Shown here: positions 1 through 64,000 of the stretch, piece by piece | Numbering within the stretch: the stretch's first letter is position 1 | Layout: each line of letters starts with the position of its first letter | Source of the DNA: an uncultured Pelagibacteraceae bacterium | GTDB lineage: Bacteria; Pseudomonadota; Alphaproteobacteria; Pelagibacterales; Pelagibacteraceae | Direction: 5' to 3' | Assembly: GCA_902586485.1 (NCBI GenBank) | Contig: CACIHO010000001.1 | Location: 62,001-126,000, forward strand | DNA length: 64,000 nucleotides | Notes under the pieces: model-generated | Told to the model about the DNA's origin: nothing | Database searches by the model: none | Seen by the model: only the letters and a program-made list of their open reading frames with translations | Program-made: the position numbers and the translations under genes

Positions 1-13
1 CCCATAATAAATT

Positions 14-1372
14 TTAGCCTTTTACAACTTCTCTTGTATTTGCGTTAAAAGACTCTTTGAATGGAATATCCACAACTACAGCATCTACAGGTGTTCCTGG
101 AGTATCTGAGTATTTTTCTGGAAGATGAACTTTAAACTTAGTTCCAACTTTATTTTTTGGAAATCCATTAGGGTTTAAAGTTCCATCAAACGGAACGTAT
201 CCCATAGCAATATTGGTTTTCTTTTCAGGATGCCACCATGGTGAAGTAAGAAATCCAACTGGATCTCCACCACTTTCTGGTGATACAAGCCAAAAGTCTG
301 GCGCATAATCATCGATTGGTTTACCGCCTAACTCCATTCCAACTAATTGAAGTTTATATGGTTTTTTTCCAGCTTTAATATCTGCTCCCATTTTCTCTAA
401 AGCAGCTTTACCAACATAATCAGCTTTTTTATTCCATTCACCTTTACCAGATAATGAAACTTGATAACCTAAATTACATTGAAATGGATTATGTTGTTGA
501 TCCATGTCTTGCCCCCAAGAAAGAATACCTGCTTGTATTCTTCTATGGTGTGCAGGTGCAATCACCATCAATTTATGTTTTTTTCCTGCATCTAATACCG
601 CATTCCACATATCTTCAGCATATAAAGTAGCATTTCTTAAATATATCTCATAACCAGCTTCTCCTGAAAAACCAGATTGAGAAATTACACAACTTCTTCC
701 CCCAACTGTTGCTTCCGCTAATCCATAGAAAGGCATATTATCAAAATCAACTTGGTCACCACAAAGGTCTTGCATTAAAGCTTTTGACTTAGGACCTTGA
801 ATTTGTACTGGACATGCATCAATTTCTTCAATTGTACAATTAAATCTTCCATCTGCATTTACACCCTGTAAATACATTCCGATATCAGAGTCTGATAATG
901 AAAACCAAAATTCATCTTCTGAAATTCTTAAAAGAATTGGATCGTTTAAAACACCACCATAAGTATTACACAATATTACATATCTTGCTCTCATAGGAGA
1001 AATTTTTGTTGCGTCTCTAGTTATAACGTAGTCGGTAAATTTTTCTGCATCTGGACCTTTAACTCTTATTTGTCTTTCAACAGCCACGTTCCACATTGTT
1101 ACATGATTAACAATAGCGTCGTACTCAACCATTGCTCCACCATCTTCAGGTTTTACATAACCTCTTGGATGATAAATTCGATTGTATACTGTTGCTCTCC
1201 AACAACCAGCCTGCATTGATAAATGCCAATAAGGTGATTTTCTTACCCTTGTTGAAATTAGCATTTCAACTTTAGTTGGCCCACTTTGTCTTAAATTATA
1301 TGGTACTTCTCTATCTGATTGATCAACAGAAGTAACATGTTTTAGTTTAGTATAGTCAAATTCATTAGACAT
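14..1372 (-). CDS. GcvT-fold aminomethyltransferase/THF-dependent demethylase-like protein (LigM/DmdA-related, ~452 aa)
   Basis: Full ORF; GcvT-like segments (QIQGPKSKALMQDLCGD, SQSGFSGEAGYEIYL); length closer to LigM/DesA than to DmdA; overlaps a MetF-like gene. Confidence 0.75.
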   Translation of the reverse strand: MSNEFDYTKLKHVTSVDQSDREVPYNLRQSGPTKVEMLISTRVRKSPYWHLSMQAGCWRATVYNRIYHPRGYVKPEDGGAMVEYDAIVNHVTMWNVAVERQIRVKGPDAEKFTDYVITRDATKISPMRARYVILCNTYGGVLNDPILLRISEDEFWFSLSDSDIGMYLQGVNADGRFNCTIEEIDACPVQIQGPKSKALMQDLCGDQVDFDNMPFYGLAEATVGGRSCVISQSGFSGEAGYEIYLRNATLYAEDMWNAVLDAGKKHKLMVIAPAHHRRIQAGILSWGQDMDQQHNPFQCNLGYQVSLSGKGEWNKKADYVGKAALEKMGADIKAGKKPYKLQLVGMELGGKPIDDYAPDFWLVSPESGGDPVGFLTSPWWHPEKKTNIAMGYVPFDGTLNPNGFPKNKVGTKFKVHLPEKYSDTPGTPVDAVVVDIPFKESFNANTREVVKG

Positions 1373-2093
1373 AACTATTCTCCTTCAACCACTTGTTAGT
1401 TTCCTTCAAGCCGCCGAATGTATAAATGTGGAAGTTATCAGTGTGCGATTTAACTTTCCCAATTAAATCATTAGGGTCTTTAGGTTTCAATAAATCTAAT
1501 GCCTTACTAAAATTAGATTTAAGAAAGTTTAAGGAATTTTTTGTCCCAACAATATTAGCAAATTTAATTAAACTAGATATTTTTAATGGCCCAGTAATTC
1601 CCACATGCACTGGTACGCTTTGCTTAGAAATAAAATCTATAATAGGCTGAGGATCTAGCAACCACTGTGTTACAATATAATCAGCATAAGGCTTTTTATC
1701 TATCATAGCTTTTTCTAAATCTGAGTCGGATATATCAGGACTCCCCTCGGGATGTCCAGCAATTCCTATTTTCATTTTTTCAAAATAACCTGTCTCTAAA
1801 AGTTGAAATGAACTATCAAATTTACCTGCTGGCTCTCTTCCACCTCCAATAATTAAGGCTTGCTTCACCCCTCCATCTTTGCATCTAGAGACGTAATCTT
1901 TTAGTTCTTTTTCATCATACATTGATCTAGCAGGAAAATGAGGCACAGGGTTAAATCCTTTTTTCACAAGCTCAACTGCTTTATCAGCAGTCTCTCTATA
2001 GTCACCTCCAGGTAGCATTGTAATGTATATGTCAGATAGTGCTGGTACCGTATCAACTTCAGTATTAGGACTTATTTCCAATGAAAAATTCAT
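1365..2093 (-). CDS. Short methylenetetrahydrofolate reductase-like (MetF family) protein
   Basis: ORF 242 aa; TIM-barrel MetF-like motifs (PHFPARS, GIAGHPEGSPD, VTQWLLDP); 8 bp overlap with the GcvT-like gene. Confidence 0.75.
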   Translation of the reverse strand: MNFSLEISPNTEVDTVPALSDIYITMLPGGDYRETADKAVELVKKGFNPVPHFPARSMYDEKELKDYVSRCKDGGVKQALIIGGGREPAGKFDSSFQLLETGYFEKMKIGIAGHPEGSPDISDSDLEKAMIDKKPYADYIVTQWLLDPQPIIDFISKQSVPVHVGITGPLKISSLIKFANIVGTKNSLNFLKSNFSKALDLLKPKDPNDLIGKVKSHTDNFHIYTFGGLKETNKWLKENSYV

Positions 2094-2152
2094 TATCTGA
2101 ATATTTATTTATTTTGATATACGTGTCTAGATAATTCGATGTAACAAAGTAT

Positions 2153-3040
2153 CTAGTGTTTTATCTGGCCTCTATGCTTTTGGATCCTTCTTCCGTATTC
2201 TTGGGTGACCCTATCAAAGACAATTGCTAGAGCTACTATTGCTAGCCCATTCATCATACCAAGAGCCAAATATTGGTTAGAAACAGCTCTTAATATTGGT
2301 ACTCCAAGACCTTTTACACCTATCATAGAAGCAATAACTACCATAGCTAGAGCCATCATTATGGTTTGGTTTACTCCAGCAAATACAGTTGGTAAAGCTA
2401 GTGGAATTTGAACAGATTTTAATTTTTGCGCTGTGGTCGCTCCAAAAGCTTCGCTAGCCTCTAAAGTTTCTTTGTCTACTTCTCTAATTCCAAGATTAGT
2501 TAACCTAATAATTGGAGGAACTGCATAGACACAAACAGCAATTAATCCTGGTACTTTTCCAATTCCTAACAACATTAATATAGGTATCAAATAAACAAAA
2601 CTAGGAATTGTTTGCATCATATCCAACACAGGAAGTATTGCTTTTTCAGCTCTAGAAGATCTAGCCATTATAATTCCTATTGGGATTCCAACAACAATAC
2701 AAATGATTGTACAAACGGTAATAATTGCAACTGTTGCCATGCAATCTTCCCACATTCCAAAATAACCAATTAATAAGAAAGCAATTCCACTTCCCAGAAC
2801 TAATTTCCAACTTCTTGAACCCAACCATGCTAACCCACAAATTATACCAATGACTATTATCCATGGAGTAGATAATAATAATTTTTCTAATGATACTAAA
2901 AAAAATAATAATGGATCAAAAAATGCTTCTATACTGTCTCCATATTCTCTCGAAAAATTTCTAAAAGCTAAGTCGATACCTTTTCTTAGCTCCATTTGGG
3001 ATCTTCTCCCAAGCTCTGGAAATTCAGTAAAAAATTCCAT
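2153..3040 (-). CDS. proW: Glycine betaine/proline-type ABC transporter permease (ProW/OpuAB-like)
   Basis: Multi-TM protein with IGIIMARS...VLDMMQTIPSFVYLIP...EASEAFGAT permease motifs; next to SBP gene. Confidence 0.88.
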   Translation of the reverse strand: MEFFTEFPELGRRSQMELRKGIDLAFRNFSREYGDSIEAFFDPLLFFLVSLEKLLLSTPWIIVIGIICGLAWLGSRSWKLVLGSGIAFLLIGYFGMWEDCMATVAIITVCTIICIVVGIPIGIIMARSSRAEKAILPVLDMMQTIPSFVYLIPILMLLGIGKVPGLIAVCVYAVPPIIRLTNLGIREVDKETLEASEAFGATTAQKLKSVQIPLALPTVFAGVNQTIMMALAMVVIASMIGVKGLGVPILRAVSNQYLALGMMNGLAIVALAIVFDRVTQEYGRRIQKHRGQIKH

Positions 3041-3054
3041 AAATAAAAAAATTG

Positions 3055-3083
3055 TTACGAGCCTAAATAATATAGGCTCGTAA
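3055..3083 (-). other. Intercistronic hairpin between proX-like and proW-like genes
   Basis: TTACGAGCCTA-AATAATA-TAGGCTCGTAA: perfect 11-bp inverted repeat, 7-nt loop. Confidence 0.85.
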
Positions 3084-3095
3084 TTTTAAGTTTAA

Positions 3096-4106
3096 TTATA
3101 AACTTTTCTTGATTTTTTTTGCTGCATCAGAAGACACCCATTTTGTCCAAACATCTTCATGCTTAATTAAAAACTCAACTGCAGCATCTGATCCTTTTGC
3201 TTGGTTGTCAGCCATGTAGACCAACATTCCATTCATAACTGTACCTGGATAAGTTCTTTTTTCAACATAACTAAGAACGTCTTTTCCCCCAGTTTTAGCA
3301 AAGTTAGCACTCACAATTGAGTTAACTTCAGATTTTGTCCATGCAGTTGGTTTTGGACTTGCACAATCTTGCTCAGCAAGAGTTATGCAATTATCCCAAT
3401 TATCTCTTCCTGCAAAAGGAACACCAAAATCAACCGGTTGTAAATTATACTTCCCAACCATTGAAGTAGGATTCCAATAATATCCAAACCATGGTTCACC
3501 TGAGTCTGATGCTTTAGCAATAGAACCATCTAAACCTGCAGCTGAACCTGGATCAATAAGTTTCCAGCCTTTTTTTTCCATCTCAAATGCTCTGTATAAA
3601 TTTGCATTTGCTAATTGACATCCCCAACCTGCTGGACATCCCATGAAAGCACCCTTAGATGGATCCTCTTTATCTGGAAATAAGTCTGGTCGTTCTAAAA
3701 TTTGAACAGCAGTCATACCTTTAAGTTCTGGATGTTTTTTTAAAGCTGCTGGGTTTAACCACCAACCTTCTCCAAGACCAGTAATTGGCGCTTTATTAGC
3801 AATAATTAATCTTTTTTCACTTACTGCTTTTTTTAAAGGAGTGTAAACAGCATTCGCCCACTGCTCAGGGTTCATGTCAGGTGTTCCTTTATCATTCATT
3901 GATGTGAATGTTGGCATAGTAGCACCAGGCACTAATTCTACGTCACATCCATATCCCTCCTCTAGAATGATTTTATCAACGTTTGCCATTAACTCGGCAG
4001 ATGCCCAGTTTTGTTCGGCTATAACTAATTTCCCACAAGCATTTGCAAAAGAATTCATACCAAACACTAAAAGCGCAGAAAATAGAATTGTTTTTAATTT
4101 TTTCAT
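3096..4106 (-). CDS. proX: Glycine betaine/osmolyte ABC transporter substrate-binding protein (OpuAC/ProX family)
   Basis: Signal peptide (MKKLKTILFSALLVFGMNSFANA) and OpuAC-type sequence (IAEQNWASAELMANVDKIILEEGYG). Confidence 0.88.
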   Translation of the reverse strand: MKKLKTILFSALLVFGMNSFANACGKLVIAEQNWASAELMANVDKIILEEGYGCDVELVPGATMPTFTSMNDKGTPDMNPEQWANAVYTPLKKAVSEKRLIIANKAPITGLGEGWWLNPAALKKHPELKGMTAVQILERPDLFPDKEDPSKGAFMGCPAGWGCQLANANLYRAFEMEKKGWKLIDPGSAAGLDGSIAKASDSGEPWFGYYWNPTSMVGKYNLQPVDFGVPFAGRDNWDNCITLAEQDCASPKPTAWTKSEVNSIVSANFAKTGGKDVLSYVEKRTYPGTVMNGMLVYMADNQAKGSDAAVEFLIKHEDVWTKWVSSDAAKKIKKSL

Positions 4107-4379
4107 TATATCTCCGTTAATTAATTTAGAAAATCACTAGAACACATCGATGAAAATATTGCAAATATCTTTCAACTATCAGTTGTAGTTAAATTGTCTT
4201 TAAATGATATTTATTAAGATATACTGTTTTTTTATGAAATTTTCTGCAAATTTTTTTTTTAAAGAGTTTGTCTATATTTTAAATTGCAAAACTGTATTTC
4301 AACAAATCATTATAAGAGAATCTTAAAATTTTAGCGTTAATTAATTCCAACTTAAAAAGGAGGTTTAATAAAAGTTGAA

Positions 4380-5558
4380 ATGAAAAAATTATCTCAAATA
4401 CTCGATTTAAAAAAAATAAAAGTAGTAAATAAAAATATTCATAAAGCTCATGGATTACCAAATGAGTGTTATACCAATCACGATTATTTATCTATCGAGA
4501 GAAAAAAAATCTTTGAAAATAAATGGGTGGTAATTGGTGTTGGGAGCTCTGTACCAAATATTGGAGATGCAAAACCATTTGATTTGCTTGGAATTCCGCT
4601 AATTATTTTAAGAGATAAAAATAATAAAATAAAAGTTTTTCATAATGTTTGTAGTCATCGAGGTTTTAAGATCCTTCAGGAAAAATGTAAAATTAAAAAT
4701 GTGATTAGATGTCCATATCATTCTTGGTCCTATGACATGAGCGGCATGTTAATTGCAACACCACATATTGGTGGAATGAATAAACATAATTGTAATAAAT
4801 TTAGCAAATCAAAAAGTGGACTTAAGGAAGTAAAATCTTATATTTGGTTAGATTTAATTTTTGTTAATTTAAATAATAATGAAATTGATTTTGAAAAATA
4901 CATTAAACCTTTAAGTGATAGATGGAAAAAATTTTGGCCAACAAAGGATAGAAATTTGAATGTTTATTCAAAAGATTATGGTTATTTTAATTTAAACGCA
5001 AAATGTAATTGGAAGTTTGCAATAGAAAATTATTGTGAAAGTTATCATCTTCCTTGGGTTCATCCTGGATTAAACTCATACTCAAAAATCGATGATCATT
5101 ATCATATTCAAGGATTACCAAACCGTTTTGCTGGACAAGGCACTAAGGTTTATAATCCAAGGTTTAAAAATAATCTAAAATTTCCAACTTTTCCAAATTG
5201 GCCAAAAGATCAAGAACATATTGCTGAATATGTTGCTTTATTTCCAAATGTAATGCTTGGAATTCATAAAGATCATTTTTATGCCTACTGGTTAGAACCA
5301 GTAAACAATGAATACACAAAAGAACATATGGAAATTTATTATGTAGGTAATGAAGCAGCAAATTCGAGAAAATTTAAATCACTTAGAAAACAAAACTTTG
5401 AACTTTGGAGAGGAGTTCAAAGCGAAGATTTAAATATAATTGAAGGAATGCAAGATGGTAGAAAATCACCAACTTATAATGGAGGAAATTTTTCACCTGT
5501 GATGGATAATCCCACCCATCATTTCCACAAATGGGTTGCAAATAACTTGATGAAATGA
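4380..5558 (+). CDS. Rieske [2Fe-2S] ring-hydroxylating/betaine-type monooxygenase alpha subunit
   Basis: Rieske motif CSHRG...CPYHSWSYD; C-terminal mononuclear-iron domain (NYCESYHLPWVHPGL); SD aaaggagg upstream. Confidence 0.88.
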   Translation: MKKLSQILDLKKIKVVNKNIHKAHGLPNECYTNHDYLSIERKKIFENKWVVIGVGSSVPNIGDAKPFDLLGIPLIILRDKNNKIKVFHNVCSHRGFKILQEKCKIKNVIRCPYHSWSYDMSGMLIATPHIGGMNKHNCNKFSKSKSGLKEVKSYIWLDLIFVNLNNNEIDFEKYIKPLSDRWKKFWPTKDRNLNVYSKDYGYFNLNAKCNWKFAIENYCESYHLPWVHPGLNSYSKIDDHYHIQGLPNRFAGQGTKVYNPRFKNNLKFPTFPNWPKDQEHIAEYVALFPNVMLGIHKDHFYAYWLEPVNNEYTKEHMEIYYVGNEAANSRKFKSLRKQNFELWRGVQSEDLNIIEGMQDGRKSPTYNGGNFSPVMDNPTHHFHKWVANNLMK

Positions 5559-5569
5559 AAGGATAAATT

Positions 5570-6610
5570 ATGAAAAAAGATTTAATTACTAGGTTAAATA
5601 ATGGACCAATAATGTGCGCAGAAGGATATCTTTTTGCAATGGAAAGAAGAGGTTATTTATCAGCAGGTCCGTTTGTTCCAGAAGTAGTTTTAGAACATCC
5701 AGAGGTAGTGACTCAGTTACATAGAGAATTTATTAGAGCAGGTTCGGATGTTGTCCAAGCATTTACATATTATGGACATAGAGAAAAACTGAGAATTATT
5801 GGTAAGGAAGACATGTTAGAGCCACTTCAAAAAAATGCTCTTAAGATAGCTAAAGATACTGCAAATGAATTTAAAGATTTGGACTTGATGGTTTGTGGAG
5901 ATGTAGCCAATACAAATATTTTTGATCCAGGAGATTCTAGTACTCATAAAGAGTGTCAAAAAATGTATGAAGAACAAATTGGTTGGGCAAAAGAAGCAGG
6001 AGTTGATTTTGTAATTGCAGAAACAATAAATTGGACAGAGGAAATGAAGTTAGCATTAAAAGCAATTAAAGATGCTGGACTTATTGCAGTTTGCAATTTT
6101 GCAATCCCAAGAGGAGACAAAACTAGAGAAGGTCATAGTGCTGAAGATGCTTGTAAAATGATGGAAGATTTAGGTGCCGATGTAGTTGGTTTAAATTGTT
6201 ATCGAGGACCTGAAATGACAATGAAATTATTAAAAAAAGTTAGAGAAAAAGTTTCATGTCATGTTGCTGGACTTCCAGTACCTTACAGAACAACAGAGGA
6301 AGAACCTGGGTTTTTAAATATAACTGATCATGGTTGTAATTGTATTCCTGGGGGCAATGCATTCCCAGTTGCTTTAGACAACTTGTTCTGTAACAGATTT
6401 GAAATGGCAGAATTTGCTAAGGATTGTGTTCAAAATAAAATAAATTTTATTGGTATTTGTTGTGGAGCAGAAGCTCACCATGTTAGAGAAATGTCAGTTG
6501 CAATTGGTAAAAAACCAATTTCAATGAAATACATGCCTGACATGAGTAAACATTTTCATCACGGTACTGATAAATCTTTAAAAAAAGTAAATAAGGAAAT
6601 TAAATATTAA
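5570..6610 (+). CDS. bhmT: Betaine-homocysteine S-methyltransferase-like
   Basis: Homocysteine methyltransferase fold; Zn motif GICCGAEAHHVREM; GLNCYRGP; operon with DMGDH. Confidence 0.88.
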   Translation: MKKDLITRLNNGPIMCAEGYLFAMERRGYLSAGPFVPEVVLEHPEVVTQLHREFIRAGSDVVQAFTYYGHREKLRIIGKEDMLEPLQKNALKIAKDTANEFKDLDLMVCGDVANTNIFDPGDSSTHKECQKMYEEQIGWAKEAGVDFVIAETINWTEEMKLALKAIKDAGLIAVCNFAIPRGDKTREGHSAEDACKMMEDLGADVVGLNCYRGPEMTMKLLKKVREKVSCHVAGLPVPYRTTEEEPGFLNITDHGCNCIPGGNAFPVALDNLFCNRFEMAEFAKDCVQNKINFIGICCGAEAHHVREMSVAIGKKPISMKYMPDMSKHFHHGTDKSLKKVNKEIKY

Positions 6611-9015
6611 TGGAAAAGCATGCGAAAGTAGTAATCATAGGAGGTGGCGTAGTAGGGTGTTCTATACTTTATCATTTATCTAAATTTGGATTAAAGGATT
6701 GTATCTTACTCGAAAGAAACGAGCTTACTTCTGGTTCATCTTGGCATGCCGCAGGAAATGTTCATGTGATTTCATCTGATCCAAATATCTCAAGGATGAT
6801 GGCCTACACAATAGGATTATATAAAGAAATAGAAAAAGAGTCTGGTCATTCTGTAGGGTTTAAACCTAGTGGTGGATTTTACTTAGCTTCAAATGAAGTG
6901 TGGGCTGATTATTTAAAGAGAGAAAGATCAAAAGCAAGATATATGGGGCTTGATCAAGAGTTTATTTCTCTTGAGGAAGTAAAAAAGAAAAATCCTTTAA
7001 TTGATCCATCAAGATACTTGCTAGCATTATGGGATCCTATTGATGGTGAAGTTGATCCATCAGGAGTTACTTACGCTTTTGCAAAAGCAGCAAAAGTTCA
7101 TGGTGGAAAATATTATACTCACACAGTTGTTAAGGATACGAAACAAAAAGAGGATGGAACTTGGGATGTCTTTACTAAAAAAGGAAATATCAATGCTGAA
7201 ATAGTAATTAATGCGGGTGGTTTGTGGGCAAGAGAAGTTGGACAATTAGCTGGTTTAAATCTTCCTGTACAACCAATGGAACATCATTATTTGATAACTG
7301 AACCTATTCCAGAAATTGAAGCGATGGGTGATCAAAGATTACCTATTGGAACAGATTTTGAGGGAAATATTTACTTTAGACAAGAAGGTAAGGGAATGTT
7401 GCTTGGAACTTATGAGCCAAAATCAACACCTTGGAAAGTTGAAGGTACACCAATGAATTTTGGTCATGAACTACTTGAACCAAAATTAGATAATATCGAA
7501 GATAGATTGGCAATTGGGTTTGAGAGAATGCCAGCATTAGAGCGGGCAGGAATAAAAAATATTGTTAATGGACCTTTTACTTTTGGTCCGGATGGAAGTC
7601 CTCTTATTGGTCCAGTACCAGGAATGAAAAATTATTGGGTTGCGGTTGGTGTCATGGCTGGATTTTGCCAAGGAGGTGGTGTTGGAAAATGTATTGCTGA
7701 GTGGATTATTGATGGGGAACCTTCCATTGATGTTTGGGCAATGGATGTTGCTAGATTTGGAGATTACGCTTCACCTCAATATGGAACAATAAAATCTTCA
7801 GAAAATTATGAACGAAGATTTATTATGACATTTCCAAATGAAACTTTACCAAAAGGAAGAAAACAAAAAACCACTGCATTATATGATCGTTTCTTAAATC
7901 AAGGTGCTGTTATGGGAGATAGTTTTGGATTGGAAAATGTTTTGTGGTTTGCAAATAATAAAGAGGATGCTCACGAAGAGCCTACTATTAAAAGATCGAG
8001 ATCTCACGATTATGTTTCAAAAGAAGTTATTAATGTAAGAGAGAATGTTGGTTTGATTGAAGTTGCAAATTTTTCAAAACACGAGTTTAAAGGTCCTGAT
8101 GCTAGAAAATTTTTAGATCACATAATGGCAGGAAGACTACCTAAGCCAGGAAGAATATCTTTATCCCCAATGTTGTCATATAGAGGAAAATTGTGTGGAG
8201 ATTTAACAGTAGCTTGTTTGGATGAAAATGAATTTATGGTATTTGGATCTGGAGCTGTTCAAGAAATGCATAAACGTTGGTTTGAAAGTCATTTAGATAA
8301 ATTTAATTTAAGTTATTCCAATAGATCTGATGAGTATCATGGTTTGTCTATTGCAGGACCTAACTCGAGGAAGGTTTTAGAAAAAATAGTAAGAGACGAT
8401 GTTTCAAATGAAAAATTTAAATTTAGAGACTCAAGAAGAATGTTTGTTGGGGGGGTTCCGGCGATAATTAATAGAATTTCATTTACTGGCGAACTCGGAT
8501 ATGAAATTTATGTTGCACCTCACTATCAATTAAAACTTTATGAAGAATTAATGGAAGCTGGAAAAGAATTTAATATTAAACCTTTTGGTGGGAGAGCATT
8601 AATGTCAATGAGATTAGAGAAAAATTGGGGAGCTTGGACATTAGATTATAGACCAGATTTTACTGCAAAAGAGACAGGCTTGGATGTGTTTATTGATTGG
8701 GATAAAGAGTTTATTGGTAAAGAAAGTGCACAAAAGGAAAATTCTTCAAATAAACTTATACCATTTATTGTTGAGACAAATGACATTGATGTAACAAATA
8801 ATGAAGCCGTGATGAATGGAGATCAAAGTATTGGTTATGTAACCTCAGGTGGTTTTGCTCATTTTGTAAATAAAAGTGTAGCGTTTACTTTTGTTGATCA
8901 AAAAAACATAAAATCTGAAAATAAAATTCAAGTAGAGATAAATGGAGATTTATTTAATTGTTCAATTATCAAAGAACCACTTTACGATCCAAGCGGTCAA
9001 AAAATGAGAAGCTAA
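6610..9015 (+). CDS. dmgdh: Dimethylglycine dehydrogenase-like (FAD oxidoreductase + GcvT domains)
   Basis: 801 aa; VVIIGGGVVGCSILYHLSKFG FAD motif, SSWHAAG, C-terminal GcvT half. Confidence 0.88.
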   Translation: MEKHAKVVIIGGGVVGCSILYHLSKFGLKDCILLERNELTSGSSWHAAGNVHVISSDPNISRMMAYTIGLYKEIEKESGHSVGFKPSGGFYLASNEVWADYLKRERSKARYMGLDQEFISLEEVKKKNPLIDPSRYLLALWDPIDGEVDPSGVTYAFAKAAKVHGGKYYTHTVVKDTKQKEDGTWDVFTKKGNINAEIVINAGGLWAREVGQLAGLNLPVQPMEHHYLITEPIPEIEAMGDQRLPIGTDFEGNIYFRQEGKGMLLGTYEPKSTPWKVEGTPMNFGHELLEPKLDNIEDRLAIGFERMPALERAGIKNIVNGPFTFGPDGSPLIGPVPGMKNYWVAVGVMAGFCQGGGVGKCIAEWIIDGEPSIDVWAMDVARFGDYASPQYGTIKSSENYERRFIMTFPNETLPKGRKQKTTALYDRFLNQGAVMGDSFGLENVLWFANNKEDAHEEPTIKRSRSHDYVSKEVINVRENVGLIEVANFSKHEFKGPDARKFLDHIMAGRLPKPGRISLSPMLSYRGKLCGDLTVACLDENEFMVFGSGAVQEMHKRWFESHLDKFNLSYSNRSDEYHGLSIAGPNSRKVLEKIVRDDVSNEKFKFRDSRRMFVGGVPAIINRISFTGELGYEIYVAPHYQLKLYEELMEAGKEFNIKPFGGRALMSMRLEKNWGAWTLDYRPDFTAKETGLDVFIDWDKEFIGKESAQKENSSNKLIPFIVETNDIDVTNNEAVMNGDQSIGYVTSGGFAHFVNKSVAFTFVDQKNIKSENKIQVEINGDLFNCSIIKEPLYDPSGQKMRS

Positions 9016-10005
9016 ATGATATCAGATGAAGACAAAATAATGATGGAAACCCTTTATTGGTGGGGTATACCAACTTTGTTTAGATGTAGAAATGACCCAA
9101 ATCCAAAAAATTGTGATATTGCCCTAGTTGGTGTTCCTCACAGCACAGGAAATGGAACTACCGAAAGGGACCAGCACTTAGGTCCAAGAGCAGTTAGGAA
9201 TATTTCTGCAATGTTAAGACGTTCTCATTTTGATTACAAAATTGATCCCTGGAAAGAAAATAAAATTCATGATTTAGGCGATGTTCCATTTCCAGAGGCG
9301 AATGATAATGAAAAATGTATAGAAAGAATTTCAGCTTTTTATGATCATATTGAGCAAGCTGAAAAGCCAGTTGTATCAATTGGTGGTGATCATTCTGTTA
9401 CTGGAGGTATTGTTCAAAGTTTAGCTAAAAAAAATTCAAAATTAACAAAAGGAAAAAAAATTACCCTTATTCATTTTGATGCGCATACAGATTGTTTTGA
9501 AAAATTAGACCATTTTTTAGGTGCAAAAAAATCTGCTGCACATTGGGCCTCATATTTAGTAAGACAAGGAAATGTAGATCCTCATACTAGTACACAGATA
9601 GGAATAAGAGGAAATCCCAGAACTTTAGATTGGTTGCAAGCAAGTTACGATATTGGCTATCAAGTAATAACAATGGATGAATATAGAGAACTGGGTCATC
9701 AAAAATGCTCACAAATGATTTTAGATAGATTAGGAGATAATCCTATTTATGTTACTTTTGATTTAGACTGTCTAGATCCAACTGTTGCACCAGGAGTTGC
9801 TAATATAGAGCCTGCTTACAAAGGGTTTAATATGGATGAAGTAAGAAAACTTATTCAGTCTTTAAAAGGAAAAAATGTAATTGGAGGAGATGTTGCTTGT
9901 TTAATGCCAACAAAAGATAGTCCAAATCAAATTACTGCCATGGTTGCATCTTCAATCATGTTTGAAATAATCTGTTTAATTTCAATTAACATAAGAGATA
10001 AATGA
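9016..10005 (+). CDS. Ureohydrolase family (agmatinase/guanidino-acid hydrolase-like)
   Basis: GGDHS, HFDAHTD, FDLDCLDP metal motifs; substrate not determinable. Confidence 0.85.
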   Translation: MISDEDKIMMETLYWWGIPTLFRCRNDPNPKNCDIALVGVPHSTGNGTTERDQHLGPRAVRNISAMLRRSHFDYKIDPWKENKIHDLGDVPFPEANDNEKCIERISAFYDHIEQAEKPVVSIGGDHSVTGGIVQSLAKKNSKLTKGKKITLIHFDAHTDCFEKLDHFLGAKKSAAHWASYLVRQGNVDPHTSTQIGIRGNPRTLDWLQASYDIGYQVITMDEYRELGHQKCSQMILDRLGDNPIYVTFDLDCLDPTVAPGVANIEPAYKGFNMDEVRKLIQSLKGKNVIGGDVACLMPTKDSPNQITAMVASSIMFEIICLISINIRDK

Positions 10006-10640
10006 TGTCACAGAAAGATGTGGGAAACAAAATTCCAATTTATAAGCTTAAAACTACCAATGAAGTTATGAGGTATTACGATGAGTGGGGAGATAAAGAT
10101 AAATACAATAAAGACATGGTTGATTGGAACTATACAGGACCTAAAGAAACTGCAGAAACATTTAGCAAATATGAGAAAAATAAAGATACTTTAATTTTTG
10201 ATGCTGGATGTGGAACAGGTTTAGTTGGAATGGAGCTTAAAAAATATAGTTTTAAAAATTTTCATGGAGCCGATTTATCTCAAACTTTATTAGATACTAT
10301 ACCAAAAGATCTATATCAAAAATTAGTGAAGGTAGATTTAAATAAACCAATTGAAGTTGAGGACAACTTTTATGGTGGAGTTATGTGTGTTGGAACATTT
10401 ACTTTTGGTCATGTAAAACCAAATGCATTAGATGAGTTTATAAGAATAACAAAACCAGGTGGTTTAATTTGTTTTACTATTAACGAAGGTATTCATGAAG
10501 AATATGGATTTGATAAAAAAATCATAAGTTTAAGTGAAAATAATAAATGGGAAGAAATAGAGTTTTTTAAATCAGACTATATTGCTAGCAAAGATGTAAA
10601 TGCTTGGTTGGGTTTGTACAGGGTTACGAAAGATGTATAG
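10002..10640 (+). CDS. SAM-dependent class I methyltransferase
   Basis: FDAGCGTGLVG motif; ATGA overlap with previous gene. Confidence 0.82.
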   Translation: MMSQKDVGNKIPIYKLKTTNEVMRYYDEWGDKDKYNKDMVDWNYTGPKETAETFSKYEKNKDTLIFDAGCGTGLVGMELKKYSFKNFHGADLSQTLLDTIPKDLYQKLVKVDLNKPIEVEDNFYGGVMCVGTFTFGHVKPNALDEFIRITKPGGLICFTINEGIHEEYGFDKKIISLSENNKWEEIEFFKSDYIASKDVNAWLGLYRVTKDV

Positions 10641-11004
10641 ACCGTTGCCAAAAAATCTTACCATAAAAGACTCAAAAATTGATGGTTTGGGGTTATTTTC
10701 TAAAACCAAAATTAATAAAAATTCTTTTTTAGGGATATCACATGTAAAACACGATGATTTTCAGGACATGTATATTAGAACTCCTCTTGGTGGTTTCTAT
10801 AATCACTCAAAAAATCCAAATGTAACTAAATTATCATCAAACACATTACCCAAATATGACTTTGGTCAGAATATTGAAGAGAAAATCAAAGAGACACTGG
10901 AAGATAAAAACAATAATAATTTAAAGTATTTTTATTTAGTTTCATTAAAAGATATTGAACCAGGTGAAGAAATTTTAGCGAAATATACTTTTTATGAATT
11001 TTAA
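10633..11004 (+). CDS. Small SET-domain protein
   Basis: GLGLFSK, GGFYNHSKNPN, GEEILAKYTF SET signatures; start moved to ATG 10633 (track ORF begins 10600). Confidence 0.78.
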   Translation: MYRPLPKNLTIKDSKIDGLGLFSKTKINKNSFLGISHVKHDDFQDMYIRTPLGGFYNHSKNPNVTKLSSNTLPKYDFGQNIEEKIKETLEDKNNNNLKYFYLVSLKDIEPGEEILAKYTFYEF

Positions 11005-11022
11005 TATATTATTTATAAAATC

Positions 11023-12258
11023 ATGAAATTTATAAGAAAAATAGCTCCAGAAATTAAACCAAGGCAAAATTTTATTACTAAAAAAAGATTAAGAGAAGAT
11101 GAGATTGATTTTGATAAGTTAAGATCATATCGTTTAGATAGGGTTAGAAAAGAATTAGTAAAAAACAATTTAGAGGCTTGTATTTTATTTGATCCGGTGA
11201 ATGTTCGTTATGCTTTAGATACTGTAAACATGAGTGTCTATAATATGCATAATTTAACAAGATATTGTTTCGTTCCAGTTAATGGACCAACCATTCTTTA
11301 TGAGTACTTTAATTGTGAAATTTTGTCTAAACATTTAAGTCTAATTGATGAAATAAGACCTGCAATCACATGGGACTATTTCAGTAATGGAGATCAGGCA
11401 AATTTACAATTATCGAAATGGATAAATGAAGTTAAAGATTTATCAAAAAATTATTTTAAATCAAAAAAGATTGCAATTGACGTTTTAAATGGTCCTGCGG
11501 TTACAGCTTTAAATAAAGAGGGCATCGAAGTTGTAGATGGAAAATTTATTTTAGAACAAGCCAGAGTAATTAAGTCACCTGATGAATTGACTTGTATGAA
11601 AACAGCAATAGAAGTTGCAGAAAAAGGTGTGTCCAAAATGAGATCAGATCTCAAACCAGGAATGACAGAAGATGAATTGTGGTCAATTTTACATAAAACA
11701 AACATTGAAAATGGTGGTGAGTGGATTGAGTGTAGGATTTTATCATCTGGTGAAAGAACAAATCCATGGATGCAAGAGAGTAGTAATAAAGTTATGCAAC
11801 ATGGAGAAATTGTTGCTTTTGATACAGATATGGTTGGTCCCTATGGATACTGTGCTGACATTTCAAGGGCCTTTGTAGTTGGAAATAAATTTAATGATCA
11901 GCAAAAAAAACTATATTCAATGGCTAGAAATCAAATTGATCATAATTATAGATTAATAAAACCAGGAATGAGTTTTAAAGAATTTATAAAAAAATCTTGG
12001 GTTTTGCCTGATGAATATTATGGAAATAGGTATTCATGTATGGTTCATGGAATTGGTTTATGTGATGAGTGGCCTCAAATAAGATATCCAACTGATGGTG
12101 GAGAAGAAGGTGGAACTTTTGAGAAGAACATGACAATCACACTTGAGAGTTATATTGGTAAAGTTGGTGGTAAAGAAGGAGTAAAACTTGAACAACAGTA
12201 CCTTGTAGGTGAAAATGGACTTGAATTAATGTCCCATCATCCGTTAGAAGATATTTAA
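11023..12258 (+). CDS. dddP: M24/pita-bread fold protein, DddP-like DMSP lyase
   Basis: SSGERTNPWMQES, FDTDMVGPYGYCADISRAF, MVHGIGLCDEWP, LESYI, KLEQQYL closely resemble DddP as I recall it; putative metal ligands D,D,D,H,E,E retained. Confidence 0.78.
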   Translation: MKFIRKIAPEIKPRQNFITKKRLREDEIDFDKLRSYRLDRVRKELVKNNLEACILFDPVNVRYALDTVNMSVYNMHNLTRYCFVPVNGPTILYEYFNCEILSKHLSLIDEIRPAITWDYFSNGDQANLQLSKWINEVKDLSKNYFKSKKIAIDVLNGPAVTALNKEGIEVVDGKFILEQARVIKSPDELTCMKTAIEVAEKGVSKMRSDLKPGMTEDELWSILHKTNIENGGEWIECRILSSGERTNPWMQESSNKVMQHGEIVAFDTDMVGPYGYCADISRAFVVGNKFNDQQKKLYSMARNQIDHNYRLIKPGMSFKEFIKKSWVLPDEYYGNRYSCMVHGIGLCDEWPQIRYPTDGGEEGGTFEKNMTITLESYIGKVGGKEGVKLEQQYLVGENGLELMSHHPLEDI

Positions 12259-12668
12259 TGAAAATTATTTTAGTAATGGGTTTACCTGGAGCTGGTAAAA
12301 CAACTCTAGCAAATGAAATGGCACCATTATTAAATGCAAAAAGATTAAATGCAGACGAAGTAAGAAAAGCTGCGAACGATTGGGATTTTTCTGAAGAGGG
12401 AAGAATAAGACAGGCAAAAAGAATGGCTGAAGCTGCTTTAAAATTAAAAGCAGATGGTCATTATGTAATTGCAGATTTCATTGCGCCAACTCCCGAAGCA
12501 AGAAGTTTGTTTCCAGCAGATTTTATAGTGTGGGTAGATACGATTAAAGAAGGAAGATTTGAAGACACTAACCAAATGTTTGTTAATCCTAAGGATTTTA
12601 ATTTTCATGTAACAACACAGGATGCAAAAATTTGGGCACCAAAAATAATAGAGGAGATAAAAAAATGA
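12258..12668 (+). CDS. Small P-loop kinase, adenylylsulfate kinase (CysC)-like
   Basis: GLPGAGKTTLA Walker A, LNADEVRKAANDWDFS APS-kinase-like; ATGA overlap with next gene. Confidence 0.78.
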   Translation: MKIILVMGLPGAGKTTLANEMAPLLNAKRLNADEVRKAANDWDFSEEGRIRQAKRMAEAALKLKADGHYVIADFIAPTPEARSLFPADFIVWVDTIKEGRFEDTNQMFVNPKDFNFHVTTQDAKIWAPKIIEEIKK

Positions 12669-13039
12669 CACACCAATGGGATAACAAAAAACCAACAGCA
12701 CAAATGCTAGGAAGATGGCAACCTTTTCACGATGGGCATTATACTTTGTTTAAAGAAATTATTAAAAAAACTGGACAAGTTTGTATTCAAATAAGAGATG
12801 TACAAGGTGTAGATGATAATCCTTTTGATTTTGATACAGTAAAAAAAAATATTGAAGAAAGGTTAAAACCTGAGTTTGAGGGGCAATTTAAAATAATGTT
12901 AGTACCTAACATTACAAATATCTGTTATGGTAGAGGAGTTGGATACAAGATTGAGGAAGTAGTTTTGGACGAGGAAACTCAAAAAATATCAGCTACCAAA
13001 ATAAGAGCAAAGATGAGAGAAGAAGGAAAATTAAAATAA
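12665..13039 (+). CDS. Small HIGH-type nucleotidyltransferase (cytidylyl/adenylyltransferase-like)
   Basis: GRWQPFHDGHYTLF and SATKIRAKM motifs; start set to ATG 12665 (track ORF 12632). Confidence 0.78.
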   Translation: MTHQWDNKKPTAQMLGRWQPFHDGHYTLFKEIIKKTGQVCIQIRDVQGVDDNPFDFDTVKKNIEERLKPEFEGQFKIMLVPNITNICYGRGVGYKIEEVVLDEETQKISATKIRAKMREEGKLK

Positions 13040-13044
13040 ACCTG

Positions 13045-13896
13045 ATGAACGATAGACTCAAGACTATTGTAGATTTAGAAAAATATCCAATACACGATTT
13101 AAATTCACCAATAATTAAAAATCTAATTAAAAAATGTAAAGAAGAACTTGATCAACATAGTTGCTCAACAATTTCAAATTTTATTTTGCCTAAATCACTT
13201 ATGGTAATGAATTCTGAGTTAGAAAAACAATTAGAAGAAGTTTATATGTCAAAAGAGAGTATAAATGCTTACTTGTATGCAAAGGATGATCCTTCATTAC
13301 CAAAAGATCATCCAAAAAGAACTTTTATGAATAGATACAATGGGTATTTGAATTCAGATTGTTTTCCAAAAGAATCTGAAATGAAATATCTATACGAAAC
13401 TGAAGAACTTTTAAAATTTGTATCTGCTTGTTTGGGTATTTCTCCTATTTACAGATGGGCAGATCCCTTAGCATGTCATGCATACAATGTTATGAAACCA
13501 GATGGAGTACTCCCATGGCATTTTGATAGTTGTGAATTTACACTAAGTTTAATGATACAAAAACCTGAGAAGGGAGGAGTATTTGAATACTGTCCAAATA
13601 TTAGAGAACCAGGAAATGAAAATTTCGAGGAAGTTCAAAAAGTTATAGCAGGAGATAGAACTAGAGTGAGACAATTGAAATTAGAGCCAGGAGATTTACA
13701 AATATTTAAAGGTAGATTTACTTTGCATAGGGTAACAAAAGTTGAAGGCAAAAAATCAAGATATATGTGTATTCCGGCTTATGTTTTAGATCCATGGAGA
13801 GTAAACACTCCAGAACATTCCAAAGCTATTTATGGTAAAGTTTTACCAATTCATATAGAAAGAAATCAGGTTAGATCCGATGGATTAACTGATTAA
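13045..13896 (+). CDS. 2OG-Fe(II)-type oxygenase of the BesD/HalD/ArpA-like family
   Basis: WHFDSCEFTLSLMIQKPEKGGVFEYCPNIR...LEPGDLQIFKGRFTLHRVTKV; HxD...H triad present. Confidence 0.72.
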   Translation: MNDRLKTIVDLEKYPIHDLNSPIIKNLIKKCKEELDQHSCSTISNFILPKSLMVMNSELEKQLEEVYMSKESINAYLYAKDDPSLPKDHPKRTFMNRYNGYLNSDCFPKESEMKYLYETEELLKFVSACLGISPIYRWADPLACHAYNVMKPDGVLPWHFDSCEFTLSLMIQKPEKGGVFEYCPNIREPGNENFEEVQKVIAGDRTRVRQLKLEPGDLQIFKGRFTLHRVTKVEGKKSRYMCIPAYVLDPWRVNTPEHSKAIYGKVLPIHIERNQVRSDGLTD

Positions 13897-14676
13897 ATGA
13901 CTAGTAACATAAAAATTAAAAAAATTAACAGTGAAGTTTCATCAATTATTATTGATGAACCAAAAACTTATAACTCTTTGTCATTCAAAAATCTTTCAGA
14001 CTTGTTAAGGGCATTAAAAAAATTAGATGCTGATAAAAAAGTTAAAGTAATAATATTAGAGGGTGCCGGTAAAGGATTTAGCGCAGGTCATAATTTAAAA
14101 GAGGTGAGAAGTTTAAAAAAGAGAGATAAATATTTAAAATTATTTAATCTTTGTTCAAAAGTAATGCTTCAAATTGTTGAAGGTAGAAAACCTGTAATTG
14201 CTAAAGTTCATGGAGCAGCATTTGCAGCTGGCTGTCAATTGGTTGCAAGTTGTGATTTAGCTTATAGTACCAAGGACGCATTGTTTGCTACTCCTGGTGT
14301 AAATATTGGTTTGTTTTGTAGTACACCTATGGTTGCTGTCAGTAGAAAGATAAATCGAAAACCAATGATGAAAATGTTGCTAACTGGAGAACCTATCAAA
14401 GCTAATTATGCAAAAGAAATTGGATTAATAAATGATTATTTTTCAAAGTCAAAATTAAATAAAGAAGTGCTAAAGATAGCAAACAAAATTGCTTCAAAAT
14501 CTAATTTGACAATTAAAATTGGAAAACAAGCTTTTTACAAACAATTAGAAATGCCTTTAAATAAAGCTTATGCTTATACAAGTAAAATGATGACCCTTAA
14601 CATGATGGCAATGGATGCTAAAGAAGGAATTTCTGCCTTTTTAGAAAAAAGAAAACCAAATTGGAAAAATAAATAG
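13897..14676 (+). CDS. Enoyl-CoA hydratase/isomerase family (ECHDC3-like)
   Basis: GKGFSAGHNLKE, VHGAAFAAGCQLVASCDLAYS. Confidence 0.85.
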   Translation: MTSNIKIKKINSEVSSIIIDEPKTYNSLSFKNLSDLLRALKKLDADKKVKVIILEGAGKGFSAGHNLKEVRSLKKRDKYLKLFNLCSKVMLQIVEGRKPVIAKVHGAAFAAGCQLVASCDLAYSTKDALFATPGVNIGLFCSTPMVAVSRKINRKPMMKMLLTGEPIKANYAKEIGLINDYFSKSKLNKEVLKIANKIASKSNLTIKIGKQAFYKQLEMPLNKAYAYTSKMMTLNMMAMDAKEGISAFLEKRKPNWKNK

Positions 14677-14858
14677 TGATAAAAAATATTTTAATAGTAG
14701 TTTTTATTATTATTGGTGCATTAGTAATTTATAATTTTAAAGATCATAATCAAAAAAGAGCGATCGAGGCATGTGTAGCTGGAACTAAAACATTGGAAAA
14801 ACCAATGACTGCTTCTGAGGCTAGAATATTTTGTGAGAAACAGATTAAAAATAATTAA
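14676..14858 (+). CDS. Small membrane-anchored protein, unknown function
   Basis: 60 aa, N-terminal TM (IKNILIVVFIIIGALVIYNF); start/stop overlaps with both neighbours. Confidence 0.6.
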   Translation: MIKNILIVVFIIIGALVIYNFKDHNQKRAIEACVAGTKTLEKPMTASEARIFCEKQIKNN

Positions 14859-15292
14859 TGAGTGATATTAAGGAAATTCTCTCAAAATATAATACTATTG
14901 CTATGGTAGGAGTAAGTAATGATCCCAAAAAAGCATCAACTATTGTAATGAAATATATGCAAGAATATGGATATAAAGTTTATCCAGTAAACCCCAGAGC
15001 CAAGGGTCAAAAAATTTTAGGGCAAGAGGTTTTTGCTAAAATATCAGATATTAAAGATAAGATTGATATCGTAGATGTTTTTAGACCATCTAAAGAAGTC
15101 TATGCTATAGCAGAAGATACAGTTAAAATTGGGGCTAAAGTTTTATGGTTACAGCTTGGTATACGAGACGAAAAGGCAAAAGATTTGATGGAAAAAAATG
15201 ATATTAAGTATGTTGAAAACAAATGTACTAAAATGGAATATCAAAAGTATTTTCTGAAAGTTAGACAGGCGTTTCCAGTTTTGAGTGACTAA
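14858..15292 (+). CDS. CoA-binding domain protein (YccU-like)
   Basis: IAMVGVSNDPKKASTIVMKYMQEYGYKVYPVNPRAKGQKILG. Confidence 0.85.
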   Translation: MSDIKEILSKYNTIAMVGVSNDPKKASTIVMKYMQEYGYKVYPVNPRAKGQKILGQEVFAKISDIKDKIDIVDVFRPSKEVYAIAEDTVKIGAKVLWLQLGIRDEKAKDLMEKNDIKYVENKCTKMEYQKYFLKVRQAFPVLSD

Positions 15293-16902
15293 TGAACAAA
15301 GTAATTAAGTTTTTAGATAGTACTTTTTTAGACTTGGGTCGACAATTTAAGTGGACTTACTTACCACCATTAATGGTTTATATGGCTGCAGGTATATCTG
15401 GTTTAACGGGTATAGTTGGCACATTCTTTGTAAAAGATTATTTAAATCTTTCAGCAGCATTTCTTGCAGGATTAGGGTTTTGGGCAGGTATTCCTTGGGC
15501 TTTAAAAATGCCATTAGGTCATCTAGTAGATCTTATTTGGGAAAGAAAAAATTATATGGTCTACTTTGGAGCGTCATTAATAGCTCTGAGTTTACTGATT
15601 ATGTACGGGTTAATTATTCATACTGAAGATATGTCCCAGATATTTTCTGTAGAGACGTGGTTTGTAATAAGTGTGATTTTAGCTCCAGTTGGTTATGTGG
15701 TTCAGGACGTTGTAGCTGACGCTATGACTGTAGAGGCAGTTCCTTTAGTTGACGATATAGGAAATGATTATTCCAAAGATCAAATAAAAATAATGCACAC
15801 AACAATGCAAACTCTTGGAAGATTCGCGATTATTGGTGGTACAGTCCTTGTAGCATTAGTAAACGTAATTTTGTTTAGGGACGTAGAGAGTTTAGAACAG
15901 ACTGAAAAGATAAATCTATACGGTACTATTTATATTTATGCACTCATAATACCTTTAGTTTCTATACTAGGTGTACTTTTAGCAAATTATTTGAGACATA
16001 AAAAAATACAAACTTTAAAATCTAAAGGTCTTGAATTTAAAGAGGAAAGAGGTAGCGAGAAAACAAAAATAAACTGGTGGATATTAGGAGGGAGTTTAGT
16101 TTTTGTTATTTTTACATTGTCTATTGGTTCCTTTAAAGTTCCGTTTGCACAAGAAATTGTATTTATAGGTTCTGTAATAATTATTTTGTTTTTAATGTTT
16201 AAGCTTATTAAAGAATTACCTCAGGAACTAAGATTAACAATTGTAGGTACAGCAGTAATTATTTTTGTATTTAGAGCCATGCCAGGTCCCGGTCCTGGTT
16301 TAACATGGTTCGAAATTGATGAGCTAGGTTTCAACGAGCAATTCTTTTCTATCTTATCGCTACTTGCTTCAATTTTAACATTAGCAGGCATTGTCTTATT
16401 AAGACCGTTTATGGCAAATAATTCAATTGCCAAAATAATTGTTGTTTTAAGTATTGCAGGAGCAATTTTATTTTTACCAAGTGTTGGAATGTATTATGGT
16501 TTACATAATTGGACAGCTTCATTAACAGGTGGAGTAGTTGACGCTAAGTTTATTGCATTAATTAATACCGCATTAGAGTCTCCGCTTGGCCAAGTCTCAA
16601 TGATTCCTCTATTAGCATGGATAGCAAAAAACGCTCCAGCACACTTAAAAGCAACCTTTTTTGCAGTTTTTGCATCCTTTACAAATCTTGCATTATCAGC
16701 AAGTGCACTAGGTACTAAATATTTAAATGAAATTTTTACAGTTACAAGAGAAGTAAAAGATAAAGTTTCAGGTGAAATACAAACTACAGCAGATTATTCT
16801 GAACTTGGAATACTGTTAATTTTTGTAACACTTTTAACATTAATTCTTCCAATTTTATTTGTATTTATAATTAATAATAGTAAATACAAAACTACTGAAT
16901 AA
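15292..16902 (+). CDS. MFS-type transporter (BT1/folate-biopterin-transporter-like)
   Basis: 536 aa multi-TM protein; ALKMPLGHLVDLIWERKNY, VGYVVQDVVADAMTVE. Confidence 0.65.
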   Translation: MNKVIKFLDSTFLDLGRQFKWTYLPPLMVYMAAGISGLTGIVGTFFVKDYLNLSAAFLAGLGFWAGIPWALKMPLGHLVDLIWERKNYMVYFGASLIALSLLIMYGLIIHTEDMSQIFSVETWFVISVILAPVGYVVQDVVADAMTVEAVPLVDDIGNDYSKDQIKIMHTTMQTLGRFAIIGGTVLVALVNVILFRDVESLEQTEKINLYGTIYIYALIIPLVSILGVLLANYLRHKKIQTLKSKGLEFKEERGSEKTKINWWILGGSLVFVIFTLSIGSFKVPFAQEIVFIGSVIIILFLMFKLIKELPQELRLTIVGTAVIIFVFRAMPGPGPGLTWFEIDELGFNEQFFSILSLLASILTLAGIVLLRPFMANNSIAKIIVVLSIAGAILFLPSVGMYYGLHNWTASLTGGVVDAKFIALINTALESPLGQVSMIPLLAWIAKNAPAHLKATFFAVFASFTNLALSASALGTKYLNEIFTVTREVKDKVSGEIQTTADYSELGILLIFVTLLTLILPILFVFIINNSKYKTTE

Positions 16903-16914
16903 AAATTTAATACA

Positions 16915-17484
16915 ATGAAAAAAATTTTCTTAGTGTATGGGCACTACAATGACAATTCATTTAATGCAGCAATTCGAGATGAATTTGTTAAACAATCAAA
17001 AGTTAATGGAAATCAAGTTGATGTTGTTGATTTATATAAAGAAAAATTTAATCCCGTTTTCGCTGGTGAGGAACCAGATCAAGAAGTTTTAGATCACAGA
17101 AAAAGAATCGAAGAAAGTGATACAATTGTATTAATTGCTCCAATTTGGAATTTTAGAATGCCAGCAATAGTTGAAGGTTGGATAGATAAAGTCTTAGCTC
17201 CACCTTGGGCTTTTAGATTTAAACAGTTGGTTGGAAATTACGGTTATCCAATTGGAAATTTAAGAGATAAAAAAGCTATAATTTTCTGTACATACGGTTC
17301 ACCAAGATTAGCAATTACAACTTTCTTTTTAAACCTACCAATTAGAAGATTAAAAAGAGGAGTATTTCACATGTGTGGCATATATAACATTATCTATAGA
17401 AGATATTTTGCAGTACCATTCGTTAGTGATGCAAAGAGACAAGAATTTTTAAATGATGTTAGAAAAACTGCTAATAATCTTTAA
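16915..17484 (+). CDS. Flavodoxin-like NAD(P)H oxidoreductase
   Basis: VYGHYNDNSFNAAIRDEF, IAPIWNFRMPAIVEGWIDKV, PPWAF. Confidence 0.82.
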   Translation: MKKIFLVYGHYNDNSFNAAIRDEFVKQSKVNGNQVDVVDLYKEKFNPVFAGEEPDQEVLDHRKRIEESDTIVLIAPIWNFRMPAIVEGWIDKVLAPPWAFRFKQLVGNYGYPIGNLRDKKAIIFCTYGSPRLAITTFFLNLPIRRLKRGVFHMCGIYNIIYRRYFAVPFVSDAKRQEFLNDVRKTANNL

Positions 17485-17929
17485 AAGTATAGTATTATTT
17501 TTTTTGTTAATTTCATTTTCATACGCTGAACTATTAAACCCTAGTAGCGCTATAAGCCCTAAAGAAGTTATTAAAATTCAATTAAGTGGGCTTCAACAAA
17601 ATGATCTTGAATATAAAGATAGTGGCATAGAACAAACTTGGAAATTTGCTCACCCAAATAATAAGAGAGTAACAGGACCATTAAGCAACTTTAAGATGAT
17701 GATAAAAAGCGACTCTTATGGGATGATGATTAATCACTTAAGTCACACAATAACTGAACTTGGTAGTAGTGACAAATGGGCTCAATTTGAAGTTATCATT
17801 CTTGATAAGGACAAAATTTATCACAAATTCAATTGGCAAGTTGAAAAGTACACTTCTGAGGGAACTTTGAAAGACTGTTGGTTAACCACAATGGTATCTA
17901 GCCCAATCCCTCTTGGGAGCTCAATTTGA
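17453..17929 (+). CDS. Secreted DUF4864-like protein
   Basis: N-terminal signal-like segment, 158 aa; 32 bp overlap with upstream gene. Confidence 0.55.
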   Translation: MMLEKLLIIFKSIVLFFLLISFSYAELLNPSSAISPKEVIKIQLSGLQQNDLEYKDSGIEQTWKFAHPNNKRVTGPLSNFKMMIKSDSYGMMINHLSHTITELGSSDKWAQFEVIILDKDKIYHKFNWQVEKYTSEGTLKDCWLTTMVSSPIPLGSSI

Positions 17930-17986
17930 TTGACCATATATACATTTTTGTTTCGTAACAATTAAAAATTTAGTAGAAATCCCTGA

Positions 17987-20419
17987 ATGAAAACAAAAAC
18001 TAAAGTTGTAGTAGTTGGCGGTGGAGTTGTAGGAGTTAGTGCCCTTTATCATTTAGCAAAAAAAGGCTGGTCTGATGTTGTTCTGGTTGAAAGAAAAGAA
18101 TTAACATCAGGATCAACTTGGCATGCTGCAGGTTTGTTACCTCTATTTAATATGAGTTATTCAGTTGGACAACTTCATAAATATGCAGTTAATCTTTACA
18201 AAACATTAGAGGAAGAAACTGGAAAAAATGTTGGCTTTAGTGTTGTTTCAAATATTCGTCTAGCAAGCACAAAAGATAGAATGGATGAGTACCATCAATA
18301 TGCAGGTGTCGCTCGAACTATTGGAGTAGATGTTAAATTTTTGAAACCAGAACAAGTAAAAGAAATTTGGCCATTGTGTCATACAGATGATTTAGTTGGC
18401 GCAATACAACACCCTGAAGATGGATATATTCAACCAGCAGATTTAACACAAGCATTAGCAACAGGTGCAAGAAATAGAGGGGCAGATATTTATAGAAATA
18501 CAACTGTTCTATCAATGAGGCAAACTAAAGAAGGATGGATTGTGGAAACAGATAAGGGATCAATAGAGTGTGAACATGTTATTTCTTGTTCTGGAAATTT
18601 TGCGAGACAAACAGGTGAAATGGTAGGATTAGATATTCCAGTAATACCTGTTGAACATCAATATATTGTTACAGAACCGCATCCTGCAATACAAAAAAGA
18701 AAAAAAGATGGATTACCAGAAATGGGAGTCTTAAGAGATAGTGATAGCAGATGGTATATGAGAGAAGAAGCTGGAGGATTAATTTTAGGTCCTTATGAAG
18801 ATGGTGCGCCAGCTTGTTATGTAGAGGGGCCATCAAAAAATTCTGAATACGAATTATTTCAAGAAGACTTAGACAGATTAGCCCCACATATAGAGGGAGC
18901 AATTCATAGAGTTCCTGCATTTGGAGAAGTTGGAGTAAAGAAAGTTTATAATGGAGCAATCTGTTATACTCCTGATGGTAATCCAATTGTTGGTCCCGCA
19001 TGGGGACTTAAGAATTTTTGGATTAATGAAGGACATAGTTTTGGAATAACGGCAGCAGGTGGTGCAGGTTGGCAACTAGCAGAGTGGATAGTTGATGGTG
19101 AACCCACAATTGACATGTTAGGCGTTGAACCAAGACGTTACGGTAACTATGCAACCAAATCTTATTTGAAAGCAAAAAATGAAGAAGCATATAGCCATGT
19201 ATTTATTGTTCACTATCCAGATGAAGAAAGACCAGCAGCAAGACCATTAAGAACAGCCCCTTGTTATGAACGAATGAAAAATTTAGGAGCAGTTTTTGGT
19301 CAGAAATTTGGATGGGAAAGACCTAATTTTTTTGCAACAGATGGAATGGAGCAAAAAGATGATTGGTCATTTAGAAGATCAAAATGGTTTGATGCAATTA
19401 AAAAAGAATGTCAAAATGTAAAAGAAAATGTGGGTCTTTTAGATATGACTGCGTTTGCAAAATGTAGAATTAGGGGACCCAAAGCAGAGGAATTTTTAGA
19501 TTATTTAGTTGCAAATAAACTTCCAAAAAAAATTGGAAGGATAAATTTATGTCATGCATTGAACACCAAAGGTGGAGTGCATTCAGAATTTACGATAATG
19601 AAAGAAGCAGAGAATAGTTACTATTTAGTTTCTGCTGGAGCAAATTTAAGATTAGATCATGATTGGATACAAAAATGGATGCCAGATGATGGATCTGTAA
19701 TTTTTGAAGATCTAACTAATAGCACAGGAGTTCTGGTAGTAGCAGGACCTAAAGCTAGACAATTAATGCAAAAGGTTTCAACAGATGATTTTTCAAATGA
19801 AAATTTCAAATGGCTAACTGCAAAAAATGTAAATGTTGGATACGCTCCAGTAAATGCAATGAGAGTAAATTTTGTTGGTGAGCTTGGTTGGGAATTGCAT
19901 CATCCAATTGAATATCAAAATCATATTTTTGATAAATTAATGGAAGCGGGAAAAGATTTAGGGATTAAACCTTTTGGAATTAGAGCTATGAATAGTTTAA
20001 GAGTTGAAAAATCCTACAAGCTAGTTGGAACAGAATTATCAATTGAATATTCACCATATGAGTCTGGTCTTGATAGATTTGTTCATCCAAATAAAGGTAA
20101 CTTTATTGGGTTAGAAGCACTTAACAAATGGAGAGAAAAAGGTTTTGATAATAAATTGGTCACTTTAGAGGTTCATAATACTAAAGATGCAGATGTGCTT
20201 GGAAATAACCCAATTTTTAAAGATGGAAAAGTTGTTGGAAGAGCAACAGGGGGTGAATTTGGTTTTAGATTAGATAAATCAATAGCGCTCGCGATGGTAA
20301 AACCAGATTGTTCGAATGTGGGCGACAAATTACAAGTTGATATATTAGGTGAAATGTACGACGCTACCGTCTTGGATGAGAGTCCATACGATTCAGAAAA
20401 TAATTTATTGAGAGCTTAA
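17987..20419 (+). CDS. Dimethylglycine/sarcosine dehydrogenase-like flavoprotein (second copy)
   Basis: 810 aa, FAD motif [22 protein letters not shown] plus GcvT half; paralog of 6610-9015. Confidence 0.87.
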
Positions 20420-21168
20420 TGAAAATTTTAGTAGCTGTAAAAAGGGTTATTGATTACAACGTTCAAATAAGAGTTAAAGAAAACGGAACAGGTGTAGTTA
20501 CTGACAACGTTAAAATGTCTACCAATCCCCCTGATGATAATGCAATAGAAGAGGCTGTAAAAATTAAAGAGGCAGGCAAAGCTGCAGAAGTAGTTGCAGT
20601 AACTGTCGGTGAAGAAAAAGCACAAGAAACTGTTAGGAAAGCTTTAGCGGTTGGTGCTGACAGAGGTATTCATGTGAAAGTCGATGGAATTTTAGAACCA
20701 CTCGCTGTTTCAAAAATTTTACAAAAAATAGTAGATAAAGAAAAACCAGATTTAGTATTTATGGGCAAACAAGCAATAGACGATGATTGTAATCAAACAG
20801 GCCAAATGTTGAGTGCTTTATTAAATTGGCCACAAGCAACATTTGCCTCAAAGATTGATGTTAAAGATAACAAATTAGAAGTAACTAGAGAAATAGATGA
20901 AGGTCTTGAAACAATTGAAATAAATGTTCCAGCTATTGTAACTTGTGATCTTAGGCTGAATGAACCAAGATATGCATCACTACCAAATATAATGAAGGCT
21001 AAGAAAAAACCTATAGAGGAAATTGCTGCTTCTGATTTAGGTGTAGATGTATCACCAAGATTAGAACAATTAAAAGTAGAGGAACCTCCAAAAAGAAAAG
21101 CAGGTATAAAAGTAGCAAATGTTGCTGAATTAGTTCAAAAGTTAAAAAATGAGGCGAAGGTAATTTAA
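20419..21168 (+). CDS. etfB: Electron transfer flavoprotein beta subunit
   Basis: [20 protein letters not shown]..., [22 protein letters not shown]. Confidence 0.95.
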
Positions 21169-22121
21169 TGGCAGTTTTACTTATAGCGGAACACAATAAT
21201 AAAGAATTAAGACCATTTACTCTTAATGCAGTTACAGCAGCATCTCAAATTGACTCAGATGTTCATGCTGTGATTATTGGTCAAAACTCTGCGGATGTTG
21301 CAAAACAATTATCTGAACTTCCAGTAGTAAAAAAAGTATTGAGTGTAGAAGGAGCTCACTATGAAAACTTCACGGCAGAAAATTTTACTCCAGTGATTGT
21401 TAAACTAGCAGAAAATTATTCTCACATAGTTTGTTCGGCAAATACATTTGGAAAAAATTTGATGCCACGAATTGCTGCTCATCTTGATACATCGCAAGTA
21501 AGTGACATTATTAAAGTAATATCACCAGATACTTTTTTAAGACCAATTTATGCAGGTAATGCTTTTGCAACAATTAAGAGTAATGATGCTAAAAAGTGCG
21601 TTACAATCAGACCAACTTCTTTCGATCCATGTCAAAGCACAGGTGGATCAGCTCCAATTGAAAAAGTGGATGCTAGTGAAGAGTTTTCAAATACAAAATT
21701 TATCAAAAGAGAAGAAATTAAATCTGATCGACCTGAACTTGGAACAGCAAGAATTGTTGTATCAGGTGGCAGAGGAATGCAAAGTGGTGATAATTTTAAA
21801 TTAATTACAGAAATTGCTGACAAACTAGGCGCAGCAATTGGAGCATCAAGAGCGGCAGTAGACGCTGGATATATAAGCAATGATCATCAAGTAGGGCAAA
21901 CAGGGAAAGTAGTGGTTCCAGATTTATATATCGCTGTTGGAATTTCAGGTGCTATTCAGCATTTAGCAGGAATGAAGGAAAGTAAAGTTATAGTTGCAAT
22001 TAATAAAGATGGAGAAGCGCCAATTTTTAGTGTTGCAGATTATGGACTTGAAGCTGATTTATTTGAGGCACTGCCTCAATTCATGGAAGAGTTGAACAAA
22101 TTAAACACTATACAAAAATAA
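21168..22121 (+). CDS. etfA: Electron transfer flavoprotein alpha subunit
   Basis: [53 protein letters not shown]. Confidence 0.95.
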
Positions 22122-22144
22122 TCCTTACAGTTAAAAATTAGAGT

Positions 22145-23764
22145 ATGTCTAGAGAATCGATGGAATATGATGTTGTAATTATTGGTGGAGGACCATCAGG
22201 ATTATCAACCGCAATAAAGTTAAAACAACTTGATGCAAATTTAAATGTTTGTTTATTAGAAAAAGCATCAGAAATTGGAGCCCATATTTTAAGTGGAAAT
22301 GTATTTGAAACACGTGCTCTAGATGAATTATTACCAAATTGGAGAGAGTTAAATTCTCCCATTAAAACAAAAGTAACTAAAGAAAAATTTTTATTCTTAG
22401 GAAAAACTAAATCTTTAAGTTGGCCAACTTGGCTACTACCTGCTGTACAACAAAATCATAAAAATTATATTATTAGTCTTGCAAATTTATGTAGATGGCT
22501 TGCTGAACAAGCTGAAAGTTTAGGCGTAGAAATCTTTCCAGGATTTCCAGCAAGTGAAATTTTATATAACGAAGATGGATCTGTTAAAGGTGTTGCAACT
22601 CAAGATATGGGCATAGACAAAGAAGGAAATAAAAAAGACAGTTACGAACCTGGTATTGAACTTTTAGGTAAAGTTACTGTTTTTGCAGAAGGTTGTAGAG
22701 GTCACTTAGGAAAACAACTCATTGAAAAATTTGAGCTAAACAAAGGTAAAGATCCTCAACAATATGGAATTGGTTTTAAAGAAATTTGGGAAATAGAGGA
22801 TAAAAATCATGAAGAAGGTTTAGTTATGCATACAGCTGGATGGCCATTAGATAACAATACATATGGTGGTAGTTTTATGTATCATGCAGAAAAAAAACAA
22901 GTTTTTCTGGGCTATGTAATTGGTCTAGATTACAAAAATCCACATTTATCACCCTATGATGAATTTCAGAGGTTTAAAACACATCCAGCAATTAAAAAAA
23001 TTATAGATGGTGGAAAAAGAATTTCTTACGGTGCAAGAGCTTTAATTGAAGGTGGTTTTCAAAGTTTGCCAAAAATGTTTATGCCTGGAGCTTTGTTAGT
23101 TGGTTGTGATGCTGGAACTTTGAATATGCCAAAAATTAAAGGTTCTCATACTGCTATGAAAAGTGGGATTATTGCTGCTGAAACTATTAATGAACACATA
23201 AAAGAAAACAAAGATTTGTCGATTTATGATGATAAATTTAAAAATAGCTGGTTATATAAAGAACTTTTTGAGGCTCGTAATGTGAAACCTAGTTTTAGCT
23301 GGGGATTAATTTTAGGAATAATTTTTACAGGTATTGATCAAATTTTATTTAGAGGAAAACTTCCTTTTACACTTAAACATAAACACGCTGATCATGAAAC
23401 ATTAAAACCTGCAAATCAGATGCCAAAAATAGATTATCCAAAATATGATAATGTAATAACTTTTGACAAAACAAGTTCAGTTTATCTAACAGGAACTAAT
23501 CATGCGGATAATCAACCAGTTCATTTAAAACTTAAAGATCCTGATTTACCAATAAATTATACTTTAGAAAAATTTGATGAACCTGCTCAAAGATACTGTC
23601 CTGCGGGGGTTTATGAAATTCAACAAGAAAATGATATAAATAAATTTGTAATTAATTCACAAAATTGTATCCATTGTAAGACATGTGATATTAAAGAACC
23701 ATCTCAAAATATAACTTGGGTTACACCAGAAGGAAGTGGTGGACCAAGATATGGAAATATGTAA
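22145..23764 (+). CDS. etfD: Electron transfer flavoprotein-ubiquinone oxidoreductase
   Basis: FAD motif GGGPSGLSTAIKL, C-terminal 4Fe-4S (CPAGVYE...NCIHCKTCDIK). Confidence 0.94.
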   Translation: MSRESMEYDVVIIGGGPSGLSTAIKLKQLDANLNVCLLEKASEIGAHILSGNVFETRALDELLPNWRELNSPIKTKVTKEKFLFLGKTKSLSWPTWLLPAVQQNHKNYIISLANLCRWLAEQAESLGVEIFPGFPASEILYNEDGSVKGVATQDMGIDKEGNKKDSYEPGIELLGKVTVFAEGCRGHLGKQLIEKFELNKGKDPQQYGIGFKEIWEIEDKNHEEGLVMHTAGWPLDNNTYGGSFMYHAEKKQVFLGYVIGLDYKNPHLSPYDEFQRFKTHPAIKKIIDGGKRISYGARALIEGGFQSLPKMFMPGALLVGCDAGTLNMPKIKGSHTAMKSGIIAAETINEHIKENKDLSIYDDKFKNSWLYKELFEARNVKPSFSWGLILGIIFTGIDQILFRGKLPFTLKHKHADHETLKPANQMPKIDYPKYDNVITFDKTSSVYLTGTNHADNQPVHLKLKDPDLPINYTLEKFDEPAQRYCPAGVYEIQQENDINKFVINSQNCIHCKTCDIKEPSQNITWVTPEGSGGPRYGNM

Positions 23765-24142
23765 TTAAGATAAGTCTATCGCAAACTTCTTTAAAGTTTC
23801 GATAGGAAGATGTTTTAAAGTATTCTTGTGAGTTCTTTTTATAAATATTGGACAACCTTTTCCTGCTTCTACAGCTTTAGCATACCAACTAGCACAAACA
23901 CACCAACCATCACCATCTTTTAATCCAGGGAAACCAAATTCTGGATGTGGAGTAATTAAATCATTTCCTGCTTCTTTTAGCCATTCCAAAAATTCAGTTG
24001 TTACTTTTGCACAAACTGTATGAACGCCATGATCATTTTCATCAGTATTACAACAACCGTCTCTAAACCAACCTGTTAGCGGGTCATTTGAGCATTCTTC
24101 AAGGTCTTCATTAAGAACATTTTTTTGCTTATTATTTTCCAT
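23765..24142 (-). CDS. DUF2237 family protein
   Basis: DPLTGWFRDGCCNT...DHGVHTVCAKVT...LKDGDGWCVCASWY; start adjusted to internal Met (track ORF to 24202). Confidence 0.8.
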   Translation of the reverse strand: MENNKQKNVLNEDLEECSNDPLTGWFRDGCCNTDENDHGVHTVCAKVTTEFLEWLKEAGNDLITPHPEFGFPGLKDGDGWCVCASWYAKAVEAGKGCPIFIKRTHKNTLKHLPIETLKKFAIDLS

Positions 24143-24776
24143 AAACATTGTAGATTTCATCATCAATATCAGCATTAAAAGAGATTGATCTTCTTTCTTC
24201 ATTTGTATCTTTAAAAGGAAAAACTGTGTGCATCATATAATTTGGAAAAAAATAAAAATCGCCAACTTTAGGTACAATATTAAATATAGGTTCACATAAA
24301 AACATTTTTGAACCGTGAATTAATTGCAAGTTTCCTCCACGGTAAACTTTTTTTTCTTTATTTTGTACATGTTTACCAAAAGTATTTGGAATCTTTAAAA
24401 ATCCTGCTCCAGAAATATGACCTGAATGCCAGTGTGTTGGATTGTATTCATTTTTAAATTGCCTAACGACCCAAGATTTTCTTATTTTAAATTTTGTAAT
24501 TTTTTTTTCCATCTCCATATTAATCCAATTTGAAACACATGAGGCTAAAAAATTTCCCCATCCTGATTTTTCCATAATATCTTGCTCAAGAAAAAATTCT
24601 TGAGTTACATCTCCTACTAAGGTTTCACCAAGATCCTGTTTTTGAATTTTTTTATCATCCGAAATAGTCTGATCTACATAATTATTTAAATTGTTTACTA
24701 TATGTTGTGGAATTTTTACTTTTAGTATTGAAGGTCCAAATTGTTTAAATATTTCGAAATTTACTTTTTCACTCAT
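24132..24776 (-). CDS. Putative 2OG-Fe(II) oxygenase (TIGR02466-like)
   Basis: PTHWHSGHISGAGFLKIP ... GDFYFFPNYMMHTVFPF. Confidence 0.65.
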   Translation of the reverse strand: MSEKVNFEIFKQFGPSILKVKIPQHIVNNLNNYVDQTISDDKKIQKQDLGETLVGDVTQEFFLEQDIMEKSGWGNFLASCVSNWINMEMEKKITKFKIRKSWVVRQFKNEYNPTHWHSGHISGAGFLKIPNTFGKHVQNKEKKVYRGGNLQLIHGSKMFLCEPIFNIVPKVGDFYFFPNYMMHTVFPFKDTNEERRSISFNADIDDEIYNVYGK

Positions 24777-24805
24777 AATCTTTTCAAATTATTTTGTTTA
24801 ACCAT

Positions 24806-25273
24806 TTATATTTTTGTTGGGTTTGGTTGACCTTTATAAACTTCTTCAGGATTGAATTTTTTTTCTTTTTCAAGAAATTCCATTTCAACTTTTTTTCCAT
24901 TTTCTATTGGTCCCATCGGAATTGATCTATAAAAACATGATCTATAACCAACATGACAACTAGCTCCATCACCGATATCAACTGTTAACCAAATTGAGTC
25001 TTGATCATCATCAATTCTTATTTCAGTAACCTTTTGTGTAAAACCACTTGTTTTACCTTTGTGCCAGATAGCTTTTCTCGATCTACTAAAATAGTGTGCC
25101 TCTTTAGTTTCAATTGTCTTTTTAAGAGCCTCCAAATTCATATATCCATGCATTAAAATATCCTTTGTTTTTGAACACATAGTAACAACTGGGATTAAAC
25201 CATCATTATCAAATTTGGGTGAAAGAAGATTTCCTTCTTCAATATCATAGATATTTTCTCTTTTTTTGAACAT
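24806..25273 (-). CDS. hisI: Phosphoribosyl-AMP cyclohydrolase
   Basis: MHGYMNLEALKKTIET, YFSRSRKAIWHKG, GDGASCHVGYRSCFYR. Confidence 0.93.
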   Translation of the reverse strand: MFKKRENIYDIEEGNLLSPKFDNDGLIPVVTMCSKTKDILMHGYMNLEALKKTIETKEAHYFSRSRKAIWHKGKTSGFTQKVTEIRIDDDQDSIWLTVDIGDGASCHVGYRSCFYRSIPMGPIENGKKVEMEFLEKEKKFNPEEVYKGQPNPTKI

Positions 25274-25350
25274 ATGTGGTGACTATGTAGCACATATATG
25301 AATATATTAAATATTTTTAAATTGAAGTATTTACTGTATAAAAAGGCGCT

Positions 25351-25971
25351 ATGAAATTAGTAAAAGACACAGACAACAAAAATTTAGACATAAAAAAGGT
25401 TTCAGATAAAGAAGCAGAGGAAGCCGTAAGAACAATTTTATCCTGGATGGGAGAAGATCCTAAAAGAGAAGGGTTGTTAGAAACTCCTAAAAGAGTTGTA
25501 AAAGCGTTTAAAGAATATTTTCAAGGCTATAACGAAGACGCAAAAAAAGTACTAGATAAAACTTTTGGTGATGTGGAGGGTTATAGCGATATGGTGGTTC
25601 AAAAAAATATTTCTGTACAAAGCCACTGCGAACACCATATGGCTCCAATTATTGGAAGAGCACATGTTGCCTATATACCAAATGAGAGAGTTGTGGGATT
25701 GAGTAAAATAGCAAGAGTAGTTGAAATATTTTCAAAAAGATTACAAACACAAGAGAGATTAACAGTTCAGATAGCAAACAGCTTAATGGAAGCTTTAGAT
25801 GCAAAAGGTGTAGCTGTTACAATAGATTCAACTCATCAGTGTATGACTATGAGGGGTATTAAAAAAGAACAAGCAACAACTGTAACTAATTTTTACTTAG
25901 GTCAATTTAAAGAAGATCTGAGTTATCAAAATAGATATTTACGATTTATCAGCACTGAGTTAAAAGACTAG
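25351..25971 (+). CDS. folE: GTP cyclohydrolase I
   Basis: QSHCEHHMAPIIGRAHVAYIPN, GLSKIARVVEIFSKRLQTQERLT. Confidence 0.96.
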   Translation: MKLVKDTDNKNLDIKKVSDKEAEEAVRTILSWMGEDPKREGLLETPKRVVKAFKEYFQGYNEDAKKVLDKTFGDVEGYSDMVVQKNISVQSHCEHHMAPIIGRAHVAYIPNERVVGLSKIARVVEIFSKRLQTQERLTVQIANSLMEALDAKGVAVTIDSTHQCMTMRGIKKEQATTVTNFYLGQFKEDLSYQNRYLRFISTELKD

Positions 25972-25972
25972 T

Positions 25973-26974
25973 GTGTCTGACCAATTTAAAGCACTAATTC
26001 TTAATCAAGAAGGTGAAAACTTCTCACGTGAAGTTAAATCTATTGATAAAAGTTTTCTAAAGCATGGAGATGTAACTGTAAAAGTAGATTATTCTGACCT
26101 TAATTTTAAAGATGGAATGATTTTAAAAAACGGTGGACGATTAGTAAAAGAATTCCCACATATTCCAGGAATAGATTTTTCTGGAACAGTAATTGAAAGT
26201 ACAAATTCAAAATTTGAAGAGGGAGATGAGGTAATTTTAACTGGATTTAGAGTTGGAGAAATATTCTATGGCGGATATTCACAAATTGCAAAAGTAAATG
26301 CAGATTTTTTAGTAAAAAAACCCGATAGCTTAACATCTAAACAAGCTATGCTTTTAGGTACTGCAGGTTTTACATCCTTAATGAGTGCTTTTGCAATACA
26401 AGCAAGGGAAAGTATTTTATTAGGTGAAAAAATTAATGATGTTTTAGTTACAGGTGCAACAGGAGGAGTTGGCAGTGTAGCAATCATGGCATTAACCAAA
26501 ATGGGATATAATGTTTCTGCTGTTACTGGAAAAGATTCAAAATCAGATTATTTAAAATCGTTAGGTGCAAAAAACATTATAAATAGGGCTGAATTTGACA
26601 AAGATCCACGTCCGATAGATAAAGGTCTATGGGATGGAGTGGTAGACACAGTTGGTGGAAAAATTTTGGCAAATGCAATTGCTCAAACAAAATCAAATGG
26701 AATAATCTCAGTTTGTGGAAATGCAAACAGTAATGAACTTAATACGAATTTATTACCATTTATGTTGAGAGGTATTAAAGTTTGGGGCATGGACTCTGCT
26801 AATTGTAGCATAAAAAGAAGAGGTTTCATTTGGGGAGAAGCAACAAATTTAATTGATTTTGATTTATTGGAAAAATCAGTTTTAACAGTAAACTTGGAGG
26901 AATTGATTGAGACTTATCCTAAAATTTTAAAAGGTGAAATTTCTGGAAGAGTATTAGTTGATTTAAATAAATAA
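25973..26974 (+). CDS. acuI: MDR oxidoreductase, YhdH/AcuI family (acryloyl-CoA reductase-like)
   Basis: VDYSDLNFKDGMIL...PGIDFSGTV...VTGATGGVGSVA...WGMDS; alternative start codon. Confidence 0.82.
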   Translation: MSDQFKALILNQEGENFSREVKSIDKSFLKHGDVTVKVDYSDLNFKDGMILKNGGRLVKEFPHIPGIDFSGTVIESTNSKFEEGDEVILTGFRVGEIFYGGYSQIAKVNADFLVKKPDSLTSKQAMLLGTAGFTSLMSAFAIQARESILLGEKINDVLVTGATGGVGSVAIMALTKMGYNVSAVTGKDSKSDYLKSLGAKNIINRAEFDKDPRPIDKGLWDGVVDTVGGKILANAIAQTKSNGIISVCGNANSNELNTNLLPFMLRGIKVWGMDSANCSIKRRGFIWGEATNLIDFDLLEKSVLTVNLEELIETYPKILKGEISGRVLVDLNK

Positions 26975-27861
26975 TGGATTGGGATAAATTAAAAATTTTT
27001 CATGCTGTAGCAGAAGCTGGAAGCTTTACAAACGCTACTGTTAATTTAAATCTTAGTCAATCAGCTATAAGTAGACAAATACAATCATTAGAACAAGATT
27101 TAAAAGTTCAATTATTTGAAAGACATGCAAGAGGATTAACTCTTACAGAGAATGGAGAGTATGTCTTTAAAACAGCTCACGAGGTTATTACAAAACTTAA
27201 AGAAGTTGAAACATCACTGGGTGATCAAAAAAGTAAACCTTCAGGAAAATTAACTATTACGACTGTGAGAAGTTTTGGTACTCACTGGTTAACACCAAGA
27301 ATTCAAGAATTCATGAGGCTAAATCCAGAAATTGAGATTGAACTAGTTTTTGATGACAAAGAGTTGGATTTAAGTACTAGGCAAGCTGATATAGGAATTT
27401 TCATGAGAAGACCAAAACAACTTAATTATATTCAAAAAAAATTAGTGGATATTAAATATTATATTTATGGATCAAGTAAATACCTGGAAAAAAATGGAAT
27501 GCCTAAAACAGTTAATGATTTAAATAAACACAAATTTATTTCATTTGGAAAAGGAGCACCTTCACCAGTCTACAATCCTGATTGGGCTTTAAAAATTGGA
27601 ATGCATGATGGAAAGAAAAGAAAATCAATTATGAAAGTAAATAGTGTAAGTGGATTACTATATGGTGTTGAGTCTGGCGTAGGATTAGCTGCACTACCAG
27701 AATATTTGGTATCAAATTCCACAAACATAATTAAAGTCTTACCTAAAGTAGAGGGACCAATAACGGAGGCACACTTCGTCTACCCTCAATCACTCAAAAA
27801 TACAGCAAGAGTTCAAGCTTTCAGAAATTTTTTATTTAGTAAAATAGGCGACTGGAAGTAA
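26974..27861 (+). CDS. LysR-family transcriptional regulator
   Basis: N-terminal HTH (LKIFHAVAEAGSFTNATVNLNLSQSAISRQIQSLEQDL). Confidence 0.94.
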   Translation: MDWDKLKIFHAVAEAGSFTNATVNLNLSQSAISRQIQSLEQDLKVQLFERHARGLTLTENGEYVFKTAHEVITKLKEVETSLGDQKSKPSGKLTITTVRSFGTHWLTPRIQEFMRLNPEIEIELVFDDKELDLSTRQADIGIFMRRPKQLNYIQKKLVDIKYYIYGSSKYLEKNGMPKTVNDLNKHKFISFGKGAPSPVYNPDWALKIGMHDGKKRKSIMKVNSVSGLLYGVESGVGLAALPEYLVSNSTNIIKVLPKVEGPITEAHFVYPQSLKNTARVQAFRNFLFSKIGDWK

Positions 27862-27917
27862 GAATTTAGCAAAAACATATCCAAATAATACTTGTAAATT
27901 GCGACATTATATGCGAT

Positions 27918-27948
27918 TGATAATCATTCGCATTGAGAATAATTCTCA
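27918..27948 (+). promoter_or_regulatory. Tandem Fur-like iron boxes upstream of fbpA
   Basis: tgataatcattcgca (27918-27932) and perfect 7-1-7 palindrome tgagaataattctca (27934-27948), resembling the Fur 7-1-7 consensus. Confidence 0.82.
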
Positions 27949-27982
27949 TTCGCAAACAATTTAGGGTAAAGATAAGGACAAA

Positions 27983-29011
27983 ATGAAAAAAGTAACACTT
28001 TTGGCATTATTTGCATCTTTAATAGTTTCATCTTTTGTAACTGCTAATGAGGTAAATATTTTCAATGCCAGACACTATAAAGCTGATAACGAACTTTATA
28101 GCAAATTTACTAAAAAGACTGGAATTAAAGTAAATTTAATAAATGGAAAAGCTGGTGCATTAGAAAAAAGAATTATAGAGGAGGGTGCTGACTCTTCAGC
28201 AGATCTTTATATTACTGCTGACGCAGGTAGATGTGGAGCATTTAAGGCTAAAGGAATGACACAAGCTGGTCTAGTGTCTCCAACAATTAAATCATCAGTT
28301 CCAAAAAGTTTTAGAACTACACACTGGGTTGGAGTAGCTAAAAGAGCTAGAATAATTTATTACTCACCAGAGAGAGTAACTGGAGCTGAATTATCAGGAC
28401 TTACTTACGAAGGCTTAGCTGATCCAAAATGGAAAGGCAGATTAGTAATTAGAAAATCAAGTAATATTTATAATAAGTCACTTGTAGCTTCATTAATTGA
28501 AAATAATGGCAAGAAGGCTGCTGCAGAATGGTCTAAAGGAGTGGTTGCAAATATGGCAAGAACACCAAAAGGAAATGATAGAGCCCAAATTATGGCAGTT
28601 GCAGCCGGAGAAGCTGATATTGCTGTAGCTAATACTTACTACTTAGCACTTATGTTATCTGGTAACAAAGGAGCAGAACAACAAGCTGCTGCAAAAAAAG
28701 TCAAAGCATTTTTTCCTAATCAAAATGATAGAGGAACACATATGAATATTAGTTGTGCAGCTTTAGTTAAAGGAGCACCTAATAAAGCAAATGCAATTGC
28801 ACTTGTAGACTTCTTGTTATCACCAGAAGCTCAAGAACATTTTACAAACAATACTTTTGAGTTTCCAATGATAGCTGGTGTATCACCAAATCCATTGGTA
28901 GTAAATAATTTAGGATTAGATTTTAAACAGGATCTAACAACCAAAGTTTCAAGCTATGGAAAAAATCAAGCAGTAGCATTAGAGGTAATGACAGCTGCAG
29001 GGTGGAAGTAA
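27983..29011 (+). CDS. fbpA: Ferric iron ABC transporter substrate-binding protein (FbpA/FutA-like)
   Basis: Signal peptide; EVNIFNARHYKADNELYSKF, DRGTHMNISCAALVKGAPN. Confidence 0.92.
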   Translation: MKKVTLLALFASLIVSSFVTANEVNIFNARHYKADNELYSKFTKKTGIKVNLINGKAGALEKRIIEEGADSSADLYITADAGRCGAFKAKGMTQAGLVSPTIKSSVPKSFRTTHWVGVAKRARIIYYSPERVTGAELSGLTYEGLADPKWKGRLVIRKSSNIYNKSLVASLIENNGKKAAAEWSKGVVANMARTPKGNDRAQIMAVAAGEADIAVANTYYLALMLSGNKGAEQQAAAKKVKAFFPNQNDRGTHMNISCAALVKGAPNKANAIALVDFLLSPEAQEHFTNNTFEFPMIAGVSPNPLVVNNLGLDFKQDLTTKVSSYGKNQAVALEVMTAAGWK

Positions 29012-29018
29012 GGAACAA

Positions 29019-29213
29019 GTGAGAAAAAATTTATTTGATTTTAATTTAAGTATTTCTCAAAATAACAGTCGTTCACTCGAAGGTCAGATAACTTGTGAAC
29101 CATGTTTGTCTGAGTGTGAAAAAATTAAAAAAAAAATAAATAATAGAAAATTATCAGAGATCAAAAATAATGATATTGATCATATCATTAATGTTTTTGG
29201 TTCAAAAGATTAA
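29019..29213 (+). CDS. Small cysteine-motif protein in the iron-transport operon
   Basis: 64 aa, GTG start, CEPCLSEC motif, lies between fbpA and fbpB. Confidence 0.5.
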   Translation: MRKNLFDFNLSISQNNSRSLEGQITCEPCLSECEKIKKKINNRKLSEIKNNDIDHIINVFGSKD

Positions 29214-29222
29214 TTTTCAAAA

Positions 29223-29271
29223 AGTGAACATAACTCAATAGTTATTTACCCTACTATTGATTATGTTCACT
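29223..29271 (+). other. Intercistronic hairpin upstream of fbpB
   Basis: AGTGAACATAA(c)TCAATAG ... CTATTGATTATGTTCACT, ~18-bp stem with one bulge; no following T-run. Confidence 0.85.
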
Positions 29272-29287
29272 GAAACAAAAGGGTAAA

Positions 29288-30916
29288 ATGTATTTTAATA
29301 AGATAAATATTTGGTTTTTGTTTTCTTTGTTGGTATCAATTATTGTTGCTATACCAATTGTAACCGTATTTACCAGTTTTTTTGAGGATACATCGAATTA
29401 TTATCAAATTCTAAAAGATACTTTCTTGTTTGAATATATTTTTAATTCACTAATTTTGCTGGTTGGTGTCTTAGTTTTAACTTTTTTTATTGGAACTACT
29501 ACAGCTTATTTAGTTTCTTTTTATAAATTCCCTTTAAGTAATTTTTTTAAATGGGCTCTGATATTATCTTTTGCCGTACCTCCATACATTTATGCGTATT
29601 CTTTAACAGCTTTCTTTGAAAATTATGGAACTTTGTATTCGATATTGAAAAATGTATTTGGAGAGGCAAATTATAACCAAAGCATTCCAAAGTTTGATGG
29701 TTTAATAGGTGCTGTACTTTCGCTATCTTTTTCACTATTTGCTTATGTTTATATTCTCTCAAGAGCATCATTCCAGTATCAATCTCAAAATCTAATTGAT
29801 TTAGGTAGAAATTTAGGATTTTCTAAAATGAAGTCCTTTTACTCTTTAATATTGCCAGCAGCCAGACCTGCAATAGTTGCAGGCCTTTCTTTGGTAGCAA
29901 TGGAAACTTTAGCTGAATTTGGAGCTGTTGATTTCTTTTCTATAAATACCTTAACTACAGGTATTTACAATTCTTGGATCACATTTGATGATTTAGCTTT
30001 CTCAAACAGGATATCTTTTTTTCTTCTTTTATTCATTTTTGCAGTATTCATTTTAGAAAATTTATCTAGAAAAAAGGCTAGGTATCATTCAAATACAAAA
30101 GGTGGATTTAAACAAAAAGAAAAAATTCAACTTTCAGGAGCAAAAGCATTTTATGCATTTTCAATTTGTTTGGTTGTTTTCTTTTTAAGTTTTTTATTTC
30201 CACTAAGTCAAATGTTATATTGGACTTTAAAGTTTCCAGAAAATCTTTTCGATATACCAGTCATTACCTTAACATTAAATACACTTTACTTGGTGTTATT
30301 ATCGAGTTTAGTTTTAATAACTTTTTCTTTAATTTCTAATTATGGAAATAGAGTTTCAAAAAATAAAACCTTAAATGCTTTGTCTACTTTATCTATTTCA
30401 GGTTATGCTATTCCAGGAGTAATCTTAGCTGTAGCTTTTATAACTTTTATAGCTTGGTTTGACGACAACGTAGTTAAAGCACTAGGCTTTTTATCTGTTA
30501 AAAAAATATTTATAGGTTCTATTCTTGGTTTGGTTCTTGTTTATTTTATTAGGTTCTATTCTTTAGCTTTTAATGGAATTAAATCTGGATACGAAAAAAT
30601 AAATATTTCAGTTGATGAAAGTTCATATCTACTTGGTTATTCTAAAAAAAAGACTTTCATGAATATTCATATACCTTTCTTAAGAAAATCTCTTTTATTT
30701 GTTGGAATTCTTATTTCTTTAGAAATAATAAGAGAATTACCAATCACTTTGATTTTAAGACCTTTTAATTTCGAAACATTCGCAACTACGGCGTATGTAT
30801 CTGCTTCGGAAGACTTGCTAGAAGCTGCTGCTGTACCTTCGTTATTTTTAATTCTTATTGCAAGTTTTTTTATAATGCTTACATCTAAATATATTCTGAG
30901 GGATAATGAGCAATAG
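29288..30916 (+). CDS. fbpB: Ferric iron ABC transporter permease (FbpB-like)
   Basis: 542 aa, two permease halves, between SBP and ATPase genes. Confidence 0.92.
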   Translation: MYFNKINIWFLFSLLVSIIVAIPIVTVFTSFFEDTSNYYQILKDTFLFEYIFNSLILLVGVLVLTFFIGTTTAYLVSFYKFPLSNFFKWALILSFAVPPYIYAYSLTAFFENYGTLYSILKNVFGEANYNQSIPKFDGLIGAVLSLSFSLFAYVYILSRASFQYQSQNLIDLGRNLGFSKMKSFYSLILPAARPAIVAGLSLVAMETLAEFGAVDFFSINTLTTGIYNSWITFDDLAFSNRISFFLLLFIFAVFILENLSRKKARYHSNTKGGFKQKEKIQLSGAKAFYAFSICLVVFFLSFLFPLSQMLYWTLKFPENLFDIPVITLTLNTLYLVLLSSLVLITFSLISNYGNRVSKNKTLNALSTLSISGYAIPGVILAVAFITFIAWFDDNVVKALGFLSVKKIFIGSILGLVLVYFIRFYSLAFNGIKSGYEKINISVDESSYLLGYSKKKTFMNIHIPFLRKSLLFVGILISLEIIRELPITLILRPFNFETFATTAYVSASEDLLEAAAVPSLFLILIASFFIMLTSKYILRDNEQ

Positions 30917-31967
30917 TTATTTAGAAATTAAAAATGTTGATTTCACAATAAGTGGAAAGACCAAAGTAAAGAATGCATCCTTTGTAATTGAAAATGAAGG
31001 AGACACTTTGTGTATTTTAGGTCCATCAGGAATTGGAAAGACAACAATACTTAGAACCATTGCTGGCTTAGAAAAAATTGAAAAAGGTACAATTAAACTA
31101 AACGGTAAAATATTATCTTCCAAAGATCAAAATGTAGAGCCTGAGGACCGAAATATATCCTTAGCTTTTCAAGATAATAGTTTGTTTCCACATTATACAG
31201 TTGAAAAAAATATTTTATTAGGTGCTGAAAGAAATCAGGGAAAAAGAAAAAAAAAACTTGGTTTTAAGAAAATTGTAGATTTTCTTCATATAGAACAAAT
31301 TTTAAAAAAATATCCGCATGAAATTAGTGCTGGAGAAGCGCAAAGAGCTTCACTTGCTAGATCACTTTTAACACAACCTGATCTCTTGCTTTTAGATGAG
31401 CCATTATCAAATGTTGATCAAAGTTTTAAAGAGGAGATACAAGTAAAATTAAAAAAAATATTAAGTAAATTGAAGATTACAACAATTATAGTGACTCACG
31501 ATTCATACGAAGCTTTTTACCTTGGACACAAATGTGCAATTGTATTGGATGGTCAAATTAAACAGTTTGACGATCCTTATAATGTTTATCATTTTCCAAA
31601 CTCAGAAGAAGTAGTTAATTTTTTAAATAGAGGTATTTTAATTCCTGCAAAAGTTACAGGAGAAAATTCATTAGAAAACGAAGACCTAGGAACAATTAAA
31701 GGAAATTTCATTAAGCATTATCCAAAAGGATCAAATGTAAAATTATTATTACAGCCAGAAGATCTTGAGCATGATGATAAGAGCAATCTAAAATTGGAGG
31801 TAGTTGATAGAAAATTTAGAGGCACAAACTTTATTTACACTCTAAAAACTAACAGTGATTTATTAATACCTGTTTTTGTTCATTCCCATCATGAACATCA
31901 ACATGAAGCTGACGAGAAGTTTGGAATTAAAAGACCGATTCATATTGATCACATAGTTTGTTTTTAA
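30906..31967 (+). CDS. fbpC: Ferric iron ABC transporter ATP-binding protein (FbpC-like)
   Basis: Walker A GPSGIGKTT, signature SAGEAQRASLARSL, Walker B LLLLDEPLSNVD. Confidence 0.93.
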   Translation: MSNSYLEIKNVDFTISGKTKVKNASFVIENEGDTLCILGPSGIGKTTILRTIAGLEKIEKGTIKLNGKILSSKDQNVEPEDRNISLAFQDNSLFPHYTVEKNILLGAERNQGKRKKKLGFKKIVDFLHIEQILKKYPHEISAGEAQRASLARSLLTQPDLLLLDEPLSNVDQSFKEEIQVKLKKILSKLKITTIIVTHDSYEAFYLGHKCAIVLDGQIKQFDDPYNVYHFPNSEEVVNFLNRGILIPAKVTGENSLENEDLGTIKGNFIKHYPKGSNVKLLLQPEDLEHDDKSNLKLEVVDRKFRGTNFIYTLKTNSDLLIPVFVHSHHEHQHEADEKFGIKRPIHIDHIVCF

Positions 31968-31979
31968 TAAAACAACCAA

Positions 31980-32666
31980 ATGCTTTCAAAAAAACAATTA
32001 TTCACCAAAGGTATGCTGGATATTTCTCCACATATGCTTTCAGTAATTCCATTTGGAATAATTTGTGGAGCAATTGGAGTTGAACTTGGTTTTAATCCTT
32101 ATTTAGTTTATGCAATGTCCTTTATTATTTTTGGAGGCGCTTCTCAAATAGTTTTTTTGCAACTTTTATCAGGAGGTGCGTCTAGTTTAGTTGCTGTTAC
32201 CTCTGTTGGAATTATTAATTCTCGACATTTATTATATGGAGCAGTTTTATCTGAATATCTAGAAAAATTATCTTTTATTAAAAAATTATTAATATCATAC
32301 GTAATAGTTGATCAGGGCTTTGCTGAGTCTAATAAATTTTTTAAAAAAAATAGATCCGAGGAATATTTGCATTATCATTTAATAGGTACTGGATGCACGA
32401 TGTGGGTTTGTTGGCAAATTGCTACACTTTCAGGAATTATTTTGGGATCATTTGTTCCTGAGGAACTTGGATTAAAATTTGCAATTCCTCTGACATTTAT
32501 TGCAATTGTTGTACAAGATTTAAAAAAAATTGATCATGTGATTGTAATGATTACTTGTGGTTTAAGCTCATTGTTATTTTTTGATGCACCATTTAAATCT
32601 TATATTATTATTTCACCAGTTATTGCTTTGTTTGTGGCTTCTTTATTATTGAGGTTAAAAAAGTGA
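31980..32666 (+). CDS. azlC: Branched-chain amino acid exporter large subunit, AzlC family
   Basis: VIPFGIICGAIGVELGF, FGGASQIVFLQLL; followed by AzlD. Confidence 0.9.
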   Translation: MLSKKQLFTKGMLDISPHMLSVIPFGIICGAIGVELGFNPYLVYAMSFIIFGGASQIVFLQLLSGGASSLVAVTSVGIINSRHLLYGAVLSEYLEKLSFIKKLLISYVIVDQGFAESNKFFKKNRSEEYLHYHLIGTGCTMWVCWQIATLSGIILGSFVPEELGLKFAIPLTFIAIVVQDLKKIDHVIVMITCGLSSLLFFDAPFKSYIIISPVIALFVASLLLRLKK

Positions 32667-32980
32667 CTTTAGTATCAATTATCTTTGCTGGTATATTAAC
32701 TTACTTCACTAGAATGACTATGGTTGCATTAATTTCTAGAGATATGTTGGGAGATAAAGTCAAAGCTGTATTAGAATATGTTCCATCTGCAGTATTCCCA
32801 GCCATAATATTTCCTGGAATATTTATAAATGATTTTGGAGCTTTTATAGAAATGAATGATCCAAAAATTTTTGGAGCATTAGTTGCAGTAATTGTGGGTT
32901 ATTTTTCAAAAAATATTATTGCAACTATTTTAGCGGGATTAGTTTCTTATTGGTTTTTAATTTTTGTGATTTTTAGCTAG
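32663..32980 (+). CDS. azlD: AzlD family membrane protein
   Basis: TYFTRMTMVALI, LEYVPSAVFPAIIFP; ATGA-type overlap with azlC. Confidence 0.88.
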   Translation: MTLVSIIFAGILTYFTRMTMVALISRDMLGDKVKAVLEYVPSAVFPAIIFPGIFINDFGAFIEMNDPKIFGALVAVIVGYFSKNIIATILAGLVSYWFLIFVIFS

Positions 32981-33656
32981 CACCTAATTTAATATTATTT
33001 CTAATATTGCTATCCATTAACTCAGGTTTAGATAATTTAAGATTTGACATTATTTCAGCATATTCATCAGCATTATTAACTTGAAGCCTTGGATTTGATT
33101 TTTTCTCATTTCCAATAGTACTAACAAATTTACCATTATAATCATGCCCCGGATAAAGCAAAGTATCCTCAGGTAGTTTAAGTAATTTATTAAACAAAGA
33201 ATTATAAGCATCTTTTGAACTACCATTTTGAAAATCTGTCCTTCCTGTTCCATTAATTAAAAGGGTATCTCCAGAAAATAAATATTTATCCATTAAAAAA
33301 CTGTAGCTGTCTGAAGTATGACCTGGTGTATACATCGCTTTAATTTCAATTTGATCAATTTTAATTATTTCTTCATCTTTTACTTTGATTTCTACTGTAT
33401 CAGCAGGTGTGTGCTCTCCCATTATTGTAGAACAATTTGTTACTTTTTTTAATTTCGAAGCACCTGTTATGTGGTCTGCGTGAATATGTGTATCAATTAC
33501 CTTAACTAGTTTTAAGTCTAATTCTTTAAGCAACTTAATGTAACTGTCAACATTTTCAATAACTGGATCAATAATTACTGCTTCGCGACCTTTTGCCGAT
33601 GCAATTAAATAAGTGTAAGTAGACGATTTTTTATCAAATACTTGTTTAAAAATCAT
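32973..33656 (-). CDS. MBL-fold hydrolase (ETHE1/persulfide dioxygenase-like)
   Basis: DTHIHADHITGASKL, YTPGHTSDSYSF, LLYPGHDYNGK. Confidence 0.85.
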   Translation of the reverse strand: MIFKQVFDKKSSTYTYLIASAKGREAVIIDPVIENVDSYIKLLKELDLKLVKVIDTHIHADHITGASKLKKVTNCSTIMGEHTPADTVEIKVKDEEIIKIDQIEIKAMYTPGHTSDSYSFLMDKYLFSGDTLLINGTGRTDFQNGSSKDAYNSLFNKLLKLPEDTLLYPGHDYNGKFVSTIGNEKKSNPRLQVNNADEYAEIMSNLKLSKPELMDSNIRNNIKLGAS

Positions 33657-33678
33657 TTTTCATTAGTATCAAATTATT

Positions 33679-34122
33679 GTGAATACCTCTACTGCTACAT
33701 TTAATTGGTCTTGTAAACATACTTGGAAAAGAAGCGCAAAAAATACAGCTTGGTGTGTATTAGGTTGTGCTATAGGTGATTTTGGTACAATTTTATTTTT
33801 TCAATTAACCGAAATTCCTTTTCCAGTTTTAGGAATTATGATTTTAGCAATCATTAATGGTTTGATTACAAGTATTATTTTAGAAACAATTATTTTAATG
33901 ACACAAAATTTTAATTTTATTAATGCGTTTAAAACTGCTTGTGGAATGAGTTTAATATCAATGATCAGTATGGAAATTATGATGAATTTGACAGATTATG
34001 TTTTGACTGGCGGTGCCATATTAACTTGGTGGGTTGTTCCAATAATGTTAATCGTAGGTTTTCTAACTCCATGGCCTTATAATTATTGGAGATTAAAAAA
34101 ATATGGAGTTGCTTGTCATTAA
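33679..34122 (+). CDS. DUF4396-like membrane protein
   Basis: TWWVVPIMLIVGFLTPWPYNYWRLKKYGVACH C-terminus; GTG start. Confidence 0.72.
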   Translation: MNTSTATFNWSCKHTWKRSAKNTAWCVLGCAIGDFGTILFFQLTEIPFPVLGIMILAIINGLITSIILETIILMTQNFNFINAFKTACGMSLISMISMEIMMNLTDYVLTGGAILTWWVVPIMLIVGFLTPWPYNYWRLKKYGVACH

Positions 34123-34123
34123 T

Positions 34124-34651
34124 TTAGAGCATTCTTTTCAATAAATTATCTTTAAACAATATTCTGTGAGCTATCACTGCTAAAATATGAAGAGATATTA
34201 GAGCTATAATTGTATAATTTGAATATATGTGAATATTATAAAATTGATCTGCTAATTCAAAATTATCTTTAATTTTTATCTCTTTAAAAAAAATTACTAA
34301 AGTTTCTCCATTAAATAATTTTTTTAAAATTCCTGAAATCGTGATTGACAAAATTGCCACATATAAAAGAACATGGTTTAATTTTGCTATAAATTTTTGT
34401 CCAATGAAAATACTTGGATTAAGTTTGGGTTTAGGATTAAGTATATTATTTAATAACCTTAAAATTACTAAATAAAATATAGTTAAACCTATTGTTACAT
34501 GAATATTTTCAAAGGTTATTCTTTCTTCACCAAAATCCAAATCAACTAAATAAAAACCTAATGGGATTTGAATTAGAAGCAATAACGCACTTAGCCAATG
34601 TAACAGCTTTGAAATAATACCATACTCTGTTAGGGTATTTGTTACATGCAT
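34124..34651 (-). CDS. Cytochrome b561 family protein
   Basis: YGIISKLLHWLSALLLL, 4 TM segments, conserved His (LHILAVIAHRILFKD). Confidence 0.88.
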   Translation of the reverse strand: MHVTNTLTEYGIISKLLHWLSALLLLIQIPLGFYLVDLDFGEERITFENIHVTIGLTIFYLVILRLLNNILNPKPKLNPSIFIGQKFIAKLNHVLLYVAILSITISGILKKLFNGETLVIFFKEIKIKDNFELADQFYNIHIYSNYTIIALISLHILAVIAHRILFKDNLLKRML

Positions 34652-35113
34652 AAATTATTTAATCACATAACCTCATTTATTAAAATATTATTGTTATCAA
34701 TTTTTACTGTGCTTTTGGTCTCAGTTAGTAATGCTGAACAAAGTGTTGAAGATATTATAAAGGGGAGAAAAGCATTATTTAGTAAGAATTATAGTACTGC
34801 TAAAAGAGTTCAAGCTTTTGCTTCAAATGGAGATTTCGATAAATCAATAGAATTAATGTTAGAAATGAGCGAGAATTATAAAGTTCTGATTGATTTATTT
34901 CCTGAAAACACCAAGGAAGGATTTAAAACAGAAGCCTTACCAATCATTTGGGAAGAAAAAGATGCTTTTAATTCTCTAATGAAAAAAGCATCTGATGATA
35001 TGGTTACACTTGCATCTGTTATTGAAGATAGCGATGATATTAGAGGTACATTAAAACAATTGATGTGGAGTAATTGTAAAGCTTGTCATAGCAAGTATCG
35101 GATGCCCCATTAA
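34646..35113 (+). CDS. Cytochrome c'/c556-like protein
   Basis: Signal peptide; C-terminal haem motif CKACHSKYR. Confidence 0.85.
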   Translation: MHKLFNHITSFIKILLLSIFTVLLVSVSNAEQSVEDIIKGRKALFSKNYSTAKRVQAFASNGDFDKSIELMLEMSENYKVLIDLFPENTKEGFKTEALPIIWEEKDAFNSLMKKASDDMVTLASVIEDSDDIRGTLKQLMWSNCKACHSKYRMPH

Positions 35114-35404
35114 AATTTACTTTTAAGGGTTCGCTCTTTAAGCGAATACCTAAAGAGCTCCCTTTTTTAAGCCTCTTTGGCGTTTTAATCCAAACGGATT
35201 TTAATGTTATTAACTTTTTTGGTATTTAAAAGACTTCAGCTAAGTATCAGGTGGTGAAAGTATTAACATAAACCTCCTTCTTAAAAAAAGGTAATTATAT
35301 TTAATACAAATTCAATAAATTTATTTCAGTTTTGGTTAAATAAAATTCTTGAATACAACCTGGTGCTTTAGTAGATTCCCGGTATCTAATTTATCTATTT
35401 TAAA
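35114..35404. ncRNA. Candidate structured RNA locus in convergent intergenic region (class and strand unassigned)
   Basis: Unusually long gap; hairpins at 35128-35150, 35152-35178, 35187-35200 with mutually exclusive CTCTTT/AAAGAG pairings; minus-strand SD + 9-codon ORF at 35240-35269. Confidence 0.45.
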
Positions 35405-36262
35405 TTATTTTTTATTAATTAATTCACTAATAAAATTTTCACCAAAACCGTCGTCGACAGCTTTTTGAAAATAATTTTTGTTAACTTCAGCAATTTTTTC
35501 TGCTTCAGGAAAATCTTTTAATAAGTCTTGAATATAAGTTAAATCTTTTACAGAATTACTGGCGGTAAATTTAAATCCAGTAAAATCTCCTTTTAATAAA
35601 TTATCAAAAACTCTATTTAGAGCTGCAGAATTACCAGAACCAAGCTTAGCAACATCAAAAACCTTTTTTAAATCTAAACCCATTTCTTTAGCACTTTTAG
35701 CTAAATGATTAACTAGTGCAGCATTTCCAAGGGATAAAAAATTATTTAAAAGTTTCGATTTTGCACCCATCCCGACAGTTCCAAAATGAAAATATTCTTT
35801 ACAAAAAAACTTAAAATAGGGTTCAGCTATTTTAAAATTTTCATCTGATGCCCCTATTATTCCTCCTAAAACTCCTTCTTCAGCCTGAACAGGACCACCC
35901 ATTACAGGACATTCAACATACTTAATATTATTTTTCTTAAATATAGCTTCAGTTTCGATAGAACCAGTTTTGTTATGAGTAGTGATATCAATAATTATAG
36001 TTTTATTGTTTAAAATTGCTGAAATTTTTTCAGAAATTGATTTTGCAATTGGGGTGTTTGTTACACACATAAACAAGGCATCGAGATTTTTATCTGTAAA
36101 ATCCTCGAAAGATTTTACTTCTTCTGCACCATCGCCGATAATTTTTTCAATTGGTTTTCTGTTTTTATTTGCAATAACAAAAAGTTTATTTTTATGTTTT
36201 AAAATATTTTTGGCTATTCCATAGCCCATATAACCAACACCAATAAATCCAATATTTTTCAT
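35405..36262 (-). CDS. 3-hydroxyisobutyrate dehydrogenase-family (beta-hydroxyacid) dehydrogenase
   Basis: GFIGVGYMGYGIAKNILK, VECPVMGGPVQAEEG. Confidence 0.86.
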   Translation of the reverse strand: MKNIGFIGVGYMGYGIAKNILKHKNKLFVIANKNRKPIEKIIGDGAEEVKSFEDFTDKNLDALFMCVTNTPIAKSISEKISAILNNKTIIIDITTHNKTGSIETEAIFKKNNIKYVECPVMGGPVQAEEGVLGGIIGASDENFKIAEPYFKFFCKEYFHFGTVGMGAKSKLLNNFLSLGNAALVNHLAKSAKEMGLDLKKVFDVAKLGSGNSAALNRVFDNLLKGDFTGFKFTASNSVKDLTYIQDLLKDFPEAEKIAEVNKNYFQKAVDDGFGENFISELINKK

Positions 36263-36276
36263 ATTTGTTTCAATAA

Positions 36277-37143
36277 TTAACTTTTCTTTGTGCCTTCTGT
36301 TCTTACAAACATTATACCAAAAACAATAATTCCTACCACACCTACAATTTTGTTATAATCAAAGGGTACACCAAAAATTAAGAAGTTAATAATAGTTGAC
36401 CAAACGAGTTGTGAATATTGAAAGTTTGTCACAAATGATAAATTAGAGAGTTGAATTGCATAAATTATTAGAGAATGACTAACAAAGCCCGCTACTCCAA
36501 GTAATAATAAATAAAACCAAAAAATATTCTTTTCTAATGGAACCCAATTAAAAAAAATAAAAATACTAAATATAATTGCACCTAAAATTGAGGTATAAAA
36601 TATTGCAGCAAATGGGTCATTGTCACCTGATACAAGTTTAGTAAAAAATTGATAAAGAGCCCAACAAATTGGCGGAACTATTGGAAAAATTAAATCAATG
36701 CTAAATATTTTCATACTTGGTCCTAATGAGTAAATAATTGAACCAAAGCTAAGTAACATTAAAAGTATACCCTTAGGTGTTAAAATATCTTTTAAAAAGT
36801 ATGCTGAGAGCAAAGAAACCATCAAAGGAGCTGTAAAGAAAACTACGTATATGTCTACTAAGTCAAATTTTTGTAAAGAATAAAACATAAATGAAGTTGC
36901 TGTAACCATCAATATTGATCTTATTATTTGAACTTTAAAATTTTTTTTTAAATTTACTTTTGGTTTAAATATTAAAAAAAATATAATCAAAGAAACTAGG
37001 TGAAAAAAAAATCTACCCCAAATTGCTTGCGTAACTGGCATAACTGTACCAAGGTACTTTGCTGTGGAATCCATACATACAAACATGAAAAAGCCACCTG
37101 CAGCTAATAAAATTACGTTAATTAATGATGTTTGCTGTGGCAC
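36277..37143 (-). CDS. EamA/DMT-family transporter
   Basis: ~10 TM; AIWGRFFFHLVSL...RSILMVTATSFMFYSL. Confidence 0.85.
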   Translation of the reverse strand: MPQQTSLINVILLAAGGFFMFVCMDSTAKYLGTVMPVTQAIWGRFFFHLVSLIIFFLIFKPKVNLKKNFKVQIIRSILMVTATSFMFYSLQKFDLVDIYVVFFTAPLMVSLLSAYFLKDILTPKGILLMLLSFGSIIYSLGPSMKIFSIDLIFPIVPPICWALYQFFTKLVSGDNDPFAAIFYTSILGAIIFSIFIFFNWVPLEKNIFWFYLLLLGVAGFVSHSLIIYAIQLSNLSFVTNFQYSQLVWSTIINFLIFGVPFDYNKIVGVVGIIVFGIMFVRTEGTKKS

Positions 37144-37155
37144 TGGAAATTTTGA

Positions 37156-38661
37156 TTACATCACTACACCTACTTGCCAAGGATTGAACTCCTCGTCACC
37201 GTAGCCGTTGATTTCACTCTTTGATTTATTTCCTGAAGCAGTATTAACAATTAGTTCAAATATTTTTTGACCAACTTCTTCAACTTTTTCTTTACCTTCA
37301 GCAATTGTTCCGCAATTAATATCCATATCTTCTGACATTTTTTCAAACATAGCTGAGTTTGTTGAAAGTTTTAAACTTGGAACTGGTTTACAACCAAAAC
37401 AAGATCCGCGTCCTGTTGTAAAACAAATTACATTAGCACCTGATGCTACTTGACCTGTAACAGATACAGGATCGTAACCAGGAGAGTCCATAAAATTAAA
37501 TCCTTTGTTTTTTAAAGGTTCTGCATACTGCAATACATCCTGAAGAATAGAATTTCCTCCTTTTGCAACAGCACCCAAAGATTTCTCTAATATAGTTGTA
37601 AGACCACCTTTTTTATTACCTGGTGCTGGGTTATTATCCATCGAACTGTTATTGATTGAAGTATAATTTTTCCACCACTCTAATCTCTGTATCAGCTTGT
37701 CAGCAGTCTCTTGAGAGTTAGCTCTATTAATTAATAAATGTTCAGCTCCATAAATCTCTGGAGTTTCAGATAAAATTGAACTTCCACCTTTCTTAACCAA
37801 TAAATCTGCTGCAACACCTAATGCAGGATTTGCAGTTATTCCAGAATATCCATCTGAGCCACCACACTGAAGAGCTAAAGTGAGATGACTTACAGGTTGT
37901 GAAGTTCTCTCCACATTGTTTGCTTCTGAAAGCAAATTTTTAATTTGAGATAATACTTTTTCGACTATTTTTTTAGTCCCACCTTCATCTTGAATTGTCA
38001 AAAAATGTATTCGGTTATGTTTCTTTAATGATTCATCAAACAAACTGACTTGCGCACATTCACATCCTAAACCGATTACAAAAACATGAGAAAAATTAGG
38101 ATGATTTTTAAATCCATCAATAGTTCTTTGGAAAATTTGCATCCCTTCACTTTCTGTGTTCATTCCACATCCTGTTGAGTGAGTAATTGGCACTATGCCA
38201 TCAATATTTGGGTGATCTTTTAAAATGTCAGAATATTTAATCCTTTCAACAATCATTTTAGTGACAGTCGCTGAGCAGTTTACTGTGCTCACTATTCCAA
38301 TATAATTTCTAGTAGCAACCTGTCCATTATCTCTTAAAATTCCATTAAAGAAAGTATCTGCTTTTTCATCTACAAAGTGTTTTTTGTCTGTTACTTTAAA
38401 TTCTCTTTTAAACTCTCTAAATTCTAGATTATGTGAGTGGACATGTTGTCCGGGTTTAATTTCATCTAATGCAAAACCAATAATTTGATCATATTTAATG
38501 ATTGGTTCACCCTTTTTAATTGTTTTTAAACAAACTTTATGTCCAAAAGGGATTGGATCAATAGTACTAATCTCATGACCTTCAATTTTTGTTTTTTCAG
38601 GGATTATGAATTGACTAACACCCACATTGTCATTCTTATTTAAAACTATTAGATTATTCAT
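37156..38661 (-). CDS. uxaA: UxaA-family sugar-acid dehydratase (altronate/galactarate dehydratase-like)
   Basis: SAF-like N-terminus, HSTGCGMN, LQCGGSDGYSGITANPALG, GRGSCFGCKPVPSLKLSTN. Confidence 0.88.
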   Translation of the reverse strand: MNNLIVLNKNDNVGVSQFIIPEKTKIEGHEISTIDPIPFGHKVCLKTIKKGEPIIKYDQIIGFALDEIKPGQHVHSHNLEFREFKREFKVTDKKHFVDEKADTFFNGILRDNGQVATRNYIGIVSTVNCSATVTKMIVERIKYSDILKDHPNIDGIVPITHSTGCGMNTESEGMQIFQRTIDGFKNHPNFSHVFVIGLGCECAQVSLFDESLKKHNRIHFLTIQDEGGTKKIVEKVLSQIKNLLSEANNVERTSQPVSHLTLALQCGGSDGYSGITANPALGVAADLLVKKGGSSILSETPEIYGAEHLLINRANSQETADKLIQRLEWWKNYTSINNSSMDNNPAPGNKKGGLTTILEKSLGAVAKGGNSILQDVLQYAEPLKNKGFNFMDSPGYDPVSVTGQVASGANVICFTTGRGSCFGCKPVPSLKLSTNSAMFEKMSEDMDINCGTIAEGKEKVEEVGQKIFELIVNTASGNKSKSEINGYGDEEFNPWQVGVVM

Positions 38662-38706
38662 AAAATTATTATATAACTATAAATCTAAAGAGACCATTAA
38701 ACAATT

Positions 38707-40491
38707 ATGCCTAAAAAAAGAAAAAAAAGTTTCAGAAGTCAGCAGTGGTTTAATAACCCAAAAAATCCAGATATGACGGCTTTGTATCTAGAAAGATATT
38801 TAAATTATGGTCTAACTAGAAAAGAATTACAATCTGGAAACCCAATAATAGGAATAGCTCAATCTGGTAGTGACCTTTCACCATGTAATAGGCATTTTAT
38901 GTCTCTAAGTAAGAGAATAAAAGATGGAGTCAGAAGAGCAGGGGGTATACCCATGGAGTTTCCAACTCATCCAATTCAAGAAACAGGAAAAAGACCAACA
39001 GCAATGTTGGATAGAAATCTTTCATATTTGTCATTAGTAGAAGTTTTATATGGATACCCACTTGATGGAGTTATCTTAACAACAGGATGTGATAAAACTA
39101 CTCCTGCAGCTTTGATGGCAGCAGCCACGGTAAATATTCCAGCAATAGTTTTATCTGGTGGTCCAATGTTAGATGGAATGTACAAAGGAAAATTAGCTGG
39201 TTCTGGCTTAGTAGTTTGGGAAGCTAGAAAAATGTTAGCTAAAGGAGAGATTAAATATGAGGAATTTATGGATATGGTTTCATCATCCTCACCAAGTGCT
39301 GGACATTGTAATACAATGGGTACAGCATCATCGATGAACTCAGTTGCTGAAGCATTGGGAATGTCTTTACCAGGAGGTGCGGTTATTCCCGCTCCTTATA
39401 GAGAAAGAGAGCAAATTTCTTATGAAACAGGTAAAAGAATTGTTGGAATGGTTCATGAAGATTTAACCCCATCTAAAATAATGACACGTAAAGCTTTTGA
39501 AAACGCAGTAGTAGTAGCAAGTGCTATAGGCGGATCTAGCAATTGCACAGCCCATTTAAGTGCTATCGCAAAACATGTGGGGATTAAATTTGATCTTTCT
39601 GATTGGCAAAAACTTGGGCACAACATTCCCTTATTGGTAAATTGCCAACCTGCAGGGGAATACTTAATGGAAAGTTTTCACAGAGCTGGAGCAATACCTG
39701 CAGTAATGAAGGAATTAATTAAAAATAAAAAAATTCACACAAATATTAAGACAGTTACAGGAAAGACAGTTGGTGAAAATCTAAGAAAGAAAATTGATGT
39801 AGATAGTAAAGTGATCAAATCATTTAAAAATGCATTAACTGAAAAGGCAGGTTTTTTAGTAATGAGAAGTAATTTTTTCTCATCTGCAATTATGAAAACA
39901 TCAGTAATTAGTAAAGAATTTAGAGATCAATATTTAGTGAATCCTAAACACCCTAATGTTTTTGAATGTAAAGCTATAGTCTTTGAGGGACCTGAGGATT
40001 ATCATAAAAGACTTAATGATAAAAAATTAAAAGTAGATGAAAACTCAATATTAATTATCAGAGGTTGCGGACCGGTTGGATATCCTGGATCAGCAGAAGT
40101 GGTCAATATGCAACCACCTGACAGATTATTAAAAAAAGGAATAAGACATTTACCAACATTGGGAGACGGAAGACAAAGCGGAACATCTGAGAGCCCGTCA
40201 ATACTTCATGTTTCACCAGAGTCAGCAGTAGGAGGAGATTTAGGCATCGTTAAAACTTACGATAAAATAAAAATAGACTTAAATAAGAGAAGAGTTGATT
40301 TATTGATTTCTCAAGCTGAATTTAAAAAACGAAGAAAAAACAAAAAAGTATTTAAGCCAAAAAATCAAACTCCTTGGCAGGAAATATTTAGAAATACTGT
40401 TGGTCAATTGGATGATGGCGCATGCATTAATTCTCGAGGTAAATACTTAGACGTATCACATACCAAAGGTTTACCAAGAGATTCTCACTAA
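38707..40491 (+). CDS. IlvD/Edd-family dehydratase (sugar-acid dehydratase-like)
   Basis: TTGCDKTTPAALMAAATVNIPAI, GHCNTMGTASSMNS, TLGDGRQSGTSESPSILHVSPE. Confidence 0.9.
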   Translation: MPKKRKKSFRSQQWFNNPKNPDMTALYLERYLNYGLTRKELQSGNPIIGIAQSGSDLSPCNRHFMSLSKRIKDGVRRAGGIPMEFPTHPIQETGKRPTAMLDRNLSYLSLVEVLYGYPLDGVILTTGCDKTTPAALMAAATVNIPAIVLSGGPMLDGMYKGKLAGSGLVVWEARKMLAKGEIKYEEFMDMVSSSSPSAGHCNTMGTASSMNSVAEALGMSLPGGAVIPAPYREREQISYETGKRIVGMVHEDLTPSKIMTRKAFENAVVVASAIGGSSNCTAHLSAIAKHVGIKFDLSDWQKLGHNIPLLVNCQPAGEYLMESFHRAGAIPAVMKELIKNKKIHTNIKTVTGKTVGENLRKKIDVDSKVIKSFKNALTEKAGFLVMRSNFFSSAIMKTSVISKEFRDQYLVNPKHPNVFECKAIVFEGPEDYHKRLNDKKLKVDENSILIIRGCGPVGYPGSAEVVNMQPPDRLLKKGIRHLPTLGDGRQSGTSESPSILHVSPESAVGGDLGIVKTYDKIKIDLNKRRVDLLISQAEFKKRRKNKKVFKPKNQTPWQEIFRNTVGQLDDGACINSRGKYLDVSHTKGLPRDSH

Positions 40492-41459
40492 TGAGGCCAA
40501 AAATATTAGTTTCCAGAAAAATATCAGATTTAGCAGAGGAAAAACTTCAAAAAGAATTTGAAGTAACTTTAAATCCAAAAGACGAACCTATTCCAGAAAA
40601 CGACTTAATAAAAATTGTAAATGATTATGATGGAATGATTTCGACTGGTTTTGACAAAATTAGTGAAAATTTTTTTAATAATTTAAGTGGTAAATTAAAA
40701 ATTATAGCTCAAGTGGGTGTTGGTTATGATAATATTTCAATAAAATCTGCAGAAGAAAAAAAAATTAAAGTTACAAATACACCTAATGTTTTAAATGAAG
40801 CGGTGGCAGAAACTACTATTCTATTAATTCTGGCAGCCTCAAGAAGAATTGGTGAAGCGTATAATCTAGTGAAAACAGATAACTGGAAAAATCAAAAACC
40901 TGATCTTACTAAATTTATGATTGGAAACTCTGTTACAGGTAAAACTTTAGGAATTATTGGTATGGGTCGTATTGGAAGAATGACTGCAAAAAGTGCTAAA
41001 GCATTTGGAATGAAGATATTTTATCATAACAGAAATAAACTCTCTGATGATCAAGAGGATGGGGCACAGTATTTTTCTGATATCAAGTCTATGCTACCTA
41101 AATGTGACTTTTTAAGCATTCATACGCCAGCAACTTCTGAGACCAAATATATATTAAATTCTTCAACTATAAATTTATTACCTAAACATGCTGTTGTTGT
41201 AAATACATCAAGAGGATCAACTATTAATGATGATGATTTAATTGATGCCCTCGAGAATAAAAAAATCTATGCGGCTGGTTTAGATGTATTTAATAATGAA
41301 CCCAATTTAGATAAAAGATATTTAAAATTAGATAACTGTTTTGTTTTACCACATATTGGTAGTGCGACTCATGAGACTAGATTGGCAATGAGCATGATGG
41401 CAGTAGATAATATTTATTGTTATTTTAATAAAAAACCTCTTATTTCTGAAGTAGTTTAA
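40491..41459 (+). CDS. D-isomer 2-hydroxyacid dehydrogenase (glyoxylate/hydroxypyruvate reductase-like)
   Basis: GVGYDNI, GKTLGIIGMGRIGRMTA, NTSRGSTINDDDL, LPHIGSATHETR. Confidence 0.9.
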   Translation: MRPKILVSRKISDLAEEKLQKEFEVTLNPKDEPIPENDLIKIVNDYDGMISTGFDKISENFFNNLSGKLKIIAQVGVGYDNISIKSAEEKKIKVTNTPNVLNEAVAETTILLILAASRRIGEAYNLVKTDNWKNQKPDLTKFMIGNSVTGKTLGIIGMGRIGRMTAKSAKAFGMKIFYHNRNKLSDDQEDGAQYFSDIKSMLPKCDFLSIHTPATSETKYILNSSTINLLPKHAVVVNTSRGSTINDDDLIDALENKKIYAAGLDVFNNEPNLDKRYLKLDNCFVLPHIGSATHETRLAMSMMAVDNIYCYFNKKPLISEVV

Positions 41460-41583
41460 AACAACTAAAGGTTGTGTATTTAGAGAATATATATAATTTC
41501 TATATATAAACATTAAACGAATCCGTTGATCTCAAAAAACATTTGTGATTAAATTTCAGAAAAACACAAACGAGAGGAAGATA

Positions 41584-42600
41584 ATGTTTAAACTTATATC
41601 TAAAACTATAGCTGCAGTAGCTATTGTTTCAGTTGCGTTAATTGGCTCTGCAAATGCAAAGACTTTAAAAATTGAAACACACTTTACTGCTAGTTCACCT
41701 AATGGTGAAGTTGCAGCTCAATTCGCTAAAAACGTTGAAATGTTTTCTGGCGGAAGCTTAAAAGTACAAATGTTCTACTCATCGTCAGTAACTGGTAAAT
41801 CTGCTGAGGTATTTAACTCTGCACAAACTGGTATTATTGATTGTGATATGACTGGTGCAGGTTACCAAACTGGTAAAAATGCAGCATTCCAATTCGCAGG
41901 TGATGTAATGGGTGGATATGACAATCCATATCAACAATATGAATTCCTTAATTACCCAGGAGCTCAAGAAGCTGTTGATGCACTTTATAACAAGTATGGA
42001 ATGACACTAATTGGATGGTGGATACCAGGTCATGAGTCTTTAATTTCAAGCAGACCAATTCCAGATGTTGCTTCATTGAAAGACTTTAAATTTAGATCAC
42101 CTCCAGGAATGGAAAGTATGATCTTTACAGCATTAGGTGCTAAGCCAATCGTAATGGACTTTGGTGAAGTTCCAACTGCTTTACAAACTGGTCTAATTGA
42201 TGGTGCTGACTATTCATCTTTAGCTACTAACTATGCAGGTGGACACTATGAGCAAAATAAATATGCTACATACCCAGGTTTCCACTCTATGCCAGCTGAC
42301 CACTTAGCTTGTAACACAAAAGTATGGAACAAGTTAAAGCCTCATGAAAAAGGTGCAATGAAAGCAGGTATAGAAATTGCTGGAAGAACTATTACTAGCT
42401 TAGTTGAAAGAAAAAATGCTGAAGCTGTTAAAGCTTTGAATGATATGGGCGTTACTCTTCACGATTGGTCTAGAGAAGATAGACTTAAATTCAGACAAGC
42501 TGCTCTTGCCGCTTGGGAAGAATGGAAGACTAAATCTCCAGAGGCAGCTGCTCTTATTGAAATACACAAAGCTTATATGAAAGCTAACGGTATTATGTAA
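41584..42600 (+). CDS. dctP: TRAP transporter substrate-binding protein (DctP family)
   Basis: Signal peptide, TALQTGLIDGADYS; start set to ATG 41584 after agagg (track ORF 41545). Confidence 0.92.
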   Translation: MFKLISKTIAAVAIVSVALIGSANAKTLKIETHFTASSPNGEVAAQFAKNVEMFSGGSLKVQMFYSSSVTGKSAEVFNSAQTGIIDCDMTGAGYQTGKNAAFQFAGDVMGGYDNPYQQYEFLNYPGAQEAVDALYNKYGMTLIGWWIPGHESLISSRPIPDVASLKDFKFRSPPGMESMIFTALGAKPIVMDFGEVPTALQTGLIDGADYSSLATNYAGGHYEQNKYATYPGFHSMPADHLACNTKVWNKLKPHEKGAMKAGIEIAGRTITSLVERKNAEAVKALNDMGVTLHDWSREDRLKFRQAALAAWEEWKTKSPEAAALIEIHKAYMKANGIM

Positions 42601-42619
42601 TTAAGAGTAAAAAAAATTT

Positions 42620-42641
42620 GAAGGGCCTGAAAGGGCCCTTC
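42620..42641 (+). other. Intercistronic hairpin between dctP and dctQ
   Basis: GAAGGGCC-TGAAAG-GGCCCTTC, 8-bp GC-rich stem. Confidence 0.85.
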
Positions 42642-42664
42642 TATCAAAGAAAGATTTTTTACTT

Positions 42665-43249
42665 ATGCGAGATAAAGATTTACAAGATAAACAACTACAA
42701 GAGCAAAGTGAAAAAGTTGCAAGTAAAGATGATTTTCCAATAAATTGGATAGACCGAATTTCCTTATTTTTAAGTCACACAATTAAATACCTAATTCCTA
42801 TAATTGTAATTGTGATGATGTATGAAATTTTTATGAGATATGTTTTATTTAAACCAACATTATGGGCTAACGAGTTATGCTTGTGGTTGGCTGGTGTTTG
42901 TTATTTAGTAGGTGGAATATACGCTACAAGACTAAGAAGCCACATAAGAATAGTATTATTATATGATTATGTCAGTAGACCAGTTCAGAGAATTTTTGAT
43001 TTAATTAGCACTACTATAATTGTGGTTTTTGCTGCTGCTGTAATTTATGGCGGTTTTGAAGATGCACATAGGTCATTCATAAATTGGGAGAGATTTGCAA
43101 CATATTGGGACCCACCGATTCCAGCTACTATGAAACCTCTTACACTGATATGCTTATTTCTTATTGCACTTCAATCTGTAAATAATTTAATTATTGATTG
43201 GAAAAATCCTAAAGAAAAACAATACCAACCAGCTAAAGACTTAAAATAA
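42665..43249 (+). CDS. dctQ: TRAP transporter small permease (DctQ)
   Basis: 4 TM; FMRYVLFKPTLWANELCLWLAG. Confidence 0.92.
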   Translation: MRDKDLQDKQLQEQSEKVASKDDFPINWIDRISLFLSHTIKYLIPIIVIVMMYEIFMRYVLFKPTLWANELCLWLAGVCYLVGGIYATRLRSHIRIVLLYDYVSRPVQRIFDLISTTIIVVFAAAVIYGGFEDAHRSFINWERFATYWDPPIPATMKPLTLICLFLIALQSVNNLIIDWKNPKEKQYQPAKDLK

Positions 43250-43250
43250 G

Positions 43251-44573
43251 ATGGAATTTGAGATAGGTACACTCTCGATCATACTTATTGTTGGATTGTT
43301 AGCTCTTATATCTATTGGTGTTCCAATGGGATTTGCATCTGGTTTTATGGGTGCAGTACTTGTATTTTTATATATAGGCGAACACGCATTAGGAATTTTA
43401 CTCTCAAGATATTATTCTCTTGTTGTTACATATTCTTTTTTATCTGTACCATTATTTATATTTATGGCCTCCCTGCTTGAACGCTCGAACATTGCGAGAG
43501 ATTTATATGATGCTTTAAATGCTTGGTTGAGAAAAACCAGAGGTGGAGTAGGGGTAGTAACTGCAATCATGGCAACAATCATGGCTGCAATGAGTGGAAT
43601 TATTGGAGGAGAAATAGTTTTATTAGGATTGATTGCACTCCCTCAGATGTTGAGATTGAAATACGATCAGGATATGTCGATAGGTATTATTTGTGCATCA
43701 GGTTCCTTAGGTACAATGATACCTCCATCTATTGTTTTAATTATTTATGGATTAACAACCGAAACATCAATTACAATGTTATTCCAAGAAGCAATTGTTC
43801 CAGGTTTAATGATTTCAGGATTAATTATTACTTACATTCTTATCAGAACAAGATTGCAACCTCATCTTGCACCACTAAGTGATGAGCCAGCTTTAACTTT
43901 AAAAGAAAAAATGTCTTACCTTCCAGGTCTTTTGCCACCGATTGGTATTGTAATAATTGTTTTAGGTTCAATTTACTCTGGTATGACTGGTATTACAGAA
44001 GCGGCTGGAATGGGTGTGGTTGCAACATTAATTATAATTTTTGCTAGAAGAGAGCTAACATGGTTTTTATTTAAAGATGCATTGGTTAGAACATTTAAAG
44101 CTTCGGGAACAATTTTAACAATTACTTTTGGTGCTACAGTACTTGCGGGTGCTTATTCACTTGCTGGTGGACCGACTTATGTTGCAGAGACTATTTTAGC
44201 TTATGATTTAAAACCAATGTATTTAATTTTCATGATGCAAATAATGTTTCTAATTATGGGAGCATTTATGGATTGGGTTGGAATTGTTTTATTAGCAATG
44301 CCAGTATTTTTACCAATTGTTATAGCACTAGGTATGGATCCTATTTGGTTTGGAATTTTGTTCTGTGTGAATATGCAAGTTTCTTTTTTAAGTCCACCAT
44401 TTGGTCCTGCAGCTTTCTATTTGAAATCAGTTGCACCTCCACATATTTCATTAACAGATATTTTCAGAGGTTTTGCTCCATTTATAGTAATTCAGTTAAT
44501 AGTATTAGCATGTGTTATGTTCTTTCCAGAGGCAATGACACAAAATTTCCACGAGTTTAAACCTAAGCCATGA
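43251..44573 (+). CDS. dctM: TRAP transporter large permease (DctM)
   Basis: GVPMGFASGFMGA, GIICASGSLGTMIPPSIVLIIYG, SFLSPPFGPAAFYLK. Confidence 0.94.
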   Translation: MEFEIGTLSIILIVGLLALISIGVPMGFASGFMGAVLVFLYIGEHALGILLSRYYSLVVTYSFLSVPLFIFMASLLERSNIARDLYDALNAWLRKTRGGVGVVTAIMATIMAAMSGIIGGEIVLLGLIALPQMLRLKYDQDMSIGIICASGSLGTMIPPSIVLIIYGLTTETSITMLFQEAIVPGLMISGLIITYILIRTRLQPHLAPLSDEPALTLKEKMSYLPGLLPPIGIVIIVLGSIYSGMTGITEAAGMGVVATLIIIFARRELTWFLFKDALVRTFKASGTILTITFGATVLAGAYSLAGGPTYVAETILAYDLKPMYLIFMMQIMFLIMGAFMDWVGIVLLAMPVFLPIVIALGMDPIWFGILFCVNMQVSFLSPPFGPAAFYLKSVAPPHISLTDIFRGFAPFIVIQLIVLACVMFFPEAMTQNFHEFKPKP

Positions 44574-45439
44574 TAAATATTGGTTTTGTTGGAACAGGTC
44601 TTATGGGCCTTCCAATGGCAAAAAATATATTAAAATCAGGATTGAAATTAAGTGCATTCAACCGAACAATAAATAAAGCTGAACCTTTAAAAGAGTTTGG
44701 TGCAGAAATATCAAAAACATTAAGCGAAGTAGTTAAAGATAAAGATTATGTAATTACAATGTTAACAGATGATAGTGCTGTTGATGCAATTATGAATAAT
44801 TCAGATTTTTCAGAAAATTTAAAATCTGGATCAACAGTTATAGATATGAGCTCTATCAAACCAACCACTGCAACAAAATATGGAAATACTTTAAAGTTAA
44901 AAAATATAAATTATTTAGATGCACCAGTTTCAGGAGGCACTATTGGTGCAGAGGAAGCGTCTTTAGCAATTATGGTTGGAGGTGAACAAGGTGTTTTTGA
45001 TAATTCTCTAAATATTTTAAAAGCCATGGGAAACCCAACATTAGTTGGACCCGTAGGAAGTGGACAAGTCTCAAAGTTAGCAAATCAAATTGTAGTGGGG
45101 GTTACAATAGGAGCAGTTGCTGAAGCAATAACCTTGTGTGAAAAAGCTGGTGCTGATCCAATAAAACTAATTAAAGCTCTTTCTGGAGGCTGGGCAGATA
45201 GTAAAATTTTACAAACTCATGGAAAAAGAATGATAGATAAAGATTTTAGTCCAAAAGGCAAAACATCAACTCATTTAAAAGATATGAATAACATTTTAGA
45301 GTGCGCAAACTCTTATAATACGCATTTACCTATTTCAAATTTAGTGAAAGAAATGTATAAAACTCTTGTCGATAATGGTCATGGAAATACTGATCATAGT
45401 TCACTTTATAATGAAATCGAAAGGATAAATAAAAAATGA
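44570..45439 (+). CDS. 2-hydroxy-3-oxopropionate reductase/3-hydroxyisobutyrate dehydrogenase-like
   Basis: GFVGTGLMGLPMAKNILKSG, DAPVSGGTIGAEEASLAIMVGG. Confidence 0.9.
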   Translation: MINIGFVGTGLMGLPMAKNILKSGLKLSAFNRTINKAEPLKEFGAEISKTLSEVVKDKDYVITMLTDDSAVDAIMNNSDFSENLKSGSTVIDMSSIKPTTATKYGNTLKLKNINYLDAPVSGGTIGAEEASLAIMVGGEQGVFDNSLNILKAMGNPTLVGPVGSGQVSKLANQIVVGVTIGAVAEAITLCEKAGADPIKLIKALSGGWADSKILQTHGKRMIDKDFSPKGKTSTHLKDMNNILECANSYNTHLPISNLVKEMYKTLVDNGHGNTDHSSLYNEIERINKK

Positions 45440-46179
45440 GTGGAAGATTAGAAGGTAAAAAAATTCTAGTAACAGCAGCGGGTCAAGGTATTGGAAAGGC
45501 GACAGCAATTGCATTTCATAAAGAAGGTGCTCAAGTTACTGCAACCGATTTAAATGATAAGACTTTGGCTGATTTAAATAAAGAATATCCTGATATTAAA
45601 GTACAAAAGTTAGACTCAACAGATAACAGTGCGATTTTAGAATTTACTAAAACATTAGAAAAAGTTGATGTTTTGTTTAATGCAGTTGGTTTTGTCCATC
45701 ATGGCACAATCTTAGAGTGTGAGGAGAAAGATTGGGATTTTTCCTCAACTGTGAATGTAAAGTCCATGTATTTTATGTGTAAAGCTATCCTACCTTTAAT
45801 GGTTAAACAAAATGGTGGAAGCATCATTAATGTATCGTCATGTGCATCAAGTTTAAAAGGTTTTCCAAATAGGTTTGTTTATGGAGCAACAAAAGGCGCA
45901 GTTATTGGTTTAACAAAATCAATAGCAGCAGATTTTGTTAAACAAAATATAAGATGTAATTCAATTGCACCAGGAACAGTTTTTTCACCATCTTGGCAAG
46001 ATAGAGTTAATCAAAGCCCAGATCCAGTTCAGGCAAAAAAAGATTTCATTGCTAGACAACCTATGGGAAGATTAGGGACTGCTGAAGAAATAGCCGCAGT
46101 AGCTGTATATTTGGCAAGCGATGATGCAACATTTACAACAGGAACAACAATTTCAGTTGATGGTGGAATTTCAATATAA
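45436..46179 (+). CDS. SDR oxidoreductase (2-keto-3-deoxy-L-fuconate dehydrogenase/BDH2-like)
   Basis: VTAAGQGIGKATAIAFHKEGAQVTATDLN, YGATKGAVIGLTKS, RLGTAEEIAAVAVYLASD. Confidence 0.88.
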   Translation: MSGRLEGKKILVTAAGQGIGKATAIAFHKEGAQVTATDLNDKTLADLNKEYPDIKVQKLDSTDNSAILEFTKTLEKVDVLFNAVGFVHHGTILECEEKDWDFSSTVNVKSMYFMCKAILPLMVKQNGGSIINVSSCASSLKGFPNRFVYGATKGAVIGLTKSIAADFVKQNIRCNSIAPGTVFSPSWQDRVNQSPDPVQAKKDFIARQPMGRLGTAEEIAAVAVYLASDDATFTTGTTISVDGGISI

Positions 46180-46200
46180 TTAAACAACAAAAGGATAAAT

Positions 46201-47043
46201 ATGAAATTATTAAGAGTAGGACAAAAAGGAAGTGAAAAGCCATCTATTATGGATAAGGATGGAAAAATAAGGGATATAAGTTCTCATATTAAAGATTTAA
46301 ATCCTGATTTTTTAAACTTCGAGACTTTTGCAAAGTTACAAAATACTGATTTATCAAATTTACCTGAATTATCCTCAAATGAAAGAATAGGCTCTTGTAT
46401 AACTAGCCCACGTAAGTTTATAGCTATAGGCCTTAATTATTCAGATCATGCTGCTGAAGTTGGTGCTGATATTCCAAAAGAACCAATAGTTTTTATGAAG
46501 GCAACTAGCTGTATAGTTGGACCCAACGATGATGTTGAAATAGTTTCAGGATCAAAAAAATTAGACTGGGAGGTAGAGCTTGGTATTGTAATTGGTAAAG
46601 AAGCCAAACATATTGCAGAAAATCAATCACAAGATCATATTTTAGGTTATTGTTTAGTAAATGATGTAAGTGAACGTGAGTGGCAACTTGAAAAAATGGG
46701 ACAATGGGTTAAAGGAAAATCTCATGATACTTATGGCCCTGTTGGTCCACATTTAGTTACAAAAGATGAAATATCAGACGTTAATAATTTAAAAATGAGC
46801 TTAGATGTAAATGGAAAAAGAATGCAAACAGGTAATACAAGCACAATGATATTTAATGTTGATGTGATAGTATCTTATTTGAGTAAGTATATGACTCTTT
46901 TACCAGGAGATATTATTACAACTGGGACACCTCCAGGAGTAGGGATGGGAATGAAGCCACAGCAATTCTTAAAAGCAGGTGATATGATGAAATTATCAGT
47001 TGAGAATTTAGGAGAGCAAAACTCGAAGGTAGTTGCTTTATAA
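46201..47043 (+). CDS. Fumarylacetoacetate hydrolase family (2,4-diketo-3-deoxy-sugar-acid hydrolase-like)
   Basis: IGLNYSDHAAEVGADIPKEPIVFMKATSCIVGPND, TGTPPGVGMG. Confidence 0.87.
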   Translation: MKLLRVGQKGSEKPSIMDKDGKIRDISSHIKDLNPDFLNFETFAKLQNTDLSNLPELSSNERIGSCITSPRKFIAIGLNYSDHAAEVGADIPKEPIVFMKATSCIVGPNDDVEIVSGSKKLDWEVELGIVIGKEAKHIAENQSQDHILGYCLVNDVSEREWQLEKMGQWVKGKSHDTYGPVGPHLVTKDEISDVNNLKMSLDVNGKRMQTGNTSTMIFNVDVIVSYLSKYMTLLPGDIITTGTPPGVGMGMKPQQFLKAGDMMKLSVENLGEQNSKVVAL

Positions 47044-47049
47044 TTTGTT

Positions 47050-48222
47050 GTGAAAATAACTTCTATTAAAAGTCATGTACTTAGATATGAGTTAGAAAAA
47101 GAACTCGGTTACTCACAACAATACTATAAACATCGTACAGCCCACCTAGTTGAAGTCCAAACAGATGAAGGAATAATGGGTTGGGGTGAGTGTTTTGGTC
47201 CTGGAAATATAGCCTTAGCAAACAAGTATATTGTTGAAAAGGTTATACAGCCTTTGGTGATTGGTGAAGACCCTTTAAACAAAGAGCATATCTGGCAAAA
47301 AGTTTACAATCTTTTAAGAGATAGTGGTCAAAAAGGGATGCCGATACAAGCTTTATCAGGGGTAGATATAGCTCTATGGGATATCTTAGGAAAAAAAACA
47401 AACTCTCCCCTCTACCAACTTGTTGGTGGAAAATGTAATGATGATGTTCCTGTATATGGATATGGGATGATGTTGCAAAAAAAATCATTTGATGAGTTAG
47501 TTCCATTATTTCAAGAAGAAGCTAAACAGATTAAATCAAAAAACTTTAAAGCTATGAAAATGAAAGTTGGATTGGGTCCAAAAGAAGATTTAAAGTTAGT
47601 ACAAGCAGTTAGAAACTCTATAGGCAAAGACTTTAAATTAATGGTTGATGCAAATCATGCTTATAATTTGAAAGATGCACTTTACGTTGGAAAAGGTTTA
47701 GATGAATTAGATATTTATTGGTTTGAAGAACCTGTTGCTCCTGAGGATTATGATGGATATAAGGAATTAAAACAAAAAATCTCCACTAGTATTGCAGGAG
47801 GTGAGGCTGAATTTACAAAATATGGCTGGAATAAACTAATATCAAACAAATGTATTGATATTGCTCAACCAGAGGTTTGTGGACTTGGTGGAATAACCGA
47901 GTATTTAAAAATTGCAGCATTAGCTCAAGCAAATTTTGTTCCAGTAGTAAATCATGTTTGGGGCTCAGCAGTTAGTATTGCAGTTAATCTTCATTTATTG
48001 ACAGCACAACCAGATATGCCTGGTGGTTTATTCCCATCAAAATCTATGCTTGAGTTTGATACTACAGAAAAAAATATCTTTATAACAGATCTGCCAAAAG
48101 AGAATTTTTCAATTTTAGATCAAGTAAAAGATAATAATGGATTTGCATCAGTGACAGACAATGCAGGTATTGGTATAAACCCAAACGAGGACTTTATTAA
48201 AGAGTTTGAAGTAAATGAATAA
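47050..48222 (+). CDS. Enolase-superfamily (mandelate racemase/muconate lactonizing-like) sugar-acid dehydratase or cycloisomerase
   Basis: KAMKMKVG, LMVDANHAY, WFEEPVAPED, GGEAE, NHVWGSAV. Confidence 0.88.
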   Translation: MKITSIKSHVLRYELEKELGYSQQYYKHRTAHLVEVQTDEGIMGWGECFGPGNIALANKYIVEKVIQPLVIGEDPLNKEHIWQKVYNLLRDSGQKGMPIQALSGVDIALWDILGKKTNSPLYQLVGGKCNDDVPVYGYGMMLQKKSFDELVPLFQEEAKQIKSKNFKAMKMKVGLGPKEDLKLVQAVRNSIGKDFKLMVDANHAYNLKDALYVGKGLDELDIYWFEEPVAPEDYDGYKELKQKISTSIAGGEAEFTKYGWNKLISNKCIDIAQPEVCGLGGITEYLKIAALAQANFVPVVNHVWGSAVSIAVNLHLLTAQPDMPGGLFPSKSMLEFDTTEKNIFITDLPKENFSILDQVKDNNGFASVTDNAGIGINPNEDFIKEFEVNE

Positions 48223-49126
48223 AATTAAAACTACAGAACCGAAACCAATTTGGAAATTAAGATGCACTTTAGGTGAAGGAACATTATGGGTAAAAGAACA
48301 TAACTCTATTTATTTTGTAGATATTAAGAAAAAGAAAATTTGTTCTTTAAATATTAAAAGTAAAAAAAAGAAAATATTCCGAGTTAATAAAGAAATAGGC
48401 TTCATTGCTCATATTAAAGATCATATTTTTATTTTAGGTCTTCAGGGAGAATTAAGAATTCAAAATTTAAAATCAAAAAAAGTTTTAAAATCAATACCTA
48501 TAGAGCCAAAAATAAAGTTAAACAGAATAAATGATGGTAAAACAGATCCTAGTGGAAATCTTTGGTTTGGTACCATGGACAATTTAGAGAGAAATATTGA
48601 AAAAGGATCTTTGTATAAGTTAGATAAAAATCTTAGATTAACTAAAGTTGACAAAAATTATAGAATTACAAATGGTCCAGCATTTATTGATGAATATAAT
48701 CTTTACCACACTGATAGTCGGAAAAAAACTATTTATAAAATTAAGATTAATAAAAAAAATAAAATAATTAGCAAAAATATATTTAAAAAGTTTTCTCCTG
48801 AGGAAGGAGTCCCAGATGGAATGACTTTAGATAAAAATAAAAATTTATGGGTCGCACATTTTCGTGGGGCATGTGTCTCAGTATTTAACAGCAAAGCAAA
48901 ATTAATTCATAGAATTCATTTTCCAGCTAAAAACATTACTAACTGTGCATTTGGAGGTAAAAATAATCAAGAACTCTATGTTTCAACAGCAACAAAAGGA
49001 ATGAACAAAGCAGATTTGCGAAAATTTAGATATTCTGGCTTCTTTTTTAGTGTAAAAACTAACTCGAAAGGAATTTTACAGAAAAAATTTATTTTAAGTA
49101 ATGAAGAAAAGAGATCTTTACTATGA
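48215..49126 (+). CDS. SMP-30/gluconolactonase family lactonase
   Basis: CTLGEGTLWVKEHNSIYFVDI, RINDGKTDPSGNLWFGTMD, GVPDGMTLDKNKNLWVAHF. Confidence 0.87.
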   Translation: MNKIKTTEPKPIWKLRCTLGEGTLWVKEHNSIYFVDIKKKKICSLNIKSKKKKIFRVNKEIGFIAHIKDHIFILGLQGELRIQNLKSKKVLKSIPIEPKIKLNRINDGKTDPSGNLWFGTMDNLERNIEKGSLYKLDKNLRLTKVDKNYRITNGPAFIDEYNLYHTDSRKKTIYKIKINKKNKIISKNIFKKFSPEEGVPDGMTLDKNKNLWVAHFRGACVSVFNSKAKLIHRIHFPAKNITNCAFGGKNNQELYVSTATKGMNKADLRKFRYSGFFFSVKTNSKGILQKKFILSNEEKRSLL

Positions 49127-51791
49127 GCGAATACCTACAAAGCTTTTAAGAGAAGATTTTAGATTATTAGGAACTTTTCTTGGTAAAGTAATAAAAGATC
49201 AAGAAGGCAATATTTTTTTTAATATTGTTGAAAAATTTAGGTTATTATCAAAGAATACTCTAACAGATAAAAATAAAAGTAAAGTTTTTTCAAAAATATC
49301 AACAGAAGTAAAAAAGCTTTCACCTGAAAATACATTTAAATTAACAAGAGCATTTTCACATATTCTAAATTTATTAAACCTAGCAGAATCAATTGATGCT
49401 TCAAGAAAGCTTAATGAATATGAAAATCCATATTTTAAAAATAAAAATCAAAATTTATTTATTGAAGATTTAATTGAAGGCCTTTTTAAAAATAAGAAAA
49501 TTTCTGATAAAAAAATTTATGAACAGGCTACAAATCTAGATATTGGAATTGTTTTAACGGCACATCCTACAGAAGTAAAAAGAAGGACCTTAATTCAAAA
49601 ATATGCAAATTTAATTTATATACTGGAACAAAGGCATCTTTATAAAAAATATCCATCCAAGATTATCGAATTAGACAGACAGCTATACTCAGAAATTACC
49701 ATAATATGGAAAACTGATGAACTTAAAAGAACCAAACCTTCACCACTAGATGAAGCAAAATGGGGTTTAGCCGTAATCGAAGATAGTTTATGGGATACAA
49801 TACCTAAGGTTTATAAGAGACTTAACGATATATTTAGGAAAAATTTAAAGAAAGATTTGCCTAGAGATTTTAATCCTATTCAATTTGGATCTTGGATGGG
49901 AGGGGATAGAGACGGAAACCCAAACGTGACTGCTGAAGTAACCAAGAAAGTATTACTATTTTCTAGATGGCAAGCTGCAAAATTATACGACAAAGAACTT
50001 ACAAAATTAATACAAGATTTATCAATGGAAGAATGTTCGACAAAAATTAAAAAAGTAACTGGAAATAGTTTTGAGCCTTATAGAGTATTTCTAAGACCAA
50101 TCAGAGATAAAGTAAGATTAACACATCAGCTAATCGAAAATCATTTAAATAATAATTCGATACTAGATGAAAAGAAATTGATAAGAAATAAATATGAAAT
50201 TACACTTCCATTGAGAGAAGTAAGAAATTCTTTAAAATTAAATAAGGGAGACCATATTGCAAATGCAGATTTACTAGACTTAATGAGACGAGTAAGATGT
50301 TTTGGTATCAATCTTGCTAGATTAGATATAAGACAAGAAGCAGATCGACATAGTAAACTTCTAAATGAACTTTTTAGAAAAAAATATAATATTAAATACA
50401 ATTCTTTAAGTGAAAAAGAAAAAATAAAATTATTAAATAAATCAATTAAAGAAAAAAAATATTTTGTTGATAGAATAAAAATAACTGACAAAGAAAATAA
50501 GGAAGTTTGGAATACATTTAAACAGATATCAAAATCCCCCAACGAATGTTTGGGTGCTTATGTTATTTCAATGACCTCTAAAGCATCTGATATTTTGTCA
50601 GTTTATTTTTTACAAATACAAGCGCAAATAAAGAATTTTTTAAGAGTTGTACCACTTTTTGAAACCTTAGATGACTTAAAAAATGCAAACAGTGTTATGA
50701 AAAATTTATTCAAACTTTCTTGGTACAGAAAAATGACAAGTGCTAAACAAGAAGTAATGATTGGATATTCAGATTCAAGTAAGGACGCAGGCAAATTATC
50801 AGCTAGCTGGCATCAATACAAACTTCAAGAAGAATTAAGAGGTCTAGCTAAAAAATATAAGTTTGATTTGATTTTCTTCCATGGTAGAGGAGGATCTCCA
50901 GGAAGAGGAGGTGGTCCAATTCAGGCAACATTAAAATCTCAACCAGCTGGAACTGTAAATGGTAAAATTAGAATTACTGATCAGGGAGAAGTAATTCAAC
51001 AAAAATATGGATACAAACCTATAGCTGAATACAATCTTTGTAGCTACATTGGAGCGGTTATGGATGCCTCTTTAAATCCACCCCCTAGATCAAAGCCTAA
51101 TTGGCGAGAGTTAATTCAGAGTATGTCTGAAATTTCAACGTCTGCTTATAGAAAATATTTAAATCAAAGCGAAGACTTTATCAGATACTTTAAAACAGTA
51201 ACACCTCACAAGTCTCTTGGAAAGTTAGCTATAGGCTCCAGACCAACAAAAAGGAAGAATGTTGATAATATTCAGGGTTTAAGAGCAATACCATGGGTAT
51301 TTGCATGGACACAAATTAGATTAATGTTACCAGCTTGGTTAGGAACAACAGAGGCTTTGAGATATGGATCAATAAAAAAGTTTAAAAAAACTATGATGGA
51401 TATGGAAAAGAACTGGCCATATTTTGTTTCGACTATGGATATTTTAGACATGGTAATTTCAAAAGTTGATCCAGAAATATCAGTTATTTATGAAAATAAT
51501 TTGGCTGATGCTCCATTAAGGAGAATTGGTAAAAAATTAAGATATCAATTTGATGCACTGGTCAAATTGCATAATAAAATAACTCCAAGGGAGGTGGTAA
51601 AAGAAAGAAAAAAATTTAGAAAAGCACTGTTCATTAGGAGCAATTATACGGAGATGTTAAACATTTTACAGGCAAATATAATGAATAAATTAACAAATAA
51701 AAAATACAAAAAGTTAGATAAAAAATTTCTTGATGATGCTTTAATGACATCTATAGCAGGTATATCTGCTGCAATGAAAAATACTGGATAA
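49101..51791 (+). CDS. ppc: Phosphoenolpyruvate carboxylase
   Basis: VLTAHPTEVKRRT, SWMGGDRDGNPNVT, GYSDSSKDAGKLSASW, FFHGRGGSPGRGGGP. Confidence 0.97.
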   Translation: MKKRDLYYERIPTKLLREDFRLLGTFLGKVIKDQEGNIFFNIVEKFRLLSKNTLTDKNKSKVFSKISTEVKKLSPENTFKLTRAFSHILNLLNLAESIDASRKLNEYENPYFKNKNQNLFIEDLIEGLFKNKKISDKKIYEQATNLDIGIVLTAHPTEVKRRTLIQKYANLIYILEQRHLYKKYPSKIIELDRQLYSEITIIWKTDELKRTKPSPLDEAKWGLAVIEDSLWDTIPKVYKRLNDIFRKNLKKDLPRDFNPIQFGSWMGGDRDGNPNVTAEVTKKVLLFSRWQAAKLYDKELTKLIQDLSMEECSTKIKKVTGNSFEPYRVFLRPIRDKVRLTHQLIENHLNNNSILDEKKLIRNKYEITLPLREVRNSLKLNKGDHIANADLLDLMRRVRCFGINLARLDIRQEADRHSKLLNELFRKKYNIKYNSLSEKEKIKLLNKSIKEKKYFVDRIKITDKENKEVWNTFKQISKSPNECLGAYVISMTSKASDILSVYFLQIQAQIKNFLRVVPLFETLDDLKNANSVMKNLFKLSWYRKMTSAKQEVMIGYSDSSKDAGKLSASWHQYKLQEELRGLAKKYKFDLIFFHGRGGSPGRGGGPIQATLKSQPAGTVNGKIRITDQGEVIQQKYGYKPIAEYNLCSYIGAVMDASLNPPPRSKPNWRELIQSMSEISTSAYRKYLNQSEDFIRYFKTVTPHKSLGKLAIGSRPTKRKNVDNIQGLRAIPWVFAWTQIRLMLPAWLGTTEALRYGSIKKFKKTMMDMEKNWPYFVSTMDILDMVISKVDPEISVIYENNLADAPLRRIGKKLRYQFDALVKLHNKITPREVVKERKKFRKALFIRSNYTEMLNILQANIMNKLTNKKYKKLDKKFLDDALMTSIAGISAAMKNTG

Positions 51792-52499
51792 ATGTTTGAA
51801 TATCTAATTGCTTTTGGAGCAGGACTAATAAGTTTTTTGTCTCCATGTGTTTTACCTTTAATACCTGGATATATTTCTTATATCTCTGGTCAATCCTTAC
51901 AAGAAATATTAAATAAACAAGAAATAAACTTTTTTCCGTTAATTTTATTTTGTTTAGGGTTCTCAACAGTTTTTGTTCTTTTGGGAGCTTCTGCATCATT
52001 TTTAGGTCAAACACTTTTACAAAATTCAGAAATATTAAGAATTGTAGCTGGGATAGTTATAATAATTTTTTCTCTTCAATTGATTGGAATAATCAATATT
52101 CCCTATTTAAATTTTGAAAAAAGATTTGATGCTAAAGAATCAAGAAATATTCTTTTTCCATATGTAATTGGTGTTGCTTTTGGTTTTGGTTGGACACCAT
52201 GTATTGGTCCAATTTTAGGTTCAATTTTAGCCTTAGCATCTATTGAAGAAACTTTAACAAGAGCAGTCATATTATTAATTTTATACTCATTAGGACTTGC
52301 AATTCCTTTTGTTTTGTCAGGATATTTAATTCAAAGATTTTTATTATTTTCTAAGAACTTTAGAAAAAATATTAATTTAATATCAAAAATTGGTGGAATT
52401 ATTCTTTTAGTAACAGGTATTTTGATCCTAACTAACCAATTACAAGCGATTGGATTTTATATAATTGAAATCTTTCCTTTTATGCAAAAATTCGGATAA
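51792..52499 (+). CDS. ccdA: Cytochrome c biogenesis protein CcdA-like
   Basis: GAGLISFLSPCVLPLIPGYISYISG, GVAFGFGWTPCIGPILGSILALAS. Confidence 0.95.
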   Translation: MFEYLIAFGAGLISFLSPCVLPLIPGYISYISGQSLQEILNKQEINFFPLILFCLGFSTVFVLLGASASFLGQTLLQNSEILRIVAGIVIIIFSLQLIGIINIPYLNFEKRFDAKESRNILFPYVIGVAFGFGWTPCIGPILGSILALASIEETLTRAVILLILYSLGLAIPFVLSGYLIQRFLLFSKNFRKNINLISKIGGIILLVTGILILTNQLQAIGFYIIEIFPFMQKFG

Positions 52500-52508
52500 A
52501 AGGTATTA

Positions 52509-53096
52509 ATGAAGATTTATCAAATAGACTCAAGTGCTAGAAAAAAAGGATCAACCTCACGTGCACTTGCTAAAAAACTTTTAGAGAAAATTAAAAAACC
52601 TGGAGATGAGGTGATTTATCGTGATTTAGATGATGAAATGTTTTTTGTAAGCGGACTTACAGAGTCGGGTATGAAAATTGATGAAAAAGATCAGACAGAG
52701 CACCACAAAAAAATGTTCGAACTTTCTGATAAATTAGTAAAAGAGTTAAAAGAAAGTGATGTGATTATAATTTCAGCTCCTATTTATAATTATGGTCCTC
52801 CTGCAACACTTAAAGCTTGGTCAGATTTAGCAGCTAGAATTGGAGAAACATTTAGATTTAAACCTAATGGGAGACGGGAAGGGTTATTAAAAAATAAACA
52901 TGCCTATTTAGTAATAACCTCTGGAGGAACCAAATTGAACAGCTCTGAGGATTTCTTAACTCCATGGTTAAAATTTATTCTTAATTTTTTTGGAATTGAA
53001 AAAGTAGATATTGTCAGTGCAGATCAAATGGCATTAGATTATGAAAAATCAATAATCGATGCAGAGGCACAAATAGAAAAATTATTTAAAGATTAA
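52509..53096 (+). CDS. FMN-dependent NADH-azoreductase-like flavodoxin-fold protein
   Basis: IDSSARKKGSTSRALAKKL, APIYNYGPPATLKAWSDLAAR. Confidence 0.85.
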   Translation: MKIYQIDSSARKKGSTSRALAKKLLEKIKKPGDEVIYRDLDDEMFFVSGLTESGMKIDEKDQTEHHKKMFELSDKLVKELKESDVIIISAPIYNYGPPATLKAWSDLAARIGETFRFKPNGRREGLLKNKHAYLVITSGGTKLNSSEDFLTPWLKFILNFFGIEKVDIVSADQMALDYEKSIIDAEAQIEKLFKD

Positions 53097-54198
53097 ATTT
53101 TCTTTTTAAATGTCTAAGTTTCCCCTCGGTACTATCAAAATCAATATAACAACCTTGTAAAAATCTTTCACCTTCTTTAGTTTCATAAGATGTTCTACCA
53201 TGTAGTAATCGATGATTATCCATCATTATTAAGTCTTTAGGCTCAAGTTTAAATTCAATTCTATATTTCTCAGAATTATACATTTCAGATAGTTTCTTTC
53301 TTGCTTTATAATAAAGATCTAATTTGTCTTTATCTAAAATTGGAACGTAGTCTAGTCTAGGACTAAATCTAACTTGTCTAAAACTTTTATCATCGTTAAG
53401 TTCAATTAATGGAGAGATGTTTTCTAATATTACCTCTTTATCTACAAATCTAAATCTAACTTTTACTTCTGTTAAAATATCATAAAATTCTGGAAATTTA
53501 CTTCTTAATTCTTCCGTAACAGTATAACCGTCAACTAAAGATGATAGTCCGCCTGATACTTTACTTTCAATACAATGTAATAACTGAATACACGGCACAG
53601 GATTTCTATAAGGATTATCAGTATGAGGAGCTAAGGCTAAAGATGTGTAAGCAAGATCATTAGGGTCTGGTTTAGATTTAACATTAAAGTATTCTCCAAA
53701 ATTTGTTCTTCGTACACTTCCTATGGAATTTGCAAATTCTACAATATAGTTTTTCGATATTGGAATATTTTTTATAATAACAAATCCATATTGATAAAAA
53801 GAAACAAGCAAATCATGCATTTCCTTACTTTCATAAAAATCTTTTTGGTACTGAAAATTTTTAATATTTTTAAGTCGCGAGTCCCATTTAGTTTTTTCTA
53901 TTGATTTAATAACAATATCTTCTTTAGAAAATTCTAAAGCAATTTTATCAATTTCTAGTTTTGAAGTAACACCATCATTAAAATCAATTTCCAAATATTT
54001 TTCATTAATATTTGCCTTATTTATTGAAATATCACTACTTAAGGAGGTAGGATCAAAAAGTCTCTGTTGAGTTCCTTTATCTATGTATTCTTCTCCATTT
54101 ACTCTTTCACGTAACCAGAATGGGTGAATTTCTTTTTTTTCGGATCCATTATTGTAAAAAACCTTATTTTGATTTAGCTCAATTTTCATAATTACCAA
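53086..54198 (-). CDS. TauD/gamma-butyrobetaine hydroxylase-like dioxygenase
   Basis: HPFWLRERVNGEEYID N-domain, ALAPHTDNPYRNPVPCIQLLHC, LLHGRTSYE. Confidence 0.87.
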   Translation of the reverse strand: MVIMKIELNQNKVFYNNGSEKKEIHPFWLRERVNGEEYIDKGTQQRLFDPTSLSSDISINKANINEKYLEIDFNDGVTSKLEIDKIALEFSKEDIVIKSIEKTKWDSRLKNIKNFQYQKDFYESKEMHDLLVSFYQYGFVIIKNIPISKNYIVEFANSIGSVRRTNFGEYFNVKSKPDPNDLAYTSLALAPHTDNPYRNPVPCIQLLHCIESKVSGGLSSLVDGYTVTEELRSKFPEFYDILTEVKVRFRFVDKEVILENISPLIELNDDKSFRQVRFSPRLDYVPILDKDKLDLYYKARKKLSEMYNSEKYRIEFKLEPKDLIMMDNHRLLHGRTSYETKEGERFLQGCYIDFDSTEGKLRHLKRKFNL

Positions 54199-54256
54199 CT
54201 GAGGATTATTTAAAATTTAACTTTAATCAACATAAATTAAATAGTAAGAGTTCTGT

Positions 54257-55063
54257 GTGATTAATTTTGATAGAAAAAAATACCCTATATACGCTAGTTT
54301 TTTAAATCAATTAGCAAAGGATTTAACTAAGTTCTATAATTCAAAATTGAACAGAACCTTTAAAGTATCTAACAAGCTAAAAGGTAAAGGTTATGATCCA
54401 GTAACTACTTCAGACAGAGCTTTTGAAAAATTTATACGTTCAAGGATTAAAAAAAAATTTCCTAAACACCAAGTTATTGGTGAAGAATATGGTTCAACAA
54501 ATTCAAAAAGTGATTATACTTGGGTAATTGACCCTATAGATGGAACAAGATCCTACGTTATAGGTAACCCAACTTGGAGTAATTTAATTTCATTAAATTT
54601 TAAAGGAACACCAATTCTGGGATTAGCAAACTTTCCAGTTCTAAAAAAATATTATTTAAATTATTCTGATAAACTTGCCTATGTTGTTTCTCAAGGAAAA
54701 AAGAAAAAATTATTGGTAAATAAAAAAGCTACGTTTAAAAATGTAAAGGTTTCTGCAGCATTTCATGGATGGTTGTCATTAAACAAACAAAAAAAAATTC
54801 CAAAAATTTTGAAATTAATGCAATTTCCATGCAGTGATGCTTTAAGTTATTCTCACTTAACGGAGGGAAGAGTTGATATAGTAATACAGTGCTCAAATAA
54901 AATTTGGGATATTCATCCACTAATACCAATTATTAAGGCAGCAGGTGGTATCATTAGTACCTGGGATAATAGAGATGCTACTAATGCTGGAAATATCTTA
55001 GTCTCTTCAAATAAAAAAATTCACAATAATTTTCTAAAATTATTAAAACCAGTATCAAAATGA
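54257..55063 (+). CDS. Inositol monophosphatase-family (histidinol-phosphatase HisN-like)
   Basis: PVTTSDRAFEKFIRSRI, GEEYG, VIDPIDGTRSYVIG. Confidence 0.87.
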   Translation: MINFDRKKYPIYASFLNQLAKDLTKFYNSKLNRTFKVSNKLKGKGYDPVTTSDRAFEKFIRSRIKKKFPKHQVIGEEYGSTNSKSDYTWVIDPIDGTRSYVIGNPTWSNLISLNFKGTPILGLANFPVLKKYYLNYSDKLAYVVSQGKKKKLLVNKKATFKNVKVSAAFHGWLSLNKQKKIPKILKLMQFPCSDALSYSHLTEGRVDIVIQCSNKIWDIHPLIPIIKAAGGIISTWDNRDATNAGNILVSSNKKIHNNFLKLLKPVSK

Positions 55064-55623
55064 TACCAGAAAGAGCACAAGTTATTTTAGATTTTTGGTT
55101 TAAAGAAACTCCTTTTGAAACGCGTTTCAAAAAAGATGAAATCTTTGATAAAAAAATCAGAGATAATTTTCTAAAAGATTATGAGCTTGCGTGTAATAAT
55201 GAGTATGACGACTGGCAAGATAACCCAATGAGCTGCTTAGCTCTTGTAATTTTGTTTGATCAGTTTTCTCGAAATTTATTTAGAGGTGATAAAAAAGCTT
55301 TTGATCAGGACCAAAAAACAAGATTAATTGTAAATGATGCAGTTTACTCTGGCTATTTAGAAGCCATGAATGTTGATCAAAGATTTTTTATGCTATTACC
55401 TTTAATTCATAGTGAGGAAATTAGTGATCACGAAATGGCATATTATTTATTAAATAAATATTTAAGAGAGCATGAAGAATATCATAAAATAAAAAAGTTT
55501 TGGCAGGATCATACAAAAGCTATTAGATTATTTCATAGATATCCACATAGAAATGAAATGTTAGGACGAGAATCTACCGAAGAAGAAAAAGAATTCTTAA
55601 AAGGTCCAAACTCTTCTTGGTAA
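55060..55623 (+). CDS. DUF924 family protein
   Basis: ILDFWFKETPFETRFKKDEIFDKKIRDNF, ALVILFDQFSRNLFRGDKKAFDQD. Confidence 0.9.
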   Translation: MIPERAQVILDFWFKETPFETRFKKDEIFDKKIRDNFLKDYELACNNEYDDWQDNPMSCLALVILFDQFSRNLFRGDKKAFDQDQKTRLIVNDAVYSGYLEAMNVDQRFFMLLPLIHSEEISDHEMAYYLLNKYLREHEEYHKIKKFWQDHTKAIRLFHRYPHRNEMLGRESTEEEKEFLKGPNSSW

Positions 55624-55624
55624 A

Positions 55625-55996
55625 ATGAATTTAGAGTTTATTTTCAAAATTATTGATAAAGACGATTGGCAAAAAGCTAAACAAACTGGAACTTATGGAG
55701 GATCAAAAAAAGATATTGAAGACGGTTACATACATTTCTCAGAAGAAGATCAAGTAGAGGAAACACTAAGAAGACATTATCCAAAAAAAGATAATTTACT
55801 TTTATTAAAAGTGAATGCATTTAAACTTGAGCACTTACTATGGGAACAGGCTTCAAATGGAGATATGTATCCGCATTTATATTCGCCTTTAGATATTAAA
55901 AATGTTGAGGAAGAATTTGAGTTGCCATTAAATGATGATGGAAATCATATACTTCCAGAGATTTTAAAAAAATATCAGTTTAGTCGTCCAAGATAA
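55625..55996 (+). CDS. DUF952 family protein
   Basis: FKIIDKDDWQKAKQTGTYGGSKKDIEDGYIHFSEEDQVEETLRRHY. Confidence 0.87.
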   Translation: MNLEFIFKIIDKDDWQKAKQTGTYGGSKKDIEDGYIHFSEEDQVEETLRRHYPKKDNLLLLKVNAFKLEHLLWEQASNGDMYPHLYSPLDIKNVEEEFELPLNDDGNHILPEILKKYQFSRPR

Positions 55997-56310
55997 TTAA
56001 CCATAATTACACCAACAATAATTAAAATTATTCCTACAATTCCGTAAATATTTGGGACCTGATTAAGTTTTAATACTGCAAATAGAACAACTCCCGTTAC
56101 TGTTAGCCCGCTATATGTTGCATAAGCAAAACCAACTGGAAGAGCATGCATTGCTTTTGCAATTGAAAACATTGTAATACACATAAATAGAATGCATAAA
56201 ACAGAAGGAGTTAATTTTGTAAATCCTTCAGAAATTTTGGCTAAGCTATTAGATGCAATTCCAAAAGAAATACCTAAAGCTAAAAATAAGTAACCCAACA
56301 AAGGTTTCAT
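55975..56310 (-). CDS. SMR-family transporter, copy 1
   Basis: 4 TM, AKAMHALPVGFAYATYSGLTVTGV; adjacent to second SMR gene. Confidence 0.9.
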   Translation of the reverse strand: MKPLLGYLFLALGISFGIASNSLAKISEGFTKLTPSVLCILFMCITMFSIAKAMHALPVGFAYATYSGLTVTGVVLFAVLKLNQVPNIYGIVGIILIIVGVIMVNYLGRLN

Positions 56311-56311
56311 A

Positions 56312-56644
56312 TTATTGATTTCCTAATAAATTTACCATTAATACCCCAACTATAATAAATGCTAGGCCTATCATAGAATATAAATTTGGAACTTGATTAT
56401 ATTTAATTACACCAACAATGACTGTTGCAATAATTGTAAGTCCCGCAAAAGAAGCGTAAGTAATTCCCATAGGAATATTTTTCATTACTAATGAAAGTGC
56501 ATACATACACAATACAATTGTAATTGCTGTAATTATGCTTGGAACAAGAAGTGTAAAACCCTCAGCACTTTTTGCAAAACTATTTGAAGTTACACCTAAA
56601 AATACTGCAATACCTAAAAATAAATATGAACTAGCAAGACTCAT
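56312..56644 (-). CDS. SMR-family transporter, copy 2
   Basis: 4 TM, SLVMKNIPMGITYASFAGLTIIATVIVG. Confidence 0.9.
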   Translation of the reverse strand: MSLASSYLFLGIAVFLGVTSNSFAKSAEGFTLLVPSIITAITIVLCMYALSLVMKNIPMGITYASFAGLTIIATVIVGVIKYNQVPNLYSMIGLAFIIVGVLMVNLLGNQ

Positions 56645-56682
56645 ACAATAACTTTAAATGAATTTTGAGAGAATATATATAA

Positions 56683-57273
56683 TTATTTAAGAGACCATTT
56701 TATAGCATCTTCCATTCTATCATCTCCCCAGAATATTTCATTTTTCACTATAAAAGATGGACTACCAAAAATTTTATTTTCACGAGCTGAATTTGTGTTT
56801 TCGTTATATTTTGCCTCTATATTTTCTGATTTTGCCTCTGCTATTATTTCATCCTTATTTAAATTTAATTCAGTACAAACCTCAGAAATGCTAGGTTCAA
56901 TTGCAGGTTCTTTGCCTTCTTGGAACCATTTTTTATAAGTCAGTATTACAAATTTTTCTCCCCAGCCTTTTTCAAAACCAAAGATTGCTATTTGATTTGC
57001 TAAATCGAATTCTGATAAAGGGTAGGGAACTGGTGTTTTAGCAAAAAAACCATATCCTTCTGCTCGTCTTTCAATATCTCTCCACATGTAATTGACTTTA
57101 TTAATTTTGTCTTTTGGAAATGGGATATTATTCATTTCCTTCATAATTGCTCTAACTGAAAAGGGTTTCCAATTAAATTTTACTTGATGTTGTTTTTCAA
57201 CATCAAGTATTCTAGTCACAGAAAGATAGGTGTAAGTACTCCCTATTGAAAAATAAAAATCAATACCACTCAC
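56683..57273 (-). CDS. 2-hydroxychromene-2-carboxylate isomerase-like (DsbA/GST-kappa fold)
   Basis: IDFYFSIGSTYTYLSVTRI, KFNWKPFSVRAIMKEM, GSPSFIVKNEIFWGDDRMEDAI. Confidence 0.87.
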   Translation of the reverse strand: MSGIDFYFSIGSTYTYLSVTRILDVEKQHQVKFNWKPFSVRAIMKEMNNIPFPKDKINKVNYMWRDIERRAEGYGFFAKTPVPYPLSEFDLANQIAIFGFEKGWGEKFVILTYKKWFQEGKEPAIEPSISEVCTELNLNKDEIIAEAKSENIEAKYNENTNSARENKIFGSPSFIVKNEIFWGDDRMEDAIKWSLK

Positions 57274-57594
57274 TTACTTTGGCATAGGTGTAGCACCAGT
57301 TTCTAAACTGACAATTTTTCCATTATCATATTTATAAACTGCCATTACAGCCTCTACATTTCCATCATCAAAAGTAACAAATGAATGATGAACACCAACT
57401 TCGTCATTTTCATAAACAACTCTTACTTTATCTTGATTTATGTCGCCACTCATTGCCCATTTGATAACATCACTTTTGCCTAAAACATTTCCTGACTTAT
57501 GCATTGTGAATTTAAAATCATCATGCAAAAGATCATTCATCGTTGCTTCATCTTTATTTTTTATTGCAGCACTATATTTTTCTAATATCGACAT
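57274..57594 (-). CDS. SnoaL/NTF2-like small protein
   Basis: 106 aa, IKNKDEATMNDLLHDDFKFTMHKSG. Confidence 0.65.
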   Translation of the reverse strand: MSILEKYSAAIKNKDEATMNDLLHDDFKFTMHKSGNVLGKSDVIKWAMSGDINQDKVRVVYENDEVGVHHSFVTFDDGNVEAVMAVYKYDNGKIVSLETGATPMPK

Positions 57595-57609
57595 ATTATT
57601 CCTTTCTAT

Positions 57610-57933
57610 TTATTCTCCTGGTTTTTTATAACTTTTTGAAACATCAGCTGCCTTTTTAAATGCACTGTTGTAATCAAATACTTCATGAACCATTAGATCC
57701 GACATCATTCCACTATTTAAAACAGTTACTTTCATTGCAAGAACACTTTCGTAATCTCCTTCAACGCAAAAAAGGACATCAAAACGTCCTCTTAACCACT
57801 CGTAACTTATAGCTTTTACGCCTAAGCTATCACACATGGATTTCATTACTGCACCTCTATCTGCAGCAGGGTCAGCATGCATTTTTTTTAATAACTCAGG
57901 ACTTGCCTTTCCAATTACATAAAATTTAGACAT
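57610..57933 (-). CDS. Small protein, possibly GYD-like dimeric alpha/beta barrel
   Basis: 107 aa, SD (aggagg) before ATG; YEWLRGRFDVLFCVEGDYESVLAM. Confidence 0.5.
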   Translation of the reverse strand: MSKFYVIGKASPELLKKMHADPAADRGAVMKSMCDSLGVKAISYEWLRGRFDVLFCVEGDYESVLAMKVTVLNSGMMSDLMVHEVFDYNSAFKKAADVSKSYKKPGE

Positions 57934-58009
57934 TATTCCTCCTTGTTACCAATAATTTAGTAACCTAGTCTAGCAGAAATTATTCTGTATGTGTAGCCTT
58001 AGCCTTCTA

Positions 58010-58291
58010 CTATACTTTAGCTAATTCATAAATTTCATAACCAGTCATTACCTCATCAAACACAGGTTTTGAGACTGGATTTGATCCATCTAAAAATGAA
58101 TGAAGTGCTGCCATGTCATGAACTGCAATTTTAAACATTATTGTTGATTTATCAGGTGAGACACTAGCTATTGTTTTTGAAACATCCGCAACTTTTTTTC
58201 TTTCAGCCATACCCTCATCTGATTGCATAAAGCCCATAAACTTTTCAAAGGCTCCTTCTTTTAACTTTCCTACTACTAAGATATCTTTCAT
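58010..58291 (-). CDS. Small DUF3764-like protein
   Basis: 93 aa; GKLKEGAFEKFMGFMQSDEGMAERKKVADV; SD aggagg. Confidence 0.5.
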   Translation of the reverse strand: MKDILVVGKLKEGAFEKFMGFMQSDEGMAERKKVADVSKTIASVSPDKSTIMFKIAVHDMAALHSFLDGSNPVSKPVFDEVMTGYEIYELAKV

Positions 58292-58308
58292 TTTAACCTC
58301 CTATTTTA

Positions 58309-58599
58309 TTATCCTGAAAAATTTTCCATAAAGTCCCCATCCATTGGAGTGATTTTTGCTGAGTCTAAATCAACTCCAGCTGCAGCTCTTGCTGCGTGAA
58401 GCTCTTTATCATTTTTAAATGCCTCAAACCCTTCCATAGTTGCATATTTTACAATCACTGTAAATTTTGAAGCATCTTCTTTTGATACACCAGCGAAAAT
58501 AATGGTTGCACCAAATCCTTTAATTTTTTCAGCATTAGCTTTAACCATATCCCTCCATGCTGAAAACGATTTTATATTTTCCTCTATTTTTATAATCAT
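58309..58599 (-). CDS. Small DUF3764-like/ABM-type alpha-beta protein
   Basis: 96 aa; FSAWRDMVKANAEKIKGFGATIIFAGVSKEDASKFTVIVKYATMEGFEAF. Confidence 0.5.
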   Translation of the reverse strand: MIIKIEENIKSFSAWRDMVKANAEKIKGFGATIIFAGVSKEDASKFTVIVKYATMEGFEAFKNDKELHAARAAAGVDLDSAKITPMDGDFMENFSG

Positions 58600-58602
58600 A
58601 TT

Positions 58603-58989
58603 CTATCCTCCATAAATTGTTTTCGAAGTCTCCTCTACTTTTTCTTTACCATTTGGTATTAATTTGAAAATAAATGCATAGCAATTATCCATTAAAGTTT
58701 TTTGATAAGGTTTACCAAACATTTCATCAACAGTAGAATTTATACTTGAATTTATTTTATCTTCTGAAACACCCTCATTTGTAAGAAATTCTCTAGTAAC
58801 CTTTGCTGCAGCCAGACTATTTTCTTTGTAAGCCAAATCTCCATTTGGAAGCTCACCTTGTTTAATAAATTGAGTAGATGTAAAAATTCCTGCACATTTT
58901 AAAGATTCTGATATTTCTTTATTACTTATTTTTGCGTGTGAAGTTGCTGTTAGCAGAAACAATAAAAACGTAAAAATTATTTTTTTCAT
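58603..58989 (-). CDS. Small secreted protein of unknown function
   Basis: Signal peptide MKKIIFTFLLFLLTATSHA. Confidence 0.6.
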   Translation of the reverse strand: MKKIIFTFLLFLLTATSHAKISNKEISESLKCAGIFTSTQFIKQGELPNGDLAYKENSLAAAKVTREFLTNEGVSEDKINSSINSTVDEMFGKPYQKTLMDNCYAFIFKLIPNGKEKVEETSKTIYGG

Positions 58990-59155
58990 TATTTTCCTTA
59001 TAAGTTGTATTTAATCTATCTAACTTTAAAAGATTGTTACATTTTTACGAATGAGTCTCTTGTGTTTATAACGCGCGACAGATATGCATTTTGAGAGTGT
59101 AAAAAATGTTGATTATGCTGTTTTATTTAATTTAAATATTTGATAGTAATTACTT

Positions 59156-59572
59156 ATGATCGAGAAGTTTAATGGAATTGTTTATCTAATCATTTTTATT
59201 GTTCATTTCCTTGTTTATGCTGTTTATGCTTTCAGAGCTATAGTTGGAACAAAGAGTTTTATGGATCAATATAACATCGATCATTCGGCAGCTGTGATTA
59301 CAAGATTTTTTGGAGCTCCTTTTGTTGGGTCTTTCCTAATGGCTATTTATATTATGTTCGTTAGAGACGGTGGAGTAAATGGAACTTGGGCGTTCTTTAA
59401 TTTAGTATTTGTTCAAAATTTAATGTACTTAATATTTGGTATTTATACCATTTACATAAATAAACTTGGACACACTGAAAAGACTAACAGTGAAGGTGTA
59501 ATAGCTGCTGGAGTACTTACAATTTTAAGTGCTATTCTTACTTACGGATTAGCTGATAAAATTTATATTTAA
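59156..59572 (+). CDS. Small integral membrane protein, unknown function
   Basis: 138 aa, ~4 TM segments. Confidence 0.6.
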   Translation: MIEKFNGIVYLIIFIVHFLVYAVYAFRAIVGTKSFMDQYNIDHSAAVITRFFGAPFVGSFLMAIYIMFVRDGGVNGTWAFFNLVFVQNLMYLIFGIYTIYINKLGHTEKTNSEGVIAAGVLTILSAILTYGLADKIYI

Positions 59573-60570
59573 AACCAATTAGGTATTGGCAGACCTTTTT
59601 CTTCTAAAAATTTTTTATTAAACATTTTAGTTGCGTATTTGTCACTTCTATCACAAAGAATAGTAACAATAGTTTTTCCTGGCCCTAACTCTTTTCCCAT
59701 TCTAATTGCTCCTGCAATATTTATCCCACAGCTTGTACCTAAACTTAATCCTTCGTTTTGAATTAAATCATAAAGAATAGGTAGTGCCTCATGATCATCT
59801 ATTGAATAAGCATTATCAATCTTAGCTTCACCAAAGTTAGCTGTTACTCTACTTGAACCAATTCCTTCAGTAATTGATCCACCCTCCGATTTAAGTTCAC
59901 CATTTTTTATGTAATTATAAAGAGCAGAACCTTTTGGATCAGATAGGTAAATTTTTATATCTTTATTCTTTTCTTTAAGAGCATTGCTAACACCTGAAAT
60001 TGTGCCTCCAGTACCTGAAGAACAAACAAAACCATCAACTTTACCATCAGTTTGTTCCCAGATTTCTTGACCTGTTCCCTCATAATGTCCTCTAGCATTT
60101 GCAGTATTATCAAACTGGTTAGCCCAAATAACCCCGTTATTATTTGTAGGTCTTAGTTCATCTGCAAGTCTCGCTGCTACTTTTACAAAGTTATTGTCAT
60201 CTTTATAAGGCTTAGGTGGAACTAATCTTAATTCAGCTCCAAGGTTTCGAAGTAAATCTTTTTTCTCTTGTGTTTGATTATCATTCATTACAATTATAGT
60301 TTTGTAGCCAAGAGAATTACCTAAAAGACCCAAACCTATTCCTGTATTACCAGCTGTTCCTTCAACAACAGTCCCACCTTTAGAAATTAATTTTTTTTCT
60401 TGAGCATCTTTAATTAATGCAAGTGCAGCTCTATCTTTTACTGATCCTCCAGGATTTAAAAATTCTGCTTTTCCATAAATGTTACACCCAGTAATTTCAG
60501 AGGCTGCTCTGAGTTTAATTAATGGAGTATTTCCTATTCCAGATATAAAATCGTTTTGGATATTATTCAT
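59569..60570 (-). CDS. cysK: Cysteine synthase/PLP-dependent beta-replacing enzyme
   Basis: [41 protein letters not shown]; start set to MNNIQND (track ORF to 60621). Confidence 0.92.
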
Positions 60571-61147
60571 TATCTGATTTTTTATCACTATCAGATGTAA
60601 TTCCATAAGGTTTAAATTCACTATCTGCTATTCCAACACTTCTTGCAGGAATTCCAACCATTACAGCATTTTCTGAAACATCTTTTGTAATAACTGCATT
60701 TGCTCCAATTCTAGCACCTTTGCCAACGACTACAGGACCTAATACTTGTGCACCTGAACCAATAACTACATCTTCTTTTATAGTAGGATGTCTTTTCATA
60801 TTTCTTTGGTCATTTGAATTAATACTTGGAGCAATTCCACCTAACGTAACCATGTGATAGATAGTTACATTATCCCCAATGTCTGAAGTTTCACCAATCA
60901 CAACACCCATTCCATGATCTATAAATAAATTTTTTCCAATTTTTGCATTAGGATGAATTTCTATTCCAGTTAAGAATCTTGAAAATTGAGAAATGATTCT
61001 TGCTATCAAATGAAATTTTGCAGTACTAAAAAAATTTGCTATTCGATGAAAAAAAACTGCTTTAACACCAGGATAAGTTAATATCAAACTTAACTTTGAC
61101 CTTGCAGCAGGATCTCTATCAATTATGGATTGTAAAAAATCACTCAT
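60563..61147 (-). CDS. cysE: Serine O-acetyltransferase
   Basis: Left-handed beta helix: [43 protein letters not shown]. Confidence 0.93.
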
Positions 61148-61227
61148 ATTTCTTTAGTTTAGTTGCTGTTGATTAAAAAATTATATGCCTTATATAGTAC
61201 ATAATTGCTTAATTTAAAGAGGTTTAA

Positions 61228-61638
61228 ATGTATAAAAACACCAATTGTTTTCATCTAGCCATCCCGTGTGGAGACTTAGAGATCGCAAAAAAGTTTTACA
61301 GTGAAACTTTGGGATGTAGATTAGACAACTCAGCACAAGAGTGGGCAGATGTAGATTTTTGGGGCAATGAATTAACTCTTCATAAAAGTGAACATAAATT
61401 AGATAATGAGAGACACGACGTTGATATGGGGAACGTGTCCGTCCCTCATTTTGGAGTTCACTTATCTAGAAAAGATTTTGATGCACTGAAACAGAGACTT
61501 AAAGATAGTGGTACAAAATATTATGACGAGCCTTATCTTAGATTTAAGGGAACCAAGTACGAACAAGAGACATTTTTTGTAAAAGATCCTAACGAAAATA
61601 TTTTAGAAATTAAGACGTTAACTGCAAATCCAGAATAA
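61228..61638 (+). CDS. Glyoxalase/VOC superfamily protein
   Basis: FHLAIPCGDLEIAKKFYSETLGCRL, FVKDPNENILEIK. Confidence 0.87.
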   Translation: MYKNTNCFHLAIPCGDLEIAKKFYSETLGCRLDNSAQEWADVDFWGNELTLHKSEHKLDNERHDVDMGNVSVPHFGVHLSRKDFDALKQRLKDSGTKYYDEPYLRFKGTKYEQETFFVKDPNENILEIKTLTANPE

Positions 61639-61647
61639 CCTAATAAC

Positions 61648-62259
61648 TTGATGGAATACCTAGTATTAGGTTTCTTTACTGGTCTTAGTTTAATCTTAGC
61701 AATAGGTGCTCAAAATATTTTTGTGATAGAGCAAGGTTTAAAAAAAAAGCATGTCTTTTTGGTTTGTTTTGTTTGCTCAATTTCAGATTTAATTCTAATA
61801 TTTTTAGGAATTTTTCTTTTTCATTATTTTATACAATATTTTAATAATACAATTGAATTTATATTTAATATTCTTTTAGTAATTTTTTTAATTCATTTTA
61901 TTTATTCAAAAATTAAACAGTTAAATTCTAATGTTATTATTAATAATGAGGCTCAAAATTATACAAGGTTAAATATATTTTTAAAAACTCTTGGTTTTAC
62001 ATACTTAAATCCCCATGTATATTCTGACACAGTGTTTTTTTTAGGGAATTTTTCAAAAAACTTTGTTTTATATCAAAAAATTTTATTTGGAGTAGGAGCT
62101 TCAATTGCATCTTTTATTTTCTTTTTCGCAATAGGATATTTATCAAAAAATTTATCTAAATATGCTAAAAGTGAAAAAGTCTGGAAAGTGATAAATATAT
62201 TTATAGTATGTTTTATGGCTATTTTAACATTGTTTATTATTTCAGAAATGATTAGATAA
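61648..62259 (+). CDS. LysE/ArgO-family amino acid exporter
   Basis: FFTGLSLILAIGAQNIFVIEQGLKKKHVF. Confidence 0.87.
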   Translation: MMEYLVLGFFTGLSLILAIGAQNIFVIEQGLKKKHVFLVCFVCSISDLILIFLGIFLFHYFIQYFNNTIEFIFNILLVIFLIHFIYSKIKQLNSNVIINNEAQNYTRLNIFLKTLGFTYLNPHVYSDTVFFLGNFSKNFVLYQKILFGVGASIASFIFFFAIGYLSKNLSKYAKSEKVWKVINIFIVCFMAILTLFIISEMIR

Positions 62260-62262
62260 GTT

Positions 62263-63318
62263 ATGGCAAATATAAAGTTCACCAGTGTACATAAATCATT
62301 TGGTTCTAATAAGATAATTAAAAATTTTAATCTTCAAGGTAAAGAGGATGAGTTTCTTGTATTAGTTGGACCATCTGGATGTGGAAAATCAACCCTTCTA
62401 AGAATGATTGCAGGATTAGAAAAAATAGATGAAGGTGAAATCTTTATTAATGATCAAAAAATTAATGAACTTCATCCCTCGAAACGTCAAACTGCAATGG
62501 TTTTTCAATCTTATGCACTTTACCCTCATATGAATGTTTATGAAAATATGTCGTTTGGTTTAAAAATAGAAAAAAGACCAAAAGAAGAAATCAATACAAA
62601 AGTTATGCAAGCAGCAAAAATTCTAAAAATTGAAGAACTTCTTGAGAGGAAACCAAAACAATTGTCTGGAGGTCAAAGACAAAGGGTTGCAATAGGAAGA
62701 GCTATCACAAGAAATCCAAAAATATTCTTATTCGATGAACCATTATCAAATTTGGATGCTGCTTTAAGGGCTGAAATGAGAGTTGAAATATCAAAATTAC
62801 ACAATCAAATAAAAACTAACATGATATATGTTACTCATGATCAGGTTGAAGCTATGACTTTAGCAGACAGAATAGTAATTTTAAATCAAGGTAATATTGA
62901 ACAGGTCGGGACTCCTGAAGAAATTTATAATGATCCTGCAAACATATTTGTTGCTCAATTTATTGGTACACCCAAAATGAATATTCTAGAAATTGATGAA
63001 AAAAACGTAATTTCTGACAATAAAATTAAGTTATTAGGTAATGATATTGTGTTTGATAATTTAAAACTCAATAAATCAAAACACTTTGTAGGTATTAGAC
63101 CTGAACACTTAAAAGCAAATCAAGAAAATCAATTTAGTTTTAATCCTGAAATTGAATTAATCGAAAACTTAGGTAATGAAAAAATTGCTTACATGAAAAA
63201 AGAGGAACACCAATTAAGCGCAAAAATCCCGAGCAACTTAGATATTGGAAATAAAATTGGATTTGATCTAATTGACATTTTTATTTTTGACGAAAATGGA
63301 AAAAGGTTAAAATCTTAG
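62263..63318 (+). CDS. Carbohydrate-type ABC transporter ATP-binding protein (UgpC/MalK-like)
   Basis: GPSGCGKSTLLRMIAGLE, LSGGQRQRVAIGRAI, FDEPLSNLDAALRAEMR, C-terminal regulatory domain. Confidence 0.93.
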   Translation: MANIKFTSVHKSFGSNKIIKNFNLQGKEDEFLVLVGPSGCGKSTLLRMIAGLEKIDEGEIFINDQKINELHPSKRQTAMVFQSYALYPHMNVYENMSFGLKIEKRPKEEINTKVMQAAKILKIEELLERKPKQLSGGQRQRVAIGRAITRNPKIFLFDEPLSNLDAALRAEMRVEISKLHNQIKTNMIYVTHDQVEAMTLADRIVILNQGNIEQVGTPEEIYNDPANIFVAQFIGTPKMNILEIDEKNVISDNKIKLLGNDIVFDNLKLNKSKHFVGIRPEHLKANQENQFSFNPEIELIENLGNEKIAYMKKEEHQLSAKIPSNLDIGNKIGFDLIDIFIFDENGKRLKS

Positions 63319-63381
63319 CACAACTTACAATTGACAAATTTCAATTTTCTCCCAATTTTTTAGTATTTGCTATGAGACTAG

Positions 63382-63398
63382 CACATACCTGGTATGTG
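63382..63398. promoter_or_regulatory. Palindromic candidate operator CACATACC-T-GGTATGTG
   Basis: Perfect 8-1-8 palindrome ~65 bp upstream of SBP start. Confidence 0.65.
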
Positions 63399-63411
63399 AC
63401 AGTGAGTAGTT

Positions 63412-63426
63412 TGCGAATCATTCTCA
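63412..63426. promoter_or_regulatory. Fur-like box upstream of ABC substrate-binding protein
   Basis: tgcgaatcattctca; reverse complement tgagaatgattcgca closely matches the fbpA boxes at 27918-27948. Confidence 0.55.
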
Positions 63427-63461
63427 AATTAATATAGTTTTATTTATAAATAGGAGGGGAA

Positions 63462-64000
63462 ATGAAGAATATAATAAGATTGTTTTGCGTAATATCTTTT
63501 TTTATTTCAAGCATTGTTTACGCAGACATAAAGTTTTGGACTACAGAAGTTCAGCCTGCCCGAATGGCTAAGCAAGAGGAAATGGCAAAAGCTTTTGAAG
63601 CTAAAACAGGAATTAAAGTAGAGGTGATCCCAGTAGAAGAAAAAGATTTGGGAACTAGAGCTACAGCAGCTGCTGCAGCAGGTGATTTACCAGATGTGAT
63701 CTACCACACTTTACAATATGTATTACCATGGGCTGAAGCTGGAATTTTAGATGTGGACGCTAACAATGATGTAGTTAAAGACCTAGGTAAAGATACATTT
63801 GCACCTGGTGCGCTTAACATGGCTAAAAAGGGTTCAAAAATTGCAGCCGTTCCAGTTGATGGATGGACACAAATGGTTGTTTACAGAAAAGACCTTTTTG
63901 AAAATGCAGATTTAGCACCACCAACAAGTTATGCAAACATTGTTGCTGCAGTTGAAAAATTATCAAAACAAAACGGCATGTTTGGTTTTGTTGCTGCAAC
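63462..64000 (+). CDS. Carbohydrate-type ABC transporter substrate-binding protein (partial, runs off window)
   Basis: Manual translation MKNIIRLFCVISFFISSIVYADIKFWTTEVQPARMAKQEEMAKAFEAKTGIKVEVIPVEEKDLGTRATAAAAAGDLPDVIY; SD taggagggg; no stop before 64000. Confidence 0.88.
   Translation, partial: MKNIIRLFCVISFFISSIVYADIKFWTTEVQPARMAKQEEMAKAFEAKTGIKVEVIPVEEKDLGTRATAAAAAGDLPDVIYHTLQYVLPWAEAGILDVDANNDVVKDLGKDTFAPGALNMAKKGSKIAAVPVDGWTQMVVYRKDLFENADLAPPTSYANIVAAVEKLSKQNGMFGFVAA

Follow-up and report, generated by a model that had tools for sequence, protein, structure and literature searches.

The longest intergenic spacer in the window (the whole 64,000-nucleotide stretch of DNA that was analysed) very probably contains an independent, single-copy RNA gene of Pelagibacteraceae, which would be transcribed from the minus strand and, judging from its conservation, combines a Shine-Dalgarno sequence, a mini-ORF of 6-9 codons and a 3' module of three hairpins. 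On comparative grounds, its identity as a previously unnamed structured RNA family absent from Rfam is secure. The complete statement, in which this gene identity is taken together with the ribosome-pausing mechanism described below, is in our judgement somewhat more apt to be right than wrong. In sense order, the gene consists of a promoter-like block, a 5' hairpin, the Shine-Dalgarno sequence, the mini-ORF and then hairpins B, C and D:

35118..35362, minus strand: whole RNA gene of about 240 nt, delimited by the conservation profile, the homologs and the fold (z -3.9), with putative exact ends
35364..35389, minus strand: promoter-like block GATACCGGGAATCTACTAAAG, including a -10-like TACTAA (35373-35368) and kept upstream of the 5' hairpin in genus g1
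35303..35361, minus strand: 5' hairpin with the invariant 5' arm AGGTTGTATTCAA (35361-35349)
35272..35279, minus strand: perfect Shine-Dalgarno AAGGAGGT, present in all loci found by BLAST and in nearly all others
35240..35269, minus strand: mini-ORF ATG TTA ATA CTT TCA CCA CCT GAT ACT TAG, predicted to encode MLILSPPDT-stop and conserved in frame
35187..35200, minus strand: hairpin B, AATCC-GTTT-GGATT, two-sided compensatory changes in 5 of 5 pairs
35171..35181, minus strand: hairpin C, GCC-AAAGA-GGC, two-sided changes in 3 of 3 pairs
35125..35164, minus strand: hairpin D at the 3' end, AAGGG-A-GCTCTTTA...TAAAGAGC-GAA-CCCTT, two-sided changes in 8 of 13 pairs

The spacer (35114-35404, 291 bases) is the longest between the 72 ORFs of the window, in which the median spacer is 1 base, and it is flanked by convergent ORFs, a cytochrome c556-like one on the plus strand and a beta-hydroxyacid dehydrogenase on the minus strand. 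The preliminary description had noticed this unusually long gap between convergent genes in a window with spacers of mostly a few base pairs, and it was right on both counts. Its suggestion of a structured region was also borne out. Compared to shuffled sequences, both the plus and the minus strand of the spacer form more stable folds (z -2.6 and -2.7, respectively), and the trimmed minus-strand transcript (35362-35120) reaches -54.7 kcal/mol versus -38.4 +/- 4.2 for shuffles (z -3.9, with none of 200 shuffles as good), which is a much better folding case than the whole-spacer strands. The G+C-rich blocks mentioned in the same description exist locally (33% at 35118-35275), but the spacer overall has a lower G+C content (28%) than the window (31%). 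Among the three hairpins it proposed, AATCC-AAAC-GGATT (35187-35200) is correct and conserved; the letters of TTCGCT/AGCGAA (really at 35130-35146) and AAAGAG...CTCTTT are present, but both were drawn in the wrong register relative to the conserved stem derived from 57 homologs, in which GCTCTTTA and TAAAGAGC pair 35133-35140 with 35151-35158 within AAGGG/CCCTT.

BLAST searches with the spacer retrieved full-length relatives with about 65-83% identity from numerous same-genus genomes, and a covariance model (R1) was built from 57 sequences. A profile of conservation along the locus goes up at about 35380 and drops after about 35120. When the 57 sequences were aligned by MAFFT and thus not fitted to a structure, nine pairs exhibited two-sided changes and 95% of the cells could pair, compared with 22-55% for slid alignments. 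An alignment of 41 sequences including divergent relatives, which was fitted to the model and hence leans towards the model structure, revealed compensatory changes in 16 of 21 pairs, with 97.8% of the cells pairing versus 33-60% when slid. In other genera, hairpin C has a GNRA-like GAAA loop. The 3' hairpins, read in the minus sense, contain G.U in 56 cells and A.C in 13, an excess that agrees with minus-strand sense; together with the frame conservation of the mini-ORF, this bias rules out a plus-strand RNA carrying the anti-Shine-Dalgarno-like ACCTCCTT. The region had been put forward as a candidate novel ncRNA, against which a lack of conservation, a lack of covariation or a match to a known RNA would count. 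None of these was found, and the homologs, the strong covariation and the absence of an Rfam match support the proposal. What had been overlooked is the minus strand, the 5' half with its promoter-like block and the conserved Shine-Dalgarno and mini-ORF, as well as the conservation of the RNA independently of its neighbours.

The conserved Shine-Dalgarno and mini-ORF suggest that the RNA is not just noncoding but undergoes translation as well. The mini-ORF is intact and in frame at 199 of 201 loci (M...P[D/E]x-stop, 6-9 codons), and the intact copies comprise 47 distinct sequences and 33 peptides, nearly all of the form M...PP[D/E]T-stop, with TAG, TAA and TGA each used as stops. Since the mini-ORF pattern search may bias the sample, further relatives were sought by the covariance model; in addition, an equivalent Shine-Dalgarno and mini-ORF was present at each of the 30 loci that had been retrieved solely by BLAST. 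Changes were then counted on a tree built without the mini-ORF. At least 13 changes were counted in the spacing between Shine-Dalgarno and ATG, 9 of them in phase modulo 3, and at least 6 in the length from ATG to stop, every one by whole codons. The stop codon was replaced at least 5 times, each time by another stop, and the Asp/Glu codon underwent at least 8 changes, all within the set GAC, GAT and GAA. These frame, stop and synonymous changes are a signature of translation, and the only fixed part of the predicted product is PP[D/E]x-stop. In HTCC1062, the mini-ORF ends with CCA CCT GAC ACA TAA (versus ACT TAG), by which the peptide is kept and the local CUGA/UUAG pairing is broken. A hairpin over the mini-ORF end predicted by RNAalifold (CCAcCUGA..UUAGcUGG) was rejected, as it has no covariation and natural ACA TAA variants break its pairing. 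Other genera have MSPPET-TGA or MSPPEI-TAA. At two intact loci a single Pro is found (MLNLPDT and MLKLPDT), which weakens an absolute requirement for Pro-Pro.

If the peptide of 6-9 residues were itself the product (a signal or inhibitor), with the hairpins acting as mRNA stabiliser and terminator, the conservation at the peptide level with freedom at third positions and stop codons would be expected, as would the very strong Shine-Dalgarno. However, the N-terminal half is almost free (MLILS-, MNQM-, MK- or MS-), the length varies from 6 to 9 residues, and the covariation of the hairpins far exceeds the needs of a terminator, all of which makes a peptide product improbable. Two RNA copies (L189 2077-2223 and L224 2092-2237), both located directly after the same dehydrogenase gene, have no intact mini-ORF. 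They look like decaying copies because the start codon, the 5' hairpin and the promoter-like block have also been lost.

The strong Shine-Dalgarno is unusual for this organism, as GGAGG occurs upstream of only 3 of the 72 window ORFs. This rarity of a perfect 8-nt Shine-Dalgarno in the window would suit a decoy, in which the sequence and its tiny ORF capture initiating ribosomes through the anti-Shine-Dalgarno and damp translation. Such a role seems quite unlikely to us, however, because it leaves the conserved PP[D/E]T plus stop unexplained and because the Shine-Dalgarno is trimmed or altered at some loci (GAGGAGG, AGGGAGG). The Shine-Dalgarno and the Pro-Pro codons have complementary sequences (AGGAGGU/ACCACCU) that are invariant in the consensus fold; no covariation of this pairing was detected at any of the aligned loci. 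In thermodynamic folds the Shine-Dalgarno is usually paired, with partners that differ by clade, so that a sequestration switch is tentative. A closing stem between the 5' AGGU and the Pro-Pro codons, which appears in the window fold but in the predictions for just 5 of 55 relatives, was discarded.

Upstream of the Shine-Dalgarno, 89% of the pairs of the 5' hairpin are standard, versus 37-53% when slid; two-sided covariation is lacking here because the 5' arm AGGTTGTATTCAA is invariant. This hairpin is missing from the other genera that have the RNA and is thus a feature of genus g1, where it may function at the DNA level or in initiation. A simple scan for sigma-70 sites gave no consensus promoter at 35364..35389, and we infer from its position and its -10-like motif that the GATACCGGGAATCTACTAAAG block may be one. 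The 13 bases of AGGTTGTATTCAA (35349-35361, minus strand) are nearly invariant within the genus and their pairing partner varies, which makes a second role besides the hairpin probable, such as a start site, a protein site or a seed.

With regard to distribution, a search with the Shine-Dalgarno/mini-ORF pattern found 128 of 397 Pelagibacterales genomes to be positive, with at most one copy each, and the reversed-pattern control produced zero matches; among the pattern matches shown, all named contigs belong to Pelagibacteraceae or Pelagibacterales. The covariance model detected the RNA in 76 of 149 near-complete Pelagibacterales genomes (genera g1 and g14), and in about half of such genomes it has thus either often been lost or been missed. 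One genome of genus g12 was added by an improved covariance model and a second one by the pattern, which also identified a g15-labelled genome whose assignment may be mistaken. The RNA is thereby present in four genera of Pelagibacteraceae. Across 190 genomes of the class, the covariance model gave no credible match outside the family, the absences in sister genera being weak evidence, and neither did the MSPPE pattern in 385 class genomes. A class match in one genome (G571, E 0.049) lacks a mini-ORF and was treated as chance, and a weak second match in another (G150) falls in coding-like DNA without a mini-ORF. Moreover, the pattern search of 2.9 million viral contigs yielded no match. With one match per genome and none in viral contigs, a mobile or repeated element (REP, BIME or IS remnant) was rejected.

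The gene downstream of the RNA is convergent at 190 of 193 classified loci and belongs to many unrelated families, which argues for a stand-alone RNA and against a leader. For the same reason, a cis-acting leader, attenuator or riboswitch was rejected, and the layout of the loci indicates an RNA that is a self-contained unit or exerts its action in trans. Of 190 loci, 99 have a co-directional gene on the 5' side and 91 a divergent one, and the divergent cases imply that the RNA has its own promoter. In many of the relatives, the two genes that flank the RNA in the window are missing from the locus, and neighbours there include aminotransferase/photolyase, methyltransferase, DoxX-like, DUF952/SMR-transporter and folD/argG genes. 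On the 3' flank of L001-L030, the convergent gene has been swapped between unrelated families among closely related genomes, which suggests a small gene-turnover hot spot on this side of the RNA.

Hairpin D adjoins the convergent gene, whose stop codon is usually no more than about 25 nt away, and in some but not all genomes it is followed by a U-run, including on the plus strand; it may terminate both convergent transcripts. These features are also what would be expected if no separate RNA gene existed and the whole element were a mere conserved bidirectional terminator or a 3' UTR belonging to the convergent gene on the plus strand. We regard this as very improbable, since the conservation extends 240 nt further, up to the 5' hairpin, the element persists next to convergent genes from many different families, and the G.U bias and the mini-ORF fix the minus strand.

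The impression that the region fits no recognised RNA class was confirmed by comparison with known families. Rfam 15 gave zero matches at the gathering score in the window, with only sub-threshold noise at the locus, and zero matches at E<=1 for eight divergent relatives. The tag ORF of tmRNA has no Shine-Dalgarno, whereas the mini-ORF has a perfect one as well as a start codon, and ARAGORN and Rfam found neither tmRNA nor tRNA in the window; this class was therefore rejected. So was 6S RNA (RF00013), which had no match and differs in architecture, the consensus here being serial local hairpins rather than a single rod closed by paired ends. With RF00013, no 6S RNA was detected in the genome of the window or in 20 related genomes, although 5 of 14 control genomes were positive, Caulobacter among them. 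SAR11, as represented by these 21 Pelagibacterales genomes, may either lack 6S RNA or have a strongly diverged form. Compared to dual-function small RNAs, the family has the conserved covarying structure and, at the level of sequence, the conserved translated ORF, and the layout of its loci would call for a transcript separate from those of the neighbours.

The RNA also occurs in HTCC1062 (762691-762859, minus strand), within the 335-bp spacer between SAR11_0785 and qacH. At locus L220, which has the same neighbours as this spacer (762678-763012), the gap between the flanking ORFs is exactly 335 bp. The HTCC1062 spacer was listed in Table 1 of Meyer et al. 2009 (PMC2704228) with 76 BLAST hits, and spacers with <200 BLAST hits were removed in that study, so that this one was dropped from examination; the locus is the same, and no RNA, structure or ORF was named there. 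Our literature search on SAR11 transcription likewise returned no description of an RNA at this locus. The SAR11_0636 element reported in the same paper is similar in that it is another RNA candidate from SAR11 for which separate transcription was proposed on the grounds of variable neighbours, but it is located in a 165-bp spacer at another locus, forms a three-stem junction and has no reported mini-ORF (PMC2704228).

As to function, we tentatively propose a ribosome-pausing sensor. Pro-Pro-Asp/Glu-type motifs are known to slow ribosomes, which need EF-P and charged prolyl-tRNA to pass them. Ribosomes would load on the perfect Shine-Dalgarno of the mini-ORF and pause at the Pro-Pro-Asp/Glu codons, and a paused or passing ribosome would cover the segment from CCACCTGA to the stop, which could otherwise pair with the Shine-Dalgarno or fold locally. 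The occupancy by ribosomes would then determine how the RNA folds, how stable it is or whether it is available for pairing; a change in fold or stability is what the complementarity of the Shine-Dalgarno to the Pro-Pro codons and its usual pairing in predicted folds lead us to expect. In this way, the RNA could inform targets about the state of translation (EF-P, proline or the supply of ribosomes), and the stand-alone layout with no gene behind implies that such an output would be in trans. The more specific reading, a stand-alone translation sensor whose Pro-Pro stalling mini-gene converts EF-P activity, prolyl-tRNA or ribosome supply into an RNA signal, is more speculative still. Leader peptides of the mgtL class offer a parallel, as their very short ORFs slow ribosomes by Pro codons and EF-P dependence beside a refolding RNA, but they are located in cis before the regulated gene, while the SAR11 RNA stands alone. 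Another parallel is rnTrpL/peTrpL of Sinorhizobium, a small alphaproteobacterial RNA with a short ORF led by a Shine-Dalgarno and with hairpins (PMC7298713). This attenuator-derived leader RNA and its peptide act in trans (PMC7298713). Different from it, the SAR11 RNA has no biosynthetic operon behind it and Pro-Pro instead of Trp codons, and the two have no sequence relation shown.

A base-pairing small RNA would share the stand-alone, single-copy and convergent layout. According to this possible but doubtful alternative, the A-rich linker and hairpin loops pair with mRNAs, the mini-ORF mainly protects or times the RNA, and Pro-Pro is no sensor. The conserved A-rich linker and the loops between the mini-ORF and hairpin B would fit such pairing. 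However, the element with the strongest conservation between genera is the end of the mini-ORF, (S)PP[D/E]x-stop, which has been kept through synonymous and stop-to-stop changes, while the linker and loops vary.

Small RNAs that are structured and contain a translated ORF are already known, and the novelty lies in the combination of a stand-alone position, a structured RNA and a minimal Pro-Pro mini-ORF around which it is built. We know of no described pattern in which a Pro-Pro mini-ORF of 6-9 codons is the most conserved part and no gene lies behind it. In the streamlined genomes of SAR11, as seen from the median spacer of 1 base in the window, an RNA of 240 bases that persists in four genera amid swapped neighbours is likely to be useful. 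If the sensor reading is true, translation status would be signalled in trans without a downstream gene in cis in very abundant ocean bacteria. Expression, translation and pausing are directly testable in HTCC1062, which is cultured and sequenced.

Besides the spacer described here, the window contains four further long ones: 29012-29287 (276 bases), 4107-4379 (273), 14677-14857 (181) and 58990-59155 (166). None of them matched any Rfam family at the gathering threshold. The spacer at 4107-4379 is located between divergent genes and contains a perfect AAGGAGGT at 4357.
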